A program made the position numbers and the translations under genes. Source: Nonomuraea sp. NBC_00507 (GTDB lineage: Bacteria; Actinomycetota; Actinomycetes; Streptosporangiales; Streptosporangiaceae). Taken from it: DNA of 64,000 nucleotides. Location: NCBI RefSeq assembly GCF_036013525.1, contig NZ_CP107853.1, forward strand, positions 6,386,001-6,450,000, in the 5' to 3' direction. The notes under the pieces are model-generated. The model was not told the DNA's origin and did not search any database. It was given only the letters and a program-made list of their open reading frames with translations. Shown in pieces: positions 1-64,000 of the stretch. Numbering within the stretch: the stretch's first letter is position 1; every line of letters begins with the position of its first letter.

Positions 1-458
1 GGACCGTGCGGCGCGCCGGCGAGGCCGAAGCCGCCGCGGCCATCGCGGGGTTCGCCGTTCTCAACGACGTCACGATGCGTGACTGGCAGTATCGCTCCCC
101 GATGTGGCTGCAGGGCAAGACCTGGGAAGGCAGCACACCGTTCGGTCCCTACCTGGTCACCCCCGACGAGCTGGACGGCGGCAGCCGTCCCTCCCTCACC
201 CTGACCGGCTCCGTCGACGGTGAGGTGGTGCAGCAGGCCGACACCTCCGACCTCGTGTTCGACCCCGTCGCCCTGGTGCGGTACATCTCGACGATCCTCA
301 CGCTCAGCCCCGGCGACGTCATCGCCTCCGGCACCCCGGGCGGGGTGGGCCACGCACGCAAGCCCGCCCGCTACCTCGCCGACGGGAGTGTCCTGGCCAC
401 CGAGATCACCGGGCTCGGCCGGTCCGAGGTCAAGGCCGTCGCCGAGCCGGTCGCGTGA
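1..458 (+). CDS. Fumarylacetoacetate hydrolase family protein, 3' part (probable fumarylpyruvate hydrolase)
   Basis: The reading frame is open to the left window edge, so only the C-terminal 150 or so residues are present. The visible NDVTMRDWQ, GKTWEGSTPFGPYLVT and ASGTPGGVG stretches are typical of the FAH fold, whose Mg-dependent enzymes cleave 1,3-diketone acids. The N-terminal metal-binding E-x-E is outside the window. The stop codon overlaps the start of the mycothiol-dependent maleylpyruvate isomerase gene, which points to fumarylpyruvate hydrolysis in gentisate degradation. The substrate is inferred from this pairing; the family assignment is firm. Confidence 0.85.
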   Translation, partial: TVRRAGEAEAAAAIAGFAVLNDVTMRDWQYRSPMWLQGKTWEGSTPFGPYLVTPDELDGGSRPSLTLTGSVDGEVVQQADTSDLVFDPVALVRYISTILTLSPGDVIASGTPGGVGHARKPARYLADGSVLATEITGLGRSEVKAVAEPVA

Positions 459-1177
459 TGGCCGCCGACCGGAGCCGCGCCGACAGCCTGCGATGGGTGG
501 CGCAGGGCACCGCGATCTTCTTCGGCGCCCTGGCCGCCCTGCCGGACGACCTGCTGGAGGGGCCGACGGCGCTCGACGGCTGGAGCGGCAGGCATCTGCT
601 GGCCCACGTCGCCGCCAACGCCGACGCGCTGGTCAACCTGGCGCACTGGGCCCGCACCGGTGAGGAGCGGCCGATGTACTCCTCCCCGGCGCAGCGTGAC
701 GCCGACATCGAGGCAGGCGCGAGGCGGCCGGCCGCCGAGCTGCGCGCCTGGGCCGCACAGGCCGCCGAGACCCTCGACGCGCGGCTCGCCGAGCTGGACG
801 AACAGCAGTGGGACCACGAGGTCCGCACCGCCCAGGGCCGCACCGTCCCCGCCGAAGAGGTGCCCTGGATGCGTGCGCGCGAGGTCATGGTGCACGCCGT
901 GGACCTTGGCGCCGGGGTGGAGTTCGACGATCTTCCGGACGATTTCCTCGCCGCCTTGATCGACGACATCGCCGCCAAGCGGTCCGGCGCCGACGGGCCC
1001 GCGCTCGCCCTCACCGCCACCGACCACGGTGGCACGTGGGCGGTCTCCGGCGCCGGCGACCCCACTCCGGTCACCGGCACCCTCGGCGGCCTCGCCGCCT
1101 ACCTGTCCGGCCGCCGCTCGGACGGCGTCACCGGCACGGGGGGCGGGCCGGCGCCCGAGCTTCCGCGGTGGCTCTAG
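458..1177 (+). CDS. Mycothiol-dependent maleylpyruvate isomerase family protein
   Basis: This 239-residue protein matches the DinB-like MDMPI family. GWSGRHLLAH near residues 42-50 supplies one metal-ligand His, and REVMVH near 141-146 supplies the Glu and His that complete the usual zinc site (H50, E142, H146). In the family such enzymes isomerise maleylpyruvate to fumarylpyruvate using mycothiol, a thiol restricted to actinobacteria. ATG 458 overlaps the TGA of the FAH gene by one base; an in-frame GTG lies at 455. The coupled arrangement supports a gentisate pathway role. Many family members have other, unknown substrates, so the exact reaction is inferred. Confidence 0.8.
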   Translation: MAADRSRADSLRWVAQGTAIFFGALAALPDDLLEGPTALDGWSGRHLLAHVAANADALVNLAHWARTGEERPMYSSPAQRDADIEAGARRPAAELRAWAAQAAETLDARLAELDEQQWDHEVRTAQGRTVPAEEVPWMRAREVMVHAVDLGAGVEFDDLPDDFLAALIDDIAAKRSGADGPALALTATDHGGTWAVSGAGDPTPVTGTLGGLAAYLSGRRSDGVTGTGGGPAPELPRWL

Positions 1178-1229
1178 CTGGACGTCGCAAAAGCTATACA
1201 AATCGGACTCTGGGGGATAATCTTGGCAT

Positions 1230-1252
1230 GCCTCAGCCGGGGGAGCTGAGGC
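1230..1252. terminator. Hairpin between convergent genes
   Basis: GCCTCAGC (1230-1237) pairs perfectly with GCTGAGGC (1245-1252) around a 7-base loop. It lies between two convergent genes and is followed on the + strand by a short T-run (ACTTTT). It could stop transcription from both sides. Confidence 0.55.
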
Positions 1253-1281
1253 CCAAAACTTTTCCCAAGGCCCGGCCGGTC

Positions 1282-2109
1282 CTACACGGGGACGGACAGG
1301 GTGACGGTGAGACCCGAGGACACGCTGCCCGTCACCGTACCGAGCTGGCTCGTGTGCCCGTCGCTGAAGATGTTGTCGCTCTCCAGGGACACCTCGCTCA
1401 GCGTGCGCACGCTCTCGCTGTAGCCCTCGCTCGCGTACACCGCCTCACACGTGTCCTTGGGCAGCGCCACCTGGGACGTTGCGATCTTGTTGTCGGCGGT
1501 CGTCGCCTTGGCCAGGCTCGGATAGACCTCGAAGTGGAGGTGCGGCCACCGGCCCGGGTAACAGGCCGGGAAGACGCTCGTGAAGGTCACCTTTCCGCTG
1601 CTGTCGGTCTCCTGGACCCCGCGCAGGTAGTTCTCGTTGGTGACGGCCTCGGAGTACATGGAGTAGTTGCCGTCGCGGTCGCAGTGCCACAGATAGACCG
1701 CGGCCCCTGACAGTGCCGAGCAGTTGGCCGAGGTGTCCTGGATGGTCAGGTCGATGGTCAGGGGAACGCCCTGCGCGGTGCCTGACGCCGAGCCGAAGCT
1801 GGCGCGGATGTCGCTGCGGACGATGCCGCTCTGGCTGAGGATGTTCGGGCCGTTCGATCCGTCGCTCGGGTACGGGCCGGCGGTCTCTTCCGGGATCTCG
1901 GCGCAGCTCCCACTCGTCGCCGCCGCACTCCCCGAGCCGGTGGATGTGGACGCCGCCGTCGACGGGGCGCTGGTCGAGTCGCTGCCGCAGCCGACCAGGG
2001 TAGCCAGGCCCGCGCCGGCGAACAAGCCCAGGATCCGCCGGCGTTCCAGCAGCGTCGACACGTCGAACTGCAGCCCTCTGTCGAAGATGTCGTCGTGGTG
2101 GTGGTGCAC
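1282..2109 (-). CDS. Intradiol ring-cleavage dioxygenase-like lipoprotein
   Basis: The 275-residue product has an intradiol dioxygenase domain of the protocatechuate 3,4-dioxygenase beta type (about residues 70-240). The iron-ligand pattern is retained: Tyr in GNYSMY near 149-152, then CYPGRWPHLHFEV with Y184, H190 and H192. The N-terminus has an unusual MHHHHDD start, an RRR motif and a lipobox ending LVGC41, so it is probably exported as a Tat or Sec lipoprotein. A Ser/Thr/Ala-rich linker follows. Secreted family members are common in actinomycetes and their natural substrate is mostly unknown. It is divergent from the downstream methyltransferase and is not part of the pca operon near 61 kb. 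Confidence 0.85.
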   Translation of the reverse strand: MHHHHDDIFDRGLQFDVSTLLERRRILGLFAGAGLATLVGCGSDSTSAPSTAASTSTGSGSAAATSGSCAEIPEETAGPYPSDGSNGPNILSQSGIVRSDIRASFGSASGTAQGVPLTIDLTIQDTSANCSALSGAAVYLWHCDRDGNYSMYSEAVTNENYLRGVQETDSSGKVTFTSVFPACYPGRWPHLHFEVYPSLAKATTADNKIATSQVALPKDTCEAVYASEGYSESVRTLSEVSLESDNIFSDGHTSQLGTVTGSVSSGLTVTLSVPV

Positions 2110-2277
2110 TGTTCACTCCATGCTGAGCACACGCGCCGCTGCAGGCCGGCTCGGAGCGGGGACGGCGGCGCGTTGGGGGGTCCTCATTTAAGCAGCCAGC
2201 ACCTAGATTGTCCGACAAGTCCCCACCATAATTTTCGGCCATAATCAATGAGCCATCGATCGGTTGAGGGGCACGGC

Positions 2278-3195
2278 ATGGGTGACGAGGGCAGGCGGTT
2301 CGCAGGAGTCGACACCAGCACACCCAACCTCGCCCGCATGCACGACTACTTCGTCGGTGGGAAGGACAACTTCGCCGCCGACCGGGAGGCGGCCGAGGCG
2401 GTGCTGGCCATCGCCCCGGAGGTCCGGGTGATGGCGCTGGAGCATCAGACGTTCCACGTACGGGTGATCCGCTTTCTCGCCGAGCAGGGCATCACCCAGT
2501 TCGTCAACCTCGGCTCAGGGCTGCCCACCGAGCACAACACGCACCAGCTGGCCCGCTCGCTCGCCCCTGACGCCCGCGTCGTCTACGTCGCCAACGATCC
2601 GGTGGTGCTGACCCATGGCCGGGCGATCCTCGCCAGGGAGCCCGGGATCGTCGTCGTCGAGGGCGACGTCATGCATCCTGCCGATCTGCTCGCCGACCCC
2701 CTTCTCCAGCAGACGATCGACCTCGATCAGCCGGTGGCGGTGTTGCTGTTCGCCGTCCTGCAGTACATCCCGGACGGCAGCGATCCCTTCCGGCGCGTGG
2801 CCGAATTGCGTGACGCGCTGCCGGCCGGCAGCCACGTCGTCATCACGCACGTCGTCTTCGACGCGCGCCCGGAGATCGCGGAGCCGCTCGTCGATCTCTA
2901 CAAGAAGATGCTGGGCGATGCGGACGGCGGGGCCCGCACCAAGGAGCAGGTGGCGCCCTTCTTCGACGGCTTCCAGCTGGTCGAGCCCGGGTTGGTCTAC
3001 GTCCGGGACTGGCGGCCCGATACCCCGTTCCTGCCGGAGAGGTCGGAGAAGGCCTGGGGGTGGTCGTGGGAGTCGGCCGGAAGCCCTAGGCGGCCCTTCG
3101 GCGGTTTCCTCGGTGGGCTAGGCCCGCGAAGCCGTGCCACGGAGTGGCACGGACGCGTGCTCTCCTCCTCCGCCGGCCCTTCCATTCTCTTGTAA
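2278..3195 (+). CDS. SAM-dependent methyltransferase, DUF574 family, with shifted C-terminus
   Basis: The protein has the DUF574 (Methyltransf_19) hallmarks: HDYFVGGKDNFAAD, the SAM loop NLGSGLPTEHNTH, VVYVANDP and APFFDGFQLVEPGL. ATG 2278 is preceded by GAGGGG at a good distance; ATG 2248 is an alternative. The last 40 or so residues are foreign to the family. In the -1 frame the sequence reads GVGRKP followed by TAG at 3087-3089, matching the CGVARKP end of the paralogue at 20621-21442. One missing G in the GGG at 3068-3070 explains this. The native gene probably ended at 3089. The methyl acceptor of this family is unknown. Confidence 0.8.
   Translation: MGDEGRRFAGVDTSTPNLARMHDYFVGGKDNFAADREAAEAVLAIAPEVRVMALEHQTFHVRVIRFLAEQGITQFVNLGSGLPTEHNTHQLARSLAPDARVVYVANDPVVLTHGRAILAREPGIVVVEGDVMHPADLLADPLLQQTIDLDQPVAVLLFAVLQYIPDGSDPFRRVAELRDALPAGSHVVITHVVFDARPEIAEPLVDLYKKMLGDADGGARTKEQVAPFFDGFQLVEPGLVYVRDWRPDTPFLPERSEKAWGWSWESAGSPRRPFGGFLGGLGPRSRATEWHGRVLSSSAGPSILL
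3132..3152 (+). terminator. Terminator-like hairpin inside the apparent 3' extension
   Basis: CCGTGCCAC (3132-3140) and GTGGCACGG (3144-3152) form a perfect 9-bp stem with a 3-base loop. The hairpin lies 43 bases after the predicted original TAG (3087-3089) but inside the frame that now reads through to 3195, supporting the frameshift interpretation. Confidence 0.55.
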
Positions 3196-3257
3196 CCCCC
3201 AGTCCACCCCGTGGTCTGTGGATCGACAGGTCCGGGTCCAGCCGAGGGAGTCCCTCC

Positions 3258-4574
3258 ATGTCCGATATCGCCGCCCCCTCTCCGCCCACGCCGGCTCCCG
3301 CGAGTGACAAGCGCACGGTGTCGCGGGTCGTCGCCGCGAGCCTGATCGGCACCGTGGTCGAGTACTACGACTTCGCGGTGTACGGCACCGCCGCCGCCCT
3401 GGTCCTGGGCCCGGCGTTCTTCCCGTCGGGCAGCCCCACGGTCCAGACCCTCGCCGCCTTCCTCACCTTCGCCGGGGCGTTCCTGGCGCGGCCTTTCGGG
3501 GTGGTGCTGTTCGGGACCATCGGCGATCGGCTGGGGCGCAAGCGGGCGCTGGTCCTGTCACTGCTGCTGATGGGAACGGCCACGGTGGGGGTCGGACTGC
3601 TCCCGACGTACGAGAGCGCCGGAATGCTCGCCCCCGTCCTGCTGGTGGCCCTGCGCCTGCTCCAGGGCGTGAGCATGGGCGGCGAGTGGGGCGGCGCCGT
3701 CCTGCTGGCCGCCGAGCACGCGCCGCCGGCCCGCCGGGCGATGTTCGCCTCCATCCCGCAGGCCGGGCCGCCCCTGGGCTTCCTGCTGTCCAGCGCGGTG
3801 ATCCTGCCCACGCTGGCCATCGCCGGGCGTGACGGCTTCGCCGCCGGGGCGTGGCGGATTCCGTTCCTGTTCAGCGCGGCGCTCATCATCATCGGCCTGT
3901 GGGTGCGCAGCCAGGTGACCGAGTCCCCGGTGTTCACCTCCGCACCCCGTCGTACGGCCTCCCGCTTCCCGCTCGGCACGCTGGTCAAGGAACACCCCCG
4001 CCGGCTGCTGCTGGGCATCGGCGCGGCGATCGGCGGCTCGTCGGTCTACTACCTCACCACCGTCTACAGCCTGCAGTACGGGCCGAAGGCGCTCGGCCTC
4101 TCGCAGGGCGCGGTGCTCACCGCCGCGAGCATCGCCGCCACGGCCGGAGCCCTGGCGACCGTTCCGGTGGCGCGACTGGCCGACAAGGTCGGCAGGCGTC
4201 CCGTGATGCTGGCGGGCCTCGTCGGCTGCGTGCTCTGGGCGCTGCCCATGTTCGGCTCGCTGCAGACCGGCAACGGCCTGGTGATCACGGGAGCGTTCAC
4301 GCTGGGGCTGGTGCTGTTCACGCTGAGCTTCGCGCCGATCGCCGCCTTCCTGCCCGAGCTCTTCCCCGCGCGGCTGCGGTACACCGGCGCGTCGGCGGCC
4401 TTCATCCTCGCCAACACGCTCGGCGGCGGCTTCGCCCCGGTCGTCGCCACCTGGCTGAACACCCACTGGGCGTCACCCCTGGTGCTCGGCGCCTATGCGG
4501 GGGCGCTGTGCCTGCTCAGCCTCCTCTGCGTGCTCGCGCTGCCGGAGACCCGCGACCACGCATTCGCCGCCTGA
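3258..4574 (+). CDS. MFS transporter of the metabolite:H+ symporter (MHS) family
   Basis: The 438-residue protein shows about twelve membrane helices and MHS signatures: GTVVEYYDFAVYG at the first helix, RPFGVVLFGTIGDRLGRKRAL in the loop 2-3 region, LRLLQGVSMGGEWGGAVLLAAEHA, and LADKVGRRPVM. The start ATG 3258 is chosen because GAGGGAG lies 7 bases upstream and the family begins just before the first helix. Relatives import organic acids such as shikimate, alpha-ketoglutarate or aromatic acids together with protons. The IclR gene directly downstream suggests that the cargo is an aromatic or carboxylic acid; this is inference. Confidence 0.88.
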   Translation: MSDIAAPSPPTPAPASDKRTVSRVVAASLIGTVVEYYDFAVYGTAAALVLGPAFFPSGSPTVQTLAAFLTFAGAFLARPFGVVLFGTIGDRLGRKRALVLSLLLMGTATVGVGLLPTYESAGMLAPVLLVALRLLQGVSMGGEWGGAVLLAAEHAPPARRAMFASIPQAGPPLGFLLSSAVILPTLAIAGRDGFAAGAWRIPFLFSAALIIIGLWVRSQVTESPVFTSAPRRTASRFPLGTLVKEHPRRLLLGIGAAIGGSSVYYLTTVYSLQYGPKALGLSQGAVLTAASIAATAGALATVPVARLADKVGRRPVMLAGLVGCVLWALPMFGSLQTGNGLVITGAFTLGLVLFTLSFAPIAAFLPELFPARLRYTGASAAFILANTLGGGFAPVVATWLNTHWASPLVLGAYAGALCLLSLLCVLALPETRDHAFAA

Positions 4575-4593
4575 CCACTGCTCCCTGCTCATC

Positions 4594-4630
4594 ACGCCCG
4601 GGACCTGCCGATATGGCCGATCCCGGGCGT
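4594..4630 (+). terminator. Terminator hairpin after the MHS transporter
   Basis: ACGCCCGGGA (4594-4603) is the exact reverse complement of TCCCGGGCGT (4621-4630), giving a 10-bp stem with a 17-base loop. It lies 20 bases after the transporter stop codon. Confidence 0.65.
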
Positions 4631-4657
4631 TTACATCGCCGAAACTGTCCCTTAAAG

Positions 4658-4671
4658 TGGACTCGCGTCCA
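4658..4671. promoter_or_regulatory. Candidate IclR autoregulatory operator
   Basis: TGGACtcgcGTCCA is an inverted repeat of 5-bp arms around 4 bases. It lies 38 bases upstream of the IclR-family start codon, between the upstream terminator and the RBS. The TGGA...TCCA form resembles known IclR-type half-sites. No binding data; the assignment is by position and symmetry. Confidence 0.4.
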
Positions 4672-4708
4672 TCATGGTGGTCGCTTGAAGGAACCCCAGG
4701 AGACCTCC

Positions 4709-5524
4709 ATGGCTACGTCCCACCGCGATCCAGGCGCCGACCTGGAATTCGCCGACCCGGACCAGCGGCAGCCCACGGCCGTCGACAAGGCGCTCGTCCT
4801 GCTGAAGTCGCTCGCCGACCACGACCGCGAGATCGGGGTCAGCGAGCTGGCGCGGCGCACCGGGCTGACCAAGTCCACAGCCTTCCGCCTGCTCGGCATC
4901 CTCCACCGCAACGACCTCGTCGAGCGCGTCGGCAGCGACTACCGGCTGGGCACGCGGTTGTTCGACATGGGCGCCCGGGTCTACGGCCCGACCTCGCTGG
5001 TGTTGCGGGAGCGCCTGCTGCCGTATCTCGCCGACCTGTACGAGCTGACCCACGAGACGGTGCACTTGGCCGTGCTCCATGACACCGGGATCGTGTACAT
5101 CAACAAGATCCACGGCCATCGGCCGGCGCGATGCCCCTCCCAGATCGGCGCCCGCCTGCCGGCCTACTGCACCGGGGTCGGCAAGGCGCTGCTCGCCTTC
5201 GATCACGACGCCGCCGAGGCGGCCATCGCGGAGGGACTGGCGCCGCGCACCGGCTCCACGCTCACCGACCCCGCCCATTTCCGCGCTGAGCTGCGGCGGA
5301 TCAGGGTGGACGGGGTCGCCTACGACCGGCAGGAAGCCGTCCCGGGTCTCGTCTGCGTCGCCGTGCCGATCATGAACGGGGCGGGCAGGCCGGTGGCCGC
5401 GTTGTCGGTGGCAGGTGCTCACCATCGGTTCGATCCCGCACGCTTCGCCCCGGCCCTGCGCCGGGTCGCGTACGAGGCGTCACGGGCGCTCGTCGCGGCC
5501 CAGCGGCAGGCGGCGAGCGGCTGA
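4709..5524 (+). CDS. IclR family transcriptional regulator
   Basis: The 271-residue protein has an N-terminal winged helix (about 24-90, with AVDKALVLLKSLADHDREI and LTKSTAFRLLGILHRNDLVER) and a C-terminal IclR effector domain (about 105-265, with LPAYCTGVGKALLAF). ATG 4709 has AGGAG 7-11 bases upstream. IclR proteins usually sense small carboxylic or aromatic acids and control catabolic and transporter genes. The MHS transporter immediately upstream is the probable target, together with its own gene through the palindrome at 4658-4671. The effector cannot be read from sequence. Confidence 0.9.
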   Translation: MATSHRDPGADLEFADPDQRQPTAVDKALVLLKSLADHDREIGVSELARRTGLTKSTAFRLLGILHRNDLVERVGSDYRLGTRLFDMGARVYGPTSLVLRERLLPYLADLYELTHETVHLAVLHDTGIVYINKIHGHRPARCPSQIGARLPAYCTGVGKALLAFDHDAAEAAIAEGLAPRTGSTLTDPAHFRAELRRIRVDGVAYDRQEAVPGLVCVAVPIMNGAGRPVAALSVAGAHHRFDPARFAPALRRVAYEASRALVAAQRQAASG

Positions 5525-5570
5525 ACCCCGGCGCGCGGCGGACGGCGAGCGGCTGAACCCCGGCACGCGG
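5511..5570. repeat. 32-bp-period tandem duplication over the IclR stop codon
   Basis: A 28-bp unit at 5511-5538, containing the TGA of the IclR gene, recurs at 5543-5570 with one mismatch (G to A) after a 4-base spacer. The second copy lies in the untranslated region. It looks like a recent local duplication without effect on the protein. Confidence 0.8.
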
Positions 5571-5588
5571 GAGCGGCCCATCGACCGG

Positions 5589-6203
5589 TCAGCGCGGCTG
5601 GCCGTCGTGGGTCCGGGCCACGCCCATCGCCCCGGTGCCCGGCTGGACACGGGGCACGCTGACCACGACGTGGACCAGACTCTCTCCGTCCAGCGATTCG
5701 TAGAGGTGCGGCCGGTCGGCCGGATAGCGGACGAAGTCGCCGGTGCTCAGCTCGACCGCGTAGTCCACGGGTCCCACCCGGACCCGGCCGCTGATCACGT
5801 ACAGGTGCTCCAGGGTGCCGACCGGATGGGGAGCGGACGGCTCGCCGGCGTCGTCGCCGGCCGCCGGAAGGATGCGGAGCAGATAGTTCTCGATCACGCC
5901 GGAGCCGTAGACGTGGTCGAGCGAGCGGGACTCGTAGCCTCCGTGCTGACGCCACGCCACGTCGTCGCCGCGCTGGACGACCATGACCTGCTCGCGTTCG
6001 GCCACCAGCCGCGTCACCGGCACGCCGAGCGCTTCCGCGACGGAGAACAGCGTGTCCACGGTCGGATTGCCCGTGCCCTGTTCGATCGTGGACAGCGTCT
6101 GCTTGGCCAGCCCTGCCTGCCGGGCCAGCTCGGCCAGTGACATGCCCCGCTGCTCTCTGAGGAGCCGCACATTGCGCGCGACCACGGTATTTCCCGATGA
6201 CAC
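5589..6203 (-). CDS. XRE-family regulator with C-terminal cupin domain
   Basis: The 204-residue protein combines an XRE helix-turn-helix (about 6-62: NVRLLREQRGMSLAELARQ, KQTLSTIEQG) with a C-terminal cupin (about 110-190: HPVGTLEHLYVISGRVRVG, DFVRYPADRPHLYES). This layout is typical of one-domain sensors that bind a small ligand in the cupin and repress transport or catabolic genes. It is convergent with the IclR gene and precedes no co-directional target, so its regulon is not evident here. A palindrome near 6299-6311 lies upstream and may be an operator. Confidence 0.85.
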   Translation of the reverse strand: MSSGNTVVARNVRLLREQRGMSLAELARQAGLAKQTLSTIEQGTGNPTVDTLFSVAEALGVPVTRLVAEREQVMVVQRGDDVAWRQHGGYESRSLDHVYGSGVIENYLLRILPAAGDDAGEPSAPHPVGTLEHLYVISGRVRVGPVDYAVELSTGDFVRYPADRPHLYESLDGESLVHVVVSVPRVQPGTGAMGVARTHDGQPR

Positions 6204-6298
6204 GGCACCACTGTAGGCGCAGCCGGCCGAGCGCGGTGGCGAGGGCCTCCTTAGGCGGGCGTCAGCCGTCGGCCACCACCTTACGTTCGTTAAATTGC

Positions 6299-6311
6299 CC
6301 GAAAGTTTCGG
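6299..6311. promoter_or_regulatory. 13-bp perfect palindrome between lacI-type gene and XRE gene
   Basis: CCGAAAGTTTCGG is perfectly symmetric about its central G. It abuts the stop codon of the LacI-family gene (6312) and lies 96 bases upstream of the XRE-cupin start. The GTTTCG core recurs near the ABC importer promoter (7398-7403, and reversed at 7481-7486). Confidence 0.35.
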
Positions 6312-7355
6312 TCATCGGGAAGGTTTCGTCGTGCTTTCCCGGACGATGAGCTCGGTGCCGAGCTCGATGCGGGGCTGAGCCGGCGGCTCGCCCTGGGCGA
6401 GCTTGAGCAGCATGGTCGCGGCGGTGGCCGCCATCTCGGTGAGTGGCTGGCGGATCGTGGTCAGTGGCGGGGTCATCCATTGCGTCGAGGGCAGGTCGTC
6501 GAAGCCGACCACGCTCAGGTCGTGCGGGATGCGCAGGCCGAGCTGGTGCGCCGCACGGTAGACGCCCATGGCCTGTCCGTCGTTGCAGGCGAAGACGGCG
6601 GTCGGCGGATCGGCCAGGCGCAGCAGCCGGTTCGCCTGGGCCAGGCCGCCCTCGACGACGAAGTCGCCTCGGCCGATCAGGTCCGGATCGATGGGCACCC
6701 CGGCCATGTCCAGGGCGGTGCGGTAGCCGTCGAGCCGGGCACGGCTGGACAGCGCGTAGTCAGGGCCGGTGATGATGGCGATGCGCCGGTGCCCGAGGTC
6801 GAGCAGGTGGCGCGTCGCCGCCAGCCCGCCGTTCCAGTTGCTTGCGCCCACCGTGGGCACCTGCTGCCCCGGATCGCCTGACGGATCGAGCAGGACCAGG
6901 GGGACGCCGCGCGTGGCGAGCTGGTCGCGCTGCTCCTTCGTCAGGTCGGCGAATACCGCGATCACGCCGGTGGGGCGGCGGCTCAGCACGGCCTCGATCC
7001 AGCCCTTGCCGGGGGTGTGGCGGTGTTGCAGCTCCGACAGGACGACGGCCAGCTGGTGCTCGCGGACCACCTGCTCGACGCCCTTGGCGATCTCCACCGG
7101 GTAGTCGCCCTCCAGGGCGTGGAAGACCAGCTCCACCAGCGGGGCCGGGCTGGCCCGCCGCCGCTGTGGGCGATAGCCGTGCTCGCGGATGAGCCCTTCG
7201 ATGAGGGCGCGGGTCTCGGGCGCCACCTCGGTGCGACCGTTGACGACCTTGGAGACGGTTGCCGTGGACACCCCGGCCAGCTCGGCGAGTTGCGCGATGG
7301 TGAGTGGCTGGGGCGGGGCGCCATCGCCTGCGGGCGGCTCTTCGGTCGCGGTCAT
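6312..7355 (-). CDS. LacI family transcriptional regulator
   Basis: The 347-residue protein has the LacI helix-turn-helix and hinge (about 18-70: LTIAQLAELAGVSTATVSKVVNG, then REHGYRPQ) and a periplasmic-binding-protein-like effector domain with GLAATRHLLDLGHRRIAIITG, PTAVFACNDGQAMG and LSVVGFDDLPSTQWMTPPLTTI. It is divergent from the sugar ABC importer genes, the classic position for the local repressor. The inducer is presumably the imported sugar or a derivative. The 145-bp divergent region holds the importer promoter and GTTTCG half-sites that may be bound. Confidence 0.92.
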   Translation of the reverse strand: MTATEEPPAGDGAPPQPLTIAQLAELAGVSTATVSKVVNGRTEVAPETRALIEGLIREHGYRPQRRRASPAPLVELVFHALEGDYPVEIAKGVEQVVREHQLAVVLSELQHRHTPGKGWIEAVLSRRPTGVIAVFADLTKEQRDQLATRGVPLVLLDPSGDPGQQVPTVGASNWNGGLAATRHLLDLGHRRIAIITGPDYALSSRARLDGYRTALDMAGVPIDPDLIGRGDFVVEGGLAQANRLLRLADPPTAVFACNDGQAMGVYRAAHQLGLRIPHDLSVVGFDDLPSTQWMTPPLTTIRQPLTEMAATAATMLLKLAQGEPPAQPRIELGTELIVRESTTKPSR

Positions 7356-7397
7356 GGCCGCAGTCTAATGGGATGCTTTCGGCAAGTTGCCTTAACT

Positions 7398-7486
7398 GTT
7401 TCGCGGAACTTACCAGTCGGTTCTTGACGGATTTCCGAGGATCCCCCTACAGTCCCGGGGTTAACGATCGGAATTAATTACGAAAC
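7398..7486. promoter_or_regulatory. Promoter and candidate LacI boxes for the ABC importer
   Basis: TTGACG (7424-7429) and TACAGT (7448-7453), 18 bases apart, form a convincing -35/-10 pair. They are flanked by GTTTCG at 7398-7403 and its reverse complement CGAAAC at 7481-7486, each near AT-rich GTTAA/TTAAT words. The downstream copy would lie just after the transcription start, fitting repression. The operator assignment is inferred. Confidence 0.5.
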
Positions 7487-7500
7487 TTTTGAGGTAGCCC

Positions 7501-8781
7501 GTGAAGCTCCGCATCGCAACACCGGTCGTGCTCGCCGCGGCCATCGCCCTGACCGCATCCGCCTGTGGAGGCGGCGGCAGCAGCACCTCGGCCCTGCCGT
7601 CAGGCGACGGCAAGTCGTTCGAGTTCTGGTCGTTCACCGGGATCGACCAGAAGACGTCGGTCGATAAGTACCAGAAGGACAACCCGGGTGTGCAGGTCAA
7701 GCTGACCGAGGTGGGGGGCTCCACGGAGACGGCACAGGCCCTGACCACGGCGCTGGCCGGCGGCAAGGTGCCGGACCTCGTCCTCATCCAGGGTGACGAC
7801 CTGCCCAAGTTCGTGCAGCAGCCGCAGAACTTCTACGACCTGCGGCAGCTCGGCGCGGACAAGATCAAGGGCGATTACCTGGACTGGGTGATGAGCCAGA
7901 GCACCGCCAAGGGCGGCGAGATCATCGGCATTCCGACGGACGTGGGCGGCATGGCGGTGGCGTACCGCCATGACCTGTTCAAGGAGGCCGGGCTGCCGAC
8001 GGACCGGGAGGAGGTGGGCAAGCTCTGGCCGACGTGGGACGCCTTCATCGAGACCGGCAAGAAGTACACCACGGCCACCGGGAAGGCGTTCGTCGACAAC
8101 GCCGCCACCAGCGTGTTCTACCAGGCGGTCAACCAGGGGCCGATGAAGTACTACGACCCCTCGGGCAACGTCGTCTACAGCACCAGCCCCCAGGTCAAGA
8201 CCGCCTTCGACCTGGCGATCAAGGCGGCGCAGTCCGGGATCACGGCCAAGCAGAGCTCGTTCTCCGACGGCTGGAGCGCGGGTATAGGCAAGGGCCAGTT
8301 CGCGGTGGTCTCTGCGCCGGCGTGGTTGCTGGGACAGATCGAGCGGAACGCCCCCGACACCAAGGGCAAGTGGGACATCGCCGCTATTCCTGGCGGAGCG
8401 GGCAACTGGGGCGGCAGCTACCTGGCCATCCCCAAGGGCGCCAAGAACCCGAAGGCCGCCTGGGACTACATCACCAAGACGCAGTCGCCGCAGAGCCAGC
8501 TGGAGCACTTCGTCGACTCGGGGTCGCTGCCCACCACCCCGTCGGTCTACAAGGACCCGAAGCTGACCGGGCACAAGGACTCGTTCTTCTCCGACGCGCC
8601 GACCGGGACGATCTACACCAACTCGCTGCTCGGGCTCAAGCCGTTCCACGTCGGCACGGACAGCGCCGCCATCGGTCAGGAGTTCCTGAACGCGCTCGAG
8701 AACGTGGAGCAGGGCAAGGGCGACGCCGCCAAGGCATGGGACGCGGCGCTGGCCAACATCAAGACCGCCATCGGTAAGTAG
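7501..8781 (+). CDS. Sugar ABC transporter substrate-binding lipoprotein
   Basis: The 426-residue protein starts with a lipoprotein signal ending LTASAC and continues as a family-1 extracellular solute-binding protein (FEFWSFTGIDQKTSVDKYQ, VPDLVLIQGDD, GIPTDVGGMAVAYR, AIPKGAKNPKAAWDYI). GTG 7501 has GAGGTAG 3-9 bases upstream. It delivers a mono- or oligosaccharide to the two permeases that follow at 8789 and 9742. The sugar is not identifiable. Regulation is presumably by the divergent LacI-type protein. Confidence 0.92.
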   Translation: MKLRIATPVVLAAAIALTASACGGGGSSTSALPSGDGKSFEFWSFTGIDQKTSVDKYQKDNPGVQVKLTEVGGSTETAQALTTALAGGKVPDLVLIQGDDLPKFVQQPQNFYDLRQLGADKIKGDYLDWVMSQSTAKGGEIIGIPTDVGGMAVAYRHDLFKEAGLPTDREEVGKLWPTWDAFIETGKKYTTATGKAFVDNAATSVFYQAVNQGPMKYYDPSGNVVYSTSPQVKTAFDLAIKAAQSGITAKQSSFSDGWSAGIGKGQFAVVSAPAWLLGQIERNAPDTKGKWDIAAIPGGAGNWGGSYLAIPKGAKNPKAAWDYITKTQSPQSQLEHFVDSGSLPTTPSVYKDPKLTGHKDSFFSDAPTGTIYTNSLLGLKPFHVGTDSAAIGQEFLNALENVEQGKGDAAKAWDAALANIKTAIGK

Positions 8782-8788
8782 GACCGGC

Positions 8789-9742
8789 GTGACGACGACT
8801 CTCAGCACGTCGCGGGCGGCCGGTACGCCGCCCGCGGTCCCCACCCGGGTCCGGCAGAGCATCCGCGAGCGCGTCGCCCCGTACGCCTACATCGCGCCGT
8901 TCTTCCTGATCTTCGCGGTGTTCGGCCTGGTGCCGCTGCTGTTCACGTTCTACGTGGCGCTGTTCGACTGGAACCCGATCGGCGAGCACGTCTTCATCGG
9001 CCTGGACAACTTCACCCGTCTGCTCGACGACGCCCGGTTCTGGAACGCCGCCTGGAACACCATCAGCATCTGGCTGTGGTCGACCGTGCCGCAGCTGCTG
9101 CTGGCGCTGGTTCTGGCGCACCTGCTCAACCACGCCCGGCTGCGGTTCGCGGTGTTCCTCCGGATGTCGATGCTGGTGCCGTACATCACCTCGGTCGCGG
9201 CCACCGCTATCGTCTTCGCCCAGATGTTCGACCGCGACTACGGCCTGCTCAACTGGTTGCTCGGGCTAGTGGGGGTGGAGCCGATCGACTTCAAGCAGTC
9301 GGTATGGGGCAGCCACCTGCTCATCGCGGCGATGGTCACCTGGCGCTGGTTCGGCTACACGACCCTGCTGTATCTGGCCTCGCTGCAGGCGATCCCGCGC
9401 GCGCTGTACGAGGCCGCGGCGGTCGACGGCGCGGGCAGCTGGAAGCAGTTCCGCCACATCTCCATCCCGTCCCTGCGGCCGGTCATCGTGTTCACGATCG
9501 TGACCTCCACGATCGGCGGGCTGCAGATCTTCACCGAGCCGCTGCTCATCTCCCGGGTCTCGGCGGTGACCTGCGGGCCGGTCCGCCAGTGCCAGACGCT
9601 CGCACTCTTCCTGTACGAGCAGGGATTCGGCCAGTTCCAGTTCGGCTACGGCGCCGCCATCGGCGTGGCGCTGTTCATCCTGATCATCGCCTTCGCCACG
9701 CTCAACTACCTCCTGTCCGCCCGCGTCCGCCCGGAGCGCTGA
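8789..9742 (+). CDS. Sugar ABC transporter permease (MalF-like)
   Basis: The 317-residue protein has six predicted membrane helices and the cytoplasmic EAA loop EAAAVDGAGSWKQFRHISIP that contacts the ATPase. GTG 8789 lies 7 bases after the binding-protein stop; GGACCGG is a weak RBS. It forms the channel with the product of 9742-10569. Confidence 0.92.
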   Translation: MTTTLSTSRAAGTPPAVPTRVRQSIRERVAPYAYIAPFFLIFAVFGLVPLLFTFYVALFDWNPIGEHVFIGLDNFTRLLDDARFWNAAWNTISIWLWSTVPQLLLALVLAHLLNHARLRFAVFLRMSMLVPYITSVAATAIVFAQMFDRDYGLLNWLLGLVGVEPIDFKQSVWGSHLLIAAMVTWRWFGYTTLLYLASLQAIPRALYEAAAVDGAGSWKQFRHISIPSLRPVIVFTIVTSTIGGLQIFTEPLLISRVSAVTCGPVRQCQTLALFLYEQGFGQFQFGYGAAIGVALFILIIAFATLNYLLSARVRPER

Positions 9743-10569
9743 TGAACAAGGCCAACCGCGTCCGCTGGTGGACCTATCTCCTCCTCGGCCTGGCCGTTTT
9801 CGCCTGCCTGTTCCCGCTGTACTGGATGTTCGTGGTCGCCAGCACCGACAGCGCGACCGCCACCCAGATGCCGCCCGAGATCGTGCCCGGCGGCAACTTC
9901 TTCCACCTGGCCGGGCTGGTCTTCGAGACGGTGCCGTTCGTCAGCTCGATGGTCAACAGCCTCATCGTGGCCGGGGCCATCGGGGTCGGGCACGCGGTGC
10001 TCTGCTCGCTGGCGGGCTTCGCCTTCGCCAAGATGAGCTTCCGCGGCCGCAACACGTTGTTCCTGATCGTGGTGCTGACCATGACCGTGCCGACGCAGCT
10101 CGCGGTCATCCCGCAGTACATGATCATATCCAACCTGAACTGGGTGGACACCCTGCAGGCGCTCATCGTGCCCGGCCTGGCCAGCGCGTTCGGCATCTTC
10201 TGGATGCGTCAGCACATCGGTGCCACGATCAGCGACGAGCTCCTCCAGGCCGCCCGCATCGACGGGGCCACGACCTGGCAGATCTTCTGGCGGATCGCGT
10301 TCCCGCTGGTACGGCCGGCCGCGTTCGTCCTCGGCCTGCTCGGCTTCGTCACCGCGTGGAACGACTTCCTGTGGCCGTTCATCGTGCTGAAGTCGCCCGA
10401 GATGTACACCGCGCAGATCGCCATCAAGGCGCTGCAGAACAGCTTCGACATCGACCTCGGGCTCGCCATGTCCGGCTCGTTCCTGGCGACCTTGCCGCTG
10501 CTGGTGCTGTTCATCTTCGTCGGCAGGCGGATGGTGGCCGGGATCATGGACGGCGCCTTCAAGGGCTGA
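9742..10569 (+). CDS. Sugar ABC transporter permease (MalG-like)
   Basis: The 275-residue partner permease has six helices and the EAA loop AARIDGATTWQIFWRIAFP. Its ATG overlaps the stop codon of the preceding permease by one base, indicating translational coupling. No ATPase gene follows; in actinomycetes such importers commonly share a single MsiK-type ATPase encoded elsewhere, which is the likely case here. No glycoside hydrolase is linked, so the sugar remains unknown. Confidence 0.92.
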   Translation: MNKANRVRWWTYLLLGLAVFACLFPLYWMFVVASTDSATATQMPPEIVPGGNFFHLAGLVFETVPFVSSMVNSLIVAGAIGVGHAVLCSLAGFAFAKMSFRGRNTLFLIVVLTMTVPTQLAVIPQYMIISNLNWVDTLQALIVPGLASAFGIFWMRQHIGATISDELLQAARIDGATTWQIFWRIAFPLVRPAAFVLGLLGFVTAWNDFLWPFIVLKSPEMYTAQIAIKALQNSFDIDLGLAMSGSFLATLPLLVLFIFVGRRMVAGIMDGAFKG

Positions 10570-10578
10570 TCATTCCCT

Positions 10579-10618
10579 CACCGGCGCCGCCTGTGCATCG
10601 CGCACGGGCGCGCCGGTG
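10579..10618. terminator. Two-tier hairpin terminator
   Basis: CACCGGCG (10579-10586) pairs with CGCCGGTG (10611-10618), and an inner GTGC/GCAC stem sits within. It lies between the convergent permease and lyase-like genes, 10 bases after the permease stop, and could act on both strands. Confidence 0.6.
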
Positions 10619-10630
10619 GAGGCCTCGCGA

Positions 10631-12319
10631 TCAAGCGCTGGACACAGAGGGGCGCAAGTGCCCGTTGCGCACCAGCCAGATGGCCTTCTCCAAGTCGGGG
10701 GTGAGATAGCGGTCGTCGCCCAGGGGTGTGACGTACCTCCTGATCTCCGTGTGCAGGCCCTGGGTGACGGCGCCGAGCGGCAGGCCCGCCATCTTCTGGG
10801 CGATCAGGTCAACGCCCTGGGCCGCCATCAGATACTGGACCGCCAGGACGATTTCCAGCCGGTCCAGGTTCTCGTGCAGGTGCCGGACCGAGGCCATCGC
10901 CATCGTGTTGTGGTCCTCCTGCCCGTCCTTGACCGGCCGGGACAGCGTCCCCGCAGGCGCGGCCCTGACCTGCATCTCCGGGACCAGCGCCGCGGCCACC
11001 GTCTGCACCTGCACCATCCCGGAGTTCAGCCCGACCGTGCCACCGGCGAGGTTCGCCGGAAGGCCGTAGCTCCACCGGGGCGACAGCAGCCGTCCCGACA
11101 GTTCCTGCGACAGCACCCCGATGTCGGCGATCTCCGCGTTGAGGGTGTCGGCCAGATGCCCCATGATGGAGCCGTCCCAGTTGCCGCCCATCACGAACTC
11201 GTAGCCCGGCCCTTCATCCCGCTTGAAGATCAGCGGGTTGGAGGTCGAGGAGTTGGCCTCCCGCAGCAGAGTCCGGTGCGCGTCGGCGAGCTCGTGCCGC
11301 AGGCCGGCCATGATGTGCGGCGCCGCCCGCACCGACACCGCGTCCTGGATGCGCGGCTCGTAGTTCGCCGGGTCGAGGCGCTTGCGTCCCTCCTCCGTCA
11401 TCCAGCCCGAGCCCGCCACCATCTCCCGCAGCCGCGCGGCGACCGCGTCCTCCTCGGGGATGTGGCGTTCCTTGTGCGTACGCGCGTCGAGCGATCCCCG
11501 CTCGGCCCTGGTCGCCTCCATGAACAGGGCGAAGGCGCCTTCCGCCTGGTCGGCGAGCACGGTGGCCCGGTGCACGGCGTGCAGCAGGGTGGCGGCCAGG
11601 ACCGTGCTGCCGCTGACGATCGGCAGCGCTTCCCCGGCCTGGAGGGTGAAGTCCCTGGGCAGCCCGGCCTTCGGCAGCAGCTCGGAGGCCGGCCCCTCGA
11701 CCCCCTGGTACCGCACCGGCGCGTTCTCGCCGATCATCGCCAGCCCGGCCGCGGCCTGCGGCTGCAGGTCCCCGGTGCCCAGCGAGCCGATCTGCGGCAT
11801 CCGCGGCACGACGCCCGCGTTGACCATGTCCAGCAGCCGCTGGGGCACTTCGGGTCGTACCCCGACCTTTCCCCTGGCCATCTGGTTCGCCTTGAGGATC
11901 ATGACCAGCCGGACCACGTCGTCGGGCAGCGGCTCACCGACGCCCGCGGCGTGCGAGCGCAGGACGTTGCGCTGGAACTGCTCGGCCTGCTCGGGTGTGA
12001 GCGGACGGTCCTTCAGCGGCCCGAGCGCCTGGTTCCAGCCGTACACCCGCTGGTTCTCCAGGGCCTTCAGCGCTCCTGCCCGCGTGGTGATCATGTTCGC
12101 CCGCGCGTCCGGTGCGAGCTGGGCGGAGACCGGACGGCCATCGAGGATGGCGAGCGCGTCCTGGAGGGAGAGCGAACCGCCGTCCAGCACCAGGCCCAGC
12201 ACCGGCGCAGGCGCTGCTGCCACAGGAGGCGGGGCGGGTTCGGCGACTGCCTGCCCCGGCGCGCACAGGGCGGCCAGCAGGCCGACGGCGGTCGCCATTC
12301 GTCCGATGGTGGTCATCAA
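10631..12319 (-). CDS. Secreted aromatic amino acid lyase-family protein lacking the MIO tripeptide
   Basis: The 562-residue protein aligns through its length to the histidine/phenylalanine ammonia-lyase family: VYGWNQALG (Tyr loop), IQDAVSVRAAPHIMAG (keeps the Arg), SNPLIF, MGGNWDGSIMG and GQEDHNTMA (keeps Gln-Glu-Asp-His). Where active enzymes have G-S-V-G-A-S-G-D-L, this one reads GSLGTGDLQ (G181-T182-G183), one residue shorter and without Ser. The MIO cofactor therefore cannot form in the usual way. A signal peptide with an Ala-x-Ala site ending near residue 26 indicates export, also unusual for this cytosolic family. It may be a binding protein or catalyse another reaction. A TATAAC -10 candidate lies at 12366-12361. 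Confidence 0.8.
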   Translation of the reverse strand: MMTTIGRMATAVGLLAALCAPGQAVAEPAPPPVAAAPAPVLGLVLDGGSLSLQDALAILDGRPVSAQLAPDARANMITTRAGALKALENQRVYGWNQALGPLKDRPLTPEQAEQFQRNVLRSHAAGVGEPLPDDVVRLVMILKANQMARGKVGVRPEVPQRLLDMVNAGVVPRMPQIGSLGTGDLQPQAAAGLAMIGENAPVRYQGVEGPASELLPKAGLPRDFTLQAGEALPIVSGSTVLAATLLHAVHRATVLADQAEGAFALFMEATRAERGSLDARTHKERHIPEEDAVAARLREMVAGSGWMTEEGRKRLDPANYEPRIQDAVSVRAAPHIMAGLRHELADAHRTLLREANSSTSNPLIFKRDEGPGYEFVMGGNWDGSIMGHLADTLNAEIADIGVLSQELSGRLLSPRWSYGLPANLAGGTVGLNSGMVQVQTVAAALVPEMQVRAAPAGTLSRPVKDGQEDHNTMAMASVRHLHENLDRLEIVLAVQYLMAAQGVDLIAQKMAGLPLGAVTQGLHTEIRRYVTPLGDDRYLTPDLEKAIWLVRNGHLRPSVSSA

Positions 12320-12495
12320 GGTGATCCCCCTGCCCTCGCGATCAAGAGCGATGCTGCTCCGTTATAGCGGTGGGGCCAGACAGGGCCGGGGACGGCTCGA
12401 CACCGCAGAGACGAGTGCTGACCTGGTCTCGACCGGTCCTATGCAGTGCGATGCCCTTTCTGTGCCCGTGCTGTGCCAGAGCGGAGCGGGCTCCG

Positions 12496-13857
12496 TCATC
12501 CCGAGCGGGGAAGGCGCAGCACGAACCGGGCGCCGGTGTCGGAATCCTCGATGGTCAGGGTGCCCTGGTGGGCCGTCGCGATCTCGCGGGCGATCGGCAG
12601 GCCGAGCCCGGTGCCGCCGATGTCGCGGTTACGCGCGTCGTCCAGGCGGGTGAAGCGCTCGAAGACGAGGTCGCGCTGGGCGGGGGCGATGCCGGCGCCG
12701 TCGTCGAGCACCTCGAGCACGGCCTCCCCGCCCTCCTGCCGCACCGTCACGTCGATCCGCGTCTCGGCGTGCCGCTCGGCGTTGTCCAGCAGGTTCGTCA
12801 GCAGGCGGACCAGCTGCAGGCGGTCGCCCATGATGACCACGCTCTCCTGCGTGTGGGTGATGACGCGCTTGGTGCGCGGCCTGGTCGTCTCGGCGACGAC
12901 GAGCTCGCCCAGGTCCACGTGCTCTCGGCGGCTGGGGGCGTCGGCGTCCAGCTTGGTCAGCGTGAGCAGGTCCGAGACGATGGCCTGGAGCCGGTCCAGA
13001 CTGGCGAGCACCTCCGTGCCCGTCGCCTGCCAGTCGGTGTCCTCGGGGTGGAGCATCGCCTCCTCGACCTGGGTACGCATCGCGGTGATCGGGCTGCGCA
13101 GGTCGTGCGAGGCGTCGCCGGCGAACCTGCGCTGCCGCTCTATCGCGATCTCCTGCTGCCGCATCGCCGCCTCCAGCCGCTCCAGCGTCTCGTTGGCGGT
13201 CTCGGCCAGAGCCCTGAGCTCGTCGTCAGTGTCCGGCACGGGAACCCGCAGCCCGCCGCCGCCCGCGGTGATCTCGGCCAGCCTCGTCGTGATGCTGCCC
13301 ACCGGTGCGAGCGTCCGGTGCACGACCCGCGACACCCCCAACCAGGTCACCGCGGCCAGCCCGGCCGTCATGCCGATCAGGAACAGGATCACCTGCGGGC
13401 TGACGTACCAGGGCACGGTCGGCTCGAAGGCGTAGATGACCCAGGTGCCGTCCGGCTGGTACGCGCGCAAGGCGACCACGATCTTGCACGTGCCGGGGAA
13501 GGCCGGCAGATCGCAGAGCTCCGCGTCGTCGTTGGCCTGGTCCGGGCGGGGGATCGCGGTGGTCTGGCGGGGCGCGCCGGCCAGGCTCCGCGTCCAGGTG
13601 ACCGGATGCCCGGCCGGGTCGATCACTTGGATGCCGTCGAGCCCGTCCGGCTCCAGCAGCCGGGGCAACTGGTACTTCTTGACCAGCATGAGCACGCGCA
13701 GGGCTTTGCCGGACACCTTGAGCGACCGGATGTCCCGGGCCTCGTCCCGCGTGCCGTACAGCACGAACGCGCTGACGACGATGTTCAGCAGGACCATGGC
13801 GATGCTGGCGAGCAGTGCCAGCCGCGTCCGCAGTGAACGGCGCAACCGTGCTCTCAC
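12496..13857 (-). CDS. Sensor histidine kinase (orphan in this window)
   Basis: The 453-residue protein has two membrane helices (about 12-34 and 152-172) around an extracytoplasmic sensor region with a Cys pair (ELCDLPAFPGTC), a HAMP domain, a HisKA domain with the phospho-acceptor in ASHDLRSPI (His about 250) and a HATPase domain with NLLDNAERHA, DDGAGIAP, FERFTRL and GGTGLGLPI. GTG 13857 follows a GGGGGGAAG RBS. No response regulator is adjacent; flanking genes are the secreted lyase-like protein downstream and the divergent TauE-type exporter. The partner must be elsewhere. Signal unknown. Confidence 0.9.
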   Translation of the reverse strand: MRARLRRSLRTRLALLASIAMVLLNIVVSAFVLYGTRDEARDIRSLKVSGKALRVLMLVKKYQLPRLLEPDGLDGIQVIDPAGHPVTWTRSLAGAPRQTTAIPRPDQANDDAELCDLPAFPGTCKIVVALRAYQPDGTWVIYAFEPTVPWYVSPQVILFLIGMTAGLAAVTWLGVSRVVHRTLAPVGSITTRLAEITAGGGGLRVPVPDTDDELRALAETANETLERLEAAMRQQEIAIERQRRFAGDASHDLRSPITAMRTQVEEAMLHPEDTDWQATGTEVLASLDRLQAIVSDLLTLTKLDADAPSRREHVDLGELVVAETTRPRTKRVITHTQESVVIMGDRLQLVRLLTNLLDNAERHAETRIDVTVRQEGGEAVLEVLDDGAGIAPAQRDLVFERFTRLDDARNRDIGGTGLGLPIAREIATAHQGTLTIEDSDTGARFVLRLPRSG

Positions 13858-13963
13858 GCGTCTTCCCCCCGGCGATCAGAAGATCACGGTTGTCGCGCTC
13901 GCCGCTAACTTAGGGAGATTCCTCAATAAATGCGACCAGAAGGCAAGAAGGCCGGTCCACCCC

Positions 13964-14013
13964 TTGACGGGAACGTGGATCGCCATAAATGATTATCCCT
14001 ACTTATTAAGTAG
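13964..14013 (+). promoter_or_regulatory. Promoter and palindromic operator of the TauE-type gene
   Basis: TTGACG (13964-13969) is followed 16-17 bases later by an AT-rich -10 (TAAATG, 13986-13991). The palindrome CTACTTATTAAGTAG (13999-14013; 6-bp arms, 3-base centre) sits at the expected transcription start, a typical repressor position. The RBS AAAGGGGAG follows. The regulator is unknown; an Rrf2-type sulfur regulator is one possibility. Confidence 0.45.
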
Positions 14014-14027
14014 AGAAAGGGGAGATC

Positions 14028-14966
14028 GTGCGAGCGCTCATCCTGCTCGGCCTGGTCGGGTTCGCGGCCCAGCTCGTCGACGGCAGCCTCGGCATGGCCT
14101 ACGGGGTCACCTCCAGCACGCTGCTGCTGGCCGTCGGCACCAACGCGGCCGCGGCCTCGGCCACCGTGCACCTGGCCGAGATCGGCACCACGCTCGCCTC
14201 GGGCATCTCCCACTGGCGCTTCGGCAACGTGGACTGGAAGGTCGTCGCCAGGATCGGCATCCCCGGCGCGCTCGGCGCCTTCGCCGGCGCGACGTTCCTG
14301 TCCAGCCTGTCCACCGAGATCGCCGCGCCGGTCATGTCGATCATCCTGCTGACCCTCGGCGTCTACATCCTCGTCCGCTTCACCGCCTTCGGGCTGCCGC
14401 GCGGCAACCTCGGCAAGCCGCTGCGCAAGCGCTTCCTGGCCCCGCTCGGCCTGCTGGGCGGCTTCGTCGACGCCACCGGCGGTGGCGGCTGGGGCCCGGT
14501 CGGCACCCCCGCCATCCTGGCCAGCGGCCGGCTGGCACCCCGCAAGGTGATCGGCTCCGTCGACGCCAGCGAGTTCCTCGTCGCGATCGCCGCCAGCGTC
14601 GGCTTCTTCGTCGGCATCGGCTCGGAGAACATCGACTTCGCCTGGGTCGCCGTCCTGCTGCTCGGCGGCGTCATCGCCGCGCCGATCGCGGCCTGGCTGG
14701 TCCGCCACATCCCGCCGCGCATCCTCGGCTCGGCCGTGGGCGGCGTGATCGTCCTGACCAACATCCGCACCCTGCTGCGCAGCGACTGGATCGACGCCTC
14801 CGGCGCCGTCCAGACCGTCGCCTACCTCGCCATCGCGGTGATCTGGGCCGGTGCCATCGCCTACTCGGTGCGCGAATACCGCCGCGACAAGGCCCACGAG
14901 TCTGTCGAGGCGATCGAGACCGACCTGCGCGTCCGGACCGCCGAGGAGGAGCAGGCCTCCGCATGA
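14028..14966 (+). CDS. Sulfite exporter TauE/SafE family membrane protein
   Basis: The 312-residue protein has eight or so hydrophobic helices and the TauE/SafE repeats (GFAAQLVDGSLGMAYGVTSS; GLLGGFVDATGGGGWGPVG). Family members move sulfite, sulfonates or other organic anions across the membrane. The start is GTG 14028 with AAAGGGGAG upstream. The C-terminal tail is charged and cytoplasmic. It is convergent, with 14 bases spacing, to the multicopper oxidase gene. A palindrome over the promoter implies dedicated repression. Confidence 0.88.
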   Translation: MRALILLGLVGFAAQLVDGSLGMAYGVTSSTLLLAVGTNAAAASATVHLAEIGTTLASGISHWRFGNVDWKVVARIGIPGALGAFAGATFLSSLSTEIAAPVMSIILLTLGVYILVRFTAFGLPRGNLGKPLRKRFLAPLGLLGGFVDATGGGGWGPVGTPAILASGRLAPRKVIGSVDASEFLVAIAASVGFFVGIGSENIDFAWVAVLLLGGVIAAPIAAWLVRHIPPRILGSAVGGVIVLTNIRTLLRSDWIDASGAVQTVAYLAIAVIWAGAIAYSVREYRRDKAHESVEAIETDLRVRTAEEEQASA

Positions 14967-14980
14967 GGGCCGCCGGCGGC

Positions 14981-16534
14981 TCACTCCGGCTCGTTCGCTG
15001 CTGGACCTCCCACGGTGAACGGTGTGGTGACGTCCGCGTACATCAGGTGGGCGGTGAGCCCTTCCGAGGCGTGGGGCAGGTTGTGGCAGTGGTCCATCCA
15101 GATGCCGGGGTTGTCGGCGACGAAGGCGATCTCGTACGACTCGCCGGCCGCGACCTCGAGGGAGTCCACCCACCAGGGGCTGCCCGAGGCGGCCACGCCG
15201 TCGCGGCTGAGCACCACCGCGTGGTGGCCGTGCAGGTGCATGGGGTGGGCCTCGCCGCTGTCGTTGGATATCCGCATCCGCACCACGTCGCCCTCGGCCA
15301 CGTGGAACATCGGCACGTCGGGATAGAGGTGCCCGTTGATCGTCCACCACAACCCGGGCACCCCGTCGAGGAAGCCGGGGCGGCGTCCCATGTCGTACGC
15401 GAACCGCCGATCGGGCTTGCCGGGATCGAAGGCGAGCGGCGCGGGGGCGCCGTACGTGAGAAGGTCCAGCGTCGGCCCCGGCCGGGGGACCGGAGGCAAG
15501 GTGTGCGACGTGGAGCCGAGCACCACGCCGGTCGGGCCGCCGAGGTGGATCCGGACCGGTGAGCCGTCCGCGGGCATGGTCACCTCGAAGTCGGCGCGTC
15601 CTCCCGCGGCCACCGCCACGGCCTTGTCCTGGACGTGGGCAGCCCCGTTGATCTCCGTGCCGTCGACGGCCACCAGCCGGTACGGCGCACCGCTGACCCA
15701 GGTCGGCATGAGGCCGTACTCGGTGTTGATCACCCGGACCCGCACCCGCGCCCCGGGCGGCGCCTGGACGGGAACGTCGCCCTCACGCCCGTTGACGGTG
15801 CGCACCCCGTTGTACAGGTGCACCAGCGCCACGACGTCCGTGGCCTTCTCCCGCGTCACCGGCGCGACCACCAGCGCCCCGAGCAGGCCCCCGCGAACCT
15901 GCTCGTGCGACATCTGGTGTGAGTGATACCAGAACGTGCCTGCCTGGTCGGCGACGAAGCGGTAGGTGAACTCCTTGCCGATGCCGACCGCGTCCTGGGT
16001 GACGCCGGCGACACCGTCCGCGGCATTGGGCACGTCGACGCCGTGCCAGTGCAGCGTGATCCCGCCGGGCACCGACTCGTTGATCAGCCGCACCTGCACG
16101 AGCTGGCCCTTGGTGGCCTTGATGACCGGCCCCGGCGACTGGCCGTTGAGCGTATACCCCTCGAAAGCGCGACCCGAGGGCAGCAGGAACCGCTGCTCTC
16201 GGGCGACCATGGTCACCGCCACGTCGGCGCGGCGGCCCGGGTCGGCGACCAGCCGCGTGACGTCCTGCCTCGCGCCCGCGTGCGCTCCCTGGGCCGAGGC
16301 GCCCCGGCCGGCGTGTGCTCCATGAGCCGAGACGCCCGCGTGCTCCATGGCCCCGCGCGGCCCGCCGCCGTAGTCGACGTGCCCCATGTCCGTGACCGCG
16401 TACGTCTCCGGCAGCAGGCTGTCTTGCCACAGCCAGATCAGCGGCCCCAGCACGGCCAGGGTCGCGGCGCCCGCGACGGCCAGGCGCACGCGGCCACCGC
16501 TCCAGCCCTTGCGCTGCATGGAACCCGCCGTCAC
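14981..16534 (-). CDS. Membrane-anchored multicopper oxidase with His-rich linker
   Basis: The 517-residue protein has an N-terminal membrane anchor (about 17-36), a His/Gly/Ala-rich linker (about 52-90, containing repeated AHAG words and H52, H65, H71, H74, H85) and a multicopper oxidase core. All copper motifs are present: LHWHGVD, FWYHSHQ, HPMHLHGHH and HCHNLPHASEG with the type-1 Cys. Such enzymes oxidise phenols, Cu(I) or other metals at the cell surface. GTG 16534 overlaps the upstream TGA by GTGA, suggesting coupling; ATG 16519 is the alternative. It is co-transcribed with a small membrane protein. Confidence 0.87.
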   Translation of the reverse strand: MTAGSMQRKGWSGGRVRLAVAGAATLAVLGPLIWLWQDSLLPETYAVTDMGHVDYGGGPRGAMEHAGVSAHGAHAGRGASAQGAHAGARQDVTRLVADPGRRADVAVTMVAREQRFLLPSGRAFEGYTLNGQSPGPVIKATKGQLVQVRLINESVPGGITLHWHGVDVPNAADGVAGVTQDAVGIGKEFTYRFVADQAGTFWYHSHQMSHEQVRGGLLGALVVAPVTREKATDVVALVHLYNGVRTVNGREGDVPVQAPPGARVRVRVINTEYGLMPTWVSGAPYRLVAVDGTEINGAAHVQDKAVAVAAGGRADFEVTMPADGSPVRIHLGGPTGVVLGSTSHTLPPVPRPGPTLDLLTYGAPAPLAFDPGKPDRRFAYDMGRRPGFLDGVPGLWWTINGHLYPDVPMFHVAEGDVVRMRISNDSGEAHPMHLHGHHAVVLSRDGVAASGSPWWVDSLEVAAGESYEIAFVADNPGIWMDHCHNLPHASEGLTAHLMYADVTTPFTVGGPAANEPE

Positions 16535-16989
16535 CCGCGAGCCGCGAGCTGCGGCTCCGGAGCGCGCACCGCCGCGCCGCGACGTGCCGCGTAGAGCGCG
16601 GAGGTGAACAGCAGCAGCGCGTTGAGCCCGTGCACGGCGCCGATCAGGGGAATGTCGTGGCCGAGGATGCCGAACGTGACCTGCAGGACGACGAGCAGGA
16701 CCACCAGGCCGGCCGCCTTGACGGCCCCCGGGACCTTCGCCCAGAAGGAGCTGATCAGCAGGAGCAGCGCGATGACGGGGATGGCGATCATGCCGTTGAT
16801 GCCGTGGATGATGAGGCCGATGAACTCGGGGAACGGCATGTCGCCGCTCTCGCCGAGCGTCTTGTCGAGCACGCCGCCCTCGCCGACCCACTTGCCCATC
16901 CCGGCGTCACCCCAGACCATGACCGCCGCCTGCACGGCCACCTCGATCGCCACCAGGTAGGCCAAGACCTTGTAGACGTGCTTCACCAC
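16531..16989 (-). CDS. Small four-helix membrane protein, partner of the multicopper oxidase
   Basis: The 152-residue product has four hydrophobic segments with conserved-looking His/Gly motifs (GLIIHGINGM, ILGHDIPLIGAVHGLNALL) that could bind haem or metal. It resembles DUF6220-type membrane proteins, with low certainty. GTG 16989 is chosen because GAGGGGAGG lies just upstream; the frame stays open further upstream without an RBS. It overlaps the oxidase start by four bases, so the two probably form one operon and one cell-surface function. Confidence 0.6.
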   Translation of the reverse strand: MVKHVYKVLAYLVAIEVAVQAAVMVWGDAGMGKWVGEGGVLDKTLGESGDMPFPEFIGLIIHGINGMIAIPVIALLLLISSFWAKVPGAVKAAGLVVLLVVLQVTFGILGHDIPLIGAVHGLNALLLFTSALYAARRGAAVRAPEPQLAARG

Positions 16990-17171
16990 GCCCTCCCCTC
17001 TCAAGAGACCGCTTGTCTCGCGTGTCACGGTAGGGAGCGCCACTTGGGGAGGAATGGTGGGCGACTTGGAACGTGCTTGGGGCGGCGGTCCCCGTCGCGT
17101 CGGCGAGCGGGGGTCGCGACCGTGGCGGAGCTTCACGGGCGGGCATACCTTCCGGCAAGTTGTCGTGGGGT

Positions 17172-17194
17172 CGCCCGCCTGCTCCGGGCGGGCG
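17172..17194 (+). other. Leader hairpin upstream of the GT39-like gene
   Basis: CGCCCGCC (17172-17179) pairs with GGCGGGCG (17187-17194) around a 7-base loop, 15 bases before the GTG start. It could terminate upstream transcription or affect translation. No riboswitch consensus is recognisable. Confidence 0.4.
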
Positions 17195-17209
17195 CGCTAA
17201 GAAGATCCG

Positions 17210-18661
17210 GTGGCATCGAACATGTCGTGGTGGCGCGCCGATCCGTGGCGGGCGCTGCTGATCCTGGTGGCCTGCTGCTATGGGATCGTGCAACTGATCG
17301 TCGTCACGCCCGGGATGGGGCTGGGGTGGGACGAGTCGATCTATGTCAGCCAGGTGGATCCGCGGGCGCCCGCGGCCGAGTTCATCGCGCCCCGCGCCCG
17401 GGGGATCACCTTGCTGGTCGCTCCGGTGGTGCTGGTCACCTCCTCGACGGAGGCGTTGCGGGTCTACCTCTGCCTGCTGTCCGCCCTGGCGTTGTACGCG
17501 TCGTTCGGGATCTGGCTGCGGGTGCGGGCCGGGGCGATGGCGCCGCTCGCCGCCCTGCTGTTCGCGTCCTTGTGGCTGTCGTTGTTCTACGGCGGCCAGG
17601 TCATGCCGAACCTGTGGGTCGCCTTCGGCGCGGTGGCCGCCGTCGGCTGCTTCCTGCGCTGCGTGCGGCCGGGCAGCGGGCGCGGCCCGGCGATCGGGCT
17701 GGCGCTGAGCGTGGCCGCGGTGGCCCTGCTGCGGCCGCCCGACAGCCTGTGGCTCGTGCTCGCGCTCGCGGCGGCACTCGCCCGGCCGGCGTGGCGGCAG
17801 GCCAAGGTCACCGCCGCCCTGGTCGCGGGGCTGGTCGTGGGCTGGGCTGACTGGATCGTCGAGGCGTACGCACGTTTCGGCGGGCTCGCCGCCCGCTGGC
17901 AGGCCGCCGGCGCGGCGAACGAGACCGGCCTGCACGTCACCCTGCTCGAACACGCCCGCGCCCTCAACGGCCCGCTGCTCTGCCGCCCTCCCGCGCACTG
18001 CGGGCCCGTCCCGCCGTCCTGGCTGCTGTGGGCAAGCGCGATCCCCGTTCTCGTCCTGCTCGGCCTGTACGCGGCCCGGCGGCGCGGACACCTGGCCGCC
18101 TGCGCGGTGCCGGCCCTCGCCGGCCTGCTGATGGGCCTGCCGTACGTCTTCCTGGTCGGGTACGCGGCACCCCGCTTCTTGCTTCCCGCGTACGCGTTGC
18201 TGGCGCTGCCGATCGCGTACGGCGTCCTCCGGCTGCTGGAGCATCGGCCGCGACGGGCCCTTGCCGGCCTCGTGGCCGCGGGCTTCCTCGCCCAGTTCAC
18301 CCTGCAGGGGCTCACACTGGACAAGGTCGTCGCCCCCCGGCTGGCCAAACGCCAGGCCGACGTCGAGGTCGCGCGCGCGTTGAGCGCCCTGGACCTGCGC
18401 CCGCCCTGCCTGGTGTACGGCGAGCACGCGGCGATGATCGCCTACCGGGTGGGCTGCGAGTCGTACACGATCCTGCGCTGGCCGCAGCAGTCGGCGGCCC
18501 CCGCCCCGATACGCGCCGCCCAGAGCGCGGGCAAACACGTGGTCGCCGTCGACAGGGGCCGGCAGGCCGCCGCGCCCTTCCTGCTGGACTGGGAATGGAG
18601 GCCGCTGCCGGAAGCACGGCCCGGTACGTGGCAGGCGTACCTGCCCCCGCCGCACTCGTAA
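17210..18661 (+). CDS. Polytopic membrane glycosyltransferase, GT39/ArnT-like
   Basis: The 483-residue protein has about ten membrane helices and begins with a short periplasmic loop carrying GWDESIYVSQVDPR, the acidic D-E pair expected at the first loop of GT-C fold mannosyl/arabinosyl transferases. The C-terminal 100 residues are soluble. Substrate and acceptor are unknown; family members use polyprenyl-phosphate sugars at the outer membrane face. GTG 17210 is the longest start; ATG 17222 is possible. It is monocistronic, downstream of a leader hairpin. Confidence 0.7.
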   Translation: MASNMSWWRADPWRALLILVACCYGIVQLIVVTPGMGLGWDESIYVSQVDPRAPAAEFIAPRARGITLLVAPVVLVTSSTEALRVYLCLLSALALYASFGIWLRVRAGAMAPLAALLFASLWLSLFYGGQVMPNLWVAFGAVAAVGCFLRCVRPGSGRGPAIGLALSVAAVALLRPPDSLWLVLALAAALARPAWRQAKVTAALVAGLVVGWADWIVEAYARFGGLAARWQAAGAANETGLHVTLLEHARALNGPLLCRPPAHCGPVPPSWLLWASAIPVLVLLGLYAARRRGHLAACAVPALAGLLMGLPYVFLVGYAAPRFLLPAYALLALPIAYGVLRLLEHRPRRALAGLVAAGFLAQFTLQGLTLDKVVAPRLAKRQADVEVARALSALDLRPPCLVYGEHAAMIAYRVGCESYTILRWPQQSAAPAPIRAAQSAGKHVVAVDRGRQAAAPFLLDWEWRPLPEARPGTWQAYLPPPHS

Positions 18662-18793
18662 GCCCGGCCCGGTGGGTGACCGGTGGGTGAGCGGAAACAC
18701 ATCGACGGCTGATCCAGGCCGGACCCGATCATAAGCGACGAATGGAACAATTTCGTGTTTGTGTTATGCGAGTGGTGATTCTCCCGTCTCCTG

Positions 18794-18816
18794 TCCGGAG
18801 CTACGGAGGCTCCGGA
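18794..18816 (+). promoter_or_regulatory. Hairpin in the leader of the sigma factor gene
   Basis: TCCGGAGC (18794-18801) and GCTCCGGA (18809-18816) form an 8-bp stem with a 7-base loop. It ends two bases before the GAGG RBS (18819-18822) of the ECF gene and may modulate its translation. Confidence 0.4.
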
Positions 18817-18828
18817 TCGAGGTAATGG

Positions 18829-20553
18829 ATGTACGCACGGCCGACGTACGAGGTGGAAACGGTGCTCGCGGCCCGGGCGGGCGACCGCGCCGCCGTCGAC
18901 GAGCTGGTCAGAAGCCACCTGCCGCTCGTGTACAACATCGCCGGCCGGGCCATGAACGGCCATCCGGACGTGGACGACGTCGTCCAGGAGACGATGGCCC
19001 GGGTCGTGACCGGCCTGTCCGGGCTGCGCGACCCGGAGAGCTACCGCTCATGGCTGGTCGCCATCACCATGAACCAGGTACGGGAGTGGCGGCGGGCCAC
19101 GGCCGCCACCCTGTCCGCCCTCGACGAGGCCCTGGGCCTGCCCGATCCGGGCGCCGACTTCGCCGCCGTCACGATCACCCGCCTCCGCCTGTCCGGGCAG
19201 CGCAGGGAGACCGCGGAGGCCGCCCGCTGGCTCGACGCCGACGACCGCGAGGTGCTCGCGCTGTGGTGGCTGGAGGTCGCGGGGGAGCTCACCAGGGCCG
19301 AGCTGGCCGCCGGGCTGGGAGCGAACGAGCAGCACGCCGCCGTCCGCGTGCAGCGCACCAAACGCCGCCTGGAGAGCGCCCGCGCCGTGGTGCGCGCCCT
19401 CACCGGCACCTGCCCGGAGCTGGCCGCGGCGGCGGCGCGCTGGGACAGGGCGCCGTCCGACCTGTGGCGCAAGCGGCTGTTCCGGCACGTGCGCGAATGC
19501 CCGGCGTGCAGCGCCCAGGCGTCCGATCTGGTGCCGGCCGACCGGCTGCTGGCCGGGATCGGCCTGGTGGCCATCCCCGCGGGCACCGTGATCGGCCTCG
19601 TCGAGCTCGCCCGCACCGCCGCCGTGCCGGTGGTGAAAGCGGGCCTGCTGGCCAAGGGCAAGGCCGCGGCCGGTTCACTGCTGGCGGCCAAGCCCGTCGC
19701 GGTCGCGGCGGCCGGCGCGACGGTGATCGCCGGGGGAGCGATGGTCGTCCAGACCATCAGGCCCGACGACGCGCCCCCCGAACGCGCGGTTCCAGTGATC
19801 GCCACCTCATCGCCCGCGACCGCCCGGCGCTCACCCGCCCCGTCGGCGCCAGCCGTCACCGCGCGTCCGCTGAAAAGCCCTCAGGCGAGCCTGTACGGCC
19901 GCACCGTCGACACGGTGGACCAGGCCCCGCCGATGAACCGTCCGCCGGCCCCGCTGCCCCGGCGCCGCGCCGGCCAGGTCGCGTTCGCCGGCGAGTACGG
20001 GCACGCCCGGTTCGGCGGACCTGGGCTGACGAAGCGGGGCCACTACCTCACGATCACGGGACGAGGCTACTTCCTGATCCGCTTGGGGATCCTGTACCAC
20101 AACCGGGTCGGTCCCATCCAGCCCGTCACCTGGACCGGGCTGAAGGGCAAGCTGTTCCACGTGGCCTCCGGGGGCGGGCAACGCATGGATGACGAGCAGT
20201 CGCCGGGCGTCACCAAGATGGGCTCCGCGGAGACGGGTTTCGCCCAGTTGCCCAGCGGACACCAGCCGAGATGGCAGAACGAGTTCTACTACGTCGACGG
20301 CAGCGTCACCGTGCACAACAACGACAGCGGCGGCGGCAGCACGGACGTCGACTTCACCGTCGTGCCCAAGACCTGGGAGGACGTCTGGGCCGACATCTCG
20401 GCCAAGCCTGATCGCGCCAGGGGGATCCTCCGCTACGGCCTGACCCGCGACACCGGCGACGATCGAGCCCCCGTCCCGCAGTACGTCACCAGGAAACGAC
20501 CCGCGGACCCGGCCCTGGTCCCGCAGCGCAGCCAGGTCTCGGCTGCCCGATGA
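18829..20553 (+). CDS. ECF sigma factor fused to zinc-finger anti-sigma motif, membrane segments and large C-terminal domain
   Basis: The 574-residue protein starts with sigma region 2 (about 10-80: AVDELVRSHLPLVYNIAGR, DVDDVVQETMARV) and region 4 (about 120-190: LDADDREVLALWWL, QHAAVRVQRTKRRL). A HVRECPAC motif (H219-x3-C223-x2-C226) follows, the zinc anti-sigma signature. Two hydrophobic stretches (about 240-260 and 284-306) and a Pro/Ser/Thr linker lead to a C-terminal domain of about 250 residues that I do not recognise. Such fusions are known among ECF families; release would need proteolysis or a conformational change. ATG 18829 has GAGG 6 bases upstream. No separate anti-sigma gene is present. 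Confidence 0.85.
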   Translation: MYARPTYEVETVLAARAGDRAAVDELVRSHLPLVYNIAGRAMNGHPDVDDVVQETMARVVTGLSGLRDPESYRSWLVAITMNQVREWRRATAATLSALDEALGLPDPGADFAAVTITRLRLSGQRRETAEAARWLDADDREVLALWWLEVAGELTRAELAAGLGANEQHAAVRVQRTKRRLESARAVVRALTGTCPELAAAAARWDRAPSDLWRKRLFRHVRECPACSAQASDLVPADRLLAGIGLVAIPAGTVIGLVELARTAAVPVVKAGLLAKGKAAAGSLLAAKPVAVAAAGATVIAGGAMVVQTIRPDDAPPERAVPVIATSSPATARRSPAPSAPAVTARPLKSPQASLYGRTVDTVDQAPPMNRPPAPLPRRRAGQVAFAGEYGHARFGGPGLTKRGHYLTITGRGYFLIRLGILYHNRVGPIQPVTWTGLKGKLFHVASGGGQRMDDEQSPGVTKMGSAETGFAQLPSGHQPRWQNEFYYVDGSVTVHNNDSGGGSTDVDFTVVPKTWEDVWADISAKPDRARGILRYGLTRDTGDDRAPVPQYVTRKRPADPALVPQRSQVSAAR

Positions 20554-20555
20554 CC

Positions 20556-20587
20556 GGCCCGCTTCCCCACGGGGGCGGAAGCGGGCC
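20556..20587. terminator. Strong bidirectional hairpin terminator
   Basis: GGCCCGCTTCC (20556-20566) is the exact reverse complement of GGAAGCGGGCC (20577-20587); the 11-bp stem has a 10-base loop. It starts 3 bases after the sigma factor stop and 34 bases beyond the convergent methyltransferase stop. Confidence 0.8.
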
Positions 20588-20620
20588 ACCTCCTCACCGA
20601 GCTCCGGAACGAGCCGACGG

Positions 20621-21442
20621 TCACGGTTTGCGGGCGACCCCGCAGAACGCGTCCACCTCGTCGGGCGTGCCGAACACGTCGGCTTCCACCCGCCAGCGGG
20701 AGACGGACACGACACCCGGCTCCACCAGCTCCAGCCCGTCGAAGAACGGGGCGAGCTCGGCGGGGGTGCGCAGCCGGTAGTGGTAGCCCTCGCCCCGCTC
20801 GCGCAGCCGCTCGGCTTCGGCGGCCGCGTCCGGCTTGACGACGTTGGTGCCGTCCTCGAACACCAGGTAGCTGCCGGACGGCAGCGCGTCCATCAGCTGC
20901 TTCACCAGCGCGTATGCCTGATCGTCGGCCATGATGGTGCCCATCACGCCCAAGAGCATGACCGCCGTCGGCTGGGCGAAGTCCAGCGTCTTGCCCGCGG
21001 CCGCCAGGATGGCGTCCGGGTCGCGCACGTCGGCCTCGATGTAGTCGCAGGCGCCCTGGGGGTCGCTGGTGAGCAGCGCCCGGGCGTGCACCAGCACGAG
21101 GGGGTCGTTGTCGACGTACACGATGCGGCTGGACGGATGCACCCCTTGGGCCACCTCGTGGGTGTTGTCCACGGTCGGCAGGCCGGTGCCGATGTCCAGG
21201 AACTGCCGGATGCCCACCTCGCCGGCGAGGAACCGGACGGCCCGCCCCAGGAACGCCCGGGCGTGCCGGGCGATGTCCTCCATGCCGGGATAGGCGTCCT
21301 TGAGCTTGGCGGCCAGCTCCCGGTCGACCGGATAGTTGTCCTTCCCGCCCAGCCAGTAGTTCCAGACCCTGGCTTGGTGCGGCCGGGTGGTGTCGATCCT
21401 GGCGAGCAGCTCCGGATCCGGCACGGGGGAGTCATCCGTCAC
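20621..21442 (-). CDS. SAM-dependent methyltransferase, DUF574 family
   Basis: The 273-residue protein is a full-length DUF574 member: NYWLGGKDNYPVDRE, the SAM loop DIGTGLPTVDNTHE, VVYVDNDP-like IVYVDNDPLV, and LAPFFDGLELVEPGVV, ending CGVARKP. The start is GTG 21442. It is the intact paralogue of the gene at 2278 and shows how that gene should end. Family function is unknown despite many copies per genome in filamentous actinomycetes. Confidence 0.88.
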   Translation of the reverse strand: MTDDSPVPDPELLARIDTTRPHQARVWNYWLGGKDNYPVDRELAAKLKDAYPGMEDIARHARAFLGRAVRFLAGEVGIRQFLDIGTGLPTVDNTHEVAQGVHPSSRIVYVDNDPLVLVHARALLTSDPQGACDYIEADVRDPDAILAAAGKTLDFAQPTAVMLLGVMGTIMADDQAYALVKQLMDALPSGSYLVFEDGTNVVKPDAAAEAERLRERGEGYHYRLRTPAELAPFFDGLELVEPGVVSVSRWRVEADVFGTPDEVDAFCGVARKP

Positions 21443-21536
21443 GAGAGGTCCACCTCATAAGCGGCGTCTGCGGGGTTTCAAGATAGCGCACGAAGCAAGA
21501 GAGGGATTTGACGGTTGACGGACCCTCTCGTCGGAG

Positions 21537-22982
21537 GTGGCCGGGTACGTCGCGATCGTGACCACGCAGACCGAGGCCGCGCGCAAGATGTCGCTGCCGG
21601 CGCTGACCGCGATGGTCGTCGGGTCCATGGTCGGCGCCGGGGTGTTCTCACTGCCGCGGAACTTCGCGCAGGCCACCGGCGTCTTCGGGGCGTTGGTCGC
21701 GTGGCTGATCGCCGGCGTGGGCATGCTCATGCTGGCCCTGGTGTTCCAGACGCTGGCCGTGCGCAAGCCGCAGCTGGATGCCGGCGTGTACGCCTACGCC
21801 AAGGCCGGGTTCGGCCAGTTCCCCGGCTTCTTCTCCGCGTTCGGCTACTGGGCCAGCGCCTGCGTCGGCAACGTCACCTACTGGGTGCTGATCAAGTCCA
21901 CCCTCGGCGCGATCGTGCCCGCCTTCGGCGAAGGGGCCACGCTGCTGGCGGTGGTCGTGTCCGCGGTCGGTGTGTGGGCCTTCCACTTCATGATCCTGCG
22001 CGGCGTCAAGGAGGCCGCGAGGATCAACCAGATCGTCACGGTCGCGAAGGTGCTGCCCATCCTGGCGTTCGTGGTGATCCTCGCGGTCGCCGTGAAGGGC
22101 GGGGTGTTCTCGGCCAACCTGTACGGCGGCCCCGAAGGGCTGTTCGAGCAGATCAGGGCGACCATGCTGGCGACGGTGTTCGTGTTCCTCGGGGTGGAGG
22201 GCGCCAGCGTCTACTCCCGGTACGCGCGCCGCCGCGCCGACGTGGGACGGGCGACCGTGCTGGGCTTCCTCGGCGTGCTGGCGCTGTTCGCCTCCGTCAC
22301 CATCCTGTCGTACGGCGCGCTGCCGCAGCAGGAGCTGGCCGGCCTGCGCCAGCCGTCGATGGCCGGCGTGCTGGAGTCGGTGGTGGGCCGTTGGGGCTCG
22401 ACGTTCATCTCGATCGGGCTGATCGTGTCGGTGCTGGGCGCGTACCTGGCCTGGACGCTCATGGCGGCGGAGGTGTTGTTCGTGGCCGCCAAGGACAGGG
22501 ACATGCCCGTCTTCCTCACCCGCGAGAACGTTCACGACGTGCCGGTCGCGGCCCTGGTGATGACCAGCGCGCTCATCACCTGCGTGCTGGCCGTCACGCT
22601 CTTGTCCGAGGACGCCTTCACCTTCACCCTTGAGCTCACCAGCGCGCTGTCGCTGATCCCGTACCTGCTGGCCGCCGGCTACGCGCTGCGGCTCACGCTC
22701 AGCGGCGAGACCTACGACGCCGACCCCCGGGGCCGGAACAAGGACGTGGCGATCGCCGCCCTCGCGACGTTCTACACCGCGTTCCTCATCGTCGCGGCCG
22801 GCCCGACGTTCCTGCTGCTGTCCTGCCTCATCTACGCCCCAGGCACGATCCTGTTCGTGCTCACCAGGCGTGAGCACGGCATGCGCGTGTTCTCCCCCGC
22901 GGAATTCGCCCTGTTCGCCGTCACCGTCATCGGGGCCGTCATCGCGCTCGCCGGCCTGGTCATGGGATGGCTCACCATCTAG
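21537..22982 (+). CDS. arcD: APC-family basic amino acid antiporter, probable arginine/ornithine exchanger
   Basis: The protein of up to 481 residues has twelve helices and APC-family motifs ([36 protein letters not shown]). It lies 17 bases upstream of arginine deiminase, with which arginine/ornithine antiporters are commonly paired. The start is uncertain: GTG 21537, GTG 21558 and ATG 21588 (with GAGG nearby) are all possible, the last being closest to the usual family start. Specificity for arginine/ornithine is inferred from the neighbour. Confidence 0.8.
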
Positions 22983-22999
22983 CCCGTGAAGGAGAGACC

Positions 23000-24259
23000 A
23001 TGAACGACCAGCCTTTCGGCGTGCACTCCGAGGTGGGGACGCTGCGCAAGGTCATCGTCCACCGGCCGGACCTCAGCCTGCGCCGGCTGACCCCGGGCAA
23101 CAAGGACGTGCTGCTGTTCGACGACATCCTGTGGGTGGAGCAGGCCCAGGTCGAGCACGACGCGTTCGTCCAGGTGATGCGCGAGCGCGGCGTCGAGGTG
23201 TTCTACCACCACGAGCTCCTCGCCCAGGCGCTGGAGGCGAGCTTCGACGCCAAGCAGCACGCCATCGAGCAGGCCGTCACCCACCTGACCGTCGGCCCGG
23301 CCCTCGTCGACGTCGTCCGCGAGACGCTGGCCGGCTGGAGCGGCGACAAGCTCGCCACGCACCTGATCGGCGGGCTGTCGAAGGAGGAGTTCGGCATCGC
23401 CGATCTGGACGGCTCCTCCCTGGTCGCGGCCTCGGCCGACCCGCGCGCGTTCATCCTGGCGCCGCTGCCCAACTCGTTGTACCAGCGTGACCCGGTGGCC
23501 TGGTTGTACGGCGGCGTCTCGATGAACCCGATGTTCTACCACGCCCGCCTGCTGGAGACGATGAACCAGTCCACCATCTACCACCACCACCCGATGTTCG
23601 CCGAGGACGACTTCTCCTACTGGTACCCGTACGGCGGCGAGGACGAGCGGCTCCACGAGGAGTCCTACGGAACGGCCGCGATGGAAGGCGGCGACATGAT
23701 GCCCATCGGCCACAAGACGGTGGCCATCGGCATCAGCGAGCGCACCAACCCGCGCACCATCGAGCACCTCGCCCTGTCGTTGTTCGCCGCCGGGGCGGCC
23801 GAGCGGGTGATCGCCGTGGACATCCCGAAATCCCGCTCCTACATGCATCTCGACACCGTCTTCACGTTCCTGGACGTCGACAAGGCCAGCGCGTACCCGC
23901 CGTTCCTGGAGGCCGCCACCACCTTTTCGCTGCGCCCCGGCGACAAGAGCGGCACCCTGGAGGTGCACCGCGACCGCAGCCTGCCGGCCGCCCTGCGTGA
24001 GGCGCTGCGCCTGACCGAGCTGGACATCGTCCCCACCGGCGGCGACGACTACCAGCAGGCCAGGGAGCAGTGGGACTCCGGGAACAACTTCTTCGCCCTG
24101 TCACCTGGCGTGGTCGTCGGTTACCACAAGAATCAGTTCACCAACCGGAAGCTCCGTGAGCACGGCGTCGAGGTCATCGAGATCGAGGGCTTCGAGCTCG
24201 GCAAGGGGCGCGGCGGCACCCACTGCATGACCTGCCCCCTTCAGCGGGACGCCATCTGA
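23000..24259 (+). CDS. arcA: Arginine deiminase
   Basis: The 419-residue enzyme hydrolyses arginine to citrulline and ammonia. The guanidino-modifying fold motifs are present: [44 protein letters not shown] and the C-terminal nucleophile in [13 protein letters not shown] (Cys409). ATG 23000 follows AAGGAGAG. It is coupled to the APC antiporter, but no ornithine carbamoyltransferase or carbamate kinase follows, so the ADI pathway is incomplete here. The last 19 bases overlap the convergent copper gene. Confidence 0.95.
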
Positions 24260-25998
24260 GACGCACGCGCCTCGGCGGCCGGTCGCACTGCCACCGGCGT
24301 GAGCGCGAGCAGCGGCACGAGCAGGTAAACGGCTCCCGCCAGACGCTGGTCGGCGAGGAGGCCGGGCGCGCCCGACGGAGCCGCGGCCGCGAACCAGTCC
24401 GCCGCGACCGGCGGCCCCACGAGCAGGTACACCCCGACCACGAGGTGCACGCCGGCCACCACCGCCAGCAGCCGGACCCGCGCCGCCCACGGGAACGGCC
24501 CTGGCGGCGGGTCGCCGCCGACCAGCACCCACGACACCGCCAGCCCCAGCCCGAGGAACACCACCCCCGTGACCAGGTGCGCGGCATACCCGGCCAGCGA
24601 CCACGGCAGCCACCCCGTCGTATACAGCAGGAGGAACGGCACCGGATAGGCGATCATGAGGACGGCCGGCCGGGTGAAAGCCGTGACGGTCCTGCCCGCC
24701 AGCGTGAGGGGTGCGCCCGCGCACAACAGGAGCGGAACGACGACGGCGAGCACGACGTGCTGCAGCGCCTGCACCGACAACATGGCCCGCGCGTAGCCGC
24801 CGACCCCGCCGACCAGGACCAGCGCCGCCAGTGCCAGCCCGGCGTACCAGGCGAACGTGCGGCCGGACGGCCACGCCGGAACCCTGCGCAGGCCGGCCAG
24901 ATACCCGGCCGCGGGCAGCGCCAGCAGCAGGATGATCAGCGCGTCCGGGCGCACCTCGCTGATCAGCGCGCCAGGGGAGAACGGCGCGAGGTCGTACCCC
25001 AGCGCGCCATGCCCCGATCCTTCGCCGCCTGCCGGCGGGGGAGTGCGGGACAGGCCGACGGCCAGCCCCGTCGCCGCCGCCATCACGCCGACCTCACCTG
25101 CCGCGAGCCGCACGAACGTGCCGCGTACCCCGCGGTCGGCGACGCCCATGACGGTGCGGCGCCGGTGGTTCCAGCCGAACCAGCCGAGCACCGCCAGCGT
25201 GGCCACCTTGGCCAGCAGGAGCAGTCCGTACGGGGTCCGCCACAGATCGGACGGCGCGCCCAGCCGAACCCACGCGCCGGCCAGGCCGGAGAAGGCCACC
25301 GCGGCGAAGCAGCACAAGGCGATCGCGCTGAACCTGGGCAGCACCACCGGCAGGTCGTCCGAGCGGCGGAAGTGGACGAGCAGCGCGCCCAGGCCGCCGG
25401 CCCACAACGAGGCCGCCACGAGATGCGCCATCAGCGCCGACACAGCGAGGTCGTGGTCGGCGGCCGAGGCGGCATGACCCACATAGGCGGGCGGCAGCAG
25501 CCCGAACACGGCGATCGCCAGCGGGATCCACCGGGGCAGCCGCCGCGCGTACGTGGCCGCCGCCACCACGAAGGTCACGCCCAGCACGACCAGCAGGGCC
25601 TGGGTCTGGGGGAGCAGCGTGCCGATGTTCAGCCGGCCGGGCGTGGCGAGGAGCTCCGCCACCGGCATCGGGATGAAGCTCGACAACGTCAGCACGTAGC
25701 TCAGCAGCGTGGTGAACGCCCAGCCCAGCGCCCACCAGCCCGCCGCGCACAGGCACCGCGCCGGCTCGGCCGACCCGGCGGGGGCCAGCACGGCGGCCAG
25801 CAGCGTGCCCACGCAGGCGACCGCGCACACGACGTGGAGGAATCGCGTCAGCGGCAGCCCCCAGTCCGTCAGCGGACCCGCCGTGGGCAGGCCGGGGATC
25901 GCCGGCGCACCCGCGCCGCCGCCGAACCGCAGCACCGCGACCAGCACTACGACCCCCACACCGACCGCGAACCCGGCATACACCGTCTTCCACCGCAT
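24241..25998 (-). CDS. CopD-CtaG fusion: copper import/resistance domain plus cytochrome oxidase assembly domain
   Basis: The 585-residue polytopic protein has an N-terminal CopD-like half (about 50-310, with [44 protein letters not shown]) and a C-terminal CtaG-like half (about 350-570, with [27 protein letters not shown]). His/Met-rich helices suit copper handling in the membrane, possibly loading of cytochrome c oxidase or other cuproenzymes. The fusion is a recognised actinobacterial layout. It lies 93 bases downstream of another small membrane protein in the same direction and may be co-transcribed with it. Confidence 0.85.
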
Positions 25999-26091
25999 AC
26001 GAGGGGTACGCAGGGCCGGCCCCGCCGGTTCACCCGCCCACGGCGGTGGCGCGGATCGTTCGGAGAGGGGCGGAGATGCGCCGCGTGCGGG

Positions 26092-26574
26092 TCAGGCGGG
26101 CGGCACCGCGCCGGGGCGGACGATCATGAGGACCACGACGACCGCCCACACGAGGTTGTAGACGCCGGCGAGCATCGACAGCGTCCGGAGCCTCCGGCCG
26201 TCATCGGGCGTGCTGAGCGCCGCGCGCTGGCGCGGGTAGATCTGCGTGGCCAGCAGCCCGCCCGCCACGATGGTGAGCACCATGGCGACGTTGATCCAGA
26301 TTTCGCCCATCCGGCCCTGGACGAGGGCCAGCGCGATCCCGGCTACTGGGACGATGAGGCCGAAGGCGGCGTACCCGCCGGTGATGCGGTGCAGCAAGGC
26401 GGCCACGGCCGGGCTGCGCTCACCCGGCGGGCTCGCGGACGGACTCGGCTCATCCGGCGGGCCCGCGGCCGGGGCGAGCGGCGCGTAGCGAGGAAACAGG
26501 CTCGCGGCGACGGCCGAGCCGCCGACGAACACGATGCTGGCGAGCACGTGTATCGACAGCAGGACATGATCCAT
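26092..26574 (-). CDS. Small four-helix membrane protein (CopD/DUF2269-like)
   Basis: The 160-residue protein has four hydrophobic helices and begins MDHVLLSIHVLASIVFVGGSAVA, as in small CopD- or DUF2269-type proteins with conserved His in helix 1. A Pro/Ser-rich loop (about 38-54) separates helices 1 and 2. ATG 26574 is supported by GGAGGAG 6-12 bases upstream. Two CTTCAG-N5-CTGAAG palindromes cover its promoter. Function unknown; association with the CopD-CtaG gene hints at copper or respiration. Confidence 0.65.
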   Translation of the reverse strand: MDHVLLSIHVLASIVFVGGSAVAASLFPRYAPLAPAAGPPDEPSPSASPPGERSPAVAALLHRITGGYAAFGLIVPVAGIALALVQGRMGEIWINVAMVLTIVAGGLLATQIYPRQRAALSTPDDGRRLRTLSMLAGVYNLVWAVVVVLMIVRPGAVPPA

Positions 26575-26589
26575 GGGAACTCCTCCAAC

Positions 26590-26634
26590 CTTCAGTTCAC
26601 CTGAAGCCTAGCCCAAGCTTCAGGCGGTCTGAAG
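26590..26634 (-). promoter_or_regulatory. Twin palindromic operators over the 26092-26574 promoter
   Basis: Two CTTCAG-N5-CTGAAG palindromes occur at 26590-26606 and 26618-26634, with 28 bp between centres. On the minus strand TTCAGA (26633-26628) and TAGGCT (26610-26605), 17 bases apart, could be the -35 and -10, so the two palindromes would cover both promoter elements. The form suits a dimeric MarR- or TetR-type repressor. Confidence 0.6.
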
Positions 26635-26653
26635 GTCGGGTTCCCGCGCGAGA

Positions 26654-27535
26654 TCAGCCCAGCTCGTCCCAGAGGGCGACGGGGACGGGCCGGTCCAGGG
26701 CCTGGAGGTTGGCGGTGACCTGCGCCGGGGCGTGGGCGCCGACGAGGACCGTGCGCACGGCCGGGTGCCGCAGCGGGAACTGCAGGGCCGCGGCCGGCAA
26801 CGGCACGGCATGCCGGGCGCACGCCGCGGCCAGGGTGCGGACCTCGGCGGGAGCGTCCGCGGGCGGCTCGGCGGCGGCCAGGAGCCCGCGGTGGAAGAGG
26901 CTCGCCGCGATGACCGGGATACCGCGGTCCTGGCAGAGCGGGAGGAGCTCGTCGAATGCCGTCCGGCGCAGCAGCGTGGCCTGGTTGGCGGCCAGCAGCA
27001 GGTCCAGGTCGGTGAGCTTGACGAAGTCCACCAGCATGGGCGACTGGTTCATGCCCACGCCGATCGCGCGGACGACGCCCTGCGACCGCAGCTCCGCCAG
27101 AGCGGGATAGGCCTCGTCGAGCGCCTGGGGCCAGTGACGGTCGGGATCGTGGATGAACAGGATGTCCACGTGGTCGAGGCCCAGGCGGTCCAGGGACTCC
27201 TCGACGCTGCGCAGCACTCCGTCGCGGCTGAAGTCCCACTCGACGTGACGGTCGCCGAGCACGGCGAAGCCGCCGTTGTCGCCCGGCCCCGGCCGCACGA
27301 GCCGTCCGACCTTGGTCGACAGGATGAACGCCGAACGCGGGCGCTCGCGCAACGCGCGGCCCATGCGCCGCTCCGACAGCCCGAGCCCGTAGAACGGAGC
27401 GGTGTCGTAGTACCGGATGCCGCACTCCCAGGCCGTGTCCATCACCGCCTGGGCCTCGGCGTCGGAGATGGTCAGGAGGTAGTTGCCGAGCGGGCCCCCG
27501 CCTAGGCCGACGCGGGGGAGCGGGACAGAGGACAT
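26654..27535 (-). CDS. Aldo/keto reductase, probable L-fucose (D-threo-aldose 1-) dehydrogenase
   Basis: The roughly 293-residue protein has the AKR barrel with the catalytic tetrad visible: Asp and Tyr in YYDTAPFYG, Lys in ILSTKVGR and His in DILFIHDPD. GLGLSERRMGRAL and DNGGFAVLGDRHVEWDFS are close to L-fucose dehydrogenases, which oxidise L-fucose to its lactone. Its place at the end of an operon headed by alpha-L-fucosidase and a sugar importer supports this. ATG 27535 (or GTG 27538) overlaps the cupin stop. The remaining fucose-pathway genes are not in the window. Confidence 0.82.
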   Translation of the reverse strand: MSSVPLPRVGLGGGPLGNYLLTISDAEAQAVMDTAWECGIRYYDTAPFYGLGLSERRMGRALRERPRSAFILSTKVGRLVRPGPGDNGGFAVLGDRHVEWDFSRDGVLRSVEESLDRLGLDHVDILFIHDPDRHWPQALDEAYPALAELRSQGVVRAIGVGMNQSPMLVDFVKLTDLDLLLAANQATLLRRTAFDELLPLCQDRGIPVIAASLFHRGLLAAAEPPADAPAEVRTLAAACARHAVPLPAAALQFPLRHPAVRTVLVGAHAPAQVTANLQALDRPVPVALWDELG

Positions 27536-27831
27536 CACGCCTGCTCCAGGTGCAGCCAGGTAGTGACCACCTCGGAGACCGCCTCCAGGTGGTGGTCCTC
27601 GCCGGCTTCCACGATGAGCACATCACCCCCGGCAAAATCCGAAGTCTCGCCATTGATGTGGATCTTTCCGGTGCCGGAGAGGATGAGGAAGATCTCCGGA
27701 TCCGGGTGGGTGTGCGGGCCCTTGGCGTGGCTGATCCGGCCGGGCGGCAACGTCGAGACCCCACCGGACTCGACCCGGTACCCGGGCAGCGACACTCCGG
27801 CTCCCATGGCCGCCAGCGTGCTCCTACGCAT
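27535..27831 (-). CDS. Small cupin protein
   Basis: The 98-residue protein is a single cupin domain with the metal-ligand pattern in GPHTHPDPEIFLILSG and GDVLIVEAGEDHHLE. ATG 27831 lies next to the permease stop and has GGAAGG upstream. In sugar operons such small cupins are often mutarotases or sugar isomerase-like; with the fucosidase operon a fucose-related role is possible but unproven. Confidence 0.75.
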   Translation of the reverse strand: MRRSTLAAMGAGVSLPGYRVESGGVSTLPPGRISHAKGPHTHPDPEIFLILSGTGKIHINGETSDFAGGDVLIVEAGEDHHLEAVSEVVTTWLHLEQA

Positions 27832-27836
27832 AACGA

Positions 27837-28739
27837 CTACCTTCCTGCGATACCCGTGAGCGTGACGCCCCGGATGAACGTCTTCTGAGCCAGGAAGAAC
27901 ACGACGAGGATGGGCAGCATCGACAGCAGCGCGACGGCCATCATCTGGTTGTACTGGGTGACGTACTGGCCGCTGAACATGCCCAGGCCCTGCGCGAGCG
28001 TGATCTTCTCCATCGAGCGCAGGTAAAGGGTGTTCTCCAGATACTGGTTCCAGTTGCCGACGAAGGAGAACAGGCAGATCGCCGCGATCGCGGGCTTGGC
28101 CAGCGGCAGCATGACGCTCCACAGGATGCGCAGCTCCGAGGCCCCGTCGATGCGGGCGGCGTCGATGAGCTCCTGCGGGATCGTGGTGAAGAACTGCCGC
28201 AGCAGGAAGATGTAGAGCGCCACGCCGAAGAACTCCGGCACGACCAGCGGCAGATACGTGTCCACCCAGCCGAGCTTCGAGAACATGATGAACTTCGGCA
28301 CCAGCGTGATCTCGCGCGGGATCATCATCGTGGCCAGCAGCGCCGTGAACATGATGCCGGCCGCCCGCGCCCGCATCCGCGCGAAGGCGTAGGCGGGCAA
28401 CACGCACGAGATGAGGTTCCCGGCCATGGACAGCGCGGTGATCAGGATCGTGTTCAGCAGGAACCTGGTGAACGGCAGCGACCCCGTCCAGCCCTTGACG
28501 TAGTTCTCGACGTGGAAGGAGTCCGGGAGCCATTGGGGCGGGAAGGCCAGGTTGTCGGCGTCGGACTTGAGCGAGGTCGTCAGCATCCACAAGAACGGCA
28601 GCAGGAACACCGCGGAGCTGATGATCAGCAGGACGTACGCCCCGCTGCGCCGGATCCGCCTGATGCGCTCGGCCTGGTCGGACGTCAGGGACGGGCCCGG
28701 CTTCGTACGCGCGGGCCGGGCCGCGGTCTCGAGGAGCAT
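27837..28739 (-). CDS. Sugar ABC transporter permease (MalG-like)
   Basis: The 300-residue protein has six helices and the EAA loop AARIDGASELRILWSVMLP. It lies between the partner permease and the cupin in the fucosidase operon and probably helps import fucosylated oligosaccharides or fucose. The last segment ends FIRGVTLTGIAGR, typical of this permease class. Confidence 0.92.
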   Translation of the reverse strand: MLLETAARPARTKPGPSLTSDQAERIRRIRRSGAYVLLIISSAVFLLPFLWMLTTSLKSDADNLAFPPQWLPDSFHVENYVKGWTGSLPFTRFLLNTILITALSMAGNLISCVLPAYAFARMRARAAGIMFTALLATMMIPREITLVPKFIMFSKLGWVDTYLPLVVPEFFGVALYIFLLRQFFTTIPQELIDAARIDGASELRILWSVMLPLAKPAIAAICLFSFVGNWNQYLENTLYLRSMEKITLAQGLGMFSGQYVTQYNQMMAVALLSMLPILVVFFLAQKTFIRGVTLTGIAGR

Positions 28740-28748
28740 CGGGGGACC

Positions 28749-29639
28749 TCACTTGAACTCGTAGTGCACCCAGCGCCTGGCCAGGCTGAACTGGATCGCG
28801 GTCACGATGATGACCAGCACGAACATGGCCCACGACAGCGTGGCCGCATAGCCCATGTCGAAGTAGACGAACGCCTGCCGGTAGATGTAGAGCCCCAGCA
28901 CCATGGTGGCGTTGCCGGGTCCGCCCTCGGTCATGACGAGGATGAGCACGTAGCTCTGCAACGCGGCGATGAACCCGGTCACCACGTTGAAGAAGATGAC
29001 CGGCGACATCATCGGCACCGTGACGTTCCAGAACCTGCGCCACCACCCGGCCCCGTCGATCTCCGCCGCCTCGTACAACGTCTTCGGGATGCCCTGCAGG
29101 CCGGCCAGGTAGATGACGATGGTGTTGCCCGCGCCCCACACGCTCATCAGCACCAGCCCGGGGATGGCCCACTCCTGCGAGGCCAGCCAGCCGGGTCCGT
29201 CGATGCCGACCGAGGCCAGCAGCTTGTTGATCAGCCCGTAGTCGGGGTGCAGGATGTTGATCCACAGCAGCGCGGTGGCCAGGCCCGACACCACCGACGG
29301 CAGGTACATCACGGTGCGGAACAGGCCCTGGAACCGCAGCGGCTGGTTGAGCAGCAACGCCAGCACGAACGTGAACGTCACGCCGAGCGCCACCGAGCCC
29401 AGGCCGTACTGCACCGTATTCTCGATCGACTCCCAGAACTCGGGATCGTTGAACATGCGCGCGTAGTTGCCGAACCCGATCCACGACGGCGTCTGCAGCA
29501 GGTTCCATTTCATGAAGCTCAGGACCACGGCGGCGACGATCGGGCCCGCGCTGAACAGGACGAACCCGATCAGCCACGGCGAGACGAACAGGTGGAAACG
29601 CCGGGCCTCACGACGCGCCAGCGGGCTGACGGCGGTCAT
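28749..29639 (-). CDS. Sugar ABC transporter permease (MalF-like)
   Basis: The 296-residue protein has six helices and the EAA loop EAAEIDGAGWWRRFWNVTVP. ATG 29639 overlaps the stop codon of the binding-protein gene as ATGA. It pairs with the permease at 27837-28739; no ATPase is encoded, so an MsiK-like shared ATPase is expected. Confidence 0.92.
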   Translation of the reverse strand: MTAVSPLARREARRFHLFVSPWLIGFVLFSAGPIVAAVVLSFMKWNLLQTPSWIGFGNYARMFNDPEFWESIENTVQYGLGSVALGVTFTFVLALLLNQPLRFQGLFRTVMYLPSVVSGLATALLWINILHPDYGLINKLLASVGIDGPGWLASQEWAIPGLVLMSVWGAGNTIVIYLAGLQGIPKTLYEAAEIDGAGWWRRFWNVTVPMMSPVIFFNVVTGFIAALQSYVLILVMTEGGPGNATMVLGLYIYRQAFVYFDMGYAATLSWAMFVLVIIVTAIQFSLARRWVHYEFK

Positions 29640-31054
29640 GCGATCTTGTTCTCGCTCAGGACCGGCGTGACCTTGTCGACCATCTCCTTCAGCGCGTCGT
29701 CCACGCTGATCTTGCCGAGCTGCGCCCGCTCCCAGATCGGCAGGGCGGTGTCCACGACCTTCTTGTTGGCCGGCAGCCGCAGCACGCCGTCGTCGGAGGC
29801 GTAGTCGGCCATGATCTTCTTGACCAGGTCCGCCTCCTCCGCCGGGATGCCGAGCGCCTTGGCGGTGTCCTCCCACGCGGACTGGCGGGCCGGCGCGGCG
29901 ATCCGGCGGAACTTGTAGCCGGAGGCCGACAGGTATTCGTGCATGTAGATCCAGGCGGCGCCCTTGTTCTGCGACGAGGCCGCCATGACCAGCGCGCTGC
30001 CCACGGCCGGGGTGGTGCGGCCCTCCGGCCCCTTGGGCACCTGCGTGGCGCCCCACTTGAACGCCTTCTGCTTGGACAGCTCCAGCATGACCCACGCGCC
30101 GTTGACGAACAGGGCCGCGTGCCCGGACTTGAACGGATCGACCTTCTCCAGCAGCTGCAGCTCGGCCAGGCTCGGCGTCGCCTTGTCCTTGAGCAGCAGG
30201 TCCAGCCAGCGGGCCATGACGTCCCTGGCGGCCGGCTCGGCGATCATCACCTTCGACTCGGCCGCGTCCAGGAACCGCCCGCCGAACGGCAGCAGGTAAA
30301 CGGAGCTCAGGTCGGGCGACGGCTTCGGCATCGGCGAGACGCCGTAGATCTTCTCCACGCCCGACCCGTTGGTCATCTTCTTGGCCGTCTCGAAGAGCTT
30401 GTCCCACGTCCAGGTCTCGTCCGGGTAGTCCAGCCCGGCCTTGTCGAACAGGTCCTTGTTGTAGAAGAGCAGCTTGGGCGCCATGTCGGTGGGCAACCCG
30501 TACAGCGCGCCGTCCCGCTGGAAGTAGCCCAGCCCGCGCTGCGGGATGTCGTCCATGTCGAACTCGGGCGTCTTGGCGATGTAGTCGTCCAGCGGCTGCA
30601 GGACCTTGTTGGCGATGAGGTTCTGCGTCCAGGAGTAGTGGTTGTAGAGCACGTCGGGCAGCGTGCCGCCGGCCGCCTGCGCCATGTATTTGGTGAGGAA
30701 CTGGTCGAACGTCGCCGACTCGCGCTTGATCTCGATGTTCGGATGGCGCTTCTTGAAGAAGAAGTCGAACTGCGCGTTGCGTACCTCGGTGACGGCGTCC
30801 GTGGTGAACGCCAGCGTGATCACGACCTTGGACGCCGGGTCGGGGACATTCGTCTTCGGCCAGGTCAGCGAGTTGTTGAGCTGCTCGGCCTCCTCGAAGG
30901 GCCAGTCGTCGCTGCTGGGACGGTTGGGGTCGATCACCTGGGCGCCGGACTTGACCGGGGCCGCGGCCTGCTTCTGCTGGCGGCTGTCGCCGCAGGCGGA
31001 CAGCGCGGCGGCGGCCACCGCCAGGGCCAGCATCTGCCGACGGTTCATCTCCAT
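29636..31054 (-). CDS. Sugar ABC transporter substrate-binding lipoprotein of the fucosidase operon
   Basis: The 472-residue protein has a lipoprotein signal ending LSACG (Cys about 21) and a family-1 solute-binding fold (VVITLAFTTDAVTEVRNAQFDFF, GTLPDVLYNHYSW, AALFVNGAWVMLELSKQ). ATG 31054 follows GGAGATG. It lies 24 bases after the alpha-L-fucosidase gene and would capture the glycan fragments for import. The sugar is inferred from context. Confidence 0.92.
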   Translation of the reverse strand: MEMNRRQMLALAVAAAALSACGDSRQQKQAAAPVKSGAQVIDPNRPSSDDWPFEEAEQLNNSLTWPKTNVPDPASKVVITLAFTTDAVTEVRNAQFDFFFKKRHPNIEIKRESATFDQFLTKYMAQAAGGTLPDVLYNHYSWTQNLIANKVLQPLDDYIAKTPEFDMDDIPQRGLGYFQRDGALYGLPTDMAPKLLFYNKDLFDKAGLDYPDETWTWDKLFETAKKMTNGSGVEKIYGVSPMPKPSPDLSSVYLLPFGGRFLDAAESKVMIAEPAARDVMARWLDLLLKDKATPSLAELQLLEKVDPFKSGHAALFVNGAWVMLELSKQKAFKWGATQVPKGPEGRTTPAVGSALVMAASSQNKGAAWIYMHEYLSASGYKFRRIAAPARQSAWEDTAKALGIPAEEADLVKKIMADYASDDGVLRLPANKKVVDTALPIWERAQLGKISVDDALKEMVDKVTPVLSENKIA

Positions 31055-31078
31055 GGGGTCATCTCCGTGGGGGGTCTT

Positions 31079-32386
31079 TCACAGGAAGAGCTCGAGCACC
31101 GGCACGGCCACGTCGGGTCGCTGCACCGGGAGCTGCAGGGTCAGGGTGCCGGGCGCCAGCGCGCCCAGCTTCGTGTGCCCGCTGTCCACGGCCGGGTCGG
31201 GGGCCAGGACGCGGATCTCCGAGGCGTCGTTGAGCAACTGCGCGTAGCGCACCTTGCCCGCCAGCCCGGGCAGGTGCAGATGCTTGTACGGCCAGGCGAA
31301 CAGGTGCACGTAGAGCCGGTTGCCGCGCTGGGTGTAGCGGCAGTCCGGCGGCGCCTCGTACGTGCTCGGACCGGCGCCGTAAAGGGAGCGGCCGTGCAGC
31401 CGCGTCCACGCGCCGATGCCGCGCAGCGACTCCAGCGCTCGCGCCTCGAACGCGCCGCGCCCGTTGGGCCCCACGTTGAGCAGCAGGTTGCCGTTCTTGG
31501 AGACGGTGTCGACCAGCATGCGCACGAGCAGGTCCACCGGCTTGTAGTCGAGGTTGTCGCGGTCGTAGCCCCAGCTGCCGTTGAGCGTCTGGCAGGCCTC
31601 CCAGACCTCGGCCGGCGGGGCGGGCGGCTGGAACTGCTCGGGCGTGGTGAAGTCGCCGGGGATCTCCAGGCGATCGTTGATCAGGATGTCCGGCTGCAGC
31701 CTGCGGACCATGGCCGCCAGCTCCTCCGAACGCCAGTCCGCGGCGCCCTTGCCGCCGGGTGTGCCCTTGCTGTTCCTGACCCGCTTCGAGTAGGAGAAGT
31801 CAAACCACATGGTGTCGATTCGGCCATAGCGGGTAAGCAGCTCTTCAACCTGGTTGTGCAAATAGGACTGGTATAGCCCGATATTTCGGTCATCGGGAGT
31901 CGCACCCTCGACGTACGCCGGGTGCAGGCCGTCGATCGGGAAGTGCGGGTGGTGCCAATCGATCAGCGAGTGGTAGAAGCCCACCCCGAGCCCGCGGGCG
32001 CGGAAGGCCTCCACGATCGGGCCGACGAGGTCCTTGCCGTACGGCGTGTGCGCGACCGAGTAGTCGGTGTAGGCCGAGTCCCATAGGCAGAAGCCGTCAT
32101 GGTGCTTCGTCGTCAGCACCATGTAGCGCATGCCGGCGCCGGCCGCCGCCTCCGCCCACGCGTCCGGGTCGAACAGGTCGGGGTCGAAATGGTCGAAGTA
32201 CGGCTGATACTGCTCGTCCGTGAGTCGCTCCCGCTGCTTGACCCACTCGTGCCGGGCGGCCAGCGCGTACAGGCCCCAGTGGATGAACAGCCCGAACCGT
32301 TGCTCACGGAACTCCGCCAGCCGGGCACTAGAGGTCGGATGTATAGCCGGGGTGGTGCGGTCATGTGGCGACAGTCCGTGAGGCAT
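31079..32386 (-). CDS. Alpha-L-fucosidase, GH29, intracellular
   Basis: The 435-residue enzyme shows GH29 motifs: FGLFIHWGLYAL, MVLTTKHHDGFCLWDS and the nucleophile Asp in DTMWFDFSYSKR. No signal peptide is present, so it hydrolyses imported fucosides in the cytoplasm by retention. It heads the operon with the binding protein, two permeases, cupin and fucose-dehydrogenase-like gene. A TTGACG-N17-TACGGT promoter ends six bases before ATG 32386 and there is no RBS, so the transcript is probably leaderless. Confidence 0.93.
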   Translation of the reverse strand: MPHGLSPHDRTTPAIHPTSSARLAEFREQRFGLFIHWGLYALAARHEWVKQRERLTDEQYQPYFDHFDPDLFDPDAWAEAAAGAGMRYMVLTTKHHDGFCLWDSAYTDYSVAHTPYGKDLVGPIVEAFRARGLGVGFYHSLIDWHHPHFPIDGLHPAYVEGATPDDRNIGLYQSYLHNQVEELLTRYGRIDTMWFDFSYSKRVRNSKGTPGGKGAADWRSEELAAMVRRLQPDILINDRLEIPGDFTTPEQFQPPAPPAEVWEACQTLNGSWGYDRDNLDYKPVDLLVRMLVDTVSKNGNLLLNVGPNGRGAFEARALESLRGIGAWTRLHGRSLYGAGPSTYEAPPDCRYTQRGNRLYVHLFAWPYKHLHLPGLAGKVRYAQLLNDASEIRVLAPDPAVDSGHTKLGALAPGTLTLQLPVQRPDVAVPVLELFL

Positions 32387-32392
32387 GACCGC

Positions 32393-32453
32393 ACCGTAGA
32401 CCGACTAATTAACTTCGTCAAGAATTGAATTGAAACCCGTCGCAACCTAGGCT
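32393..32453. promoter_or_regulatory. Divergent promoters sharing a 33-bp operator (fucosidase operon / GH97 operon)
   Basis: Leftward promoter: TTGACG (32421-32416) and TACGGT (32398-32393), 17-base spacer. Rightward promoter: TTGAAT (32425-32430) and TAGGCT (32448-32453), 17-base spacer. The 33-bp element at 32404-32436 overlaps both -35 boxes and recurs with two mismatches at 40408-40440 in front of the ROK gene. Binding there would silence both operons. The regulator assignment is inferred. Confidence 0.65.
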
Positions 32454-32564
32454 CTTGCGCATTGTGAGGAGCGTCGGGTGCCTTGCGTGGCCGGAGCGGC
32501 AGCGCCGTCGCCGGGTGGCAGGACGCGATCTACTCCTCCTATCTCTTTCACCATGGAGGGTCAC

Positions 32565-34307
32565 GTGCCGAATTGGACGCTGAGCGACGGGGATCTGGAG
32601 GCGGTGCTCGACCTGTCCGCGGCGGGCGAGCTCACGCTGGGGCTGCGGCACGCGGGACGGACCGTGCTGGAGCCGTCCAGGCTGGGCGTCCGCACCGCCC
32701 ACGCGGATCTGAGCACGGGGCTGGTCGCGGCTGGGATGTCCGAGCGGCGAGTCGAGGAGTCCTACCGGACGGTGACCGGGAAACGGCGCGAGCATCGGTA
32801 CGCGGCCGGCGAATGGACGTTGTCGTTCACCGCGGGCGGGCACCGGCTCGACCTGCTGATCCGGGTCGGCGATCACGGCGTGGCCTACCGCTACGCGATT
32901 CCCTGGACCGGTCCGGTGACCGTGGTGGAGGAGATCTCGGAGTACGTCGTGCCGGGTGACGCCCGCGCGGTCCTGCTGCCGTACGAGAACGGGCGCTGCG
33001 ACTACGAGGAGATCCACCGGCACACCACGGTGGCCGGCGCCGAGCCCATCCTGTACGGATACCCGTCGCTCTTCCAGGCCGGCGACGCCTGGATGCTGAT
33101 CACCGAGTCGAACCTGGACGCCGGATACGCCGGCTCCCGCCTGCGCTTCGACGGCCGCGCCTTCCGCCTCGACCTGCCGGACCCGTACGTGACCGCGGCC
33201 AGCCCGCTCGTCACTCCGTGGCGCACCATGATCGTCGGCGACCTGGCCACGATCGTCGAGAGCGACCTGGTCACCAGCCTCGCCGCGCCGTCCGAGGTCG
33301 AGGACACCTCCTGGATCCGGCCCGGAGCCGCCGCCTGGTCGTGGTGGTCCGACGGACCCTCCACGCGGGACCTGGAGGCCCAGAAGCGCTGGGTGGACTT
33401 CGCCGCCGCGAACGGCTGGCCGTACCTGCTGGCGGACGCCGGCTGGAACAAGGAGTGGATGCCCGAGCTGATCGCCTACGCCCGCGACCGGGGCGTCGGC
33501 GTGTGGCTCTGGTCGCACTGGCAGCACGTCGACACCGAGCTGGAGCACCGCGAGAAGCTCGCGCTCTGGAAGAAGTGGGGCGCGGTCGGCGTGAAGATCG
33601 ACTTTACCGAGTCGGACGGTCAGGACCGGATGCGCTGGTTCGACGCCATCCTGGCCGCCACCGCCCGGCTCCGGCTCATGGTGGTCTTCCACGGCGGCAC
33701 GATCCCGCGCGGCACCGAGCGCACCTGGCCGCAGTTCATGACCGCCGAGGCGGTCAAGGGCGCCGAATGGATCAAGCCAAAGCCCGGCAAGGAGCCGCTC
33801 TACCCGGCCACCCACTACCTGTCGCTGGCGTTCACCCGCAATGTGCAGGGCCCGATGGACTTCACGCCGTGCACGTTCACCGCGGTGCGGGCCATCTCGC
33901 CCGGATTCGAGCTCGCCCTGTCGGTGCTCTTCGAGTCCGGGATCCAGCACTTCGCCGACTCCATCCAGGCCTACCAGGCCCGGCCGGAGGCGCTGCGGCT
34001 GCTGTCCACCGTCCCGGCCGCGTGGGACGACACGCGGCTGCTGTCCGGCGACCCCGCCGACCACATCGTGCTGGCCAGGAGGAGCGGCGGCGAGTGGTAC
34101 GTCGGCGCGGGCGTGTCCGGTGAGGCCCGCACGCTCACCGTGCCGTTCGACTTCCTCGACGAGGGGGAGTGGACGGCCGAGATCTTCCAGGACGCCCCCG
34201 GTGACCGGATCGCCACCGAGACCGTCACGGTCTCCGCCGGGGGCAAGCTCGACCTCGCCGTCGCCCCGAACGGCGGATTCACGCTTCACCTGAGGAGAGC
34301 ACTCTGA
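32565..34307 (+). CDS. Glycoside hydrolase family 97, probable retaining alpha-galactosidase type
   Basis: The 580-residue protein matches GH97: N-terminal beta-sandwich, TIM barrel (AAWSWWSDGPSTRDLEAQKRW in part; LLADAGWN) and C-terminal beta domain. The GVKIDFTESDG motif has Asp where retaining alpha-galactosidase-type members place their nucleophile; inverting alpha-glucosidases of the family lack it. MTAEAVKGAEW probably holds the acid/base Glu. GTG 32565 has GGAGGG at 5 bases; ATG 32553 is an alternative. No signal peptide, so cytoplasmic. It heads a rightward operon with two secreted proteins. Confidence 0.88.
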   Translation: MPNWTLSDGDLEAVLDLSAAGELTLGLRHAGRTVLEPSRLGVRTAHADLSTGLVAAGMSERRVEESYRTVTGKRREHRYAAGEWTLSFTAGGHRLDLLIRVGDHGVAYRYAIPWTGPVTVVEEISEYVVPGDARAVLLPYENGRCDYEEIHRHTTVAGAEPILYGYPSLFQAGDAWMLITESNLDAGYAGSRLRFDGRAFRLDLPDPYVTAASPLVTPWRTMIVGDLATIVESDLVTSLAAPSEVEDTSWIRPGAAAWSWWSDGPSTRDLEAQKRWVDFAAANGWPYLLADAGWNKEWMPELIAYARDRGVGVWLWSHWQHVDTELEHREKLALWKKWGAVGVKIDFTESDGQDRMRWFDAILAATARLRLMVVFHGGTIPRGTERTWPQFMTAEAVKGAEWIKPKPGKEPLYPATHYLSLAFTRNVQGPMDFTPCTFTAVRAISPGFELALSVLFESGIQHFADSIQAYQARPEALRLLSTVPAAWDDTRLLSGDPADHIVLARRSGGEWYVGAGVSGEARTLTVPFDFLDEGEWTAEIFQDAPGDRIATETVTVSAGGKLDLAVAPNGGFTLHLRRAL

Positions 34308-34419
34308 TGACGACCAGACGATCGGGCGGCGACTTAGCCCCCCTGTCGCGTATCGGCGCCCCCGGCTCCTGCCCCGGCGTCACGCACCTCCACGCCTGTC
34401 GCCGCGGGGTGAGGACCTG

Positions 34420-35640
34420 ATGAGGGGCCTGCGCCTGGCCGGCACGCTGTCGGTGCTCGCGCTGCTCCTGGCCGCCGCCCCACCGGCCCAGGCCGGGGCC
34501 GGCACGGGGGCTGAGGCTGGGGCTGGGGCGCCGCGCTGGGAGACCCGGTGGAGTCCGAGCCCGTGGCGGGACGGCGTGAAAGCGTTCGAGGCGCTTGAGG
34601 ACGACCGGCGCGGCTCGCACCCCGAGGGTCAGCCGCACGTCTACGTCGCGGGCAACGCCTGGCGGTTCGACGCGCACCTGGAGGACCGCGACGGCTCTGA
34701 CCGCATGCGGAACGAGGTACGCGGCATGCGAGCCGCCGACGGCCGGCCGCTGGAGATGCGCAAGGACGAGACGTGGCGGATCACGTACCAGATGTACATT
34801 CCGGACACGCTCGACGCGACCACCAGCTTCACCCACATCTGGCAGTTGAAGACGTCCGACATCGGCACCCCGGTCGCGCAGCTGTCGCTGCCGGTCGTCA
34901 ACGGCGTGCCGAAGATCGCGGCGCGCTACTGGACGCTGGAGGACAACAAGTCCCACGACTTCGCCACCGCCGACCTGGAGCCGATCCAGAACACGTGGGT
35001 CGGCGTCACCATCGAGCTCAAGTCGGCCGACGACGGCTACATGCGATGGGTGTTGCGGGACGGGTCGCGGACCATCGTCGACCAGAAGGTGGAGAACATC
35101 GACCTGTGGTGGACGCCGGAGCAGTACAACCGGCCCAAGTGGGGCATCTACCGCAGCATCAGGAGCGCCGGGCTGCAGGAGACGTACCTGCTGGTCAAGG
35201 GCCTCAAGGCGGACCAGCTCGGGCCTGCGGCGCCGCCGGTCACGCTGCCGCCGCCGGACCGGAGCCCCGGCACGTACGAGGCCGAGCGGCCCGGCAACGT
35301 GTGGGAGGGCGCGGCCGAGCCCGCCTACTGCGCGGTCTGCTCCGGCGGGCGGAAGGTGATCCTCATCGGCGGCAACGTCTACGACTACGCCGTGGTCAAG
35401 GGCGTGCTGTCGGAGACCACCGGGACCAGGCAGATGACCGTGCACGCGCTGGTGGACGGCTCCCAGACGTACGCGGTCAGCGTCAACGGCGGCGATGCGA
35501 TCCAGGTGCCGATGACCGGGACCAAGGACACGGTGACCACCGCGACCGTGCCGGTGGACCTGGTGGCCGGGGTCAACACGATCCGCTTCTACAGCCACAC
35601 CGCGCGCTCGCCCGAGCTCGACAAGATCGTCATCAAGTGA
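34420..35640 (+). CDS. Secreted polysaccharide-lyase-like protein with C-terminal CBM35-like module
   Basis: The 406-residue protein has a signal peptide (about 1-25), a jelly-roll domain (about 40-275; SHPEGQPHVYVAG, WRITYQMYIPDTL, WGIYRSI) resembling the heparin-lyase-I/PL20-like Polysacc_lyase family, and a C-terminal module (about 283-406) with CAVCSGGRKV and an SVNGGDAIQVPM strand. The same module occurs twice in the enzyme at 40530-43421, and the jelly-roll has a paralogue at 47061-48266. ATG 34420 follows GGTGAGGA. The substrate is unknown; an uronic-acid-containing or other acidic glycan is plausible. Confidence 0.75.
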   Translation: MRGLRLAGTLSVLALLLAAAPPAQAGAGTGAEAGAGAPRWETRWSPSPWRDGVKAFEALEDDRRGSHPEGQPHVYVAGNAWRFDAHLEDRDGSDRMRNEVRGMRAADGRPLEMRKDETWRITYQMYIPDTLDATTSFTHIWQLKTSDIGTPVAQLSLPVVNGVPKIAARYWTLEDNKSHDFATADLEPIQNTWVGVTIELKSADDGYMRWVLRDGSRTIVDQKVENIDLWWTPEQYNRPKWGIYRSIRSAGLQETYLLVKGLKADQLGPAAPPVTLPPPDRSPGTYEAERPGNVWEGAAEPAYCAVCSGGRKVILIGGNVYDYAVVKGVLSETTGTRQMTVHALVDGSQTYAVSVNGGDAIQVPMTGTKDTVTTATVPVDLVAGVNTIRFYSHTARSPELDKIVIK

Positions 35641-35649
35641 GGGACCCCT

Positions 35650-37230
35650 ATGGCACATGACCTCAGCAGGCGCGCCGTGCTGGCCGCAGGCGGCGCGCTG
35701 GCGCTGACCGCGGCGGCCGGCTCACGGCCCGCCGCCGCCACGCAGCCGTGGCAGTCCCGGCTCGTGCACTACGACCGGTGGGGGCGGCTGGCCTACGAGC
35801 AGGACGCCGAGGCCAACCGCGTCCCCGACTTCAGCCACGCCGGCTACCGCAACGGCGAGCGGCCGATCCCGCACGTGCCGGTCGTCAAGACGATCCGGCC
35901 CGTCGAGGGCGACAACACCGCCCACATCCAGGCGGCTCTCGACGCGATCGGGGCACTGCCGCGTGCCCGCCGCGGCGCGTTGCTCCTGCTGCCGGGCGTG
36001 TACCCCGTGGCGGGCACGGTGTACGTGCGTGCCAGCGGCACGGTGTTACGCGGTGTCGGCGACGGCGAGGACCCGTCGGGCAACACGATCGTCAAGGCGA
36101 CCGGGAACAACCCCAAGGACCGCAACGTCATCGTGGCCGGCGGCGTCGCGGGCGGCGGCTGGAAGGGCGAGGTCCCGGGCACCCGTACCGAGATCACCAC
36201 CGGGTTCGTGCAGGTGGGATCGCGCTCGTTCGAGGTGGCGAGCCCGGGCGCGCTGCGCCCCGGCGACAACGTCGTCATCACGCACCCCTGCACCGAGGAG
36301 TGGCTCAAGGCCATCGACTACGGAGGTCACGACGTCGGGCCGCCCTGGAAGGTCGGCGAGCACCCGATCATCTACAACCGCTACGTCTGCGACGTGTCCG
36401 GAAATGTCGTGACGATCGACGTGCCGGTCTTCAACCACCTCAACCGCGCCCACGCCACCTCTTACCTCTACACGTGGGACAGGGCCGGGCTCGTCACCGA
36501 GGTGGGCGTGGAACGGCTGCGCGTGGACATCGAATACCACGGCGACCCCGAGCAGGACGAGGACCACGCGTACAACGCGATCGTGCTGCTGCGTACCGAG
36601 GACTCGTGGGTGCGCGACTGCACCATGCTGCACTTCACCCAGGCCGGCGTCGCCACCCAGGAGACGACCCGGGCCACGGTCGAGAACTGCCGGGCCATCG
36701 ACCCGGTCAGCATCGTGACCGGCAGCAGGCGCTACAACTTCAACACGTACACCTACTCCCAGCAGGTGCTCTTCCGCGACTGCCACGCCTACAAGGCCAG
36801 GCACGCCTTCGTCTCCAACGGGCACAGCACGGTCTCCGGCGTGGTGTTCCTGCGCGGCACCGCCGAATACGCGCTCAACTCCAGCGAGGGCCACCGCCGC
36901 TGGTCACAGGGCCTGCTGTTCGACGGACACCGGGACGTGGACCCGCACTACGACTACACGCTGGGCCTGTACAACCGCGGCCGCTACGGCACCTCGCACG
37001 GCTGGTCCGCGGCCCACTCGGTGGCCTGGAACTGCGACGTCGCCACCAGCAGGCTCATCGTCCAGAAACCGCCGACCGCGCAGAACTACGCCATCGGCTG
37101 CCGCGGGACGATCACCGGCGACGGGCCCTTCCAGCAGCCCGCCGGCTACGTCGAAGGCGCCGGCCAGCCCGGACTCTTCCCGTCCTCGCTCTACGAGGCT
37201 CAGCTGCGTGACCGGCTCCGGCCCGCCTGA
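35650..37230 (+). CDS. Tat-exported right-handed beta-helix protein, pectate-lyase-like
   Basis: The 526-residue protein has a Tat signal (LSRRAVLAAGGALALTAAAG) and a parallel beta-helix core of the pectate-lyase-3 type (NTAHIQAALDAIGALP, GALLLLPGVYPV, then repeated short strands such as DSWVRDCTMLHF and ATVENCRAIDP). Such folds bind and cut acidic polysaccharides, but no catalytic residues can be assigned with confidence. ATG 35650 is 9 bases after the upstream stop with GTGAGGGA as RBS. Its 3' end overlaps the convergent GH36 gene by 31 bases. Confidence 0.72.
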   Translation: MAHDLSRRAVLAAGGALALTAAAGSRPAAATQPWQSRLVHYDRWGRLAYEQDAEANRVPDFSHAGYRNGERPIPHVPVVKTIRPVEGDNTAHIQAALDAIGALPRARRGALLLLPGVYPVAGTVYVRASGTVLRGVGDGEDPSGNTIVKATGNNPKDRNVIVAGGVAGGGWKGEVPGTRTEITTGFVQVGSRSFEVASPGALRPGDNVVITHPCTEEWLKAIDYGGHDVGPPWKVGEHPIIYNRYVCDVSGNVVTIDVPVFNHLNRAHATSYLYTWDRAGLVTEVGVERLRVDIEYHGDPEQDEDHAYNAIVLLRTEDSWVRDCTMLHFTQAGVATQETTRATVENCRAIDPVSIVTGSRRYNFNTYTYSQQVLFRDCHAYKARHAFVSNGHSTVSGVVFLRGTAEYALNSSEGHRRWSQGLLFDGHRDVDPHYDYTLGLYNRGRYGTSHGWSAAHSVAWNCDVATSRLIVQKPPTAQNYAIGCRGTITGDGPFQQPAGYVEGAGQPGLFPSSLYEAQLRDRLRPA

Positions 37231-39224
37231 CCCTGCCGCTCCAGCCGCAGCAGCCCGCCCTCGGGCACGGTGACCTCCACAGGCCCGGGGGCGAGGTCGA
37301 CCAGTTCGTCGCCTTCGGTGCGGCCCCGGCAGTCGACCACGGTGGCCCGGGCCCTGCCCGGCGTGGCGACCTGGAGCAGCACGTCGGCGGAGGCGTCGCC
37401 GTTGGCCAGCCACAACGTGCCGGCCTCGGGGACGCGGACGGGCAGCGGCGCGTACCTGGCGGTGATCACCGTGTCCCCGGAGCTCGCCGTCACCTGCGGG
37501 TAGGTCAGGTCCGGCCGGGCGGGCTCGAACCGGCCCCGCTGCAGCACGTCGGCATGGTCCCTGAAGAACGACAACCAGAACCGCAGCACCTCCTCCTGCG
37601 CGGGGGTCAGCGCGGTGAGGTCCACCGAGATCTGCGGGACCGCGAACAGCACGTTGATCAGCTGCGCCGCCACGCGCTGCGGGCTCTCGTCCGGGTGCCA
37701 CATCAGCATGTCCGCGTGCACGGCCAGCGGGCCGGCGATCAGGCGCAGGTCCACGGTGCGCTGCCGGTTGTGCGCGGGGCTGAGCGGGCAGTCGGAGGCG
37801 CGGATCATGGTGGCGTACGGCCACAGGCCCGGGCTCACGTACGGCTGGCGCAACTCGACCAGGCAGTCGCCGGGCAACTGGGTGAGGAGCCTGCGCACGC
37901 CCTCGTTCACCGTGGCGCAGTCGGCCTCGGGGCCCGGCGGCGGCGGGTCCTCGACCGCGAACTGGTCGATGAAGTCGATCTTGAGGCCGTCCATGCCCCA
38001 CTCCCTGACCGCCCGGGTGAGGTGGCCGGCGAGCAGGTCTCGGATGGCGGGGTAGCGCGGGTCGACGATGGCGGCGTCCATGTGCTCCTTGTAGGCCAGC
38101 GTGTACGGTCGCACGCGGTCCCAGAGCGCTGTGTGGCGGCCGACGAACGGCAGGGCGTACCAGAGCAGGTAGGCGAGGCCTTCGCCGCGAACCTTCGCCA
38201 CGTGTCCCGAAATATCAGGAAATGAGGTTCGGGAGGGCTCCCATTCACCGACGTAGCCGTAGCCGCGGCCCCGGTCGTCGCTGTGCCAGCCGTCGTCCAC
38301 GATGATCGCCTCGCAGCCCAGCTCGGCCGCCGGGGCCGCCTGCCGCTCCACGCTCGCGGCGTCGACGTGTTGCTGCATGGCGTACCACGTGGAGTAGGCG
38401 GGCATGCGCGCGGCCCGCGGGACGTCACGGGCCAGGCCGTTCCGCGATCCCCACCACTCGGCGACCTCGGCCAGCGTCGTCGCGAAGTGCCGCCGGGTCA
38501 GGTCCAGCCGGAGCACCACCCCGTTCCCCGGCTCGGCCTCGTGCTCCATCCAGAACCCGAACTCGCCGGTCTCCTCCACCACTCCGGTGCGGGTGCGCAC
38601 GGGCCTGACGACCTCGGCGGCGGCGTACGTGCACAGCGCCACGTCCCCGGCTCCCACCAGGCATCCCACGGGGGCGTTCTTCTCCAGAGCCGCCGTGCGG
38701 GGGCGCCGCCAGAACGGTGGCAATCCGCGATGCTCGCCGCCGTCGGCGCTCCAGAACGCGGTCGCGTCCACACACGGCACCCGCCACCCGAGGCGCACCG
38801 TGGCCCCACCCTCGGGGGTGACCCGCACCTCCAGCACGCCTGGGGCAGTCTCGGCAACCACCCACCTCACTCCGCCGCCTTCACCGCTCCCCAAGACCCC
38901 GGCTCCAGCGTCGATCGCGCCGCCCGGCGTGGCGTCGCCCGGCTCGGTGCTGCTCGGCTCGGTGCTGCTCGGCATGGTGCCGCCGGGTTCAGGCGCGATG
39001 CCCGTGGAGTCGGGCGCGTCCTCGAAGGACGTCGAGCCCTGCTCAGCTCGGGCCGCTTGGCCCGCGTCGCCTCCGGCTGTGGTCGGCTCCGGAGCGGTGG
39101 CGAGTGGCGGCGGGAAGGGGGTGGCCGTGCAGGTAAAGGTGAGGCCGGCCGCCTGGAAGCGCATCTCCTCCGGTGGCCGTGGCGTTCCGTCGTGTGGCTG
39201 CCAGATACCGGAGGCGGCGGTCAA
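37200..39224 (-). CDS. Glycoside hydrolase family 36, probable alpha-galactosidase
   Basis: The 674-residue protein carries GH36/melibiase motifs: ARMPAYSTWYAMQQH, CEAIIVDDGWHSDD, the nucleophile in MDGLKIDFIDQF and the acid/base Asp in MIRASDCPLSPAHN. It lacks a signal peptide. I choose TTG 39224 because AGGAG lies 7 bases upstream, inside the end of the ROK gene, whose TGA is one base away; ATG 39164 is an alternative. A low-complexity acidic Pro/Ser/Thr/Gly insert (about 35-115, with SSTEPSSTEP) interrupts the N-terminal domain, which is unusual. It forms an operon with the ROK gene. Confidence 0.85.
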   Translation of the reverse strand: MTAASGIWQPHDGTPRPPEEMRFQAAGLTFTCTATPFPPPLATAPEPTTAGGDAGQAARAEQGSTSFEDAPDSTGIAPEPGGTMPSSTEPSSTEPGDATPGGAIDAGAGVLGSGEGGGVRWVVAETAPGVLEVRVTPEGGATVRLGWRVPCVDATAFWSADGGEHRGLPPFWRRPRTAALEKNAPVGCLVGAGDVALCTYAAAEVVRPVRTRTGVVEETGEFGFWMEHEAEPGNGVVLRLDLTRRHFATTLAEVAEWWGSRNGLARDVPRAARMPAYSTWYAMQQHVDAASVERQAAPAAELGCEAIIVDDGWHSDDRGRGYGYVGEWEPSRTSFPDISGHVAKVRGEGLAYLLWYALPFVGRHTALWDRVRPYTLAYKEHMDAAIVDPRYPAIRDLLAGHLTRAVREWGMDGLKIDFIDQFAVEDPPPPGPEADCATVNEGVRRLLTQLPGDCLVELRQPYVSPGLWPYATMIRASDCPLSPAHNRQRTVDLRLIAGPLAVHADMLMWHPDESPQRVAAQLINVLFAVPQISVDLTALTPAQEEVLRFWLSFFRDHADVLQRGRFEPARPDLTYPQVTASSGDTVITARYAPLPVRVPEAGTLWLANGDASADVLLQVATPGRARATVVDCRGRTEGDELVDLAPGPVEVTVPEGGLLRLERQGQAGRSRSRS

Positions 39225-39225
39225 G

Positions 39226-40392
39226 TCAGCGCTCCTGGGAGGTGAAGAGGGTCTGGATGGCGACCGCGGCCGCGCCGCGCGCCCATTGCTCGAAGGTCCG
39301 CGGCCGCAGCAGCAGACGGGAGTCGGCGGCCGCGCCGAACGCCTGGCTGATGAACGACCGGTTGATCTGCTCCTCGAACAGGTCATAGGCGGCCAGGCCC
39401 TGCACATCGCCGGTCACGATGATCCGCTCGGGCCCGAACAGATTGGCCATCGCCGCGATGCCCAGCCCGATGGCGTGCCCCGCCCGGGCGAAGACCTCCC
39501 GCGCCGCCGTATTCCCCGCGTGGGCGGCGTCGATGGCCGCGTCGATGGTGAGCGAAGCGTCCCCGGTGACGGCGCGTACGGCGGCCACGATGGGCGCGCT
39601 CCCAGCGATGGCCTCGACGCAGCCGCGCCCGCCGCAGTGGCACTCGGGCTCCTCGCCCCCCACCGGGATGTGCCCGATCTCCCCGGCCACGCCGTGCGCG
39701 CCGGCCACCACCCGGTCGTTCGCCACCAGCCCGCACCCTATTCCAGCCCCCACGGTGACCAGCGCGAACGACGACGCCCCCACGCCGTCGCCGAACCACT
39801 GCTCGGCCACGGTGAGCGATCTGACGTCGTTCTCGACGGTGACGTTGAGCCCCGTCGCCTCGGCGGCCAGCCGCGCCAGCGGAACCTGCCGCCACCCCAG
39901 AAAGGGGGAGTACCGCACCAACCCGAGCGCCTTGTCCACGTCCCCGGACACGGCCAGCCCCAGCCAGTGACAGCGCTCGCCGTAGGCCGGATCGCCGGCC
40001 AGCAGGTCGGCGACCAGCTCGGCCAGCGCCTCGACGACGCCCTCGGGGGAGGTCGTGGCCAGGCGGCGGTGCGCCGACACCAGGGGCTGGGCCCGCAGGT
40101 CGGTGACGACGCCGATGAGTTCGTCATCGGTGATCTTCACGCCGGCGAAGAACTCCCGGTTGGCCCTGATCGTCAGCGGGCTGGCCGGGCGCCCCGCGCC
40201 GGGCGCCGTACGCTCCGTGGCCTCCAGCTCTTCCAGGTAACCTGCCTCGATGAACGGGCGGGCGGCCTTGGTCACGGCGGCGGACGACAGCCCGCTGCGC
40301 CTGGCGATCTCCACTCGGGTCACCGGACCCTGGGTGAGCACCATGGTGAAGACGGTGGCCTCAGCGCGGGTGCTGGTGAGCCGAGGATGCAT
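39226..40392 (-). CDS. ROK family transcriptional repressor
   Basis: The 388-residue protein has an N-terminal winged helix (about 8-65: VTRVEIARRSGLSSAAVTKAARPFIEAGYL) and a ROK domain with LVTVGAGIGCGLV, GVAGEIGHIPVGG and the zinc-type CHCGGRGCVEAIAG (consensus C-x-C-G-x-x-G-C-x-E). ATG 40392 has no RBS; TACGAT at 40405-40400 ends 7 bases before it, implying a leaderless mRNA. The 33-bp element at 40408-40440 covers this promoter, so it likely represses itself and, through the second copy, the fucosidase and GH97 operons. The inducer may be a galactoside or fucoside. Confidence 0.92.
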   Translation of the reverse strand: MHPRLTSTRAEATVFTMVLTQGPVTRVEIARRSGLSSAAVTKAARPFIEAGYLEELEATERTAPGAGRPASPLTIRANREFFAGVKITDDELIGVVTDLRAQPLVSAHRRLATTSPEGVVEALAELVADLLAGDPAYGERCHWLGLAVSGDVDKALGLVRYSPFLGWRQVPLARLAAEATGLNVTVENDVRSLTVAEQWFGDGVGASSFALVTVGAGIGCGLVANDRVVAGAHGVAGEIGHIPVGGEEPECHCGGRGCVEAIAGSAPIVAAVRAVTGDASLTIDAAIDAAHAGNTAAREVFARAGHAIGLGIAAMANLFGPERIIVTGDVQGLAAYDLFEEQINRSFISQAFGAAADSRLLLRPRTFEQWARGAAAVAIQTLFTSQER

Positions 40393-40407
40393 GACGGCAA
40401 TCGTAGC

Positions 40408-40440
40408 ACTAATTAACTTCCTCAAGAATTGAATTGGAAC
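40408..40440. promoter_or_regulatory. Second copy of the 33-bp operator, upstream of the ROK gene
   Basis: This element matches 32404-32436 at 31 of 33 positions. It contains an approximate inverted repeat, TTAACTT to the left and AAGAATT to the right of a CTC/GTC centre. It begins 15 bases upstream of the ROK ATG and overlaps its promoter. Conservation between two otherwise unrelated intergenic regions marks it as functional. Confidence 0.75.
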
Positions 40441-40468
40441 GTGACATGGGACGGCTTTACGCCGGGTT

Positions 40469-40503
40469 CGTCGTCGTCCGCTTGGCACAGCGTGGGACGG
40501 ACG
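40469..40503 (-). terminator. Terminator hairpin after the secreted GH29 gene
   Basis: CGTCGTCCG (40469-40477) pairs with CGGACGACG (40495-40503) with a 17-base loop, and further pairing is possible outside. It lies 27 bases beyond the stop of the leftward gene at 40530 and would insulate the ROK promoter. Confidence 0.6.
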
Positions 40504-40529
40504 ACGACGAACGCGGGGGAGCGGAGTGG

Positions 40530-43421
40530 TCAGCCCAGGGAGATCCGGTCCAGGTCGGGCGCCGCCGCCGTGTCGTTGTGAATCTTGATGGTGTTGGCCC
40601 CCGCCCGCAGGGTGACCGGCACGGACGTGGTGTAGGGGGTGTTGTTGCCGGTGCCGCTCACCTTTACCTCGACCGGCGGCTCGCCGTTGACGGTCACGAA
40701 GTACGAACGCTGGCCGTTGACGGTGAAGTCGATGTACAGCGTGTACTGGCGGGCCGTGTCCACCGTGACGTTCTCGAACAACACGGAGGCGTCCGGTCCG
40801 CCGCCGAGGTTGCGTACCTTCTGCCCGCCCGAGCACGGCCCGCAGTTGGTGATGCCCGCGCTGCCGAGCTGGTTGCGGGAGTCTTCGGCCTCGCGCATGA
40901 ACACGCGGTCGGCGGGGCGCAACCGGACCCGGAGCTGCCTGGTGACCGTGTTCGGCCGGCCGAGCACCTGGAACGACGCCCTGATCGGGATGTCGGCCGA
41001 GGCGACGTCCTGGCCGGGCGGCGAGGTGAGCGTCCAGGAGCCCTCCAGCGTCTGCCCGAGCCGCAGGGTGGCCACCGTGGCCGGGCCGCCCTCGACCGTC
41101 CACCCGGCGGGGACGGCGGGGGCCAGCTCGACCTGGTCGAGCGCGTCCTCGACGTCCAGGCGCAGCTTGGCCGACACCTTCATCGACTGCTGTCCGGGGC
41201 CGACCCACTGCAGCCCGGACGGCTCGACGGTCATAGTGGTCTTGGGCACGTACGAGGTGGGTGGCAGGGGCGCGACCGCGACTCTGTCGATGCCCGGACC
41301 CTTGGCGGCGTCACTGAACACCGTGATCGTGTTGGCTCCCGCGCGCAGCGGCACGGCGAGTGCCGTGGCGGCGGGAACGCCCGCGTTGTCCCCGGTGACC
41401 GCCACCCTGACAGGGGCGGCGCCGTTGACCGAGACCGACAGCGAGGTGGCCGCGGTGGTGGTGTGGTCGATCTGGATCCGGTGATCACCGGCCTCGGCGA
41501 CCGTCACCTCGCGGTACGTGATCGCGTTGCGCGAGCCGCCACCCAGCCCGGTGACCTGCGCGCCGCCGGAGCACGCCGCGCACGGGGCGAGCCTGGCCGC
41601 GCCGGACCGCTGCTGGCGTTCGGCCTCCAGCGGCACGGGGGTGGCCGGCGACAGCGGGTAGCCGTGCGCCACCTGGATCTCGTCGATCTGCAAGTGGCGG
41701 ACGAAGCGCGGCGCCTGCGGGCCTGCCCAGGTGTTCAGCACCTCCAGTTTGATGTAGCGGGCATGCTGCTCGCCGAGGTCGATGGCCTGCACGCCGCGCG
41801 CGCTGGGCAGCGCGCCGGTGCGCACGGGCGCGCTCCACCGCTTGCCGTCGTCGCTCACATAGACCCGGTAGTCCTTGATCCGTGCGGAGTCCTCCGGGTG
41901 CCCGAACGTCTCCCTGGCGTACGTGGGCGACCATTCGCGCTGGTTGACCGCCAGGTAGGACGCCTTGCGCGCGCGGCCGAGGTCCAGCGTCACCGACACT
42001 GGGAGCTGCGCGTCGCTGTCCCAGTAGTCCTCGAAGCTGCCGTCCACGAGGGCGCCGGCCGGGTGCCCCTCGCGCGCCGACGAGGCGGTGGCCTTGAGGG
42101 TGGACTGGTCGTAGAAGAACTGCCGGCCGGCCGTCTCGACCTTGAACACCGTGTCGTACTCGTCCCACTTGGTGATGCCGAGGATCGTCAGGTAACCGCC
42201 GGACTGACTGAAGCGCATCTGCGCGCCGGTGCGCAGGTCGCTCACCCGGGTCACCCGGTAGCCGTTGTCGCGCAGCCGCACCATGTCCGTGCTGGGCCTG
42301 GTCACCACGTGCACGTACTGGACCGCGGCGCCGTCGCGGGAGACGGTGATCACGCCGTGGGCGCCGTCGTTCCAGAAGCCGGGCCGCATGCCGCCGTACA
42401 TGTAGCCGCCGCCCTCGGTGCCCTGCAGCGACTCCTTGATCGGGGGCACCCATGTGGACATGAAGGCGTTGAACGCCTCCTGCTGCGGCGGGAAGCGGCC
42501 GTTCACCATGGGGGTCTCGGCCATCAGCGACTTCATCGACGAGCCGGCGTTGGTGATGTAGCGGCCGGTGCTGAGCCGGAAGTCCACGGGGTGGTTGCCG
42601 CCGTCGTACCACCAGTCGCCGGTGGTGGGCAGCTTGTAGTCGGCCTCCACCAGGCGCGGCATCGGCGTCCACGCCGCCTGGGGGTAGTCGTAGGACGGGG
42701 TCATGCCGGTCTTCTGCTCGTTGCTGACCGTGTCCATGATCGGCGTGTCCTCGTTGTTGTTGCTCAGCAGCCAGGACGGCCGCTTCTCCCTGATCTGCTC
42801 GTAGAGCTTGTTCTGCTCCCAGTACTCGTTGTCGTTGTCGATCCAGAATCCGGCCAGTTCCGGATATTTCTCCATGACCTCGAAGAACAGGTCATAGCTG
42901 TACATGCCAAACCCGGCGCGTGTGGTCAGATCGACCTGGCGGCCCTTGTAGGCGGAGTAGGCGGCGGAGTCGAGTGTCTCCACCCCCTGCTCGTTGTGCC
43001 ACTGGGGGTCGTCGGTCATGTAGAGGATGATCCGGACGTCCTTCGCCTTGCCGGCGTTCACCAGCTCGCCGAGCAGGTCCCGCTTCGTCGCGCAGCTGCC
43101 GGGGATCTCCGACGGCCACGGGCGCGCGTAGCCGAGCCTGCTGTGGAAGGTGGCCAGGACGATGTACGAGGCGCCCAGCTTGCGGGCCTCGTCGACCCAG
43201 TAGTCCGCGGTCCAGCCGCCCTCCGTGACGTCGCGCTCCCAGGTCGCGCAGTCGAGATGGCGGGGTGCGGTGAACATGCCCCAGTGCAGGAACAGGCCCG
43301 CCGTGGAGTCGCGTAACCATTGCTGGCGGGGGTGCTCGACCTCCGCGCCGGCGGCGGGGGCGACGAGCAGGGTCAGGATCAATGCGAGGAGAAGGGTTGC
43401 TGCGCGGGCTCGGGGTCTCAC
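40530..43421 (-). CDS. Large secreted GH29-like alpha-L-fucosidase with F5/8C and CBM35-like modules
   Basis: The 963-residue protein has a signal peptide (1-26), a GH29-type barrel (about 30-430: STAGLFLHWGMFT, IVLATFHSRLGYA, and GFWIDNDNEYW with the expected nucleophile Asp), an F5/8 type C/CBM32 domain (about 437-580), a CAACSGG CBM35-like module (about 595-715), a NEW3-like bacterial Ig-type segment (about 729-832) and a second CGPCSGG module (about 838-963). It would release fucose from polymers outside the cell. Two inverted TAGACATCCGA words upstream may be operators, different from the ROK element. Confidence 0.85.
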   Translation of the reverse strand: MRPRARAATLLLALILTLLVAPAAGAEVEHPRQQWLRDSTAGLFLHWGMFTAPRHLDCATWERDVTEGGWTADYWVDEARKLGASYIVLATFHSRLGYARPWPSEIPGSCATKRDLLGELVNAGKAKDVRIILYMTDDPQWHNEQGVETLDSAAYSAYKGRQVDLTTRAGFGMYSYDLFFEVMEKYPELAGFWIDNDNEYWEQNKLYEQIREKRPSWLLSNNNEDTPIMDTVSNEQKTGMTPSYDYPQAAWTPMPRLVEADYKLPTTGDWWYDGGNHPVDFRLSTGRYITNAGSSMKSLMAETPMVNGRFPPQQEAFNAFMSTWVPPIKESLQGTEGGGYMYGGMRPGFWNDGAHGVITVSRDGAAVQYVHVVTRPSTDMVRLRDNGYRVTRVSDLRTGAQMRFSQSGGYLTILGITKWDEYDTVFKVETAGRQFFYDQSTLKATASSAREGHPAGALVDGSFEDYWDSDAQLPVSVTLDLGRARKASYLAVNQREWSPTYARETFGHPEDSARIKDYRVYVSDDGKRWSAPVRTGALPSARGVQAIDLGEQHARYIKLEVLNTWAGPQAPRFVRHLQIDEIQVAHGYPLSPATPVPLEAERQQRSGAARLAPCAACSGGAQVTGLGGGSRNAITYREVTVAEAGDHRIQIDHTTTAATSLSVSVNGAAPVRVAVTGDNAGVPAATALAVPLRAGANTITVFSDAAKGPGIDRVAVAPLPPTSYVPKTTMTVEPSGLQWVGPGQQSMKVSAKLRLDVEDALDQVELAPAVPAGWTVEGGPATVATLRLGQTLEGSWTLTSPPGQDVASADIPIRASFQVLGRPNTVTRQLRVRLRPADRVFMREAEDSRNQLGSAGITNCGPCSGGQKVRNLGGGPDASVLFENVTVDTARQYTLYIDFTVNGQRSYFVTVNGEPPVEVKVSGTGNNTPYTTSVPVTLRAGANTIKIHNDTAAAPDLDRISLG

Positions 43422-43455
43422 CGGGATCGCTCCCTCATGGAGATGGCCATGTTGC

Positions 43456-43594
43456 TAGACATCCGACGAATACAGCGGGATGGTGGTGCGGTCAAGGGGT
43501 GCTTTGCTGCCATTCTGGGAGGATCTGACAGTAATGATCCTTGGATTTTCCTCTAGGGATCTTTCCTCAGGCAATCGATGCGATCGGATGTCTA
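43456..43594. promoter_or_regulatory. Inverted pair of TAGACATCCGA operator-like words
   Basis: TAGACATCCGA at 43456-43466 is repeated exactly in reverse complement at 43584-43594. Each is followed by a degenerate continuation of a GACATCCGATGTC-type palindrome, as bound by GntR/FadR-type regulators. They lie 35 and 163 bases upstream of the secreted GH29 start. Confidence 0.45.
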
Positions 43595-43784
43595 GGGGTG
43601 CGGACCATGGTTCAGTCGCGGGATAAGTCCGGAGTGGAAAGGCGCTGGGACCTGAGCATGCTGTAACGAAAACAACTTGCAGCGTCGCGTTCTGTGACGA
43701 TACCGTGGCATCGGTCGAACAGATGAGCGATAGCCGGGGCGCTGGTTCGTCCGCCATCACCGCCGGGGCACGTGCACTCAAGCC

Positions 43785-43980
43785 ATGGCGCGGGTTGAGG
43801 AGCGTTTCGAGGAGCTCATCGGCGAGGTGATCGAGGAAAGGGGTGGCTGGTGGAGCTGGAGGTCATGTCCGAGCACATTCGCCCACTGGTCGCGGCGGAC
43901 CCCCAGTACGGTGGTTACCGGCTGGCCAAGGCTGTCAAGCGCACCAGCCGAGTGTGGCGCGCTTTCACACCGGGAAAACC
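43785..43980 (+). pseudogene. Unrecognised frame-broken coding remnant
   Basis: One frame gives MARVEERFEELIGEVIEERG and, after a shift near 43848, another gives SEHIRPLVAADPQYGGYRLA and a few more residues. The two together look like the start of one former protein, but I do not recognise the family. It precedes the TnpB remnant without a gap. Confidence 0.35.
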
Positions 43981-44034
43981 GCCCGTTCAGCGTGTTGACC
44001 TACTACTCGCTGGCCACCGCGGGTGGCGCCCGGC

Positions 44035-44378
44035 CAGATAGGGTCACGCCGTGCTGTGTGGAATACCGCGCTGGAGCAGCGCCGCATCTATCGCAGGCGC
44101 GGTTATCACGAGCAAGCGCGGCAGTTGGTGGAGGCCATGGCACGTGGAAGGTGCGCTGGAAGTCCAAGACCCGCACGCCGCCATCGTTCCGCTTCCCCGA
44201 GGGCGGCAAGATCGTGATGGAGCGGCTGAACCGGCGCTGGGCACGGGCCAAGCTGTCCAAACTGGGCTGGGGCCGCTTCCGCTGGAGCCGCCCGCTCGGC
44301 GGGCCAATCAAGAACGCAACCGTGGTACGGGTGGGGCCGTGGGCGGTCGGCCGAGGCGCCCGGAACGCACCTACCTGA
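44035..44378 (+). pseudogene. Remnant of an IS605/IS607-type TnpB gene
   Basis: One frame (44046-44140) reads RAVWNTALEQRRIYRRRG and YHEQARQLVEAM, the N-terminal TnpB helix region. Another (44140-44340) reads KVRWKSKTRTPPSFRFPEGG, NRRWARAKLSKLGWGRFRW and RPLGGPIKNATV, matching the following TnpB segment. Comparison with the family implies an internal deletion of roughly 50 codons plus a frame change. The RuvC-like catalytic part is absent. No TnpA, end hairpins or target duplication were seen. Confidence 0.7.
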
Positions 44379-44506
44379 AGGATCACGGGGCCTGAAGACA
44401 TCCCATCCCTCATTCCCGAGCGTTTGATGAGTTGTGACGCCGCGTCGTCGGCCGATAGGTCGACGGCGCGGGCACGTGCCTTCGACGTGCGATCGCTGCA
44501 TTTGAG

Positions 44507-44523
44507 TTAGGAAACTTTCCTAA
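44507..44523. promoter_or_regulatory. Perfect 17-bp palindrome upstream of the PQQ dehydrogenase gene
   Basis: TTAGGAAACTTTCCTAA is perfectly symmetric about the central C. It lies 104 bases upstream of ATG 44627 and 20 bases upstream of TTGACG (44544-44549). It differs from the ROK-linked element, pointing to a second regulator for this part of the locus. Confidence 0.55.
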
Positions 44524-44626
44524 ACAATGGATCGTTCCAGGTGTTGACGGCTGCGGCGGTTTGCGGGAAAACCATCTAGAGCTCCAATCTCTTACTCGAG
44601 GCATCACTCTCAGCCAGGAGCGCCCG

Positions 44627-47038
44627 ATGAACTTCAGCAAGTCCCGGGCCTGCGCCATCGCCTGCTTACTCGTCATGGGAATGGCCGCCCTCCCCGCCGC
44701 CGCGGCACCCATTCGGTACGAGGCCGAGAACGCGACGATCTCCCAGGGAGCCGTCGAGTCCAACCACACCGGCTACTCCGGCACCGGCTTCGTCAACGGC
44801 ACCAACGTCGCCGGCTCGTACACCGAATGGACGATCAACGCGCCCGCCGCCGGCACCGCCACGCTCGCCTTCCGCTACGCCAACGGCACCGGCGCCGACC
44901 GCCCCAGCGACATCGCGGTCAACGGCACGACCGTGGCGGCGAGTCGGTCCTTCCCCGCCACCGCGAGCTGGGCCACCTGGGCCACGCTCACGCTGACCGC
45001 GCCGGTCGTCGCAGGCGCGAACAGGATCAGGGCCACCGCCGCGAGCGCGGGCGGCAACCCCAACTGGGACTACCTGGACGCCGAGGCCCCGGCCGCCGCG
45101 TTCACCGACTACCAGGCGGAGACCGCGACGATCTCCCAGGGCGCCGTCGAGTCCAACCACGCCGGATTCACCGGCTCCGGATTCGTCAACTACGCCAACC
45201 TGACCGGCTCCTACGTCGAGTTCAGCGTCAGCGCCGCCGCGGCCGGCACCCAGACCCTGACCTTCCGCTACGCCAACGGCACCACCGCCGACCGGCCCAT
45301 GACCATCACCGTCAACGGCACCGCGGTCGCCACCGCCCGGTCCTTCCCCAGCACCGGCGCCTGGGCGACGTGGCAGGAGGTCACCCTGGACGCGCCGCTC
45401 ACCGCGGGCGCCAACACGGTCCGGGCCACGGCCACCACCGACGGCGGCGGGCCCAACCTCGACCGGCTCCGGGTCACCGGCCCCGGCGACACCGAGAAGC
45501 CCACCTCGCCGGGGCAGCCGGTCTGCTCCGCCGTCGCGCACAACGCCCTGACGCTGGACTGGCCGCCGGCCACCGACAACATCGGCGTGGTGGCGTACGA
45601 CATCTACCACCAGGGCCAGCAGATCGCGACCGCTCCGGCGCCGCCGTACCGGCTGACCGGGCTCACCCCCGACTTCGGCTACCAGCTGTCGGTGTTCGCC
45701 CGCGACGCCTCCGGCAACGTGTCGCTGAGCAGCCCCGAGGCGAACTGCCGCACGCTGCCCGCGCCCGCCGACGACCCGCCGTCGCAACCCGGGCAGCCCA
45801 CGGTCAGCGGCGTGCAGGCCACCTCGGCCACCGTGACCTGGGGCGCCTCCACCGACGACAACGGGGTGCGCGCCTACCTGGTCCGCGACCACGCCACCAA
45901 CGCCGTGCTCGCCACCGTGACCGGCACCCCGCCCGCGACCACGGCCACGGTGCCGCTGGAATGCGCCCGCACCTACCAGGTGCACGTCGTGGCGCGCGAC
46001 AGCGCCAACCAGCTGTCCACGCCGAGCGCGCCGTCCGCGTCCTTCGCCACCGGCACCTGCGGTACGGTGCCGCAGACGCCCACCAGCGTCGCCGGCGGCT
46101 GGGACGTGCCGTGGGACATCTCCTGGGCGCCCGACGGGACGTTCGCGCTGGTGACCGAGCGCGACACGTTCCGGGTCTTCAAGGTGACCCCGTCGGGGAC
46201 GAAGACGCAGGTCGGCACCGTGCCCAACACGCAAACCACCAACGGCGAGGGCGGCCTGATGGGCCTGGACTTCTCGCCCACCTGGAACGGCACCACCGAC
46301 CAGGACGTGTTCTTCATGCACACCGCGTCCGAAGGCAACCGCATCGCCAAGATGAGCTTCAACGGCACCACCCTCAGCGGCTACGCCGGCGTCCTGCAGG
46401 GCATCGACAAGAACCGCTACCACAACGGCGGGCGCATCAGATTCGGCCCCGACGGCTACCTGTACGTCGCCACCGGCGACGCCCAGCAGACCAGCAACGC
46501 CCCTGACCTGGACTCGCTCAACGGCAAGATCCTGCGCATCACCAAGACCGGCGCCGCCGCGCCCGGCAACCCGTTCGGCACCCGCGTCTACAGCTACGGC
46601 CACCGCAACCCGCAGGGCCTGGCCTGGGACTCGGCCGGCCGCCTGTGGTCGTCGGAGCTCGGTAACTCCTCGCGCGACGAGCTCAACCTCATCCTGCCGG
46701 GCCGCAACTACGGCTGGCCCACCTGCGAGGGCACCTGCAGCGTGTCCGGCATGACGAACCCCAAGCACACCTGGGGCGTCGCCGAGGCCTCGCCGAGCGG
46801 CATCGCCATCGTGAACAACACGGTCTTCATGGCCGCGCTGCGCGGCCAGCGGCTGTGGCGCATCGTGCTCAACGGCGAGAACGTCTCGACGGTCAATTCG
46901 TACTTCAACGGCACGTACGGCAGGCTCCGCGCGGTCGAGAAGGTGCCCGGCGCCAGCGCCATCTGGTTCGGCTCCACCAACTCCGACAACAACGGCGACG
47001 GCTCCGCCGACACGATCCGCCGTTCCACCATCCAGTAA
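44627..47038 (+). CDS. Secreted PQQ-dependent sugar dehydrogenase with two CBMs and two FN3 domains
   Basis: The 803-residue protein has a signal peptide (about 1-27), two tandem CBM35/CBM6-like modules (about 29-158 and 159-285, each with ATISQGAVESNH), two FN3 domains (about 290-383 and 388-478) and a C-terminal GSDH beta-propeller (about 480-803) with NGEGGLMGLDFSP, YHNGGRIRFGPDGYLYVATGD and SYGHRNPQGLAWD, as in soluble PQQ glucose/pyranose dehydrogenases. It probably oxidises sugars at the surface of a bound polysaccharide. ATG 44627 follows CCAGGAG. PQQ synthesis genes are not in the window. Confidence 0.85.
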   Translation: MNFSKSRACAIACLLVMGMAALPAAAAPIRYEAENATISQGAVESNHTGYSGTGFVNGTNVAGSYTEWTINAPAAGTATLAFRYANGTGADRPSDIAVNGTTVAASRSFPATASWATWATLTLTAPVVAGANRIRATAASAGGNPNWDYLDAEAPAAAFTDYQAETATISQGAVESNHAGFTGSGFVNYANLTGSYVEFSVSAAAAGTQTLTFRYANGTTADRPMTITVNGTAVATARSFPSTGAWATWQEVTLDAPLTAGANTVRATATTDGGGPNLDRLRVTGPGDTEKPTSPGQPVCSAVAHNALTLDWPPATDNIGVVAYDIYHQGQQIATAPAPPYRLTGLTPDFGYQLSVFARDASGNVSLSSPEANCRTLPAPADDPPSQPGQPTVSGVQATSATVTWGASTDDNGVRAYLVRDHATNAVLATVTGTPPATTATVPLECARTYQVHVVARDSANQLSTPSAPSASFATGTCGTVPQTPTSVAGGWDVPWDISWAPDGTFALVTERDTFRVFKVTPSGTKTQVGTVPNTQTTNGEGGLMGLDFSPTWNGTTDQDVFFMHTASEGNRIAKMSFNGTTLSGYAGVLQGIDKNRYHNGGRIRFGPDGYLYVATGDAQQTSNAPDLDSLNGKILRITKTGAAAPGNPFGTRVYSYGHRNPQGLAWDSAGRLWSSELGNSSRDELNLILPGRNYGWPTCEGTCSVSGMTNPKHTWGVAEASPSGIAIVNNTVFMAALRGQRLWRIVLNGENVSTVNSYFNGTYGRLRAVEKVPGASAIWFGSTNSDNNGDGSADTIRRSTIQ

Positions 47039-47060
47039 TCACCCCCCAGGAAGTGACCAC

Positions 47061-48266
47061 ATGACACAACCCTTGTCCCGTCGCCGCTTCGGACTCCTGC
47101 TCGGCGCGGCCGCCGCCGTGCCTCTCCTGCCCGCGCGCCCCGCGTTCGCGGCGCCCACCCTGCTCCCGTCGGGGATGACGTGGCAGCTGATGTGGTCGCC
47201 GTCGGCCTCGGCCAACGGCATGGGGGCGTGGGAGAGCATCGAGGACGACCGTGCGGACTCCCATCCGGCGGGCGCGCCCCACATCCGCCCCGACGGCGAC
47301 AACTATCGCTTCACCATGCACATGGTCGACCGCGACACCAGCACGGACCGGCAGCGGCACGAGGTGACCGGCAACCGTACCTCCAGCAGTAGCTACCTGT
47401 CCTGGAAGACCGGCGAGTTGTGGCGGGTCACGTACTCGATGTACATCCCGAGCACGCTCAAGGCCACCACGACCTTCACCCACATCTTCCAGACCAAGAT
47501 GCCCGGCTCGGGGACGTCGCCGATCACGGTCACCTCGCTGCGCCGGGTGGACGGACGGCAGACCATCGAGCACAAGATCTTCGAGCCGAACATCCTGGTC
47601 GGGCGGACCGATCTGGAGCCGCTGCACAACAAGTGGATCGACATCGACTACGAGATCAAGATCGGTGACGGCTCGGCCGGCGCGGTCCGGTGGGTCGTCA
47701 GGAACGGCGGCACCACGGTGGTGGACGCGACGACGACGGGCGTGGACACGTTCCTCGGCGACCGGGTGCGGCCCAAGTGGGGCATCTACCGGTCGCTGGG
47801 CGACACGTCGGGCTCGCTGCAGGACTGCCATCTGCTGCTGACGAGACTCAGGTCGTACAAGGCCGTCCCGGGCGGCGGCGGGGGCGTCACGCGTTACGAG
47901 GCGGAGAACGCGACGATCTCGCAGGGCGTGGTCGAGTCCAACCATACGGGCTTCTCCGGCACGGGTTTCGTCAACGGAGACAACGCGGCGGGCTCGTACG
48001 TCGAGTGGACCGTCAACGGCGCCGCCGGAGCGGCGACCCTCAGGATCCGCTACGCCAACGGCACCACCGCCGGGCGCCCGGCGACGATCACCGTCAACGG
48101 CGCCACGGTCGCCGCCGACCAGCCCTTCAACGGCACCGGCGCCTGGACCACGTGGGCCACCGCCGCAGTGCCCGTGACCCTGCGTTCGGGCGCCAACACG
48201 GTGCGGATCACCGCGAACACCGCGGGCGGCAATCCGAACCTGGACTACATCGAGGTCGCGCAATGA
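47061..48266 (+). CDS. Tat-exported polysaccharide-lyase-like protein with C-terminal CBM
   Basis: The 401-residue protein has a Tat signal (LSRRRFGLLLGAAAAV), a jelly-roll domain (about 35-265; DRADSHPAGAPHIRPDGDN, WRVTYSMYIPSTL, WGIYRSLGD) paralogous to that at 34420-35640, and a C-terminal CBM (about 275-401) beginning RYEAENATISQGVVESNH, nearly identical to the modules of the neighbouring PQQ dehydrogenase. ATG 47061, 22 bases after that gene, has AGGAAG upstream, so the two likely form an operon. Catalytic activity is inferred from family resemblance only. Confidence 0.75.
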   Translation: MTQPLSRRRFGLLLGAAAAVPLLPARPAFAAPTLLPSGMTWQLMWSPSASANGMGAWESIEDDRADSHPAGAPHIRPDGDNYRFTMHMVDRDTSTDRQRHEVTGNRTSSSSYLSWKTGELWRVTYSMYIPSTLKATTTFTHIFQTKMPGSGTSPITVTSLRRVDGRQTIEHKIFEPNILVGRTDLEPLHNKWIDIDYEIKIGDGSAGAVRWVVRNGGTTVVDATTTGVDTFLGDRVRPKWGIYRSLGDTSGSLQDCHLLLTRLRSYKAVPGGGGGVTRYEAENATISQGVVESNHTGFSGTGFVNGDNAAGSYVEWTVNGAAGAATLRIRYANGTTAGRPATITVNGATVAADQPFNGTGAWTTWATAAVPVTLRSGANTVRITANTAGGNPNLDYIEVAQ

Positions 48267-48347
48267 CGAGCGGTCTCCGCGGGCGCTCGCCTCCCTCCCT
48301 GGACGCCGCCGTGCGTCTTCGGCGGCCTGCCGGGGAACAGGTGCGGC

Positions 48348-48734
48348 ATGGAAGTGCTGAGCAGCCGCGTGCTGCTGCGTCCGAAGGATCTCGGGCGCAG
48401 CCGCCGCTTCTATGCCGAGACGCTCGGATTGGCCGTCTATCGCGAGTTCGGCCCGGCCGACCACCCAGGGACGGTGTTCTTCCTGGGCCAGGGATTCCTC
48501 GAGCTCTCCGGGCACAGCGACGCCGGGGCCGGCCCGGCGGTGTCGCTCTGGCTGCAGGTACGCGATGCGGCGGGCGAGGAGGAACGCCTGCGCCAGGCGG
48601 GCGTCACCATGCTGAGGGAGGCCCGCCTGGAGCCGTGGGGGCTCGTCGAGTCGTGGATCGCGGACCCTGACGGCCATCGCATCGTCCTGGTCGAGGTGCC
48701 GCCCGACCATCCTCTGCGCCGCGATCCGCGCTGA
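48348..48734 (+). CDS. VOC family (glyoxalase/bleomycin resistance-like) protein
   Basis: The 128-residue protein is a single VOC unit: RVLLRPKDLGRSRRFYAETLGL, then GQGFLELSGHS and ESWIADPDGHRIVLVEV. VOC proteins bind metal and act as dioxygenases, isomerases or drug-binding proteins; the substrate is not predictable. It lies 36 bases upstream of a MarR-type gene, which may regulate it. Confidence 0.82.
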   Translation: MEVLSSRVLLRPKDLGRSRRFYAETLGLAVYREFGPADHPGTVFFLGQGFLELSGHSDAGAGPAVSLWLQVRDAAGEEERLRQAGVTMLREARLEPWGLVESWIADPDGHRIVLVEVPPDHPLRRDPR

Positions 48735-48770
48735 CGGGCCGCGCGTGGTTCGGTAGGGGAGACTGGGGAG

Positions 48771-49199
48771 GTGAGCAACGACCGTCCCGCCCCGCCCGTG
48801 ACGAGCCCTTCCATCATCCTGCTGACGCTGGCCCGCCGCATCGAGACCGAGCTCAACGCCGCCCTCTCGCCGCTGGAGCTCACCGTCAGCAGGCTCGGGC
48901 TGCTCGGTCACATCGCCGTGGTGCCCGGGGTGTCGTTCAGCGACTTGGCCCGGATGTCGGGCACCACGGTGCAGAGCGTGCACACCGCGGTGAAGGCGTT
49001 GGTCGGCGCGGGACTGGTGCACGATCACACCGCCCGCGCCGGCTCCGCCTCGGCGATCGAGGTCACGCCTGAGGGCGCCCGTCTCCTCGAGGCGGCGAAG
49101 GAGGCGGTGGCCGAGGTGGACGAGCGCATGTTCGGCCCGGACGCCGATCCCGTGCAGCGGCAGATCGGACAGGCGGTGCTGGCCGCCTTCGCGCTCTGA
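48771..49199 (+). CDS. MarR family transcriptional regulator
   Basis: The 142-residue protein has the MarR winged helix (LSPLELTVSRLGLLGHIA, FSDLARMSGTTVQSVHTAVKALVGAGLV, VTPEGARLLEAAKEAV). GTG 48771 is supported by AGGGGAGA about 10 bases upstream. It probably senses small aromatic or stress compounds and may control the adjacent VOC gene. It is one candidate binder of MarR-like palindromes in the window, without direct evidence. Confidence 0.85.
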   Translation: MSNDRPAPPVTSPSIILLTLARRIETELNAALSPLELTVSRLGLLGHIAVVPGVSFSDLARMSGTTVQSVHTAVKALVGAGLVHDHTARAGSASAIEVTPEGARLLEAAKEAVAEVDERMFGPDADPVQRQIGQAVLAAFAL

Positions 49200-49289
49200 G
49201 TCATGCTCCTGGCCGCCCGGCGGCGCGACTTTAAGCGCATGAGACGTCGACGCGGTTCACGTCCGGCATCGTGGTCCACACCTACGGGC

Positions 49290-50081
49290 TCAAGGAGACA
49301 GCGCGGCGTTGAGCCCGCCGTAATCCAGGCCGTCCGCGAGCGTGTCGTACGTGCCGGCGCCCAGCAGCTCGGCGGCCGCCCGCGCGGCGCACGCGTACGC
49401 GGACTGGGCGATCGCGGAGCCGACGCTGACCCGCGTGACCCCGGCCGCCGCCAGCTCGGCCACGGCCGGTGCGCCGGGCCCGGCCATCACGTTCAGCGGT
49501 AGCGGCCCGCCGGCCAGGCGGGCGATGGCGTCCAGGTCGAGCAGGCCCGGCACGAACAGCCCGTCCGCCCCGGCATCGGCGTAGACCCGCGCCCGCTCCT
49601 CCACCTCGGCTGGCTGGTCCCCTGGGATTCCGGCCAGGTAGACGTCGGTGCGGGCGTTGATGAACACGTCGACCCCGGCGGCGTCGGCCGCCTCCCGTGC
49701 CTCGGCGATGCGCCGTGCCTGATCCTTCGGCGAAAGCAGGGGAGCCCCGCCGGAGTCCTCCAGGTTGACGCCGACCGCCCCGGCCTCGATCACCGCGCGT
49801 ACGGTGGCCGCCACGTCCCCGTACCCGCCCTCGATGTCAGCGGTGACCGGCACGCTCACGGCCGCCACGATGCGGCCGACCGCCGCCGCCATCCGCTCCC
49901 GGCTGAGCCCGTGGGCGTCGGGCGCGCCGTTCGCCCAGGAGACGCCGGCGCTGGTCGTCGCGATCGCCTGCGCCCCCGCGCCTTCGATCACGGCCGCGGA
50001 GGCGGCGTCCCAGGCGTTGGGCAGCACGAGCACGGCGCCGCCGTGGTGCAGGGCGCGGAACAGGGCCGCCTGGTCGGTCAT
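49290..50081 (-). CDS. Isocitrate lyase/PEP mutase superfamily protein
   Basis: The 263-residue protein has the superfamily barrel: VLPNAWDAASAAVIEGAGAQ, TADIEGGYGD, VNLEDSGG and INARTDVYL. The KKCGH-type catalytic Cys loop of isocitrate and methylisocitrate lyases is not seen, so it belongs to the broad group of oxaloacetate-decarboxylase or carboxyphosphonoenolpyruvate-mutase-like proteins with unknown substrate. ATG 50081 has GGAAGGAAG upstream. Confidence 0.85.
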   Translation of the reverse strand: MTDQAALFRALHHGGAVLVLPNAWDAASAAVIEGAGAQAIATTSAGVSWANGAPDAHGLSRERMAAAVGRIVAAVSVPVTADIEGGYGDVAATVRAVIEAGAVGVNLEDSGGAPLLSPKDQARRIAEAREAADAAGVDVFINARTDVYLAGIPGDQPAEVEERARVYADAGADGLFVPGLLDLDAIARLAGGPLPLNVMAGPGAPAVAELAAAGVTRVSVGSAIAQSAYACAARAAAELLGAGTYDTLADGLDYGGLNAALSP

Positions 50082-50286
50082 GCTGATCTTCCTTCCGTTA
50101 CGCGTTGTTTGAGACCAGAGCATCGCGGGTGGACCGGCGTGCCGTCTGGCTGGATTCGGACATGACCGTCGTCGGAGAGGTGGTCCTACCTCCACCTCCG
50201 CGTACATCTGGATGCATTCTCCGGCCACGTCCGCACTTCTAGCGTCGAATACGCAGATTCCGGACGAACGGCAGGGGGAGTGGGTC

Positions 50287-51912
50287 ATGGGCAAGGTCAC
50301 ACGCCGGGGATTCCTCGGTGGCACCGCGGCGCTCGGCGGTGTGGCGATGACGGCGGAACTCGCGGGATGGACGACGCCGGCGGAGGCGGCCGGCGGCCCG
50401 CCCTTCGGTCCCGTCGTCGTGCGTCCCTCCGACCCCCGCTACGACGACCTGGCGGTACGCAGGACGAACCAGCGTTTCCGGCCGCGGCCCGACTACTTCC
50501 ACGTGGTCGGCTCCACCGAGCAGGTCGTCGCGGCCGTCAACGAGGCGGTCCGCGCCGGCCGCCGCGTCACCGTCCGCAGTGGCGGCCACTGCTACGAGAA
50601 CTTCGTCGGCGACGGCGCCCAGGTCGTGATCGACATGTGCGAGATGTCCGAGGTGTACTTCGACGCCGAGCGCGGCGCGTTCGCCATCGAGGCCGGCGCC
50701 ACGCTCATGCAGGCGTACCGCAAGCTCTACCTCGGGTGGGGCGTCACCATCCCCGGCGGCCAATGCGGGGGCGTGGCCGCCGGGGGCCACATCGCGGGCG
50801 GCGGGTACGGCCCGCTGTCGCGCCGCCACGGCCTCACGGTCGACTACCTGCACGCCGTGGAGGTCGTGGTGGTCGACCGCACCGGCCGGGCCCGCGCCGT
50901 GGTGGCCACCAGGAACCCGGCCGACCCCCACCACGACCTGTGGTGGGCGCACACCGGCGGTGGCGGCGGCAACTTCGGCATCGTCACCCGCTACTGGATG
51001 CGCGACCCGAACGCCAAGGGCGGCGACCCGGCCGAGTTGCTGCCCAAGCCGCCCGCCGAGGTGCTGTCCGGCGTGGCCGTCTGGTCGTGGGACGGCATGA
51101 CCAAGGAGTCGTTCCGCAGGCTGCTGCGCAACTACGCCGAATGGCACCTGCGCAACAGCGCCCCGGCAAGCCCGCAGGTCTCGCTGTGGGGCTCCCTGCT
51201 GATCCCCGGTCGCCAGGCGGGCGCCGATCCCGGGGGCATGATCCTGCCCGCCCAGATCGACGCCTCCGTGCCGGACGCGGAGCGCGTCCTGCGCGACCAC
51301 TTCACCGCCGTGGCCGACGGGGTCACCCCTCAGGTGTTCGTTCCGCCGCTGAGGCGCGAGCCGTGGTTCCAGGCGGTGCGGACGCTGTCGCTCAGCGCGG
51401 AGGCGGAGTCGGGCCGTTACAAGGGCAAGTCCGCCTACCTGCGCAAGCCGTTCGCCGACGAACAGGCGGACGCGGCCTTCGACGCCCTCCACCAGGCCGG
51501 CGACGTCTCCTCCAGGGGCGTGTTGTGGCTCCTGTCGTACGGCGGCCAGGTCAACACGGTGCCGTCCGCCGCGACCGCCACCGTGGAACGCCAGTCCATC
51601 CTGAAGGCGCTCCACCTGGTCACCTGGGACGAGGGCCAGGACGGTGCCGCGCACCTGGAGTGGGTGCGCCGCCTGCACCAGCGGACGTTCGCGGCCACGG
51701 GCGGCGTGCCGGTGCCCGGGGGCGACTGCGGTGGCGCCTACATCAATTACCCGGACATCGACCATGCCGACCCCGCGTGGAACACCTCCGGCGTGCCGTG
51801 GTCCACGATCTACTACGGGGACAACTACGCCCGCCTGCAGCGGGTCAAGAGCCGCTGGGATCCGCGGAACGTCTTCCGCCATGCCCTCTCCGTCCGCCCG
51901 CCCGCGAGATAG
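50287..51912 (+). CDS. Tat-exported berberine-bridge-enzyme-like FAD oxidoreductase
   Basis: The 541-residue protein has a Tat signal (TRRGFLGGTAALGG) and a PCMH-type FAD domain followed by a BBE C-terminal segment (YINYPDIDHADPAW, YYGDNYARLQRVKSRWDPRNVF). Both covalent flavin anchors appear present: His in VRSGGHCYENF and Cys in IPGGQCGGVAAGGHIAGGG, so FAD is probably bicovalently bound. Relatives oxidise oligosaccharides, alkaloids or polyketides. ATG 50287 follows GGGGGAG. No operon partner is obvious. Confidence 0.87.
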   Translation: MGKVTRRGFLGGTAALGGVAMTAELAGWTTPAEAAGGPPFGPVVVRPSDPRYDDLAVRRTNQRFRPRPDYFHVVGSTEQVVAAVNEAVRAGRRVTVRSGGHCYENFVGDGAQVVIDMCEMSEVYFDAERGAFAIEAGATLMQAYRKLYLGWGVTIPGGQCGGVAAGGHIAGGGYGPLSRRHGLTVDYLHAVEVVVVDRTGRARAVVATRNPADPHHDLWWAHTGGGGGNFGIVTRYWMRDPNAKGGDPAELLPKPPAEVLSGVAVWSWDGMTKESFRRLLRNYAEWHLRNSAPASPQVSLWGSLLIPGRQAGADPGGMILPAQIDASVPDAERVLRDHFTAVADGVTPQVFVPPLRREPWFQAVRTLSLSAEAESGRYKGKSAYLRKPFADEQADAAFDALHQAGDVSSRGVLWLLSYGGQVNTVPSAATATVERQSILKALHLVTWDEGQDGAAHLEWVRRLHQRTFAATGGVPVPGGDCGGAYINYPDIDHADPAWNTSGVPWSTIYYGDNYARLQRVKSRWDPRNVFRHALSVRPPAR

Positions 51913-51919
51913 CATTGCC

Positions 51920-51929
51920 CAAGCGCTTG
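51920..51929. promoter_or_regulatory. Candidate TetR-type operator
   Basis: CAAGCGCTTG is a perfect 10-bp palindrome located 117 bases upstream of the KstD-like start and 8 bases after the BBE-type stop. AAGCGCTT cores are frequent in TetR-family operators. Short, so it may be chance. Confidence 0.25.
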
Positions 51930-52045
51930 CTTCGATCATGATGTGGTGTGATCCTTCGAGTGGCGATCACGGCCGGGGCTCCAACGCCCCGTGGCCCGCT
52001 TCGTACGCCCTGTGAACGCCCCACGAGCGAAGGGACCGACCCGCC

Positions 52046-53824
52046 ATGGCCGAAGCGACGCACGCAAACCCCGCCCCCGAGGGCCCCAGCCGGCGCACGC
52101 TGCTGCGTGGGGCCGCCGTCGCCGGCGGCGCGCTGGTGACGGGCGCGGTGCTGGGCGGTACGCCCGCCCGCGCCGAGGTCGAGTACGACGTCGTCGTGGT
52201 CGGCGCCGGCGCCGCGGGTATGACCGCGGCCCTCGCCGCGGCCAAGCGGGGCCTGCGTACCGTCGTGGTGGAGAAGGCGCCCACGTTCGGCGGGTCGGCC
52301 GCGCGCTCCGGCGCCGGGATCTGGATCCCGAACAACGAGGTCATCCTGGCCGCCGGGGTGCCGGACACCCCCGCCAAGGCCGCCGCCTACCTCGCCCGGG
52401 TGGTCGGCGGCGACGTGCCGGTCGAGCGGCAGCAGGCGTTCCTGGCGGCCGGGCCGGCCATGATCTCGTTCGTGATGCGCAACAGCCCGCTGCGGTTCCG
52501 GTTCATGGAGGGCTACTCCGACTACTATCCGGAGTTCCCCGGCGGCATGCCGAACGGGCGCTCCATCGAGCCCGCCCAGCTCGACGGCCGCATCCTGGGC
52601 GCCGAGCTGGACCGGCTGAACGCCCCGTACATCCCCAGCCCGGCGGGCATGGTCGTCTTCAGCGCCGACTACAAGTGGCTGACGCTCGCCCTCGTCAACG
52701 CGAAGGGCGCGGCGGTCGCCGCCGAATGCCTGCTGCGGGGCACCGAGGCCGCGCTGCGCGGCGAGAAGCCGCTGACCATGGGCCAGGCCCTGGCCGCCGG
52801 ACTGCGTGCCGGGCTGCTGTCGGCCGGTGTGCCGGTGTGGCTCAACACCCCGCTCACCGATCTGCACCTCGAGGGCGGGCGCGCGAGCGGCGTGGTGGTG
52901 TCGAGGAACGGCACCCAGACCCTGGTCAGGGCCGCCCGCGGCGTCATCGTCGGCTCGGGCGGGTTCGAGCACAGCGCGGCCATGCGGGCCGAGTTCCAGC
53001 GCCAGCCCATCGGGACGAGCTGGACCGTCGGCGCGAAGGAGAACACCGGAGCCGGCATCGAGGCCGGCGAGCGCGCCGGGGCGGCGCTGGGGCTGATGGA
53101 CGACGCCTGGTGGGGGCCCGCCATCCCGCTGCCCGATCAGCCGTACTTCTGCCTGGCCGAGCGCACGCTGCCCGGCTGCATCATCGTCAACGGCGACGGC
53201 GTGCGCTTCGTGAACGAGGGCGCGCCCTACAGCGACGTCGTGCACGTCATGTACGACCGCAACACCCCCGCCGACCAGCACATCCCGTCCTGGCTGATCG
53301 TCGACCAGCAATATCGCAACCGCTACCTGTTCAAGGACGTCGCCCCGCTCCTGCCGCTGCCCGCCTCCTGGTACGACAGCGGCGCCGTGCACAAGGCGTG
53401 GACCATCGAGCAGCTGGCCCAGCGGATCGGCGTGCCCGCGGCGGCGCTGCGCGGCACGGTCACGCGCTTCAACGAGTTCGCCGCGACCGGGAAGGACCTC
53501 GACTTCCACCGCGGCGACAGCGCCTATGACCGTTACTACACCGACCCATCCGTCAAGCCGAACCCCTGCCTGGCGCCCTTGTGGCTGCCGCCGTTCTACG
53601 CGTTCAAGATCGTACCGGGGGATCTCGGGACGAAGGGCGGGATGGTCACGGACGCGCGGGCACGCGTGCTGCGGGCGGACGGCTCGGTCATTCCCGGCCT
53701 GTACGCCGCCGGCAACGCCAGCGCCGCCGTCATGGGCCACAGTTACGCCGGCTCGGGCTCGACCCTCGGTCCCGCCATGACCTTCGGCTACGTCGCCGCC
53801 AACCACATCGCCGACTCGATGTAA
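52046..53824 (+). CDS. Tat-exported KstD-like FAD-dependent dehydrogenase
   Basis: The 592-residue protein has a Tat signal (SRRTLLRGAAVAGG), a dinucleotide site (VVVVGAGAAGMTAALAAAKRG, here ending VVVEKA) and features of 3-ketosteroid delta-1-dehydrogenases: MEGYSDYYPEFPGG with the Tyr motif and YAAGNASAAVMGHSYAGSG near the C-terminus. KstDs are normally cytosolic; an exported one is unusual and might oxidise another hydrophobic substrate. No other steroid genes are nearby. Confidence 0.83.
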   Translation: MAEATHANPAPEGPSRRTLLRGAAVAGGALVTGAVLGGTPARAEVEYDVVVVGAGAAGMTAALAAAKRGLRTVVVEKAPTFGGSAARSGAGIWIPNNEVILAAGVPDTPAKAAAYLARVVGGDVPVERQQAFLAAGPAMISFVMRNSPLRFRFMEGYSDYYPEFPGGMPNGRSIEPAQLDGRILGAELDRLNAPYIPSPAGMVVFSADYKWLTLALVNAKGAAVAAECLLRGTEAALRGEKPLTMGQALAAGLRAGLLSAGVPVWLNTPLTDLHLEGGRASGVVVSRNGTQTLVRAARGVIVGSGGFEHSAAMRAEFQRQPIGTSWTVGAKENTGAGIEAGERAGAALGLMDDAWWGPAIPLPDQPYFCLAERTLPGCIIVNGDGVRFVNEGAPYSDVVHVMYDRNTPADQHIPSWLIVDQQYRNRYLFKDVAPLLPLPASWYDSGAVHKAWTIEQLAQRIGVPAAALRGTVTRFNEFAATGKDLDFHRGDSAYDRYYTDPSVKPNPCLAPLWLPPFYAFKIVPGDLGTKGGMVTDARARVLRADGSVIPGLYAAGNASAAVMGHSYAGSGSTLGPAMTFGYVAANHIADSM

Positions 53825-53837
53825 CAACTGCTACATT
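53819..53837 (+). promoter_or_regulatory. Palindrome and -10 box of the ChrB-like gene
   Basis: ATGTA (53819-53823) and TACAT (53832-53836) are inverted arms around 8 bases. The right arm overlaps TACATT (53832-53837), a -10 box ending 7 bases before GTG 53845, so the mRNA is probably leaderless. The palindrome overlaps the stop codon of the KstD-like gene and may be the ChrB-type operator. Confidence 0.45.
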
Positions 53838-53844
53838 CGGGCGT

Positions 53845-54396
53845 GTGACAAAGCAGTGGGTGGTGCTCCTCGTCCGGCTGCCCGCCGGTCCGTCGCGGCA
53901 CCGGGTCGCGGTGTGGCGGGAGCTGCGCCGGCTCGGGGCCGTGTCCTTGGGGCAGGGCACCTGGACGGTGCCCGACGTGCCGGTCTTCGCCGACGGTCTG
54001 GCCCGGGCCGTCGAGCTCGCCGGCACGGCCGGGGGAGAGGCGGTCGTGCTGGAGGCGGCCGGTCGCACGCCGGCCGACTCCGAGCGCCTGCAGGCCATGT
54101 TCACGGCCGCCCGCCGTGAGGACTGGGCCGAGTTCCTCGCCGACTGCGGAAAATTCGAGGAGGAGCTGGCCAAGGAGATCCGGCAGGCCAAGTTCACGCT
54201 GGCCGAGCTGGAAGAGGAGGAGCAGTCGCTGGAGCGGCTGCGGCGCTGGCACCGCGCCCTGACCGCACGCGACGTGTTCGGCACCCCGGAGGCCGAGCAG
54301 GCCGCCCAGCGGCTGGCGGCGTGCACCGCGGCCTGCGAGGACTACGCCGAACGTGTCTTCGCCGCCCTCCACCAGACGCCGGGCGGGCGCGCATGA
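53845..54396 (+). CDS. ChrB-like protein (chromate-resistance regulator family)
   Basis: The 183-residue protein begins TKQWVVLLVRLPAGPSRHRVAV and contains LGQGTWTVPDVP, matching the ChrB N-terminal domain. A charged helical region (about 110-150, rich in Glu and Lys) suggests a coiled coil. ChrB proteins sense chromate and regulate efflux. The C-terminal ChrB domain of longer members is missing. Its TGA overlaps the ATG of the MFS gene (ATGA), so both act together; no ChrA is visible. Confidence 0.78.
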   Translation: MTKQWVVLLVRLPAGPSRHRVAVWRELRRLGAVSLGQGTWTVPDVPVFADGLARAVELAGTAGGEAVVLEAAGRTPADSERLQAMFTAARREDWAEFLADCGKFEEELAKEIRQAKFTLAELEEEEQSLERLRRWHRALTARDVFGTPEAEQAAQRLAACTAACEDYAERVFAALHQTPGGRA

Positions 54397-55574
54397 CGGC
54401 GTCCGGCGCGCAGGCGCCGCCCACGCCGCGCGGGCGGATGTGGCCGCTGTACGCGGCCGGGTTCACCACCGCGTTCGGCGCGCACGGCGTCGCGGCCAGC
54501 CTCGGCGGCCAGTCCCCGGACGCGGTGACGTCGCTGCTGGTCCTGGGCGGCCTGCTGGCGCTGTACGACGGCGCCGAGGTGCTGCTCAAGCCGGTCTTCG
54601 GCACCCTGGCCGACCGGATCGGCGCCCGCCCGGTGCTGCTGGGCGGACTGGTCGCCTTCGCCTGCGCCTCGGCCGTGTACGCGCTCGCCGACAACCCCGG
54701 CGCGCTGTGGGCCGCCCGCCTCGGCCAGGGCGCCGCCGCCTCCGCGTTCTCCCCGTCGGCCTCCGCCCTGGTCGCCAGGCTCAACCCGGCCGGCACGCAC
54801 GGCCGCGCGTTCGGCGGCTACGGCTTCTACAAGAGCCTCGGCTACACGCTGGGGCCGCTGCTCGGCGGCGTGCTGGTGTGGGCGGGCGGGCTCCGGCTGC
54901 TGTTCGCGGTGATGGCGGTGCTCGCGGCGGCCGTCGCGGTGTGGGCGGCGCTGACCGTGCCCCGCGTGCCGCCGCTGCCCAGGACCCGCCAGACCGTGCT
55001 GGACCTCGCGCGCCGCCTGGCCGAGCGGACGTTCTGGCAGCCCACGGCCGCGCTGGCCGCCGCCACCGCCGCGCTGTCGGTCGGCGTCGGCTTCCTGCCG
55101 GTCTCCGGGGCGGCCGCGGGCCTGGGCCCCGTCGCCACCGGGGCTGCGGTGTCCGTGCTGGCCGCCTGCGCCGCCGTCGTGCAACCGGCCGCCGGACGGG
55201 CCCTGGACGCCGGCCGGATCACCACCCGTGCGGGCCTCGCCGCCGGTCTCGCGATCACCGCCGCCGGCCTGGCCCTGGCGGTGGTGCCGGGCCTGGCGGG
55301 AGTGCTGGCGTCGGCCGTGCTCATCGGGGCGGGCACAGGACTGATCACCCCGCTGGGCTTCGCCGCCCTGGCCGCCTCCACCCCGCAGGAGCGGCTCGGC
55401 CAGACCATGGGGACCGCCGAACTCGGCCGCGAACTGGGCGACGCGGGCGGCCCGCTCCTGGTCGCCGCCGTCGCCACGGCCGCCACCCTCGCCCACGGCT
55501 ACGCCGCGCTCGCCCTCCTGCTGGTCATCGCCCCGGTCGCCCTGCTCGCCGGCGCCCTCCGCGCCCGCGGGTGA
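54393..55574 (+). CDS. MFS efflux transporter coupled to ChrB-like protein
   Basis: The 393-residue protein has twelve predicted helices with the MFS loop LADRIGARPVLL and GFYKSLGYTLGPLLGG. Ala-rich composition and coupling to the ChrB-like gene suggest an exporter for chromate or another toxic anion; in actinobacteria ChrB-MFS pairs occur without ChrA. Substrate is inferred. Confidence 0.83.
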   Translation: MTASGAQAPPTPRGRMWPLYAAGFTTAFGAHGVAASLGGQSPDAVTSLLVLGGLLALYDGAEVLLKPVFGTLADRIGARPVLLGGLVAFACASAVYALADNPGALWAARLGQGAAASAFSPSASALVARLNPAGTHGRAFGGYGFYKSLGYTLGPLLGGVLVWAGGLRLLFAVMAVLAAAVAVWAALTVPRVPPLPRTRQTVLDLARRLAERTFWQPTAALAAATAALSVGVGFLPVSGAAAGLGPVATGAAVSVLAACAAVVQPAAGRALDAGRITTRAGLAAGLAITAAGLALAVVPGLAGVLASAVLIGAGTGLITPLGFAALAASTPQERLGQTMGTAELGRELGDAGGPLLVAAVATAATLAHGYAALALLLVIAPVALLAGALRARG

Positions 55575-55638
55575 GGCTCAATCGGGGAAAGATCTGCGAA
55601 TCGGGGCGATCCCGGGCGAATCCTGGCAGACTCACCGG

Positions 55639-56040
55639 GTGACCGCGTCGTTACGCATGAGGAGGATCATGCCCCCGAGGATCATCACCGCCCTGGTCGT
55701 CGCCGCATCCATCATCAGCCTCGCCCCGGCCGGCCAAGCGTCCGCGACCGCCGCCGTGTCCGCCGTCGGTGCCAAGCCGAACCTGCGTGCCTGCTACGAC
55801 GGCAGGTGCAAGCTGACCCTCACCAAGCGTGTGACGTTCCGGGTCAGCTCCCGCTTCGGCATCACCAGGTTGTCCGTCGGCTTCACCGGGAAAGGTGTGA
55901 CCGTGAAGGGCACCGGGCCGGGCATCGGCGCGGGAGCGTCATTCAGCAAGGGCGGGTCCGCGACCGTCAGCGGCATCAAGTTCAGCATCGTGTCGCTGTC
56001 GTCGCGCAAGGCGGTGCTCAACCTCGTTCCCGTACGCTGA
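55639..56040 (+). CDS. Small secreted protein of unknown function
   Basis: The product of 133 residues or fewer has a clear signal peptide (IITALVVAASIISLAPAGQASA) and a mature part with one Cys pair (ACYDGRCKL) and beta-strand-rich sequence ending LNLVPVR. The start may be GTG 55639, ATG 55657 or ATG 55669; AGGAGG lies 3 bases before the last. Its last 102 bases overlap the convergent phosphatase gene. I do not recognise a functional domain. Confidence 0.65.
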   Translation: MTASLRMRRIMPPRIITALVVAASIISLAPAGQASATAAVSAVGAKPNLRACYDGRCKLTLTKRVTFRVSSRFGITRLSVGFTGKGVTVKGTGPGIGAGASFSKGGSATVSGIKFSIVSLSSRKAVLNLVPVR

Positions 56041-58149
56041 CCCGCGCGTCGCGTCACGCAGGAGCAACACCGCGATGTCGTCCGCACGCTGGTCCACGGA
56101 GGCCTCCTCGATGAGGGACTCCGCCAGGTCGTGCAGGGGCACGCCGGGGATCGGGGTGAAGCGCTCGGCCAGGTCCGCTATCGATTCGCCCAGGTCGAGG
56201 CCCGGCTCCTCGATGAGGCCGTCGGTGTAGAGGGTCAGCACGGAGCCGGGCGGCAGGTCCAGCTCCGTGGTGGCGTACTCGGCCTCCGGGTCGATGCCGA
56301 GCAGCAGTCCCGGTGACGTGTCGATGACCTGGGCGGGCTTGCCCGGCCGGCCGAGCAGCGGCGGCAAGTGTCCCGCGCTGGCCAGGCAGGCGATGTGCCG
56401 CTCGAGGTCGAGGCTGACGTACAGGCAGCTGGTGAACCGGTCCGGGGCCAGCTCGATGAGCAGCCGGTTGGTGCGCGCGAGCACCTCGCCGGGGGTGGCG
56501 CCGCCCGTGGCATGGGCGCGGATGGCGGTGCGCACCTGCCCCATGAGCGCCGCGGCGGTGACGTCGTGCCCCTGGACGTCACCGATGACCGCGGCCACCA
56601 TGGTGTCGCTCAGCCGGATCAGGTCGTAGAAGTCACCGCCGATGTCCATGCCGGGATTGGCGGGCACGTAGCGGGCGGCCAGCTCCAGGCCGGGCACCTC
56701 GGGCAGCGTACGCGGCAGCAGGCTCGACTGCAGGCACTGGGCGAGCTGATGCTTGACGTCGTAGAGCCGGGCCCGCTCGAACGCCTGCGCGATCAGCCCG
56801 GCGAGCGCGGTCAGCGTGGCGCGCTCGTCGGTGCTGAAGTGGTGCGGGCGGTCATAGGCCAGAACGCAGGTGCCGATGGGCCGCCCGGACGTGATCAGCG
56901 GCAGGAACGCCCAGGCGGACATGTCGTCGGAGCGGAGGGCGTCCGGGTAGGCCGCACGGAGCTCGTCCCAGGAGGAGAAGAAGGCCGGCTTGCCGATGTC
57001 GTACGGATGCCGCTCCGAAGCCGGCGGGACCACGGGACGCCCGTCGAACTCCTCGACGGCCTCCCTGCTGTATCCCCGGGAGGCGGCCACGCGCATCCTG
57101 CCGGCCCCTGAGGTGAGGATGGCCAGGGCCTGCACGTTGTAGACGGGCATGACATGATCGGCGACGAGGTCGACCACCTCCTGGGCGGTCACCGCCCGGG
57201 CGAGCGTGGTCGCGAGGTGCAGCATCTCGTGCAGCGCGATCACCCGGGTGGGGCGGTCCGTGCCGGTCTCCGGCACGTGGCGGGCGAGGTCGTGGTCCGT
57301 CTCGTCGGGCGTGATGCGCACCGTGATGCCCGTTAGGCCGGGGAACAGCCGGAAGAACAGCAGCCGCCCGTCCTTGTTGCGGCCGGTGAACGAGGTGACC
57401 TGCCGGCTGAAGACCGCGGCACGGTGGCGGTCCTCGAAGACCGGATTCCATGGCAGCGCCTTCCACAGGCGCTCACCGAGCAGCTCCGACGAGCAGATTC
57501 CGAGCAGGTCCGAGGCCGACGTGGTGAGGAAGGTCACGCGGCCCTCCACGTCCAGCGAGCAATATCCCTCGGGGAGCCGATTGAGGCACTCCATGGCCAC
57601 CAGTTGCCCGTTCGGCTCGGCCGTGTGCACGAGACGGGGATCCAGGACCCGGGGCCTGGGCCCGGGGGTGATCGGATGACCTTCGTCGGCCGCCTCCCGG
57701 AGCACCTCCCCGATGCGGGTGCAGGTCGCGTCCATGATGGTACGCAGGCGCCGGCTGAGCATGGTCGCGGGCCCGGAAGGCAACAGCAGCACGAGCCCGC
57801 CCCAGACGGTGTCGCCGGTGCGGATCGGGGAGATCGCCGCCGCGTAGTGGTAGGGCAGCGCGAGCGCCGCCGTGGGGAACGCGCGGGCCATGTGCTCCCG
57901 GTCGGACAGCCAGATCATGTGCCGCTCGCGCACCGCCGCCGCGACCGGCACGGGGTCGTTCCTCCTGATCCTGGCCCACGCGCGGGCGGCCCGCGCGGGC
58001 ATGCCCACCTGCGCGTCCATCAGCAGCACCTCGCCGTCTTCCGCCACAAGATAGACGGCGCCGATGTGGGCGCCCGTGCCGGCGACGGCCTTGATCAGCA
58101 GCTCGTCCAATCGAGACGAGCCACAGTGCGAGGCGGCCTCCTCCCGCAC
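55939..58149 (-). CDS. GAF/PAS sensor PP2C-type (SpoIIE) serine phosphatase
   Basis: The 736-residue protein has an N-terminal GAF-like domain (about 8-155), a PAS-like segment (about 180-270), a second GAF (about 300-460) and a SpoIIE/PP2C domain (about 480-700) with MDIGGDFYDLIRL, VIGDVQGHDVTAAALMGQVR, LTLYTDGLIEEPG and RADDIAVLLLR. Such proteins dephosphorylate anti-anti-sigma factors in partner-switching cascades. There is no kinase domain and no STAS partner nearby. The C-terminal 35 residues beyond the PP2C fold are coded opposite the small secreted protein. Confidence 0.88.
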   Translation of the reverse strand: MREEAASHCGSSRLDELLIKAVAGTGAHIGAVYLVAEDGEVLLMDAQVGMPARAARAWARIRRNDPVPVAAAVRERHMIWLSDREHMARAFPTAALALPYHYAAAISPIRTGDTVWGGLVLLLPSGPATMLSRRLRTIMDATCTRIGEVLREAADEGHPITPGPRPRVLDPRLVHTAEPNGQLVAMECLNRLPEGYCSLDVEGRVTFLTTSASDLLGICSSELLGERLWKALPWNPVFEDRHRAAVFSRQVTSFTGRNKDGRLLFFRLFPGLTGITVRITPDETDHDLARHVPETGTDRPTRVIALHEMLHLATTLARAVTAQEVVDLVADHVMPVYNVQALAILTSGAGRMRVAASRGYSREAVEEFDGRPVVPPASERHPYDIGKPAFFSSWDELRAAYPDALRSDDMSAWAFLPLITSGRPIGTCVLAYDRPHHFSTDERATLTALAGLIAQAFERARLYDVKHQLAQCLQSSLLPRTLPEVPGLELAARYVPANPGMDIGGDFYDLIRLSDTMVAAVIGDVQGHDVTAAALMGQVRTAIRAHATGGATPGEVLARTNRLLIELAPDRFTSCLYVSLDLERHIACLASAGHLPPLLGRPGKPAQVIDTSPGLLLGIDPEAEYATTELDLPPGSVLTLYTDGLIEEPGLDLGESIADLAERFTPIPGVPLHDLAESLIEEASVDQRADDIAVLLLRDATRGSAYGNEVEHRLARRQRHDAELDAADGRGPALAE

Positions 58150-58315
58150 CGCCTCAGCCCTTCCTCACGCTCACGAACCGTGAACGGAAAAGCAGCTCCA
58201 AACCCCGCATACGGGCAGAATACACGCAGGAATGGAGCGAATTGCTTACGTTGTGTTCATGCTCTGGCCTGCGTCTCGTACGCCGGGGACGCCGGTCCTT
58301 AAGGAGCGGGGCGCG

Positions 58316-59434
58316 CTACGCTCCTCCGGCGTCGGCCTCGTCCAGGACCCGCTGGGCGACGGCGAAGGCGGCGTTGGCCGCGGGCACGCCGCAGTAGACG
58401 GCGCTCTGCAGGAGTACCTCGCCGATCTCGTCCGGGGTCAGCCCGTTGCGGAGGGCCGCGCGCACGTGCATGGCCAGCTCCTCCAGGTGGCCGTGGGCGA
58501 CGAGCGCGGTGAGCGTCACGCAGCTGCGGGTACGGCGGTCCAGGCCCGGCCTGGTCCAGATCTCGCCCCAGGCGTAGCGGGTGATGAAGTCCTGGAAATC
58601 CCTGGTGAACGGGGTGGTGCGGGCGATCGCCCGGTCCACGTGCGCGTCACCGAGCACCTCCCGGCGTACCCGCATGCCGGGGACGGCGGGCAGGTGGGCG
58701 AGGAGCGCGGCCGTGACGCGTGCGGGCTGGTCGACGTTGGCCAAGTGCGCGGCGCCGGCAAGCTCGACGAGCGTGGCGCCGGCGATGCCGTCGGCCAGCT
58801 GCCTGGCGTGCTCGGGCGGCGTCGCCGGGTCGTCCCGACCGGCCACGATCAGGGTGGGAACCTTGATCGCGGCCAGCGAGTCGCGCAGGTCATAGGCCGA
58901 CAGGGCGTCGCAGCAGGCGGCGTACCCTTCAGGGTCGGCGGCGGCCAGGTCGCCGAGCAGCGCCTGGGCGAGCGGTGCGGGGAGGTCGGCGGGGGCGCCG
59001 GCGAACCAGCGCTTGGCCGTGGCCTCCAGCAGCGGCCCCGTCCCCTCGGCGCGGACCAGCCCCGCCCGGTCCCGCCACGCCTGCGGCTCGCCGAACCTGG
59101 CGGAGGAGCAGACCATCGCCAGCGACCGGACCCGGCCGGGGTGGCCGAGGGCCAGGGTGGCGCCGATCGCGCCGCCGATCGAGATGCCCGCATAGTGGAA
59201 GCCGCCGAAGCCTCGCGCGTCGGCCACCTCCAGCACCATGCGCGCCAGGTCGTCGATCGAGCTCACGGCGGCCGCCGGTGAGCCGCCGTGGCCGGGCAGG
59301 TCGAATCTGAGCACCCGGAAGGTCCGCGCGAGCGCGTCCACCTGCGGCTCCCACACCCGCAGGGACGTGCCCACCGACGGGCCGAGGATCAGCGGCTCGC
59401 CGTTCTCCGGGCCGTCCAGCCGGTGCTGCAACAT
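58316..59434 (-). CDS. pcaL: Fused 3-oxoadipate enol-lactonase / 4-carboxymuconolactone decarboxylase
   Basis: The 372-residue protein joins an alpha/beta-hydrolase (about 1-250; nucleophile Ser in AGISIGGAIG, Asp in AGRDDPATP, His in GAAHLANVDQ) to a carboxymuconolactone decarboxylase (about 255-372; GLDRRTRSCVTLTALVAHGH, EVLLQSAVYCGVPAANAAF). It converts 4-carboxymuconolactone to 3-oxoadipate in two steps, as in the PcaL fusions of actinomycetes. It is the last gene of the pca operon, 2 bases after pcaB. Confidence 0.93.
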   Translation of the reverse strand: MLQHRLDGPENGEPLILGPSVGTSLRVWEPQVDALARTFRVLRFDLPGHGGSPAAAVSSIDDLARMVLEVADARGFGGFHYAGISIGGAIGATLALGHPGRVRSLAMVCSSARFGEPQAWRDRAGLVRAEGTGPLLEATAKRWFAGAPADLPAPLAQALLGDLAAADPEGYAACCDALSAYDLRDSLAAIKVPTLIVAGRDDPATPPEHARQLADGIAGATLVELAGAAHLANVDQPARVTAALLAHLPAVPGMRVRREVLGDAHVDRAIARTTPFTRDFQDFITRYAWGEIWTRPGLDRRTRSCVTLTALVAHGHLEELAMHVRAALRNGLTPDEIGEVLLQSAVYCGVPAANAAFAVAQRVLDEADAGGA

Positions 59435-59436
59435 CG

Positions 59437-60819
59437 TTATTCCTCCTCGAGCGACCGGTCGACCAGGGCCCGTGCGGAGCCTGCCGAGCCGGACAGGGTG
59501 TCGGACTCGGGCACGTTGGACAGGGTGTCGGACTCGGGCACGTTGGACAGGGTGTCGGACTCGGGCACGTTGGACAGGGTGTCGGACTCGGGCACGTTGG
59601 ACAGGGTCAGGTTGGCGCGCATGCGGTCCGGGTGCACCCGCAGGTCCGCGACCAGTTCGGCGGCGTCACGGGCGGCTCCGGCCACCAGGCGCAGCGCCTC
59701 GCGCAGCGGCTGCCATTCCGCGTGCCAGGCGCCGGACGGGCGCTCGTCCTCGGCGGCGAGCGAACCGTACAGGACGGCGGCGAGCGAGGGCAGCTGGCGG
59801 GCGGCGGCGGCGATCATCGTGGATCTGACCGGGTTGTGCTTGTGCGGCATGGACGACGACCCGCCGCCGACGCCCTCGGACACCTCGCCGATCTCGGTAC
59901 GTGACAGGACGAGCACATCGGCCGCCATCTTGCCCAGCGCCCCGGCCGTGAACGCCAGTGCGCCGGCCAGGTCGGCGACGGGCGTCCGCAACACGTGCCA
60001 CGGCAGCCGCGGCTCGGCCAGCCCGACCTCCGCCGCAAACCGAGCCACGAGCAGCAACCCGGCATCGCCAGCCGCCGCGCCGCCGCCTCCCGTCGCGCTG
60101 CCACCCGCGCCGGCCGCCGTGCCGCCGCCGGTTGCGCCGCCGCCCGCTACGCCGCGGTCGGTTGCCCACGCGTCGGTGGCGCTGTTCGGCGGCGGGCCGG
60201 CAGGCGCGGCCGTTCCCCGGGTGGGGTGGAATGCGGCCAGGGTGCCGGCCGCGCCGCCGAGTTGGGCCGGGAGCGCGGCCCGGGCGGCACGCAGGCGGGT
60301 GCGGGCGTCGGCGGCCAGCAGGCGCCAGCCCGCCGCCTTGAGCCCGAACGTCGTCGGCACCGCCTGCTGGGTGAGGGTCCGCGCTGCCATCAGGGTGTCG
60401 CGGTGGCCGGCCGCCAGCCGGCCGAGCGCGGCCACGACCCGGTCGAGGTCCGCCAGGACCGCGCCCAGCGTGCGGTACGCGACCAGCATGATCGCCGTGT
60501 CGACGATGTCCTGGCTGGTCGCGCCGCGATGGACGTACGCGCCGAAGGGCTCCGCGGCCTCGCGGAGATCCACCACCAAGGGAATGACCGGATTGCCGCC
60601 GGAACGAGCCCGTTCGACCAGCCCCGGCAGATCGAAGGCCGTGACCCGCGCGCAGGCCGCCACGGCCTCGGCCGCCTCCCGCGGCACCAGACCAAGCACC
60701 GCCTGCGCCCGCACAAGCGCCGCCTCGGCATCCAGCATGGCCTGCAGGAAGGCGACGTCGCCGGTCTCCTCGGCCGCGCCCCGCATCGGGGACAGCAGTC
60801 CGAGGTCCGCGCCGGGCAC
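59437..60819 (-). CDS. pcaB: 3-carboxy-cis,cis-muconate cycloisomerase with C-terminal repeats
   Basis: The 460-residue enzyme belongs to the fumarase/argininosuccinate-lyase superfamily; the signature GGGSSSMPHKHNP and YVHRGATSQDIVDTA are present. It cyclises 3-carboxymuconate to 4-carboxymuconolactone. GTG 60819 is one base after the pcaG stop; ATG 60786 is an alternative. Two oddities: a Gly/Ala-rich insert (about 203-235) and, near the C-terminus, four perfect copies of LSNVPESDT encoded by a 27-bp repeat. Both lie away from the catalytic signature, so activity is probably kept. Confidence 0.92.
   Translation of the reverse strand: MPGADLGLLSPMRGAAEETGDVAFLQAMLDAEAALVRAQAVLGLVPREAAEAVAACARVTAFDLPGLVERARSGGNPVIPLVVDLREAAEPFGAYVHRGATSQDIVDTAIMLVAYRTLGAVLADLDRVVAALGRLAAGHRDTLMAARTLTQQAVPTTFGLKAAGWRLLAADARTRLRAARAALPAQLGGAAGTLAAFHPTRGTAAPAGPPPNSATDAWATDRGVAGGGATGGGTAAGAGGSATGGGGAAAGDAGLLLVARFAAEVGLAEPRLPWHVLRTPVADLAGALAFTAGALGKMAADVLVLSRTEIGEVSEGVGGGSSSMPHKHNPVRSTMIAAAARQLPSLAAVLYGSLAAEDERPSGAWHAEWQPLREALRLVAGAARDAAELVADLRVHPDRMRANLTLSNVPESDTLSNVPESDTLSNVPESDTLSNVPESDTLSGSAGSARALVDRSLEEE
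59491..59607. repeat. 27-bp coding tandem repeat in pcaB, four perfect units
   Basis: Units at 59491-59517, 59518-59544, 59545-59571 and 59572-59598 are identical, followed by a 9-base partial copy. On the coding strand each unit gives the nine residues LSNVPESDT. Identity at synonymous sites indicates recent expansion; the period is a multiple of three so the frame is preserved. Confidence 0.97.
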
Positions 60820-60820
60820 G

Positions 60821-61345
60821 TCACCCGAAGTCAAGGAAGACCGTCTCCTTCTCGCCCTGCAAATGGATGTCGAACCGGTAGACGCCCTCGCGCTCCCGCA
60901 CCGCGACCAGCGTCTCCCGCCGGTGCGGCGGCAGCTCGTCGAGGAAGGCGTCCTGGCCGAAGTAGATGCGCGTGTACAGGTGGTGGAGCAGGCCGCGGGC
61001 GAACACGCACACGCTGATGTAGCCGTTGCCGGGCGGCAGCGTGTGCAGCGCGTACCGGCCATCGGCGTCGGTCGGCACCCGCCCGAACCCGGTGAAGTCC
61101 AGCCCGTGCCGCCCGAGGACGGCCCCGGTCACCGGGTCGCGCCGCAGCGTCCCGGGAGCGCCGCTCAGGTCGCCCGACGGGTCGGCCTGCCAGAACTCCA
61201 GCAGCGCGTCCGGCACCGGCTCGCCGGCCCCGTCGTACACGTACCCCTGGACGGTGATCCCCCCGGCGGCCACGTCGCCGCCGCCGGGGAACGGCAGCGC
61301 GTAGCCGTAGAACGGGCCCACGGTCTGCGAAGGCGTGGGGTTCAT
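60821..61345 (-). CDS. pcaG: Protocatechuate 3,4-dioxygenase alpha subunit
   Basis: The 174-residue subunit has the intradiol fold (TPSQTVGPFYGYAL, LLEFWQADPSGD, GFGRVPTDADGRYALHTLPPG). It lacks the full iron-ligand set, as is normal for the alpha chain. ATG 61345 overlaps the pcaH stop by ATGA and has GGAGGAGGG upstream. Together with PcaH it opens protocatechuate to 3-carboxymuconate. Confidence 0.94.
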   Translation of the reverse strand: MNPTPSQTVGPFYGYALPFPGGGDVAAGGITVQGYVYDGAGEPVPDALLEFWQADPSGDLSGAPGTLRRDPVTGAVLGRHGLDFTGFGRVPTDADGRYALHTLPPGNGYISVCVFARGLLHHLYTRIYFGQDAFLDELPPHRRETLVAVREREGVYRFDIHLQGEKETVFLDFG

Positions 61346-62094
61346 CGGCCCTCCTCCATCCAGGTCGCCGCCGGGCCGTCCAGCACGATGTCCCACCGGT
61401 AGCCCAGGGACCACTCGGGCACGGACAAGTCATGCTCGTAGGCGGCGACGAGCCGCTGCCTGGCCCGCTCGTCCGTCACCGACTGCAGCACCGGGTCGTA
61501 GGCGAACAGCGGATCGTTCGGGAAGTACATCTGCGTGACCAGCCGCTGCGTGAAGGCCGCGCCGAACACCGAGAAATGGATGTGCGCGGGACGCCAGGCG
61601 TTGACGTGGTTACGCCACGGGTACGCGCCCGGCTTGATCGTCGTGAACGCGTAGCGGCCCTCGTCGTCGGTCAGGCACCGGCCCACCCCGGTGAAGTTGG
61701 GGTCCAGCGGCGCGGGGTGGTCGTCGCGCTGGTGCAGGTACCGGCCGGAGGCGTTGGCCTGCCAGACCTCCACCAGCTGGCCGCGTACCGGCCGTCCCGA
61801 GCGGTCGAGCACCCGCCCCTGCACGGTGATCCGCTCGCCGAGCGGCTCGCCGAGGTGCTGCTTGGTCAGGTCCGCGTCGAGCGCGGTGACGTCGGTGACG
61901 CCGAAGACGGGACCGCTCAGCTCGGCCGCCTCCGGGTCCTGCACCGCGATCAGCGGCTGCTTGGGATGGCGCAGCACGCTGCTGCGGTAGGGGGCGAAGT
62001 CCCGCGGCGGATGGTTCGCCTCCTGGCCGTCGGCGGCCTTGTGCAGCTCGGCGATCTCCTGATCGATGTCCGCCTGGGTGAGGGGTGGAGTCAT
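61342..62094 (-). CDS. pcaH: Protocatechuate 3,4-dioxygenase beta subunit
   Basis: The 250-residue catalytic chain shows the Fe(III) ligands: Tyr in NASGRYLHQ, Tyr in GAYPWRNHVNAW and two His in RPAHIHFSV. The N-terminal PcaH segment (about 30-75, with YRSSVLRHPKQPL) is also typical. ATG 62094 follows GAAAGGTAGG, 5 bases after pcaF. Confidence 0.95.
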   Translation of the reverse strand: MTPPLTQADIDQEIAELHKAADGQEANHPPRDFAPYRSSVLRHPKQPLIAVQDPEAAELSGPVFGVTDVTALDADLTKQHLGEPLGERITVQGRVLDRSGRPVRGQLVEVWQANASGRYLHQRDDHPAPLDPNFTGVGRCLTDDEGRYAFTTIKPGAYPWRNHVNAWRPAHIHFSVFGAAFTQRLVTQMYFPNDPLFAYDPVLQSVTDERARQRLVAAYEHDLSVPEWSLGYRWDIVLDGPAATWMEEGR

Positions 62095-62099
62095 TGCGC

Positions 62100-63245
62100 C
62101 TACCTTTCGAGCACGACGGCCAGGCCCTGGCCGACGCCGATGCAGAGAGTAGCCAGGCCGGTGCCGGAGCCGGCCGCCGCCAGGCGGTGCGCCACGGTGC
62201 CGGTGACGCGGGCGCCGGAGGCGCCGAGGGGGTGGCCGAGCGCGATCGCGCCGCCGTTCGGGTTGACGAGGGCGGGGTCGAGATCGGGCAGCTCGGCCAG
62301 GCAGCCGAGCACCTGGGCGGCGAAGGCCTCGTTCAGCTCGACCGTGTCCAGGTCGCCGAAGGTCTTGCCCGCCTTGGCCAGGGCCTTCTGCGCGGCTTCG
62401 ACCGGCCCGAGCCCGAAGTAGCGGGGCTCGAGCGCGCTGGCCGCGCCCGCGGTGATCCGCGCCAGGGGCTCGCGGCCGCGCAGCCCGGCCTCGTCGGTAA
62501 GCAGCAACGCCGCCGCGCCGTCGTTGAGCGGGGAGGAATTGCCCGCGGTGACCGTGCCGTCCTTGCGGAAGACCGGCTTGAGCCGGGCGAGCTTGTCCAG
62601 CGAGGTGTCCTCCCGAATGCCCTCGTCCCTGGTCACGTCGCCGATCGGGACGATCTCGCGCTCGAAGGACGACTTGGCCGCCTTCTGGTGGCTGGCCAGC
62701 GCGTACGCGTCCTGCTCCGCCCGTGAGATGCCGTGCTTGTCGGCGATCAGCTCGGCGCCCTCGCCGAGTGGCACGGTGTGCTCGGCCGGCATCTTCGGGT
62801 TGACCAGCCGCCAGCCGAGCGTGGTGGACACCAGCTCCTGCCCGCCCGCCGGGAAGGCCCGGTCCGGCTTGGGCAGCACCCAAGGGGCGCGGGTCATGGA
62901 CTCCACACCGCCGGCGATCACCGTGGACGCGTCGCCGAGCGCGATCATCCGGTACGCCTGGATCACGGCCTCCATGCCGGACCCGCACAGGCGGTTCACG
63001 GTCGCGCCGGGGGTGGTCACCGGCAGGCCCGCCAGCAGTGCGGCCATGCGGGCGACGTTGCGGTTCTCCTCGCCCGCGCCGTTGGCGTTGCCGAAGATCA
63101 CCTCGTCGGGGGCCGCCACGTCGTTGCGCTCGGCGATCGCCGCGACCACGTGCGCGGCCAGGTCGTCGGGGCGGATGCCGGCCAGCGCCCCGCCGTGCCG
63201 TCCGAAGGGCGTGCGGACGGCGTCCACGATGTAAACGGTGTTCAT
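62100..63245 (-). CDS. pcaF: 3-oxoadipyl-CoA thiolase
   Basis: The 381-residue thiolase has the nucleophile Cys in [10 protein letters not shown] (Cys87), [24 protein letters not shown] (His) and the second Cys in LCIGVGQG. It cleaves 3-oxoadipyl-CoA to succinyl-CoA and acetyl-CoA. It is slightly shorter than the usual 400 residues. ATG 63245 overlaps the pcaJ stop (ATGA-type). Confidence 0.94.
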
Positions 63246-63871
63246 GCCAGCACCTCGGCTTCCGTACGGTCCCGCAGCTCTTCCACGCTCACTCCCGGTG
63301 CGCATTCCACCAGCCGCAACCCGTCAGGCGTGACGTCGAGCACGCCGAGGTCGCTGATGATCCGGTGGACGCACGCCTTGCCGGTGAGCGGCAGCGAGCA
63401 CTCCTTGACGATCTTCGGTGAGCCGTCCTTGGCGGTGTGGTCCATGATCACGATGACCTTGCGCGCGCCGTGGACCAGGTCCATCGCCCCGCCCATACCC
63501 TTGACCAGCTTCCCGGGAACCACCCAGTTGGCCAGGTCGCCGCCGGCCGAGACCTGCATCGCCCCCAGCACCGCCACGTCGATGTGCCCGCCGCGGATCA
63601 TGCCGAACGACAGCGACGAGTCGAAGAACGCCGCCCCGTCCCGCACGGTCACCGTCTCCTTGCCCGCGTTGATCAGGTCGGGGTCGACCTCGTCCTCGGC
63701 CGGGTAGGGGCCGACGCCGAGGATGCCGTTCTCCGAGTGCAGGATCACGTCCACGTCGGCCGGCAGGAAGGACGGGATGCGGGTGGGCAGGCCGATGCCC
63801 AGGTTGACGTAGTCGCCGTCGCGCAGCTCGGCCGCGGCGCGGGCCACCATCTCGTCACGCGTCCAGCTCAT
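63242..63871 (-). CDS. pcaJ: 3-oxoadipate CoA-transferase subunit B
   Basis: The 209-residue beta subunit has the catalytic Glu in [11 protein letters not shown] (Glu47) and the CoA-binding [14 protein letters not shown] and [19 protein letters not shown]. It transfers CoA from succinyl-CoA to 3-oxoadipate together with subunit A. ATG 63871 overlaps the pcaI stop. Confidence 0.94.
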
Positions 63872-64000
63872 GAGCGCAGCGTCCCTCGTGTCGAAGATGC
63901 GGAAATTGTGCGCCGCTCGATGCCCTTGTCGGCGGCCTGCTCGGGGGTGAGCGGGAGCACCCGCTGGACGAAGACGCCCGGCAGGTGCACCTCGTCAGGG
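63868..64000 (-). CDS. pcaI: 3-oxoadipate CoA-transferase subunit A, C-terminal end
   Basis: Only the last 43 codons are in the window. The frame reads [20 protein letters not shown] and continues to a TGA at 63870-63868. The [10 protein letters not shown] ending is typical of CoA-transferase alpha subunits. The stop overlaps the pcaJ start by ATGA, so the operon begins to the right of the window. Confidence 0.88.

Follow-up and report, generated by a model that had tools for sequence, protein, structure and literature searches.

A gene on the minus strand of the window, a stretch of 64,000 nucleotides from Nonomuraea sp. NBC_00507, appears to encode a secreted, MIO-independent, beta-eliminating lyase with the fold of histidine ammonia-lyase (HAL). 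In the favoured reading, which has moderate confidence, the protein removes trimethylamine from a histidine betaine (N,N,N-trimethylated histidine); its substrate may be hercynine, ergothioneine or a different betaine. It represents a group of MIO-less HAL-fold lyases from actinobacteria, mostly exported, which are easily misnamed because their best NCBIfam scores come from histidine ammonia-lyase models. For those members that are linked to ert genes, a trimethylamine-lyase activity is likely.

The gene (10631..12319, minus strand) codes for 562 amino acids in an unbroken reading frame. Its listed start codon is TTG at 12319, and ATG at 12316 is the more likely start by inspection. Pfam Lyase_aromatic (PF00221) matches residues 50-527 (E 2.7e-118). 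The HAL fold was supported in fold comparisons, and in both of them HAL ranked above ergothionase, the ergothioneine trimethylamine-lyase of T. denticola (6s7j/6s7q). No model in the NCBIfam search names the protein; the best are histidine ammonia-lyase models under their cut-offs, e.g. hutH with 330 bits against an equivalog cut-off of 539. The cofactor-site loop GSLG-TGDLQ (11762..11788, minus) is one residue shorter than the GSVGASGDL of HAL. The codons from 11788 to 11762, GGC TCG CTG GGC ACC GGG GAC CTG CAG, translate into GSLGTGDLQ with Thr182 at 11774-11776 (minus), and a HMMER alignment with Pseudomonas putida HAL places a one-residue gap exactly at the MIO site. An earlier note on this DNA had described a GTG loop, one residue short and lacking Ala-Ser-Gly; codons, HMMER gap and the clade alignment presented below confirm it. 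The motifs then listed as lost can be extended by Asn195 and Tyr280 (HAL numbering, as in the following), both of which have catalytic roles in HAL. According to the residue table, Ser236 (11612..11614, minus) replaces Asn195, Val328 (11336..11338, minus) replaces Tyr280, and Trp381-Asp382 (11174..11179, minus) replace Phe329-His330, a pair that is Phe-Glu in ergothionase-like proteins. Lys103 (12011..12013, minus) occupies position 63. Arg331 (11327..11329, minus) and Glu468 (10916..10918, minus) correspond to Arg283, which presumably binds the carboxylate, and Glu414; both are present in all groups compared. The same-species genome G287 (99% identity) has an intact lyase frame and an identical loop. 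Comparisons with seven relatives gave dN/dS values of 0.20-0.33; the gene is under purifying selection.

A search that relied on exact peptide-word matches to the window protein, which biases the list toward near relatives, found 57 related actinobacterial loci. They occur in Nonomuraea, Herbidospora, Thermocatellispora, Streptomyces, Streptacidiphilus, Embleya, Saccharothrix, Kibdelosporangium, Amycolatopsis, Allokutzneria, Sciscionella, Tamaricihabitans, Pseudonocardia, Nocardia, Actinomadura and Catenuloplanes, and in two MAGs labelled Rothia. Some copies are cut or interrupted, and these entered the 64-row loop alignment as single-frame pieces. Residue 142 is absent in all 63 rows covering the loop, and the residue after the deletion (143) is Thr in 50, Ser in seven, Ile in five and Ala in one. 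Because this residue varies among Thr, Ser, Ile and Ala, a clade-wide MIO is impossible, and the MIO-independence predicted for the clade is well supported. The distribution is patchy. Members were present in 18/297 sampled genomes of the family (matches at 58-100% identity), in 1/394 sampled genomes of the class, the window genome itself, and in 4/246 sampled genomes of Streptomyces, the genus of S. naganishii, three of them already among the 57 loci.

A Sec signal peptide is predicted for residues 2-26 (12242..12316, minus), with cleavage after AVA; the N-terminus reads MTTIGRMATAVGLLAALCAPGQAVA before and EP after the cleavage site, which was read by eye. A home-made heuristic, combining the start, a hydrophobic core and A-x-A, was positive for 48 of the 55 clade loci whose N-terminus was usable (57 were fetched; L065 and L088 lacked one) and negative for L052, L074, L079, L081, L082, L086 and L089. 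Among 13 loci of enzymes with Ala-Ser-Gly (ASG enzymes) it was positive for L024 only, a call taken to be spurious. The check for a clade with signal peptide and shortened loop, proposed in the earlier note, had a positive outcome, the signal peptide being found in most but not all members. Cysteine counts, an independent line, distinguish the same groups. The trimmed window protein contains no cysteine, and the 51 trimmed clade members off the no-signal list have none in 33, one in five and two in 13 cases. The seven no-signal members have 3-7 cysteines in six cases and none in L052, the 15 ASG enzymes 2-8, and T. denticola ergothionase and the paralogue L003 eight each. Five ergothionase-like plasmid proteins have 0-1 cysteines and also signal-like N-termini. 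Heuristic and cysteine depletion support the signal peptide that had been suspected, and the window protein is likely exported. The accompanying statement that known members are cytosolic does not hold for the MIO-less relatives, since signal-like starts, read by eye, are present in ergothionase-like proteins of Burkholderia, Sinorhizobium, Paracoccus and Paraburkholderia. From the similarity to 6s7j (L093, E 2.5e-79), we infer that these proteobacterial proteins are ergothionases. A general rule that export shields the own ergothioneine did not hold cleanly and was rejected: in Pseudonocardia (L074, L081, L086) and Nocardia albiluteola (L079), EgtD is present and a signal peptide was undetected in the lyase.

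Active-site residues were tabulated for 58 full-length clade rows, six ergothionase-like rows, 15 ASG rows and L003; residue tables and trees omit L002, L016, L065, L078, L085, L087, L088 and identical duplicates. L102 turned out to carry Ala-Ser-Gly and was excluded from the later trees and tables. Tyr53, Lys63, Ser195, Arg283 and Glu414 are invariant in 58/58 clade rows, Trp55 is likewise present in all 58, and His83 occurs in 55, Trp329 in 54, Phe/Tyr222 in 53 (common to the six ergothionase-like rows) and Lys410 in 57 (0/6 ergothionase-like). Position 195 is Ser in the clade and in 6/6 ergothionase-like rows, and Asn in 15/15 ASG rows. Position 280 is Val in 46 and Thr in 12 clade rows, Leu in 6/6 ergothionase-like rows and Tyr in 15/15 ASG rows. 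Asp330 is present in 54/58 clade rows, replaced by Ala in L068, L070 and L071 and by Asn in L080; it is not strictly required in all members, since the ert-linked L070 has Ala and L080 Asn. Clade and ergothionase-like rows have in common the deletion, Lys63, Asn105, Ser195, a residue other than Tyr at 280 and an acid at 330 (54/58 in the clade). Asn105 is also present in P. putida HAL. Lys63, found in 58/58 clade rows, 6/6 ergothionase-like rows, L003 and 1/15 ASG rows (L022), is less telling as a sign of MIO loss by itself, being present in the ASG enzyme L022. Since L022 has Lys63, Lys410 and Asn105, these three may predate the loss of MIO. Positions 226, 280, 407 and 411 vary between subclades. 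Residue 280 was rejected as a substrate marker: it is Thr in 10/10 ert-linked members and Val in L080, yet Thr also in L068 and L071, whose genomes have no desulfurase. L080 is divergent (Ile143, Asn330, Met410).

Ten members are linked to ert genes. In a genome-wide search of 50 clade genomes, which left out the Nonomuraea loci L034, L037, L041, L043, L044, L047 and L049, thiohydantoin desulfurase (NF058529) was found in ten with 348-369 bits, and EgtD in 46. The desulfurase lies about 0.1-8.4 kb from the lyase; eight distances were taken inside the fetched loci and those of L074 and L086 from contig coordinates. Its base rate is 1/394 class genomes at E<=1e-60, a stricter limit than that of the clade search. 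These ten and L080 make up eleven operon loci with one lyase ORF each, and their fetched flanks contain a urocanase-family protein in ten, a metabolite:H+ symporter in eight, the desulfurase in eight, an IclR regulator in seven, ErtE in six and ErtD in four loci. Homologues of all four NCBIfam ert families (NF058529, NF058530, NF058538, NF058540) thus occur near clade lyases. The urocanase-family neighbour scores higher as thiourocanate hydratase (cut-off 930) than as hutU in L069 (700 vs 584 bits) and L064 (699 vs 562 bits). Desulfurase, hydratase and ErtD matches fall under the NCBIfam cut-offs (e.g. L079 desulfurase, 348 bits against 440; L086 ErtD, 387 against 600), while L079 ErtE is at its cut-off (520.5 against 520). 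The Tamaricihabitans locus L080 comprises a urocanase, an agmatinase/HutG-family protein, a symporter, the lyase and an IclR-like gene, the last read by eye. A search of its genome revealed no desulfurase, and its urocanase scored 675 bits as hutU, 638 as S-methyl-thiourocanate hydratase and 605 as thiourocanate hydratase. This locus fits hercynine better than ergothioneine, L080 itself being divergent. Outside the clade, Paracoccus saliphilus has an exported ergothionase-like gene directly after hutI-hutH-hutG-hutU.

The window genome (12.9 Mb) has three PF00221 matches: L001 with Cys-Ser-Gly, the window gene, and the shorter paralogue L003, the loop of which is also one residue short. EgtD is present (377 bits), so hercynine synthesis by the organism is probable. 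The lyase locus is outside any ert or hut operon. An ert pathway elsewhere in the genome was rejected on the two families searched, thiohydantoin desulfurase reaching at best 82 bits (cut-off 440) and urocanase giving one match of 660 bits (cut-off 930). A homologue of the symporter known from the ert loci (3144-4574) lies some 6 kb past the lyase and is followed by an IclR-like regulator, the two spanning 3144-5524; an ABC-transporter operon lies between them and the lyase, and such genes are common and were not counted as evidence. Because the genome has no good desulfurase match but has urocanase and EgtD, the substrate in Nonomuraea would be external hercynine or ergothioneine: possible are external hercynine that feeds urocanate inward, or external ergothioneine whose product is not used further. 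A substrate outside the cells is plausible, as an excerpt of PMC12313630 cites ergothioneine levels in Mycobacterium smegmatis that are higher outside the cells than inside.

The proposed mechanism starts from the leaving group. MIO enzymes use their cofactor to activate a poor leaving group; trimethylammonium leaves readily. Trimethylamine would already be a good leaving group, making the MIO electrophile unnecessary, and the elimination would require a means of binding the carboxylate, a base, and stabilisation of the charge. Arg283 would hold the carboxylate, Tyr53 may act as the base, and Lys63, along with further residues, could stand in for the machinery of MIO, Asn195 and Tyr280. A role for Asp330 is likewise proposed, as is an aromatic cage formed by Trp55, Trp329 and Phe222. 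An easy leaving group would explain the joint loss of the MIO tripeptide, Asn195 and Tyr280 with retention of Tyr53, Arg283 and Glu414. In the ert-linked relatives, thiourocanate would be passed on to thiourocanate hydratase, the desulfurase, ErtD and ErtE. The different chemistry that the earlier note had considered is supported by the dN/dS values, the retention of Tyr53, Arg283 and Glu414 in 58/58 rows and the MIO-less features in common with ergothionase.

Counted against the trimethylamine-lyase reading were the position of the window gene off an operon, the 40 of 50 clade genomes without desulfurase, the nearness of the clade to ASG enzymes, the trees that keep ergothionase apart and the lead of HAL in the fold comparisons; further, L003 carries the deletion, Lys63 and Ser195 yet has kept Tyr280 and His330. 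The residues that L022 shares with the clade, the loss of Asp330 in L070 and L080, the sub-cut-off scores of desulfurase, hydratase and ErtD, and Thr280 in the desulfurase-free L068 and L071 were also weighed on this side. Alternatively, the protein may be an exported MIO-independent HAL-fold lyase or isomerase for a different substrate: some other quaternary amino acid, or a compound that is no betaine and yet has a good leaving group. Members linked to ert genes would then form a specialised branch. This is the less likely account, although one of some weight. The same 40 genomes favour it, as do the differences between subclades at 226, 280, 407 and 411 and the neighbourhoods, where no neighbour conserved across genera was seen within about 6 kb of the lyase outside the eleven operon loci. 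However, operon-linked and stand-alone members are identical at positions 53, 63, 195, 283 and 414, and L080, though divergent, suggests a non-thio route that needs just urocanate metabolism.

A histidine kinase with HAMP, HisKA and HATPase domains (Pfam; 12496..13857, minus) is located upstream of the lyase and was judged to be outside the system. The extracellular sensor pair suggested by the earlier note was rejected on synteny: the kinase is directly upstream in 5/21 Nonomuraea loci, the window and four relatives (L075, one of the 21, has only 1.5 kb of upstream sequence), and the kinase cluster was found in no other genus. It is improbable that the lyase homologue is a catalytically dead scaffold or ligand-binding protein outside the cell, perhaps one that senses together with this kinase. 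The same-strand kinase in those five loci and the loss of MIO, Asn195 and Tyr280 would agree with a dead protein; its rarity among the Nonomuraea loci, the invariance of Tyr53, Lys63, Ser195, Arg283 and Glu414 in 58 rows and the location of relatives among catabolic genes speak against it. Still less probable is an ordinary ammonia-lyase with a modified MIO, self-cyclised from Gly-Thr-Gly. Thr or Ser followed by Gly in 57/63 rows would allow it, but the side chains of Ile (five rows) and Ala (one row) cannot dehydrate, Asn195 and Tyr280 are gone, and ergothionase, with Glu at the loop site, is reported to lack MIO in an excerpt of PMC13405746. An isolated decaying paralogue or a sequencing artefact, to which interrupted or cut clade copies might point, is refuted for the window gene by the clade-wide motif, the dN/dS values and the intact frame in G287, and with the same loop in G287 and the deletion in all 63 rows both an error at 11774-11782 and an isolated mutation, raised in the earlier note, are practically ruled out.

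The trimethylamine-lyase reading suggests an extracellular breakdown route for ergothioneine or hercynine and puts forward genes that could account for trimethylamine release by some actinomycetes. Exploration in Streptomyces is driven by volatile trimethylamine, the genes for which are reported as yet unfound. The clade is unlikely to be the general trimethylamine source of Streptomyces, given the 4/246 genomes. Rather speculatively, stand-alone secreted members (Nonomuraea, Saccharothrix, some Streptomyces and others) might destroy environmental ergothioneine or hercynine and emit trimethylamine, their own intracellular ergothioneine being safe through the export of the enzyme. If so, they would remove an antioxidant that may come from neighbours as well as from the enzyme's own producers.

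Searches of open-licence papers gave, among the matches listed, none on this lyase clade. In a comparison with known systems, overall identity is higher with ASG enzymes (31.7%) than with ergothionase-like proteins (24.9%), and the clade consensus shares 26 columns with ASG enzymes alone vs 12 with ergothionase alone. The clade node received 100% SH-aLRT support on a long stem. The best trees place the clade apart from the ergothionase-like proteins, with the ASG enzyme L022 adjoining it at 80-85% support; both trees were quick searches with long-branch warnings. In an AU test, a single MIO-less branch was neither rejected nor demonstrated (p 0.247, and 0.415 with L003; second tree, 23/58 clade rows). 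Compared with HutH (P. putida 1b8f/1gkm; L001 of the own genome), the clade lacks Ala-Ser-Gly, has Ser for Asn195, Val or Thr for Tyr280 and Trp-Asp for Phe329-His330, and mostly carries a signal peptide. L022, a PF00221 protein from another genome of the genus and the nearest ASG row, resembles the clade in Lys63, Lys410 and Asn105, whereas it has Ala-Ser-Gly in a full-length loop and was negative in the signal search. L003 (G000:C1:4345033-4346325) resembles the clade in the deletion (GAIG-TGDL), Lys63, Asn105 and Ser195, but it retains Tyr280, Phe329 and His330, has its eight cysteines and no detected signal peptide. Inspection of its neighbourhood gave no functional clue. With the MIO-dependent HAL, PAL and TAL, the window lyase shares the fold; it has neither the Ala-Ser-Gly or Cys-Ser-Gly tripeptide nor Asn195 and Tyr280, and stays below the equivalog cut-off.

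Ergothionase is described in the excerpt of PMC13405746 as similar in structure to HAL, PAL and TAL and devoid of MIO. The T. denticola loop, SSIGEGDIT in 6s7j, has the same length as that of the window lyase. Ergothionase and its proteobacterial relatives agree with the clade in HAL fold, deletion, Lys63, Asn105, Ser195, Arg283 and Glu414, and the proteobacterial proteins appear exported, like most clade members. They differ in the loop residue, Glu or Gln instead of Thr, Ser, Ile or Ala, and at position 330, where Glu stands for the usual Asp; Trp55, Trp329 and Lys410 likewise set the clade apart from them. Loop length, Ser195 and residue 280 are sequence marks that separate MIO-less lyases from true ammonia-lyases. 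Adjacent ergothioneine-catabolism genes, which would support but do not strictly define the ergothionase type, are missing at the window locus, while the MIO-less HAL fold, Lys63, Ser195, a residue other than Tyr at 280 and an acid at 330 are all present in the window lyase.

The surroundings of the gene for the probably exported, MIO-less lyase include several transport genes. ABC transporter genes, comprising a solute-binding protein and permease-like ORFs, occupy positions 7501-10569 of the window and are convergent with the lyase. The same arrangement, again convergent, occurs at two loci of related lyases (L034 and L035). A metabolite:H+ symporter gene (3144-4574) is homologous to the symporter in clade loci near ergothioneine-catabolism homologues. 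After it, at about 4745-5524, comes a gene that we read as encoding an IclR-like regulator. This pair (3144-5524) lies roughly 6 kb beyond the lyase.

The genome of strain NBC_00507 encodes a second MIO-less PF00221 paralogue, L003 (G000:C1:4345033-4346325), with the loop GAIG-TGDL. In the alignment (HAL numbering), Lys63 and Ser195 are present, and Tyr280 and His330 are retained. The protein contains eight cysteines, and no signal peptide was detected. Inspection of the flanking genes provided no functional clue. Another relative, L022, has the MIO-forming Ala-Ser-Gly. Like members of the MIO-less clade, it carries Lys63, Lys410 and Asn105. In the trees it is placed adjacent to this clade, and it is a possible intermediate.

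N-termini vary within the clade. No signal peptide was detected on the lyases of two MAGs labelled Rothia (L082 and L089), which have small genomes of 2.1-2.2 Mb. A thiohydantoin desulfurase gene adjoins the lyase in both, and genome searches yielded no match to EgtD. Judged from gene content, these organisms may possibly consume ergothioneine without producing it. Four further members without signal peptide (L074, L079, L081 and L086) share a loosely conserved N-terminal stretch resembling GLxSLT..GPxLLPxP, altered in L086. PEKLR occurs in the N-termini of the three Pseudonocardia members among these four (L074, L081 and L086). The Ile-loop Streptomyces members L053, L054 and L087 carry a cysteine where the hydrophobic N-terminal stretch ends and may be lipoproteins. 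Asn replaces His at HAL position 83 in L053, L054 and L062.

Lyase copies are interrupted or cut in some genomes (L016, L085, L087, L088 and L115), hinting either at a dispensable lyase or at draft-assembly errors.

Paracoccus saliphilus plasmid p242883 harbors a gene (L100, 5512-7200) annotated as 'aromatic amino acid ammonia-lyase', which directly follows hutI-hutH-hutG-hutU. Its product has a signal-like N-terminus, is ergothionase-like and is a candidate periplasmic hercynine lyase.
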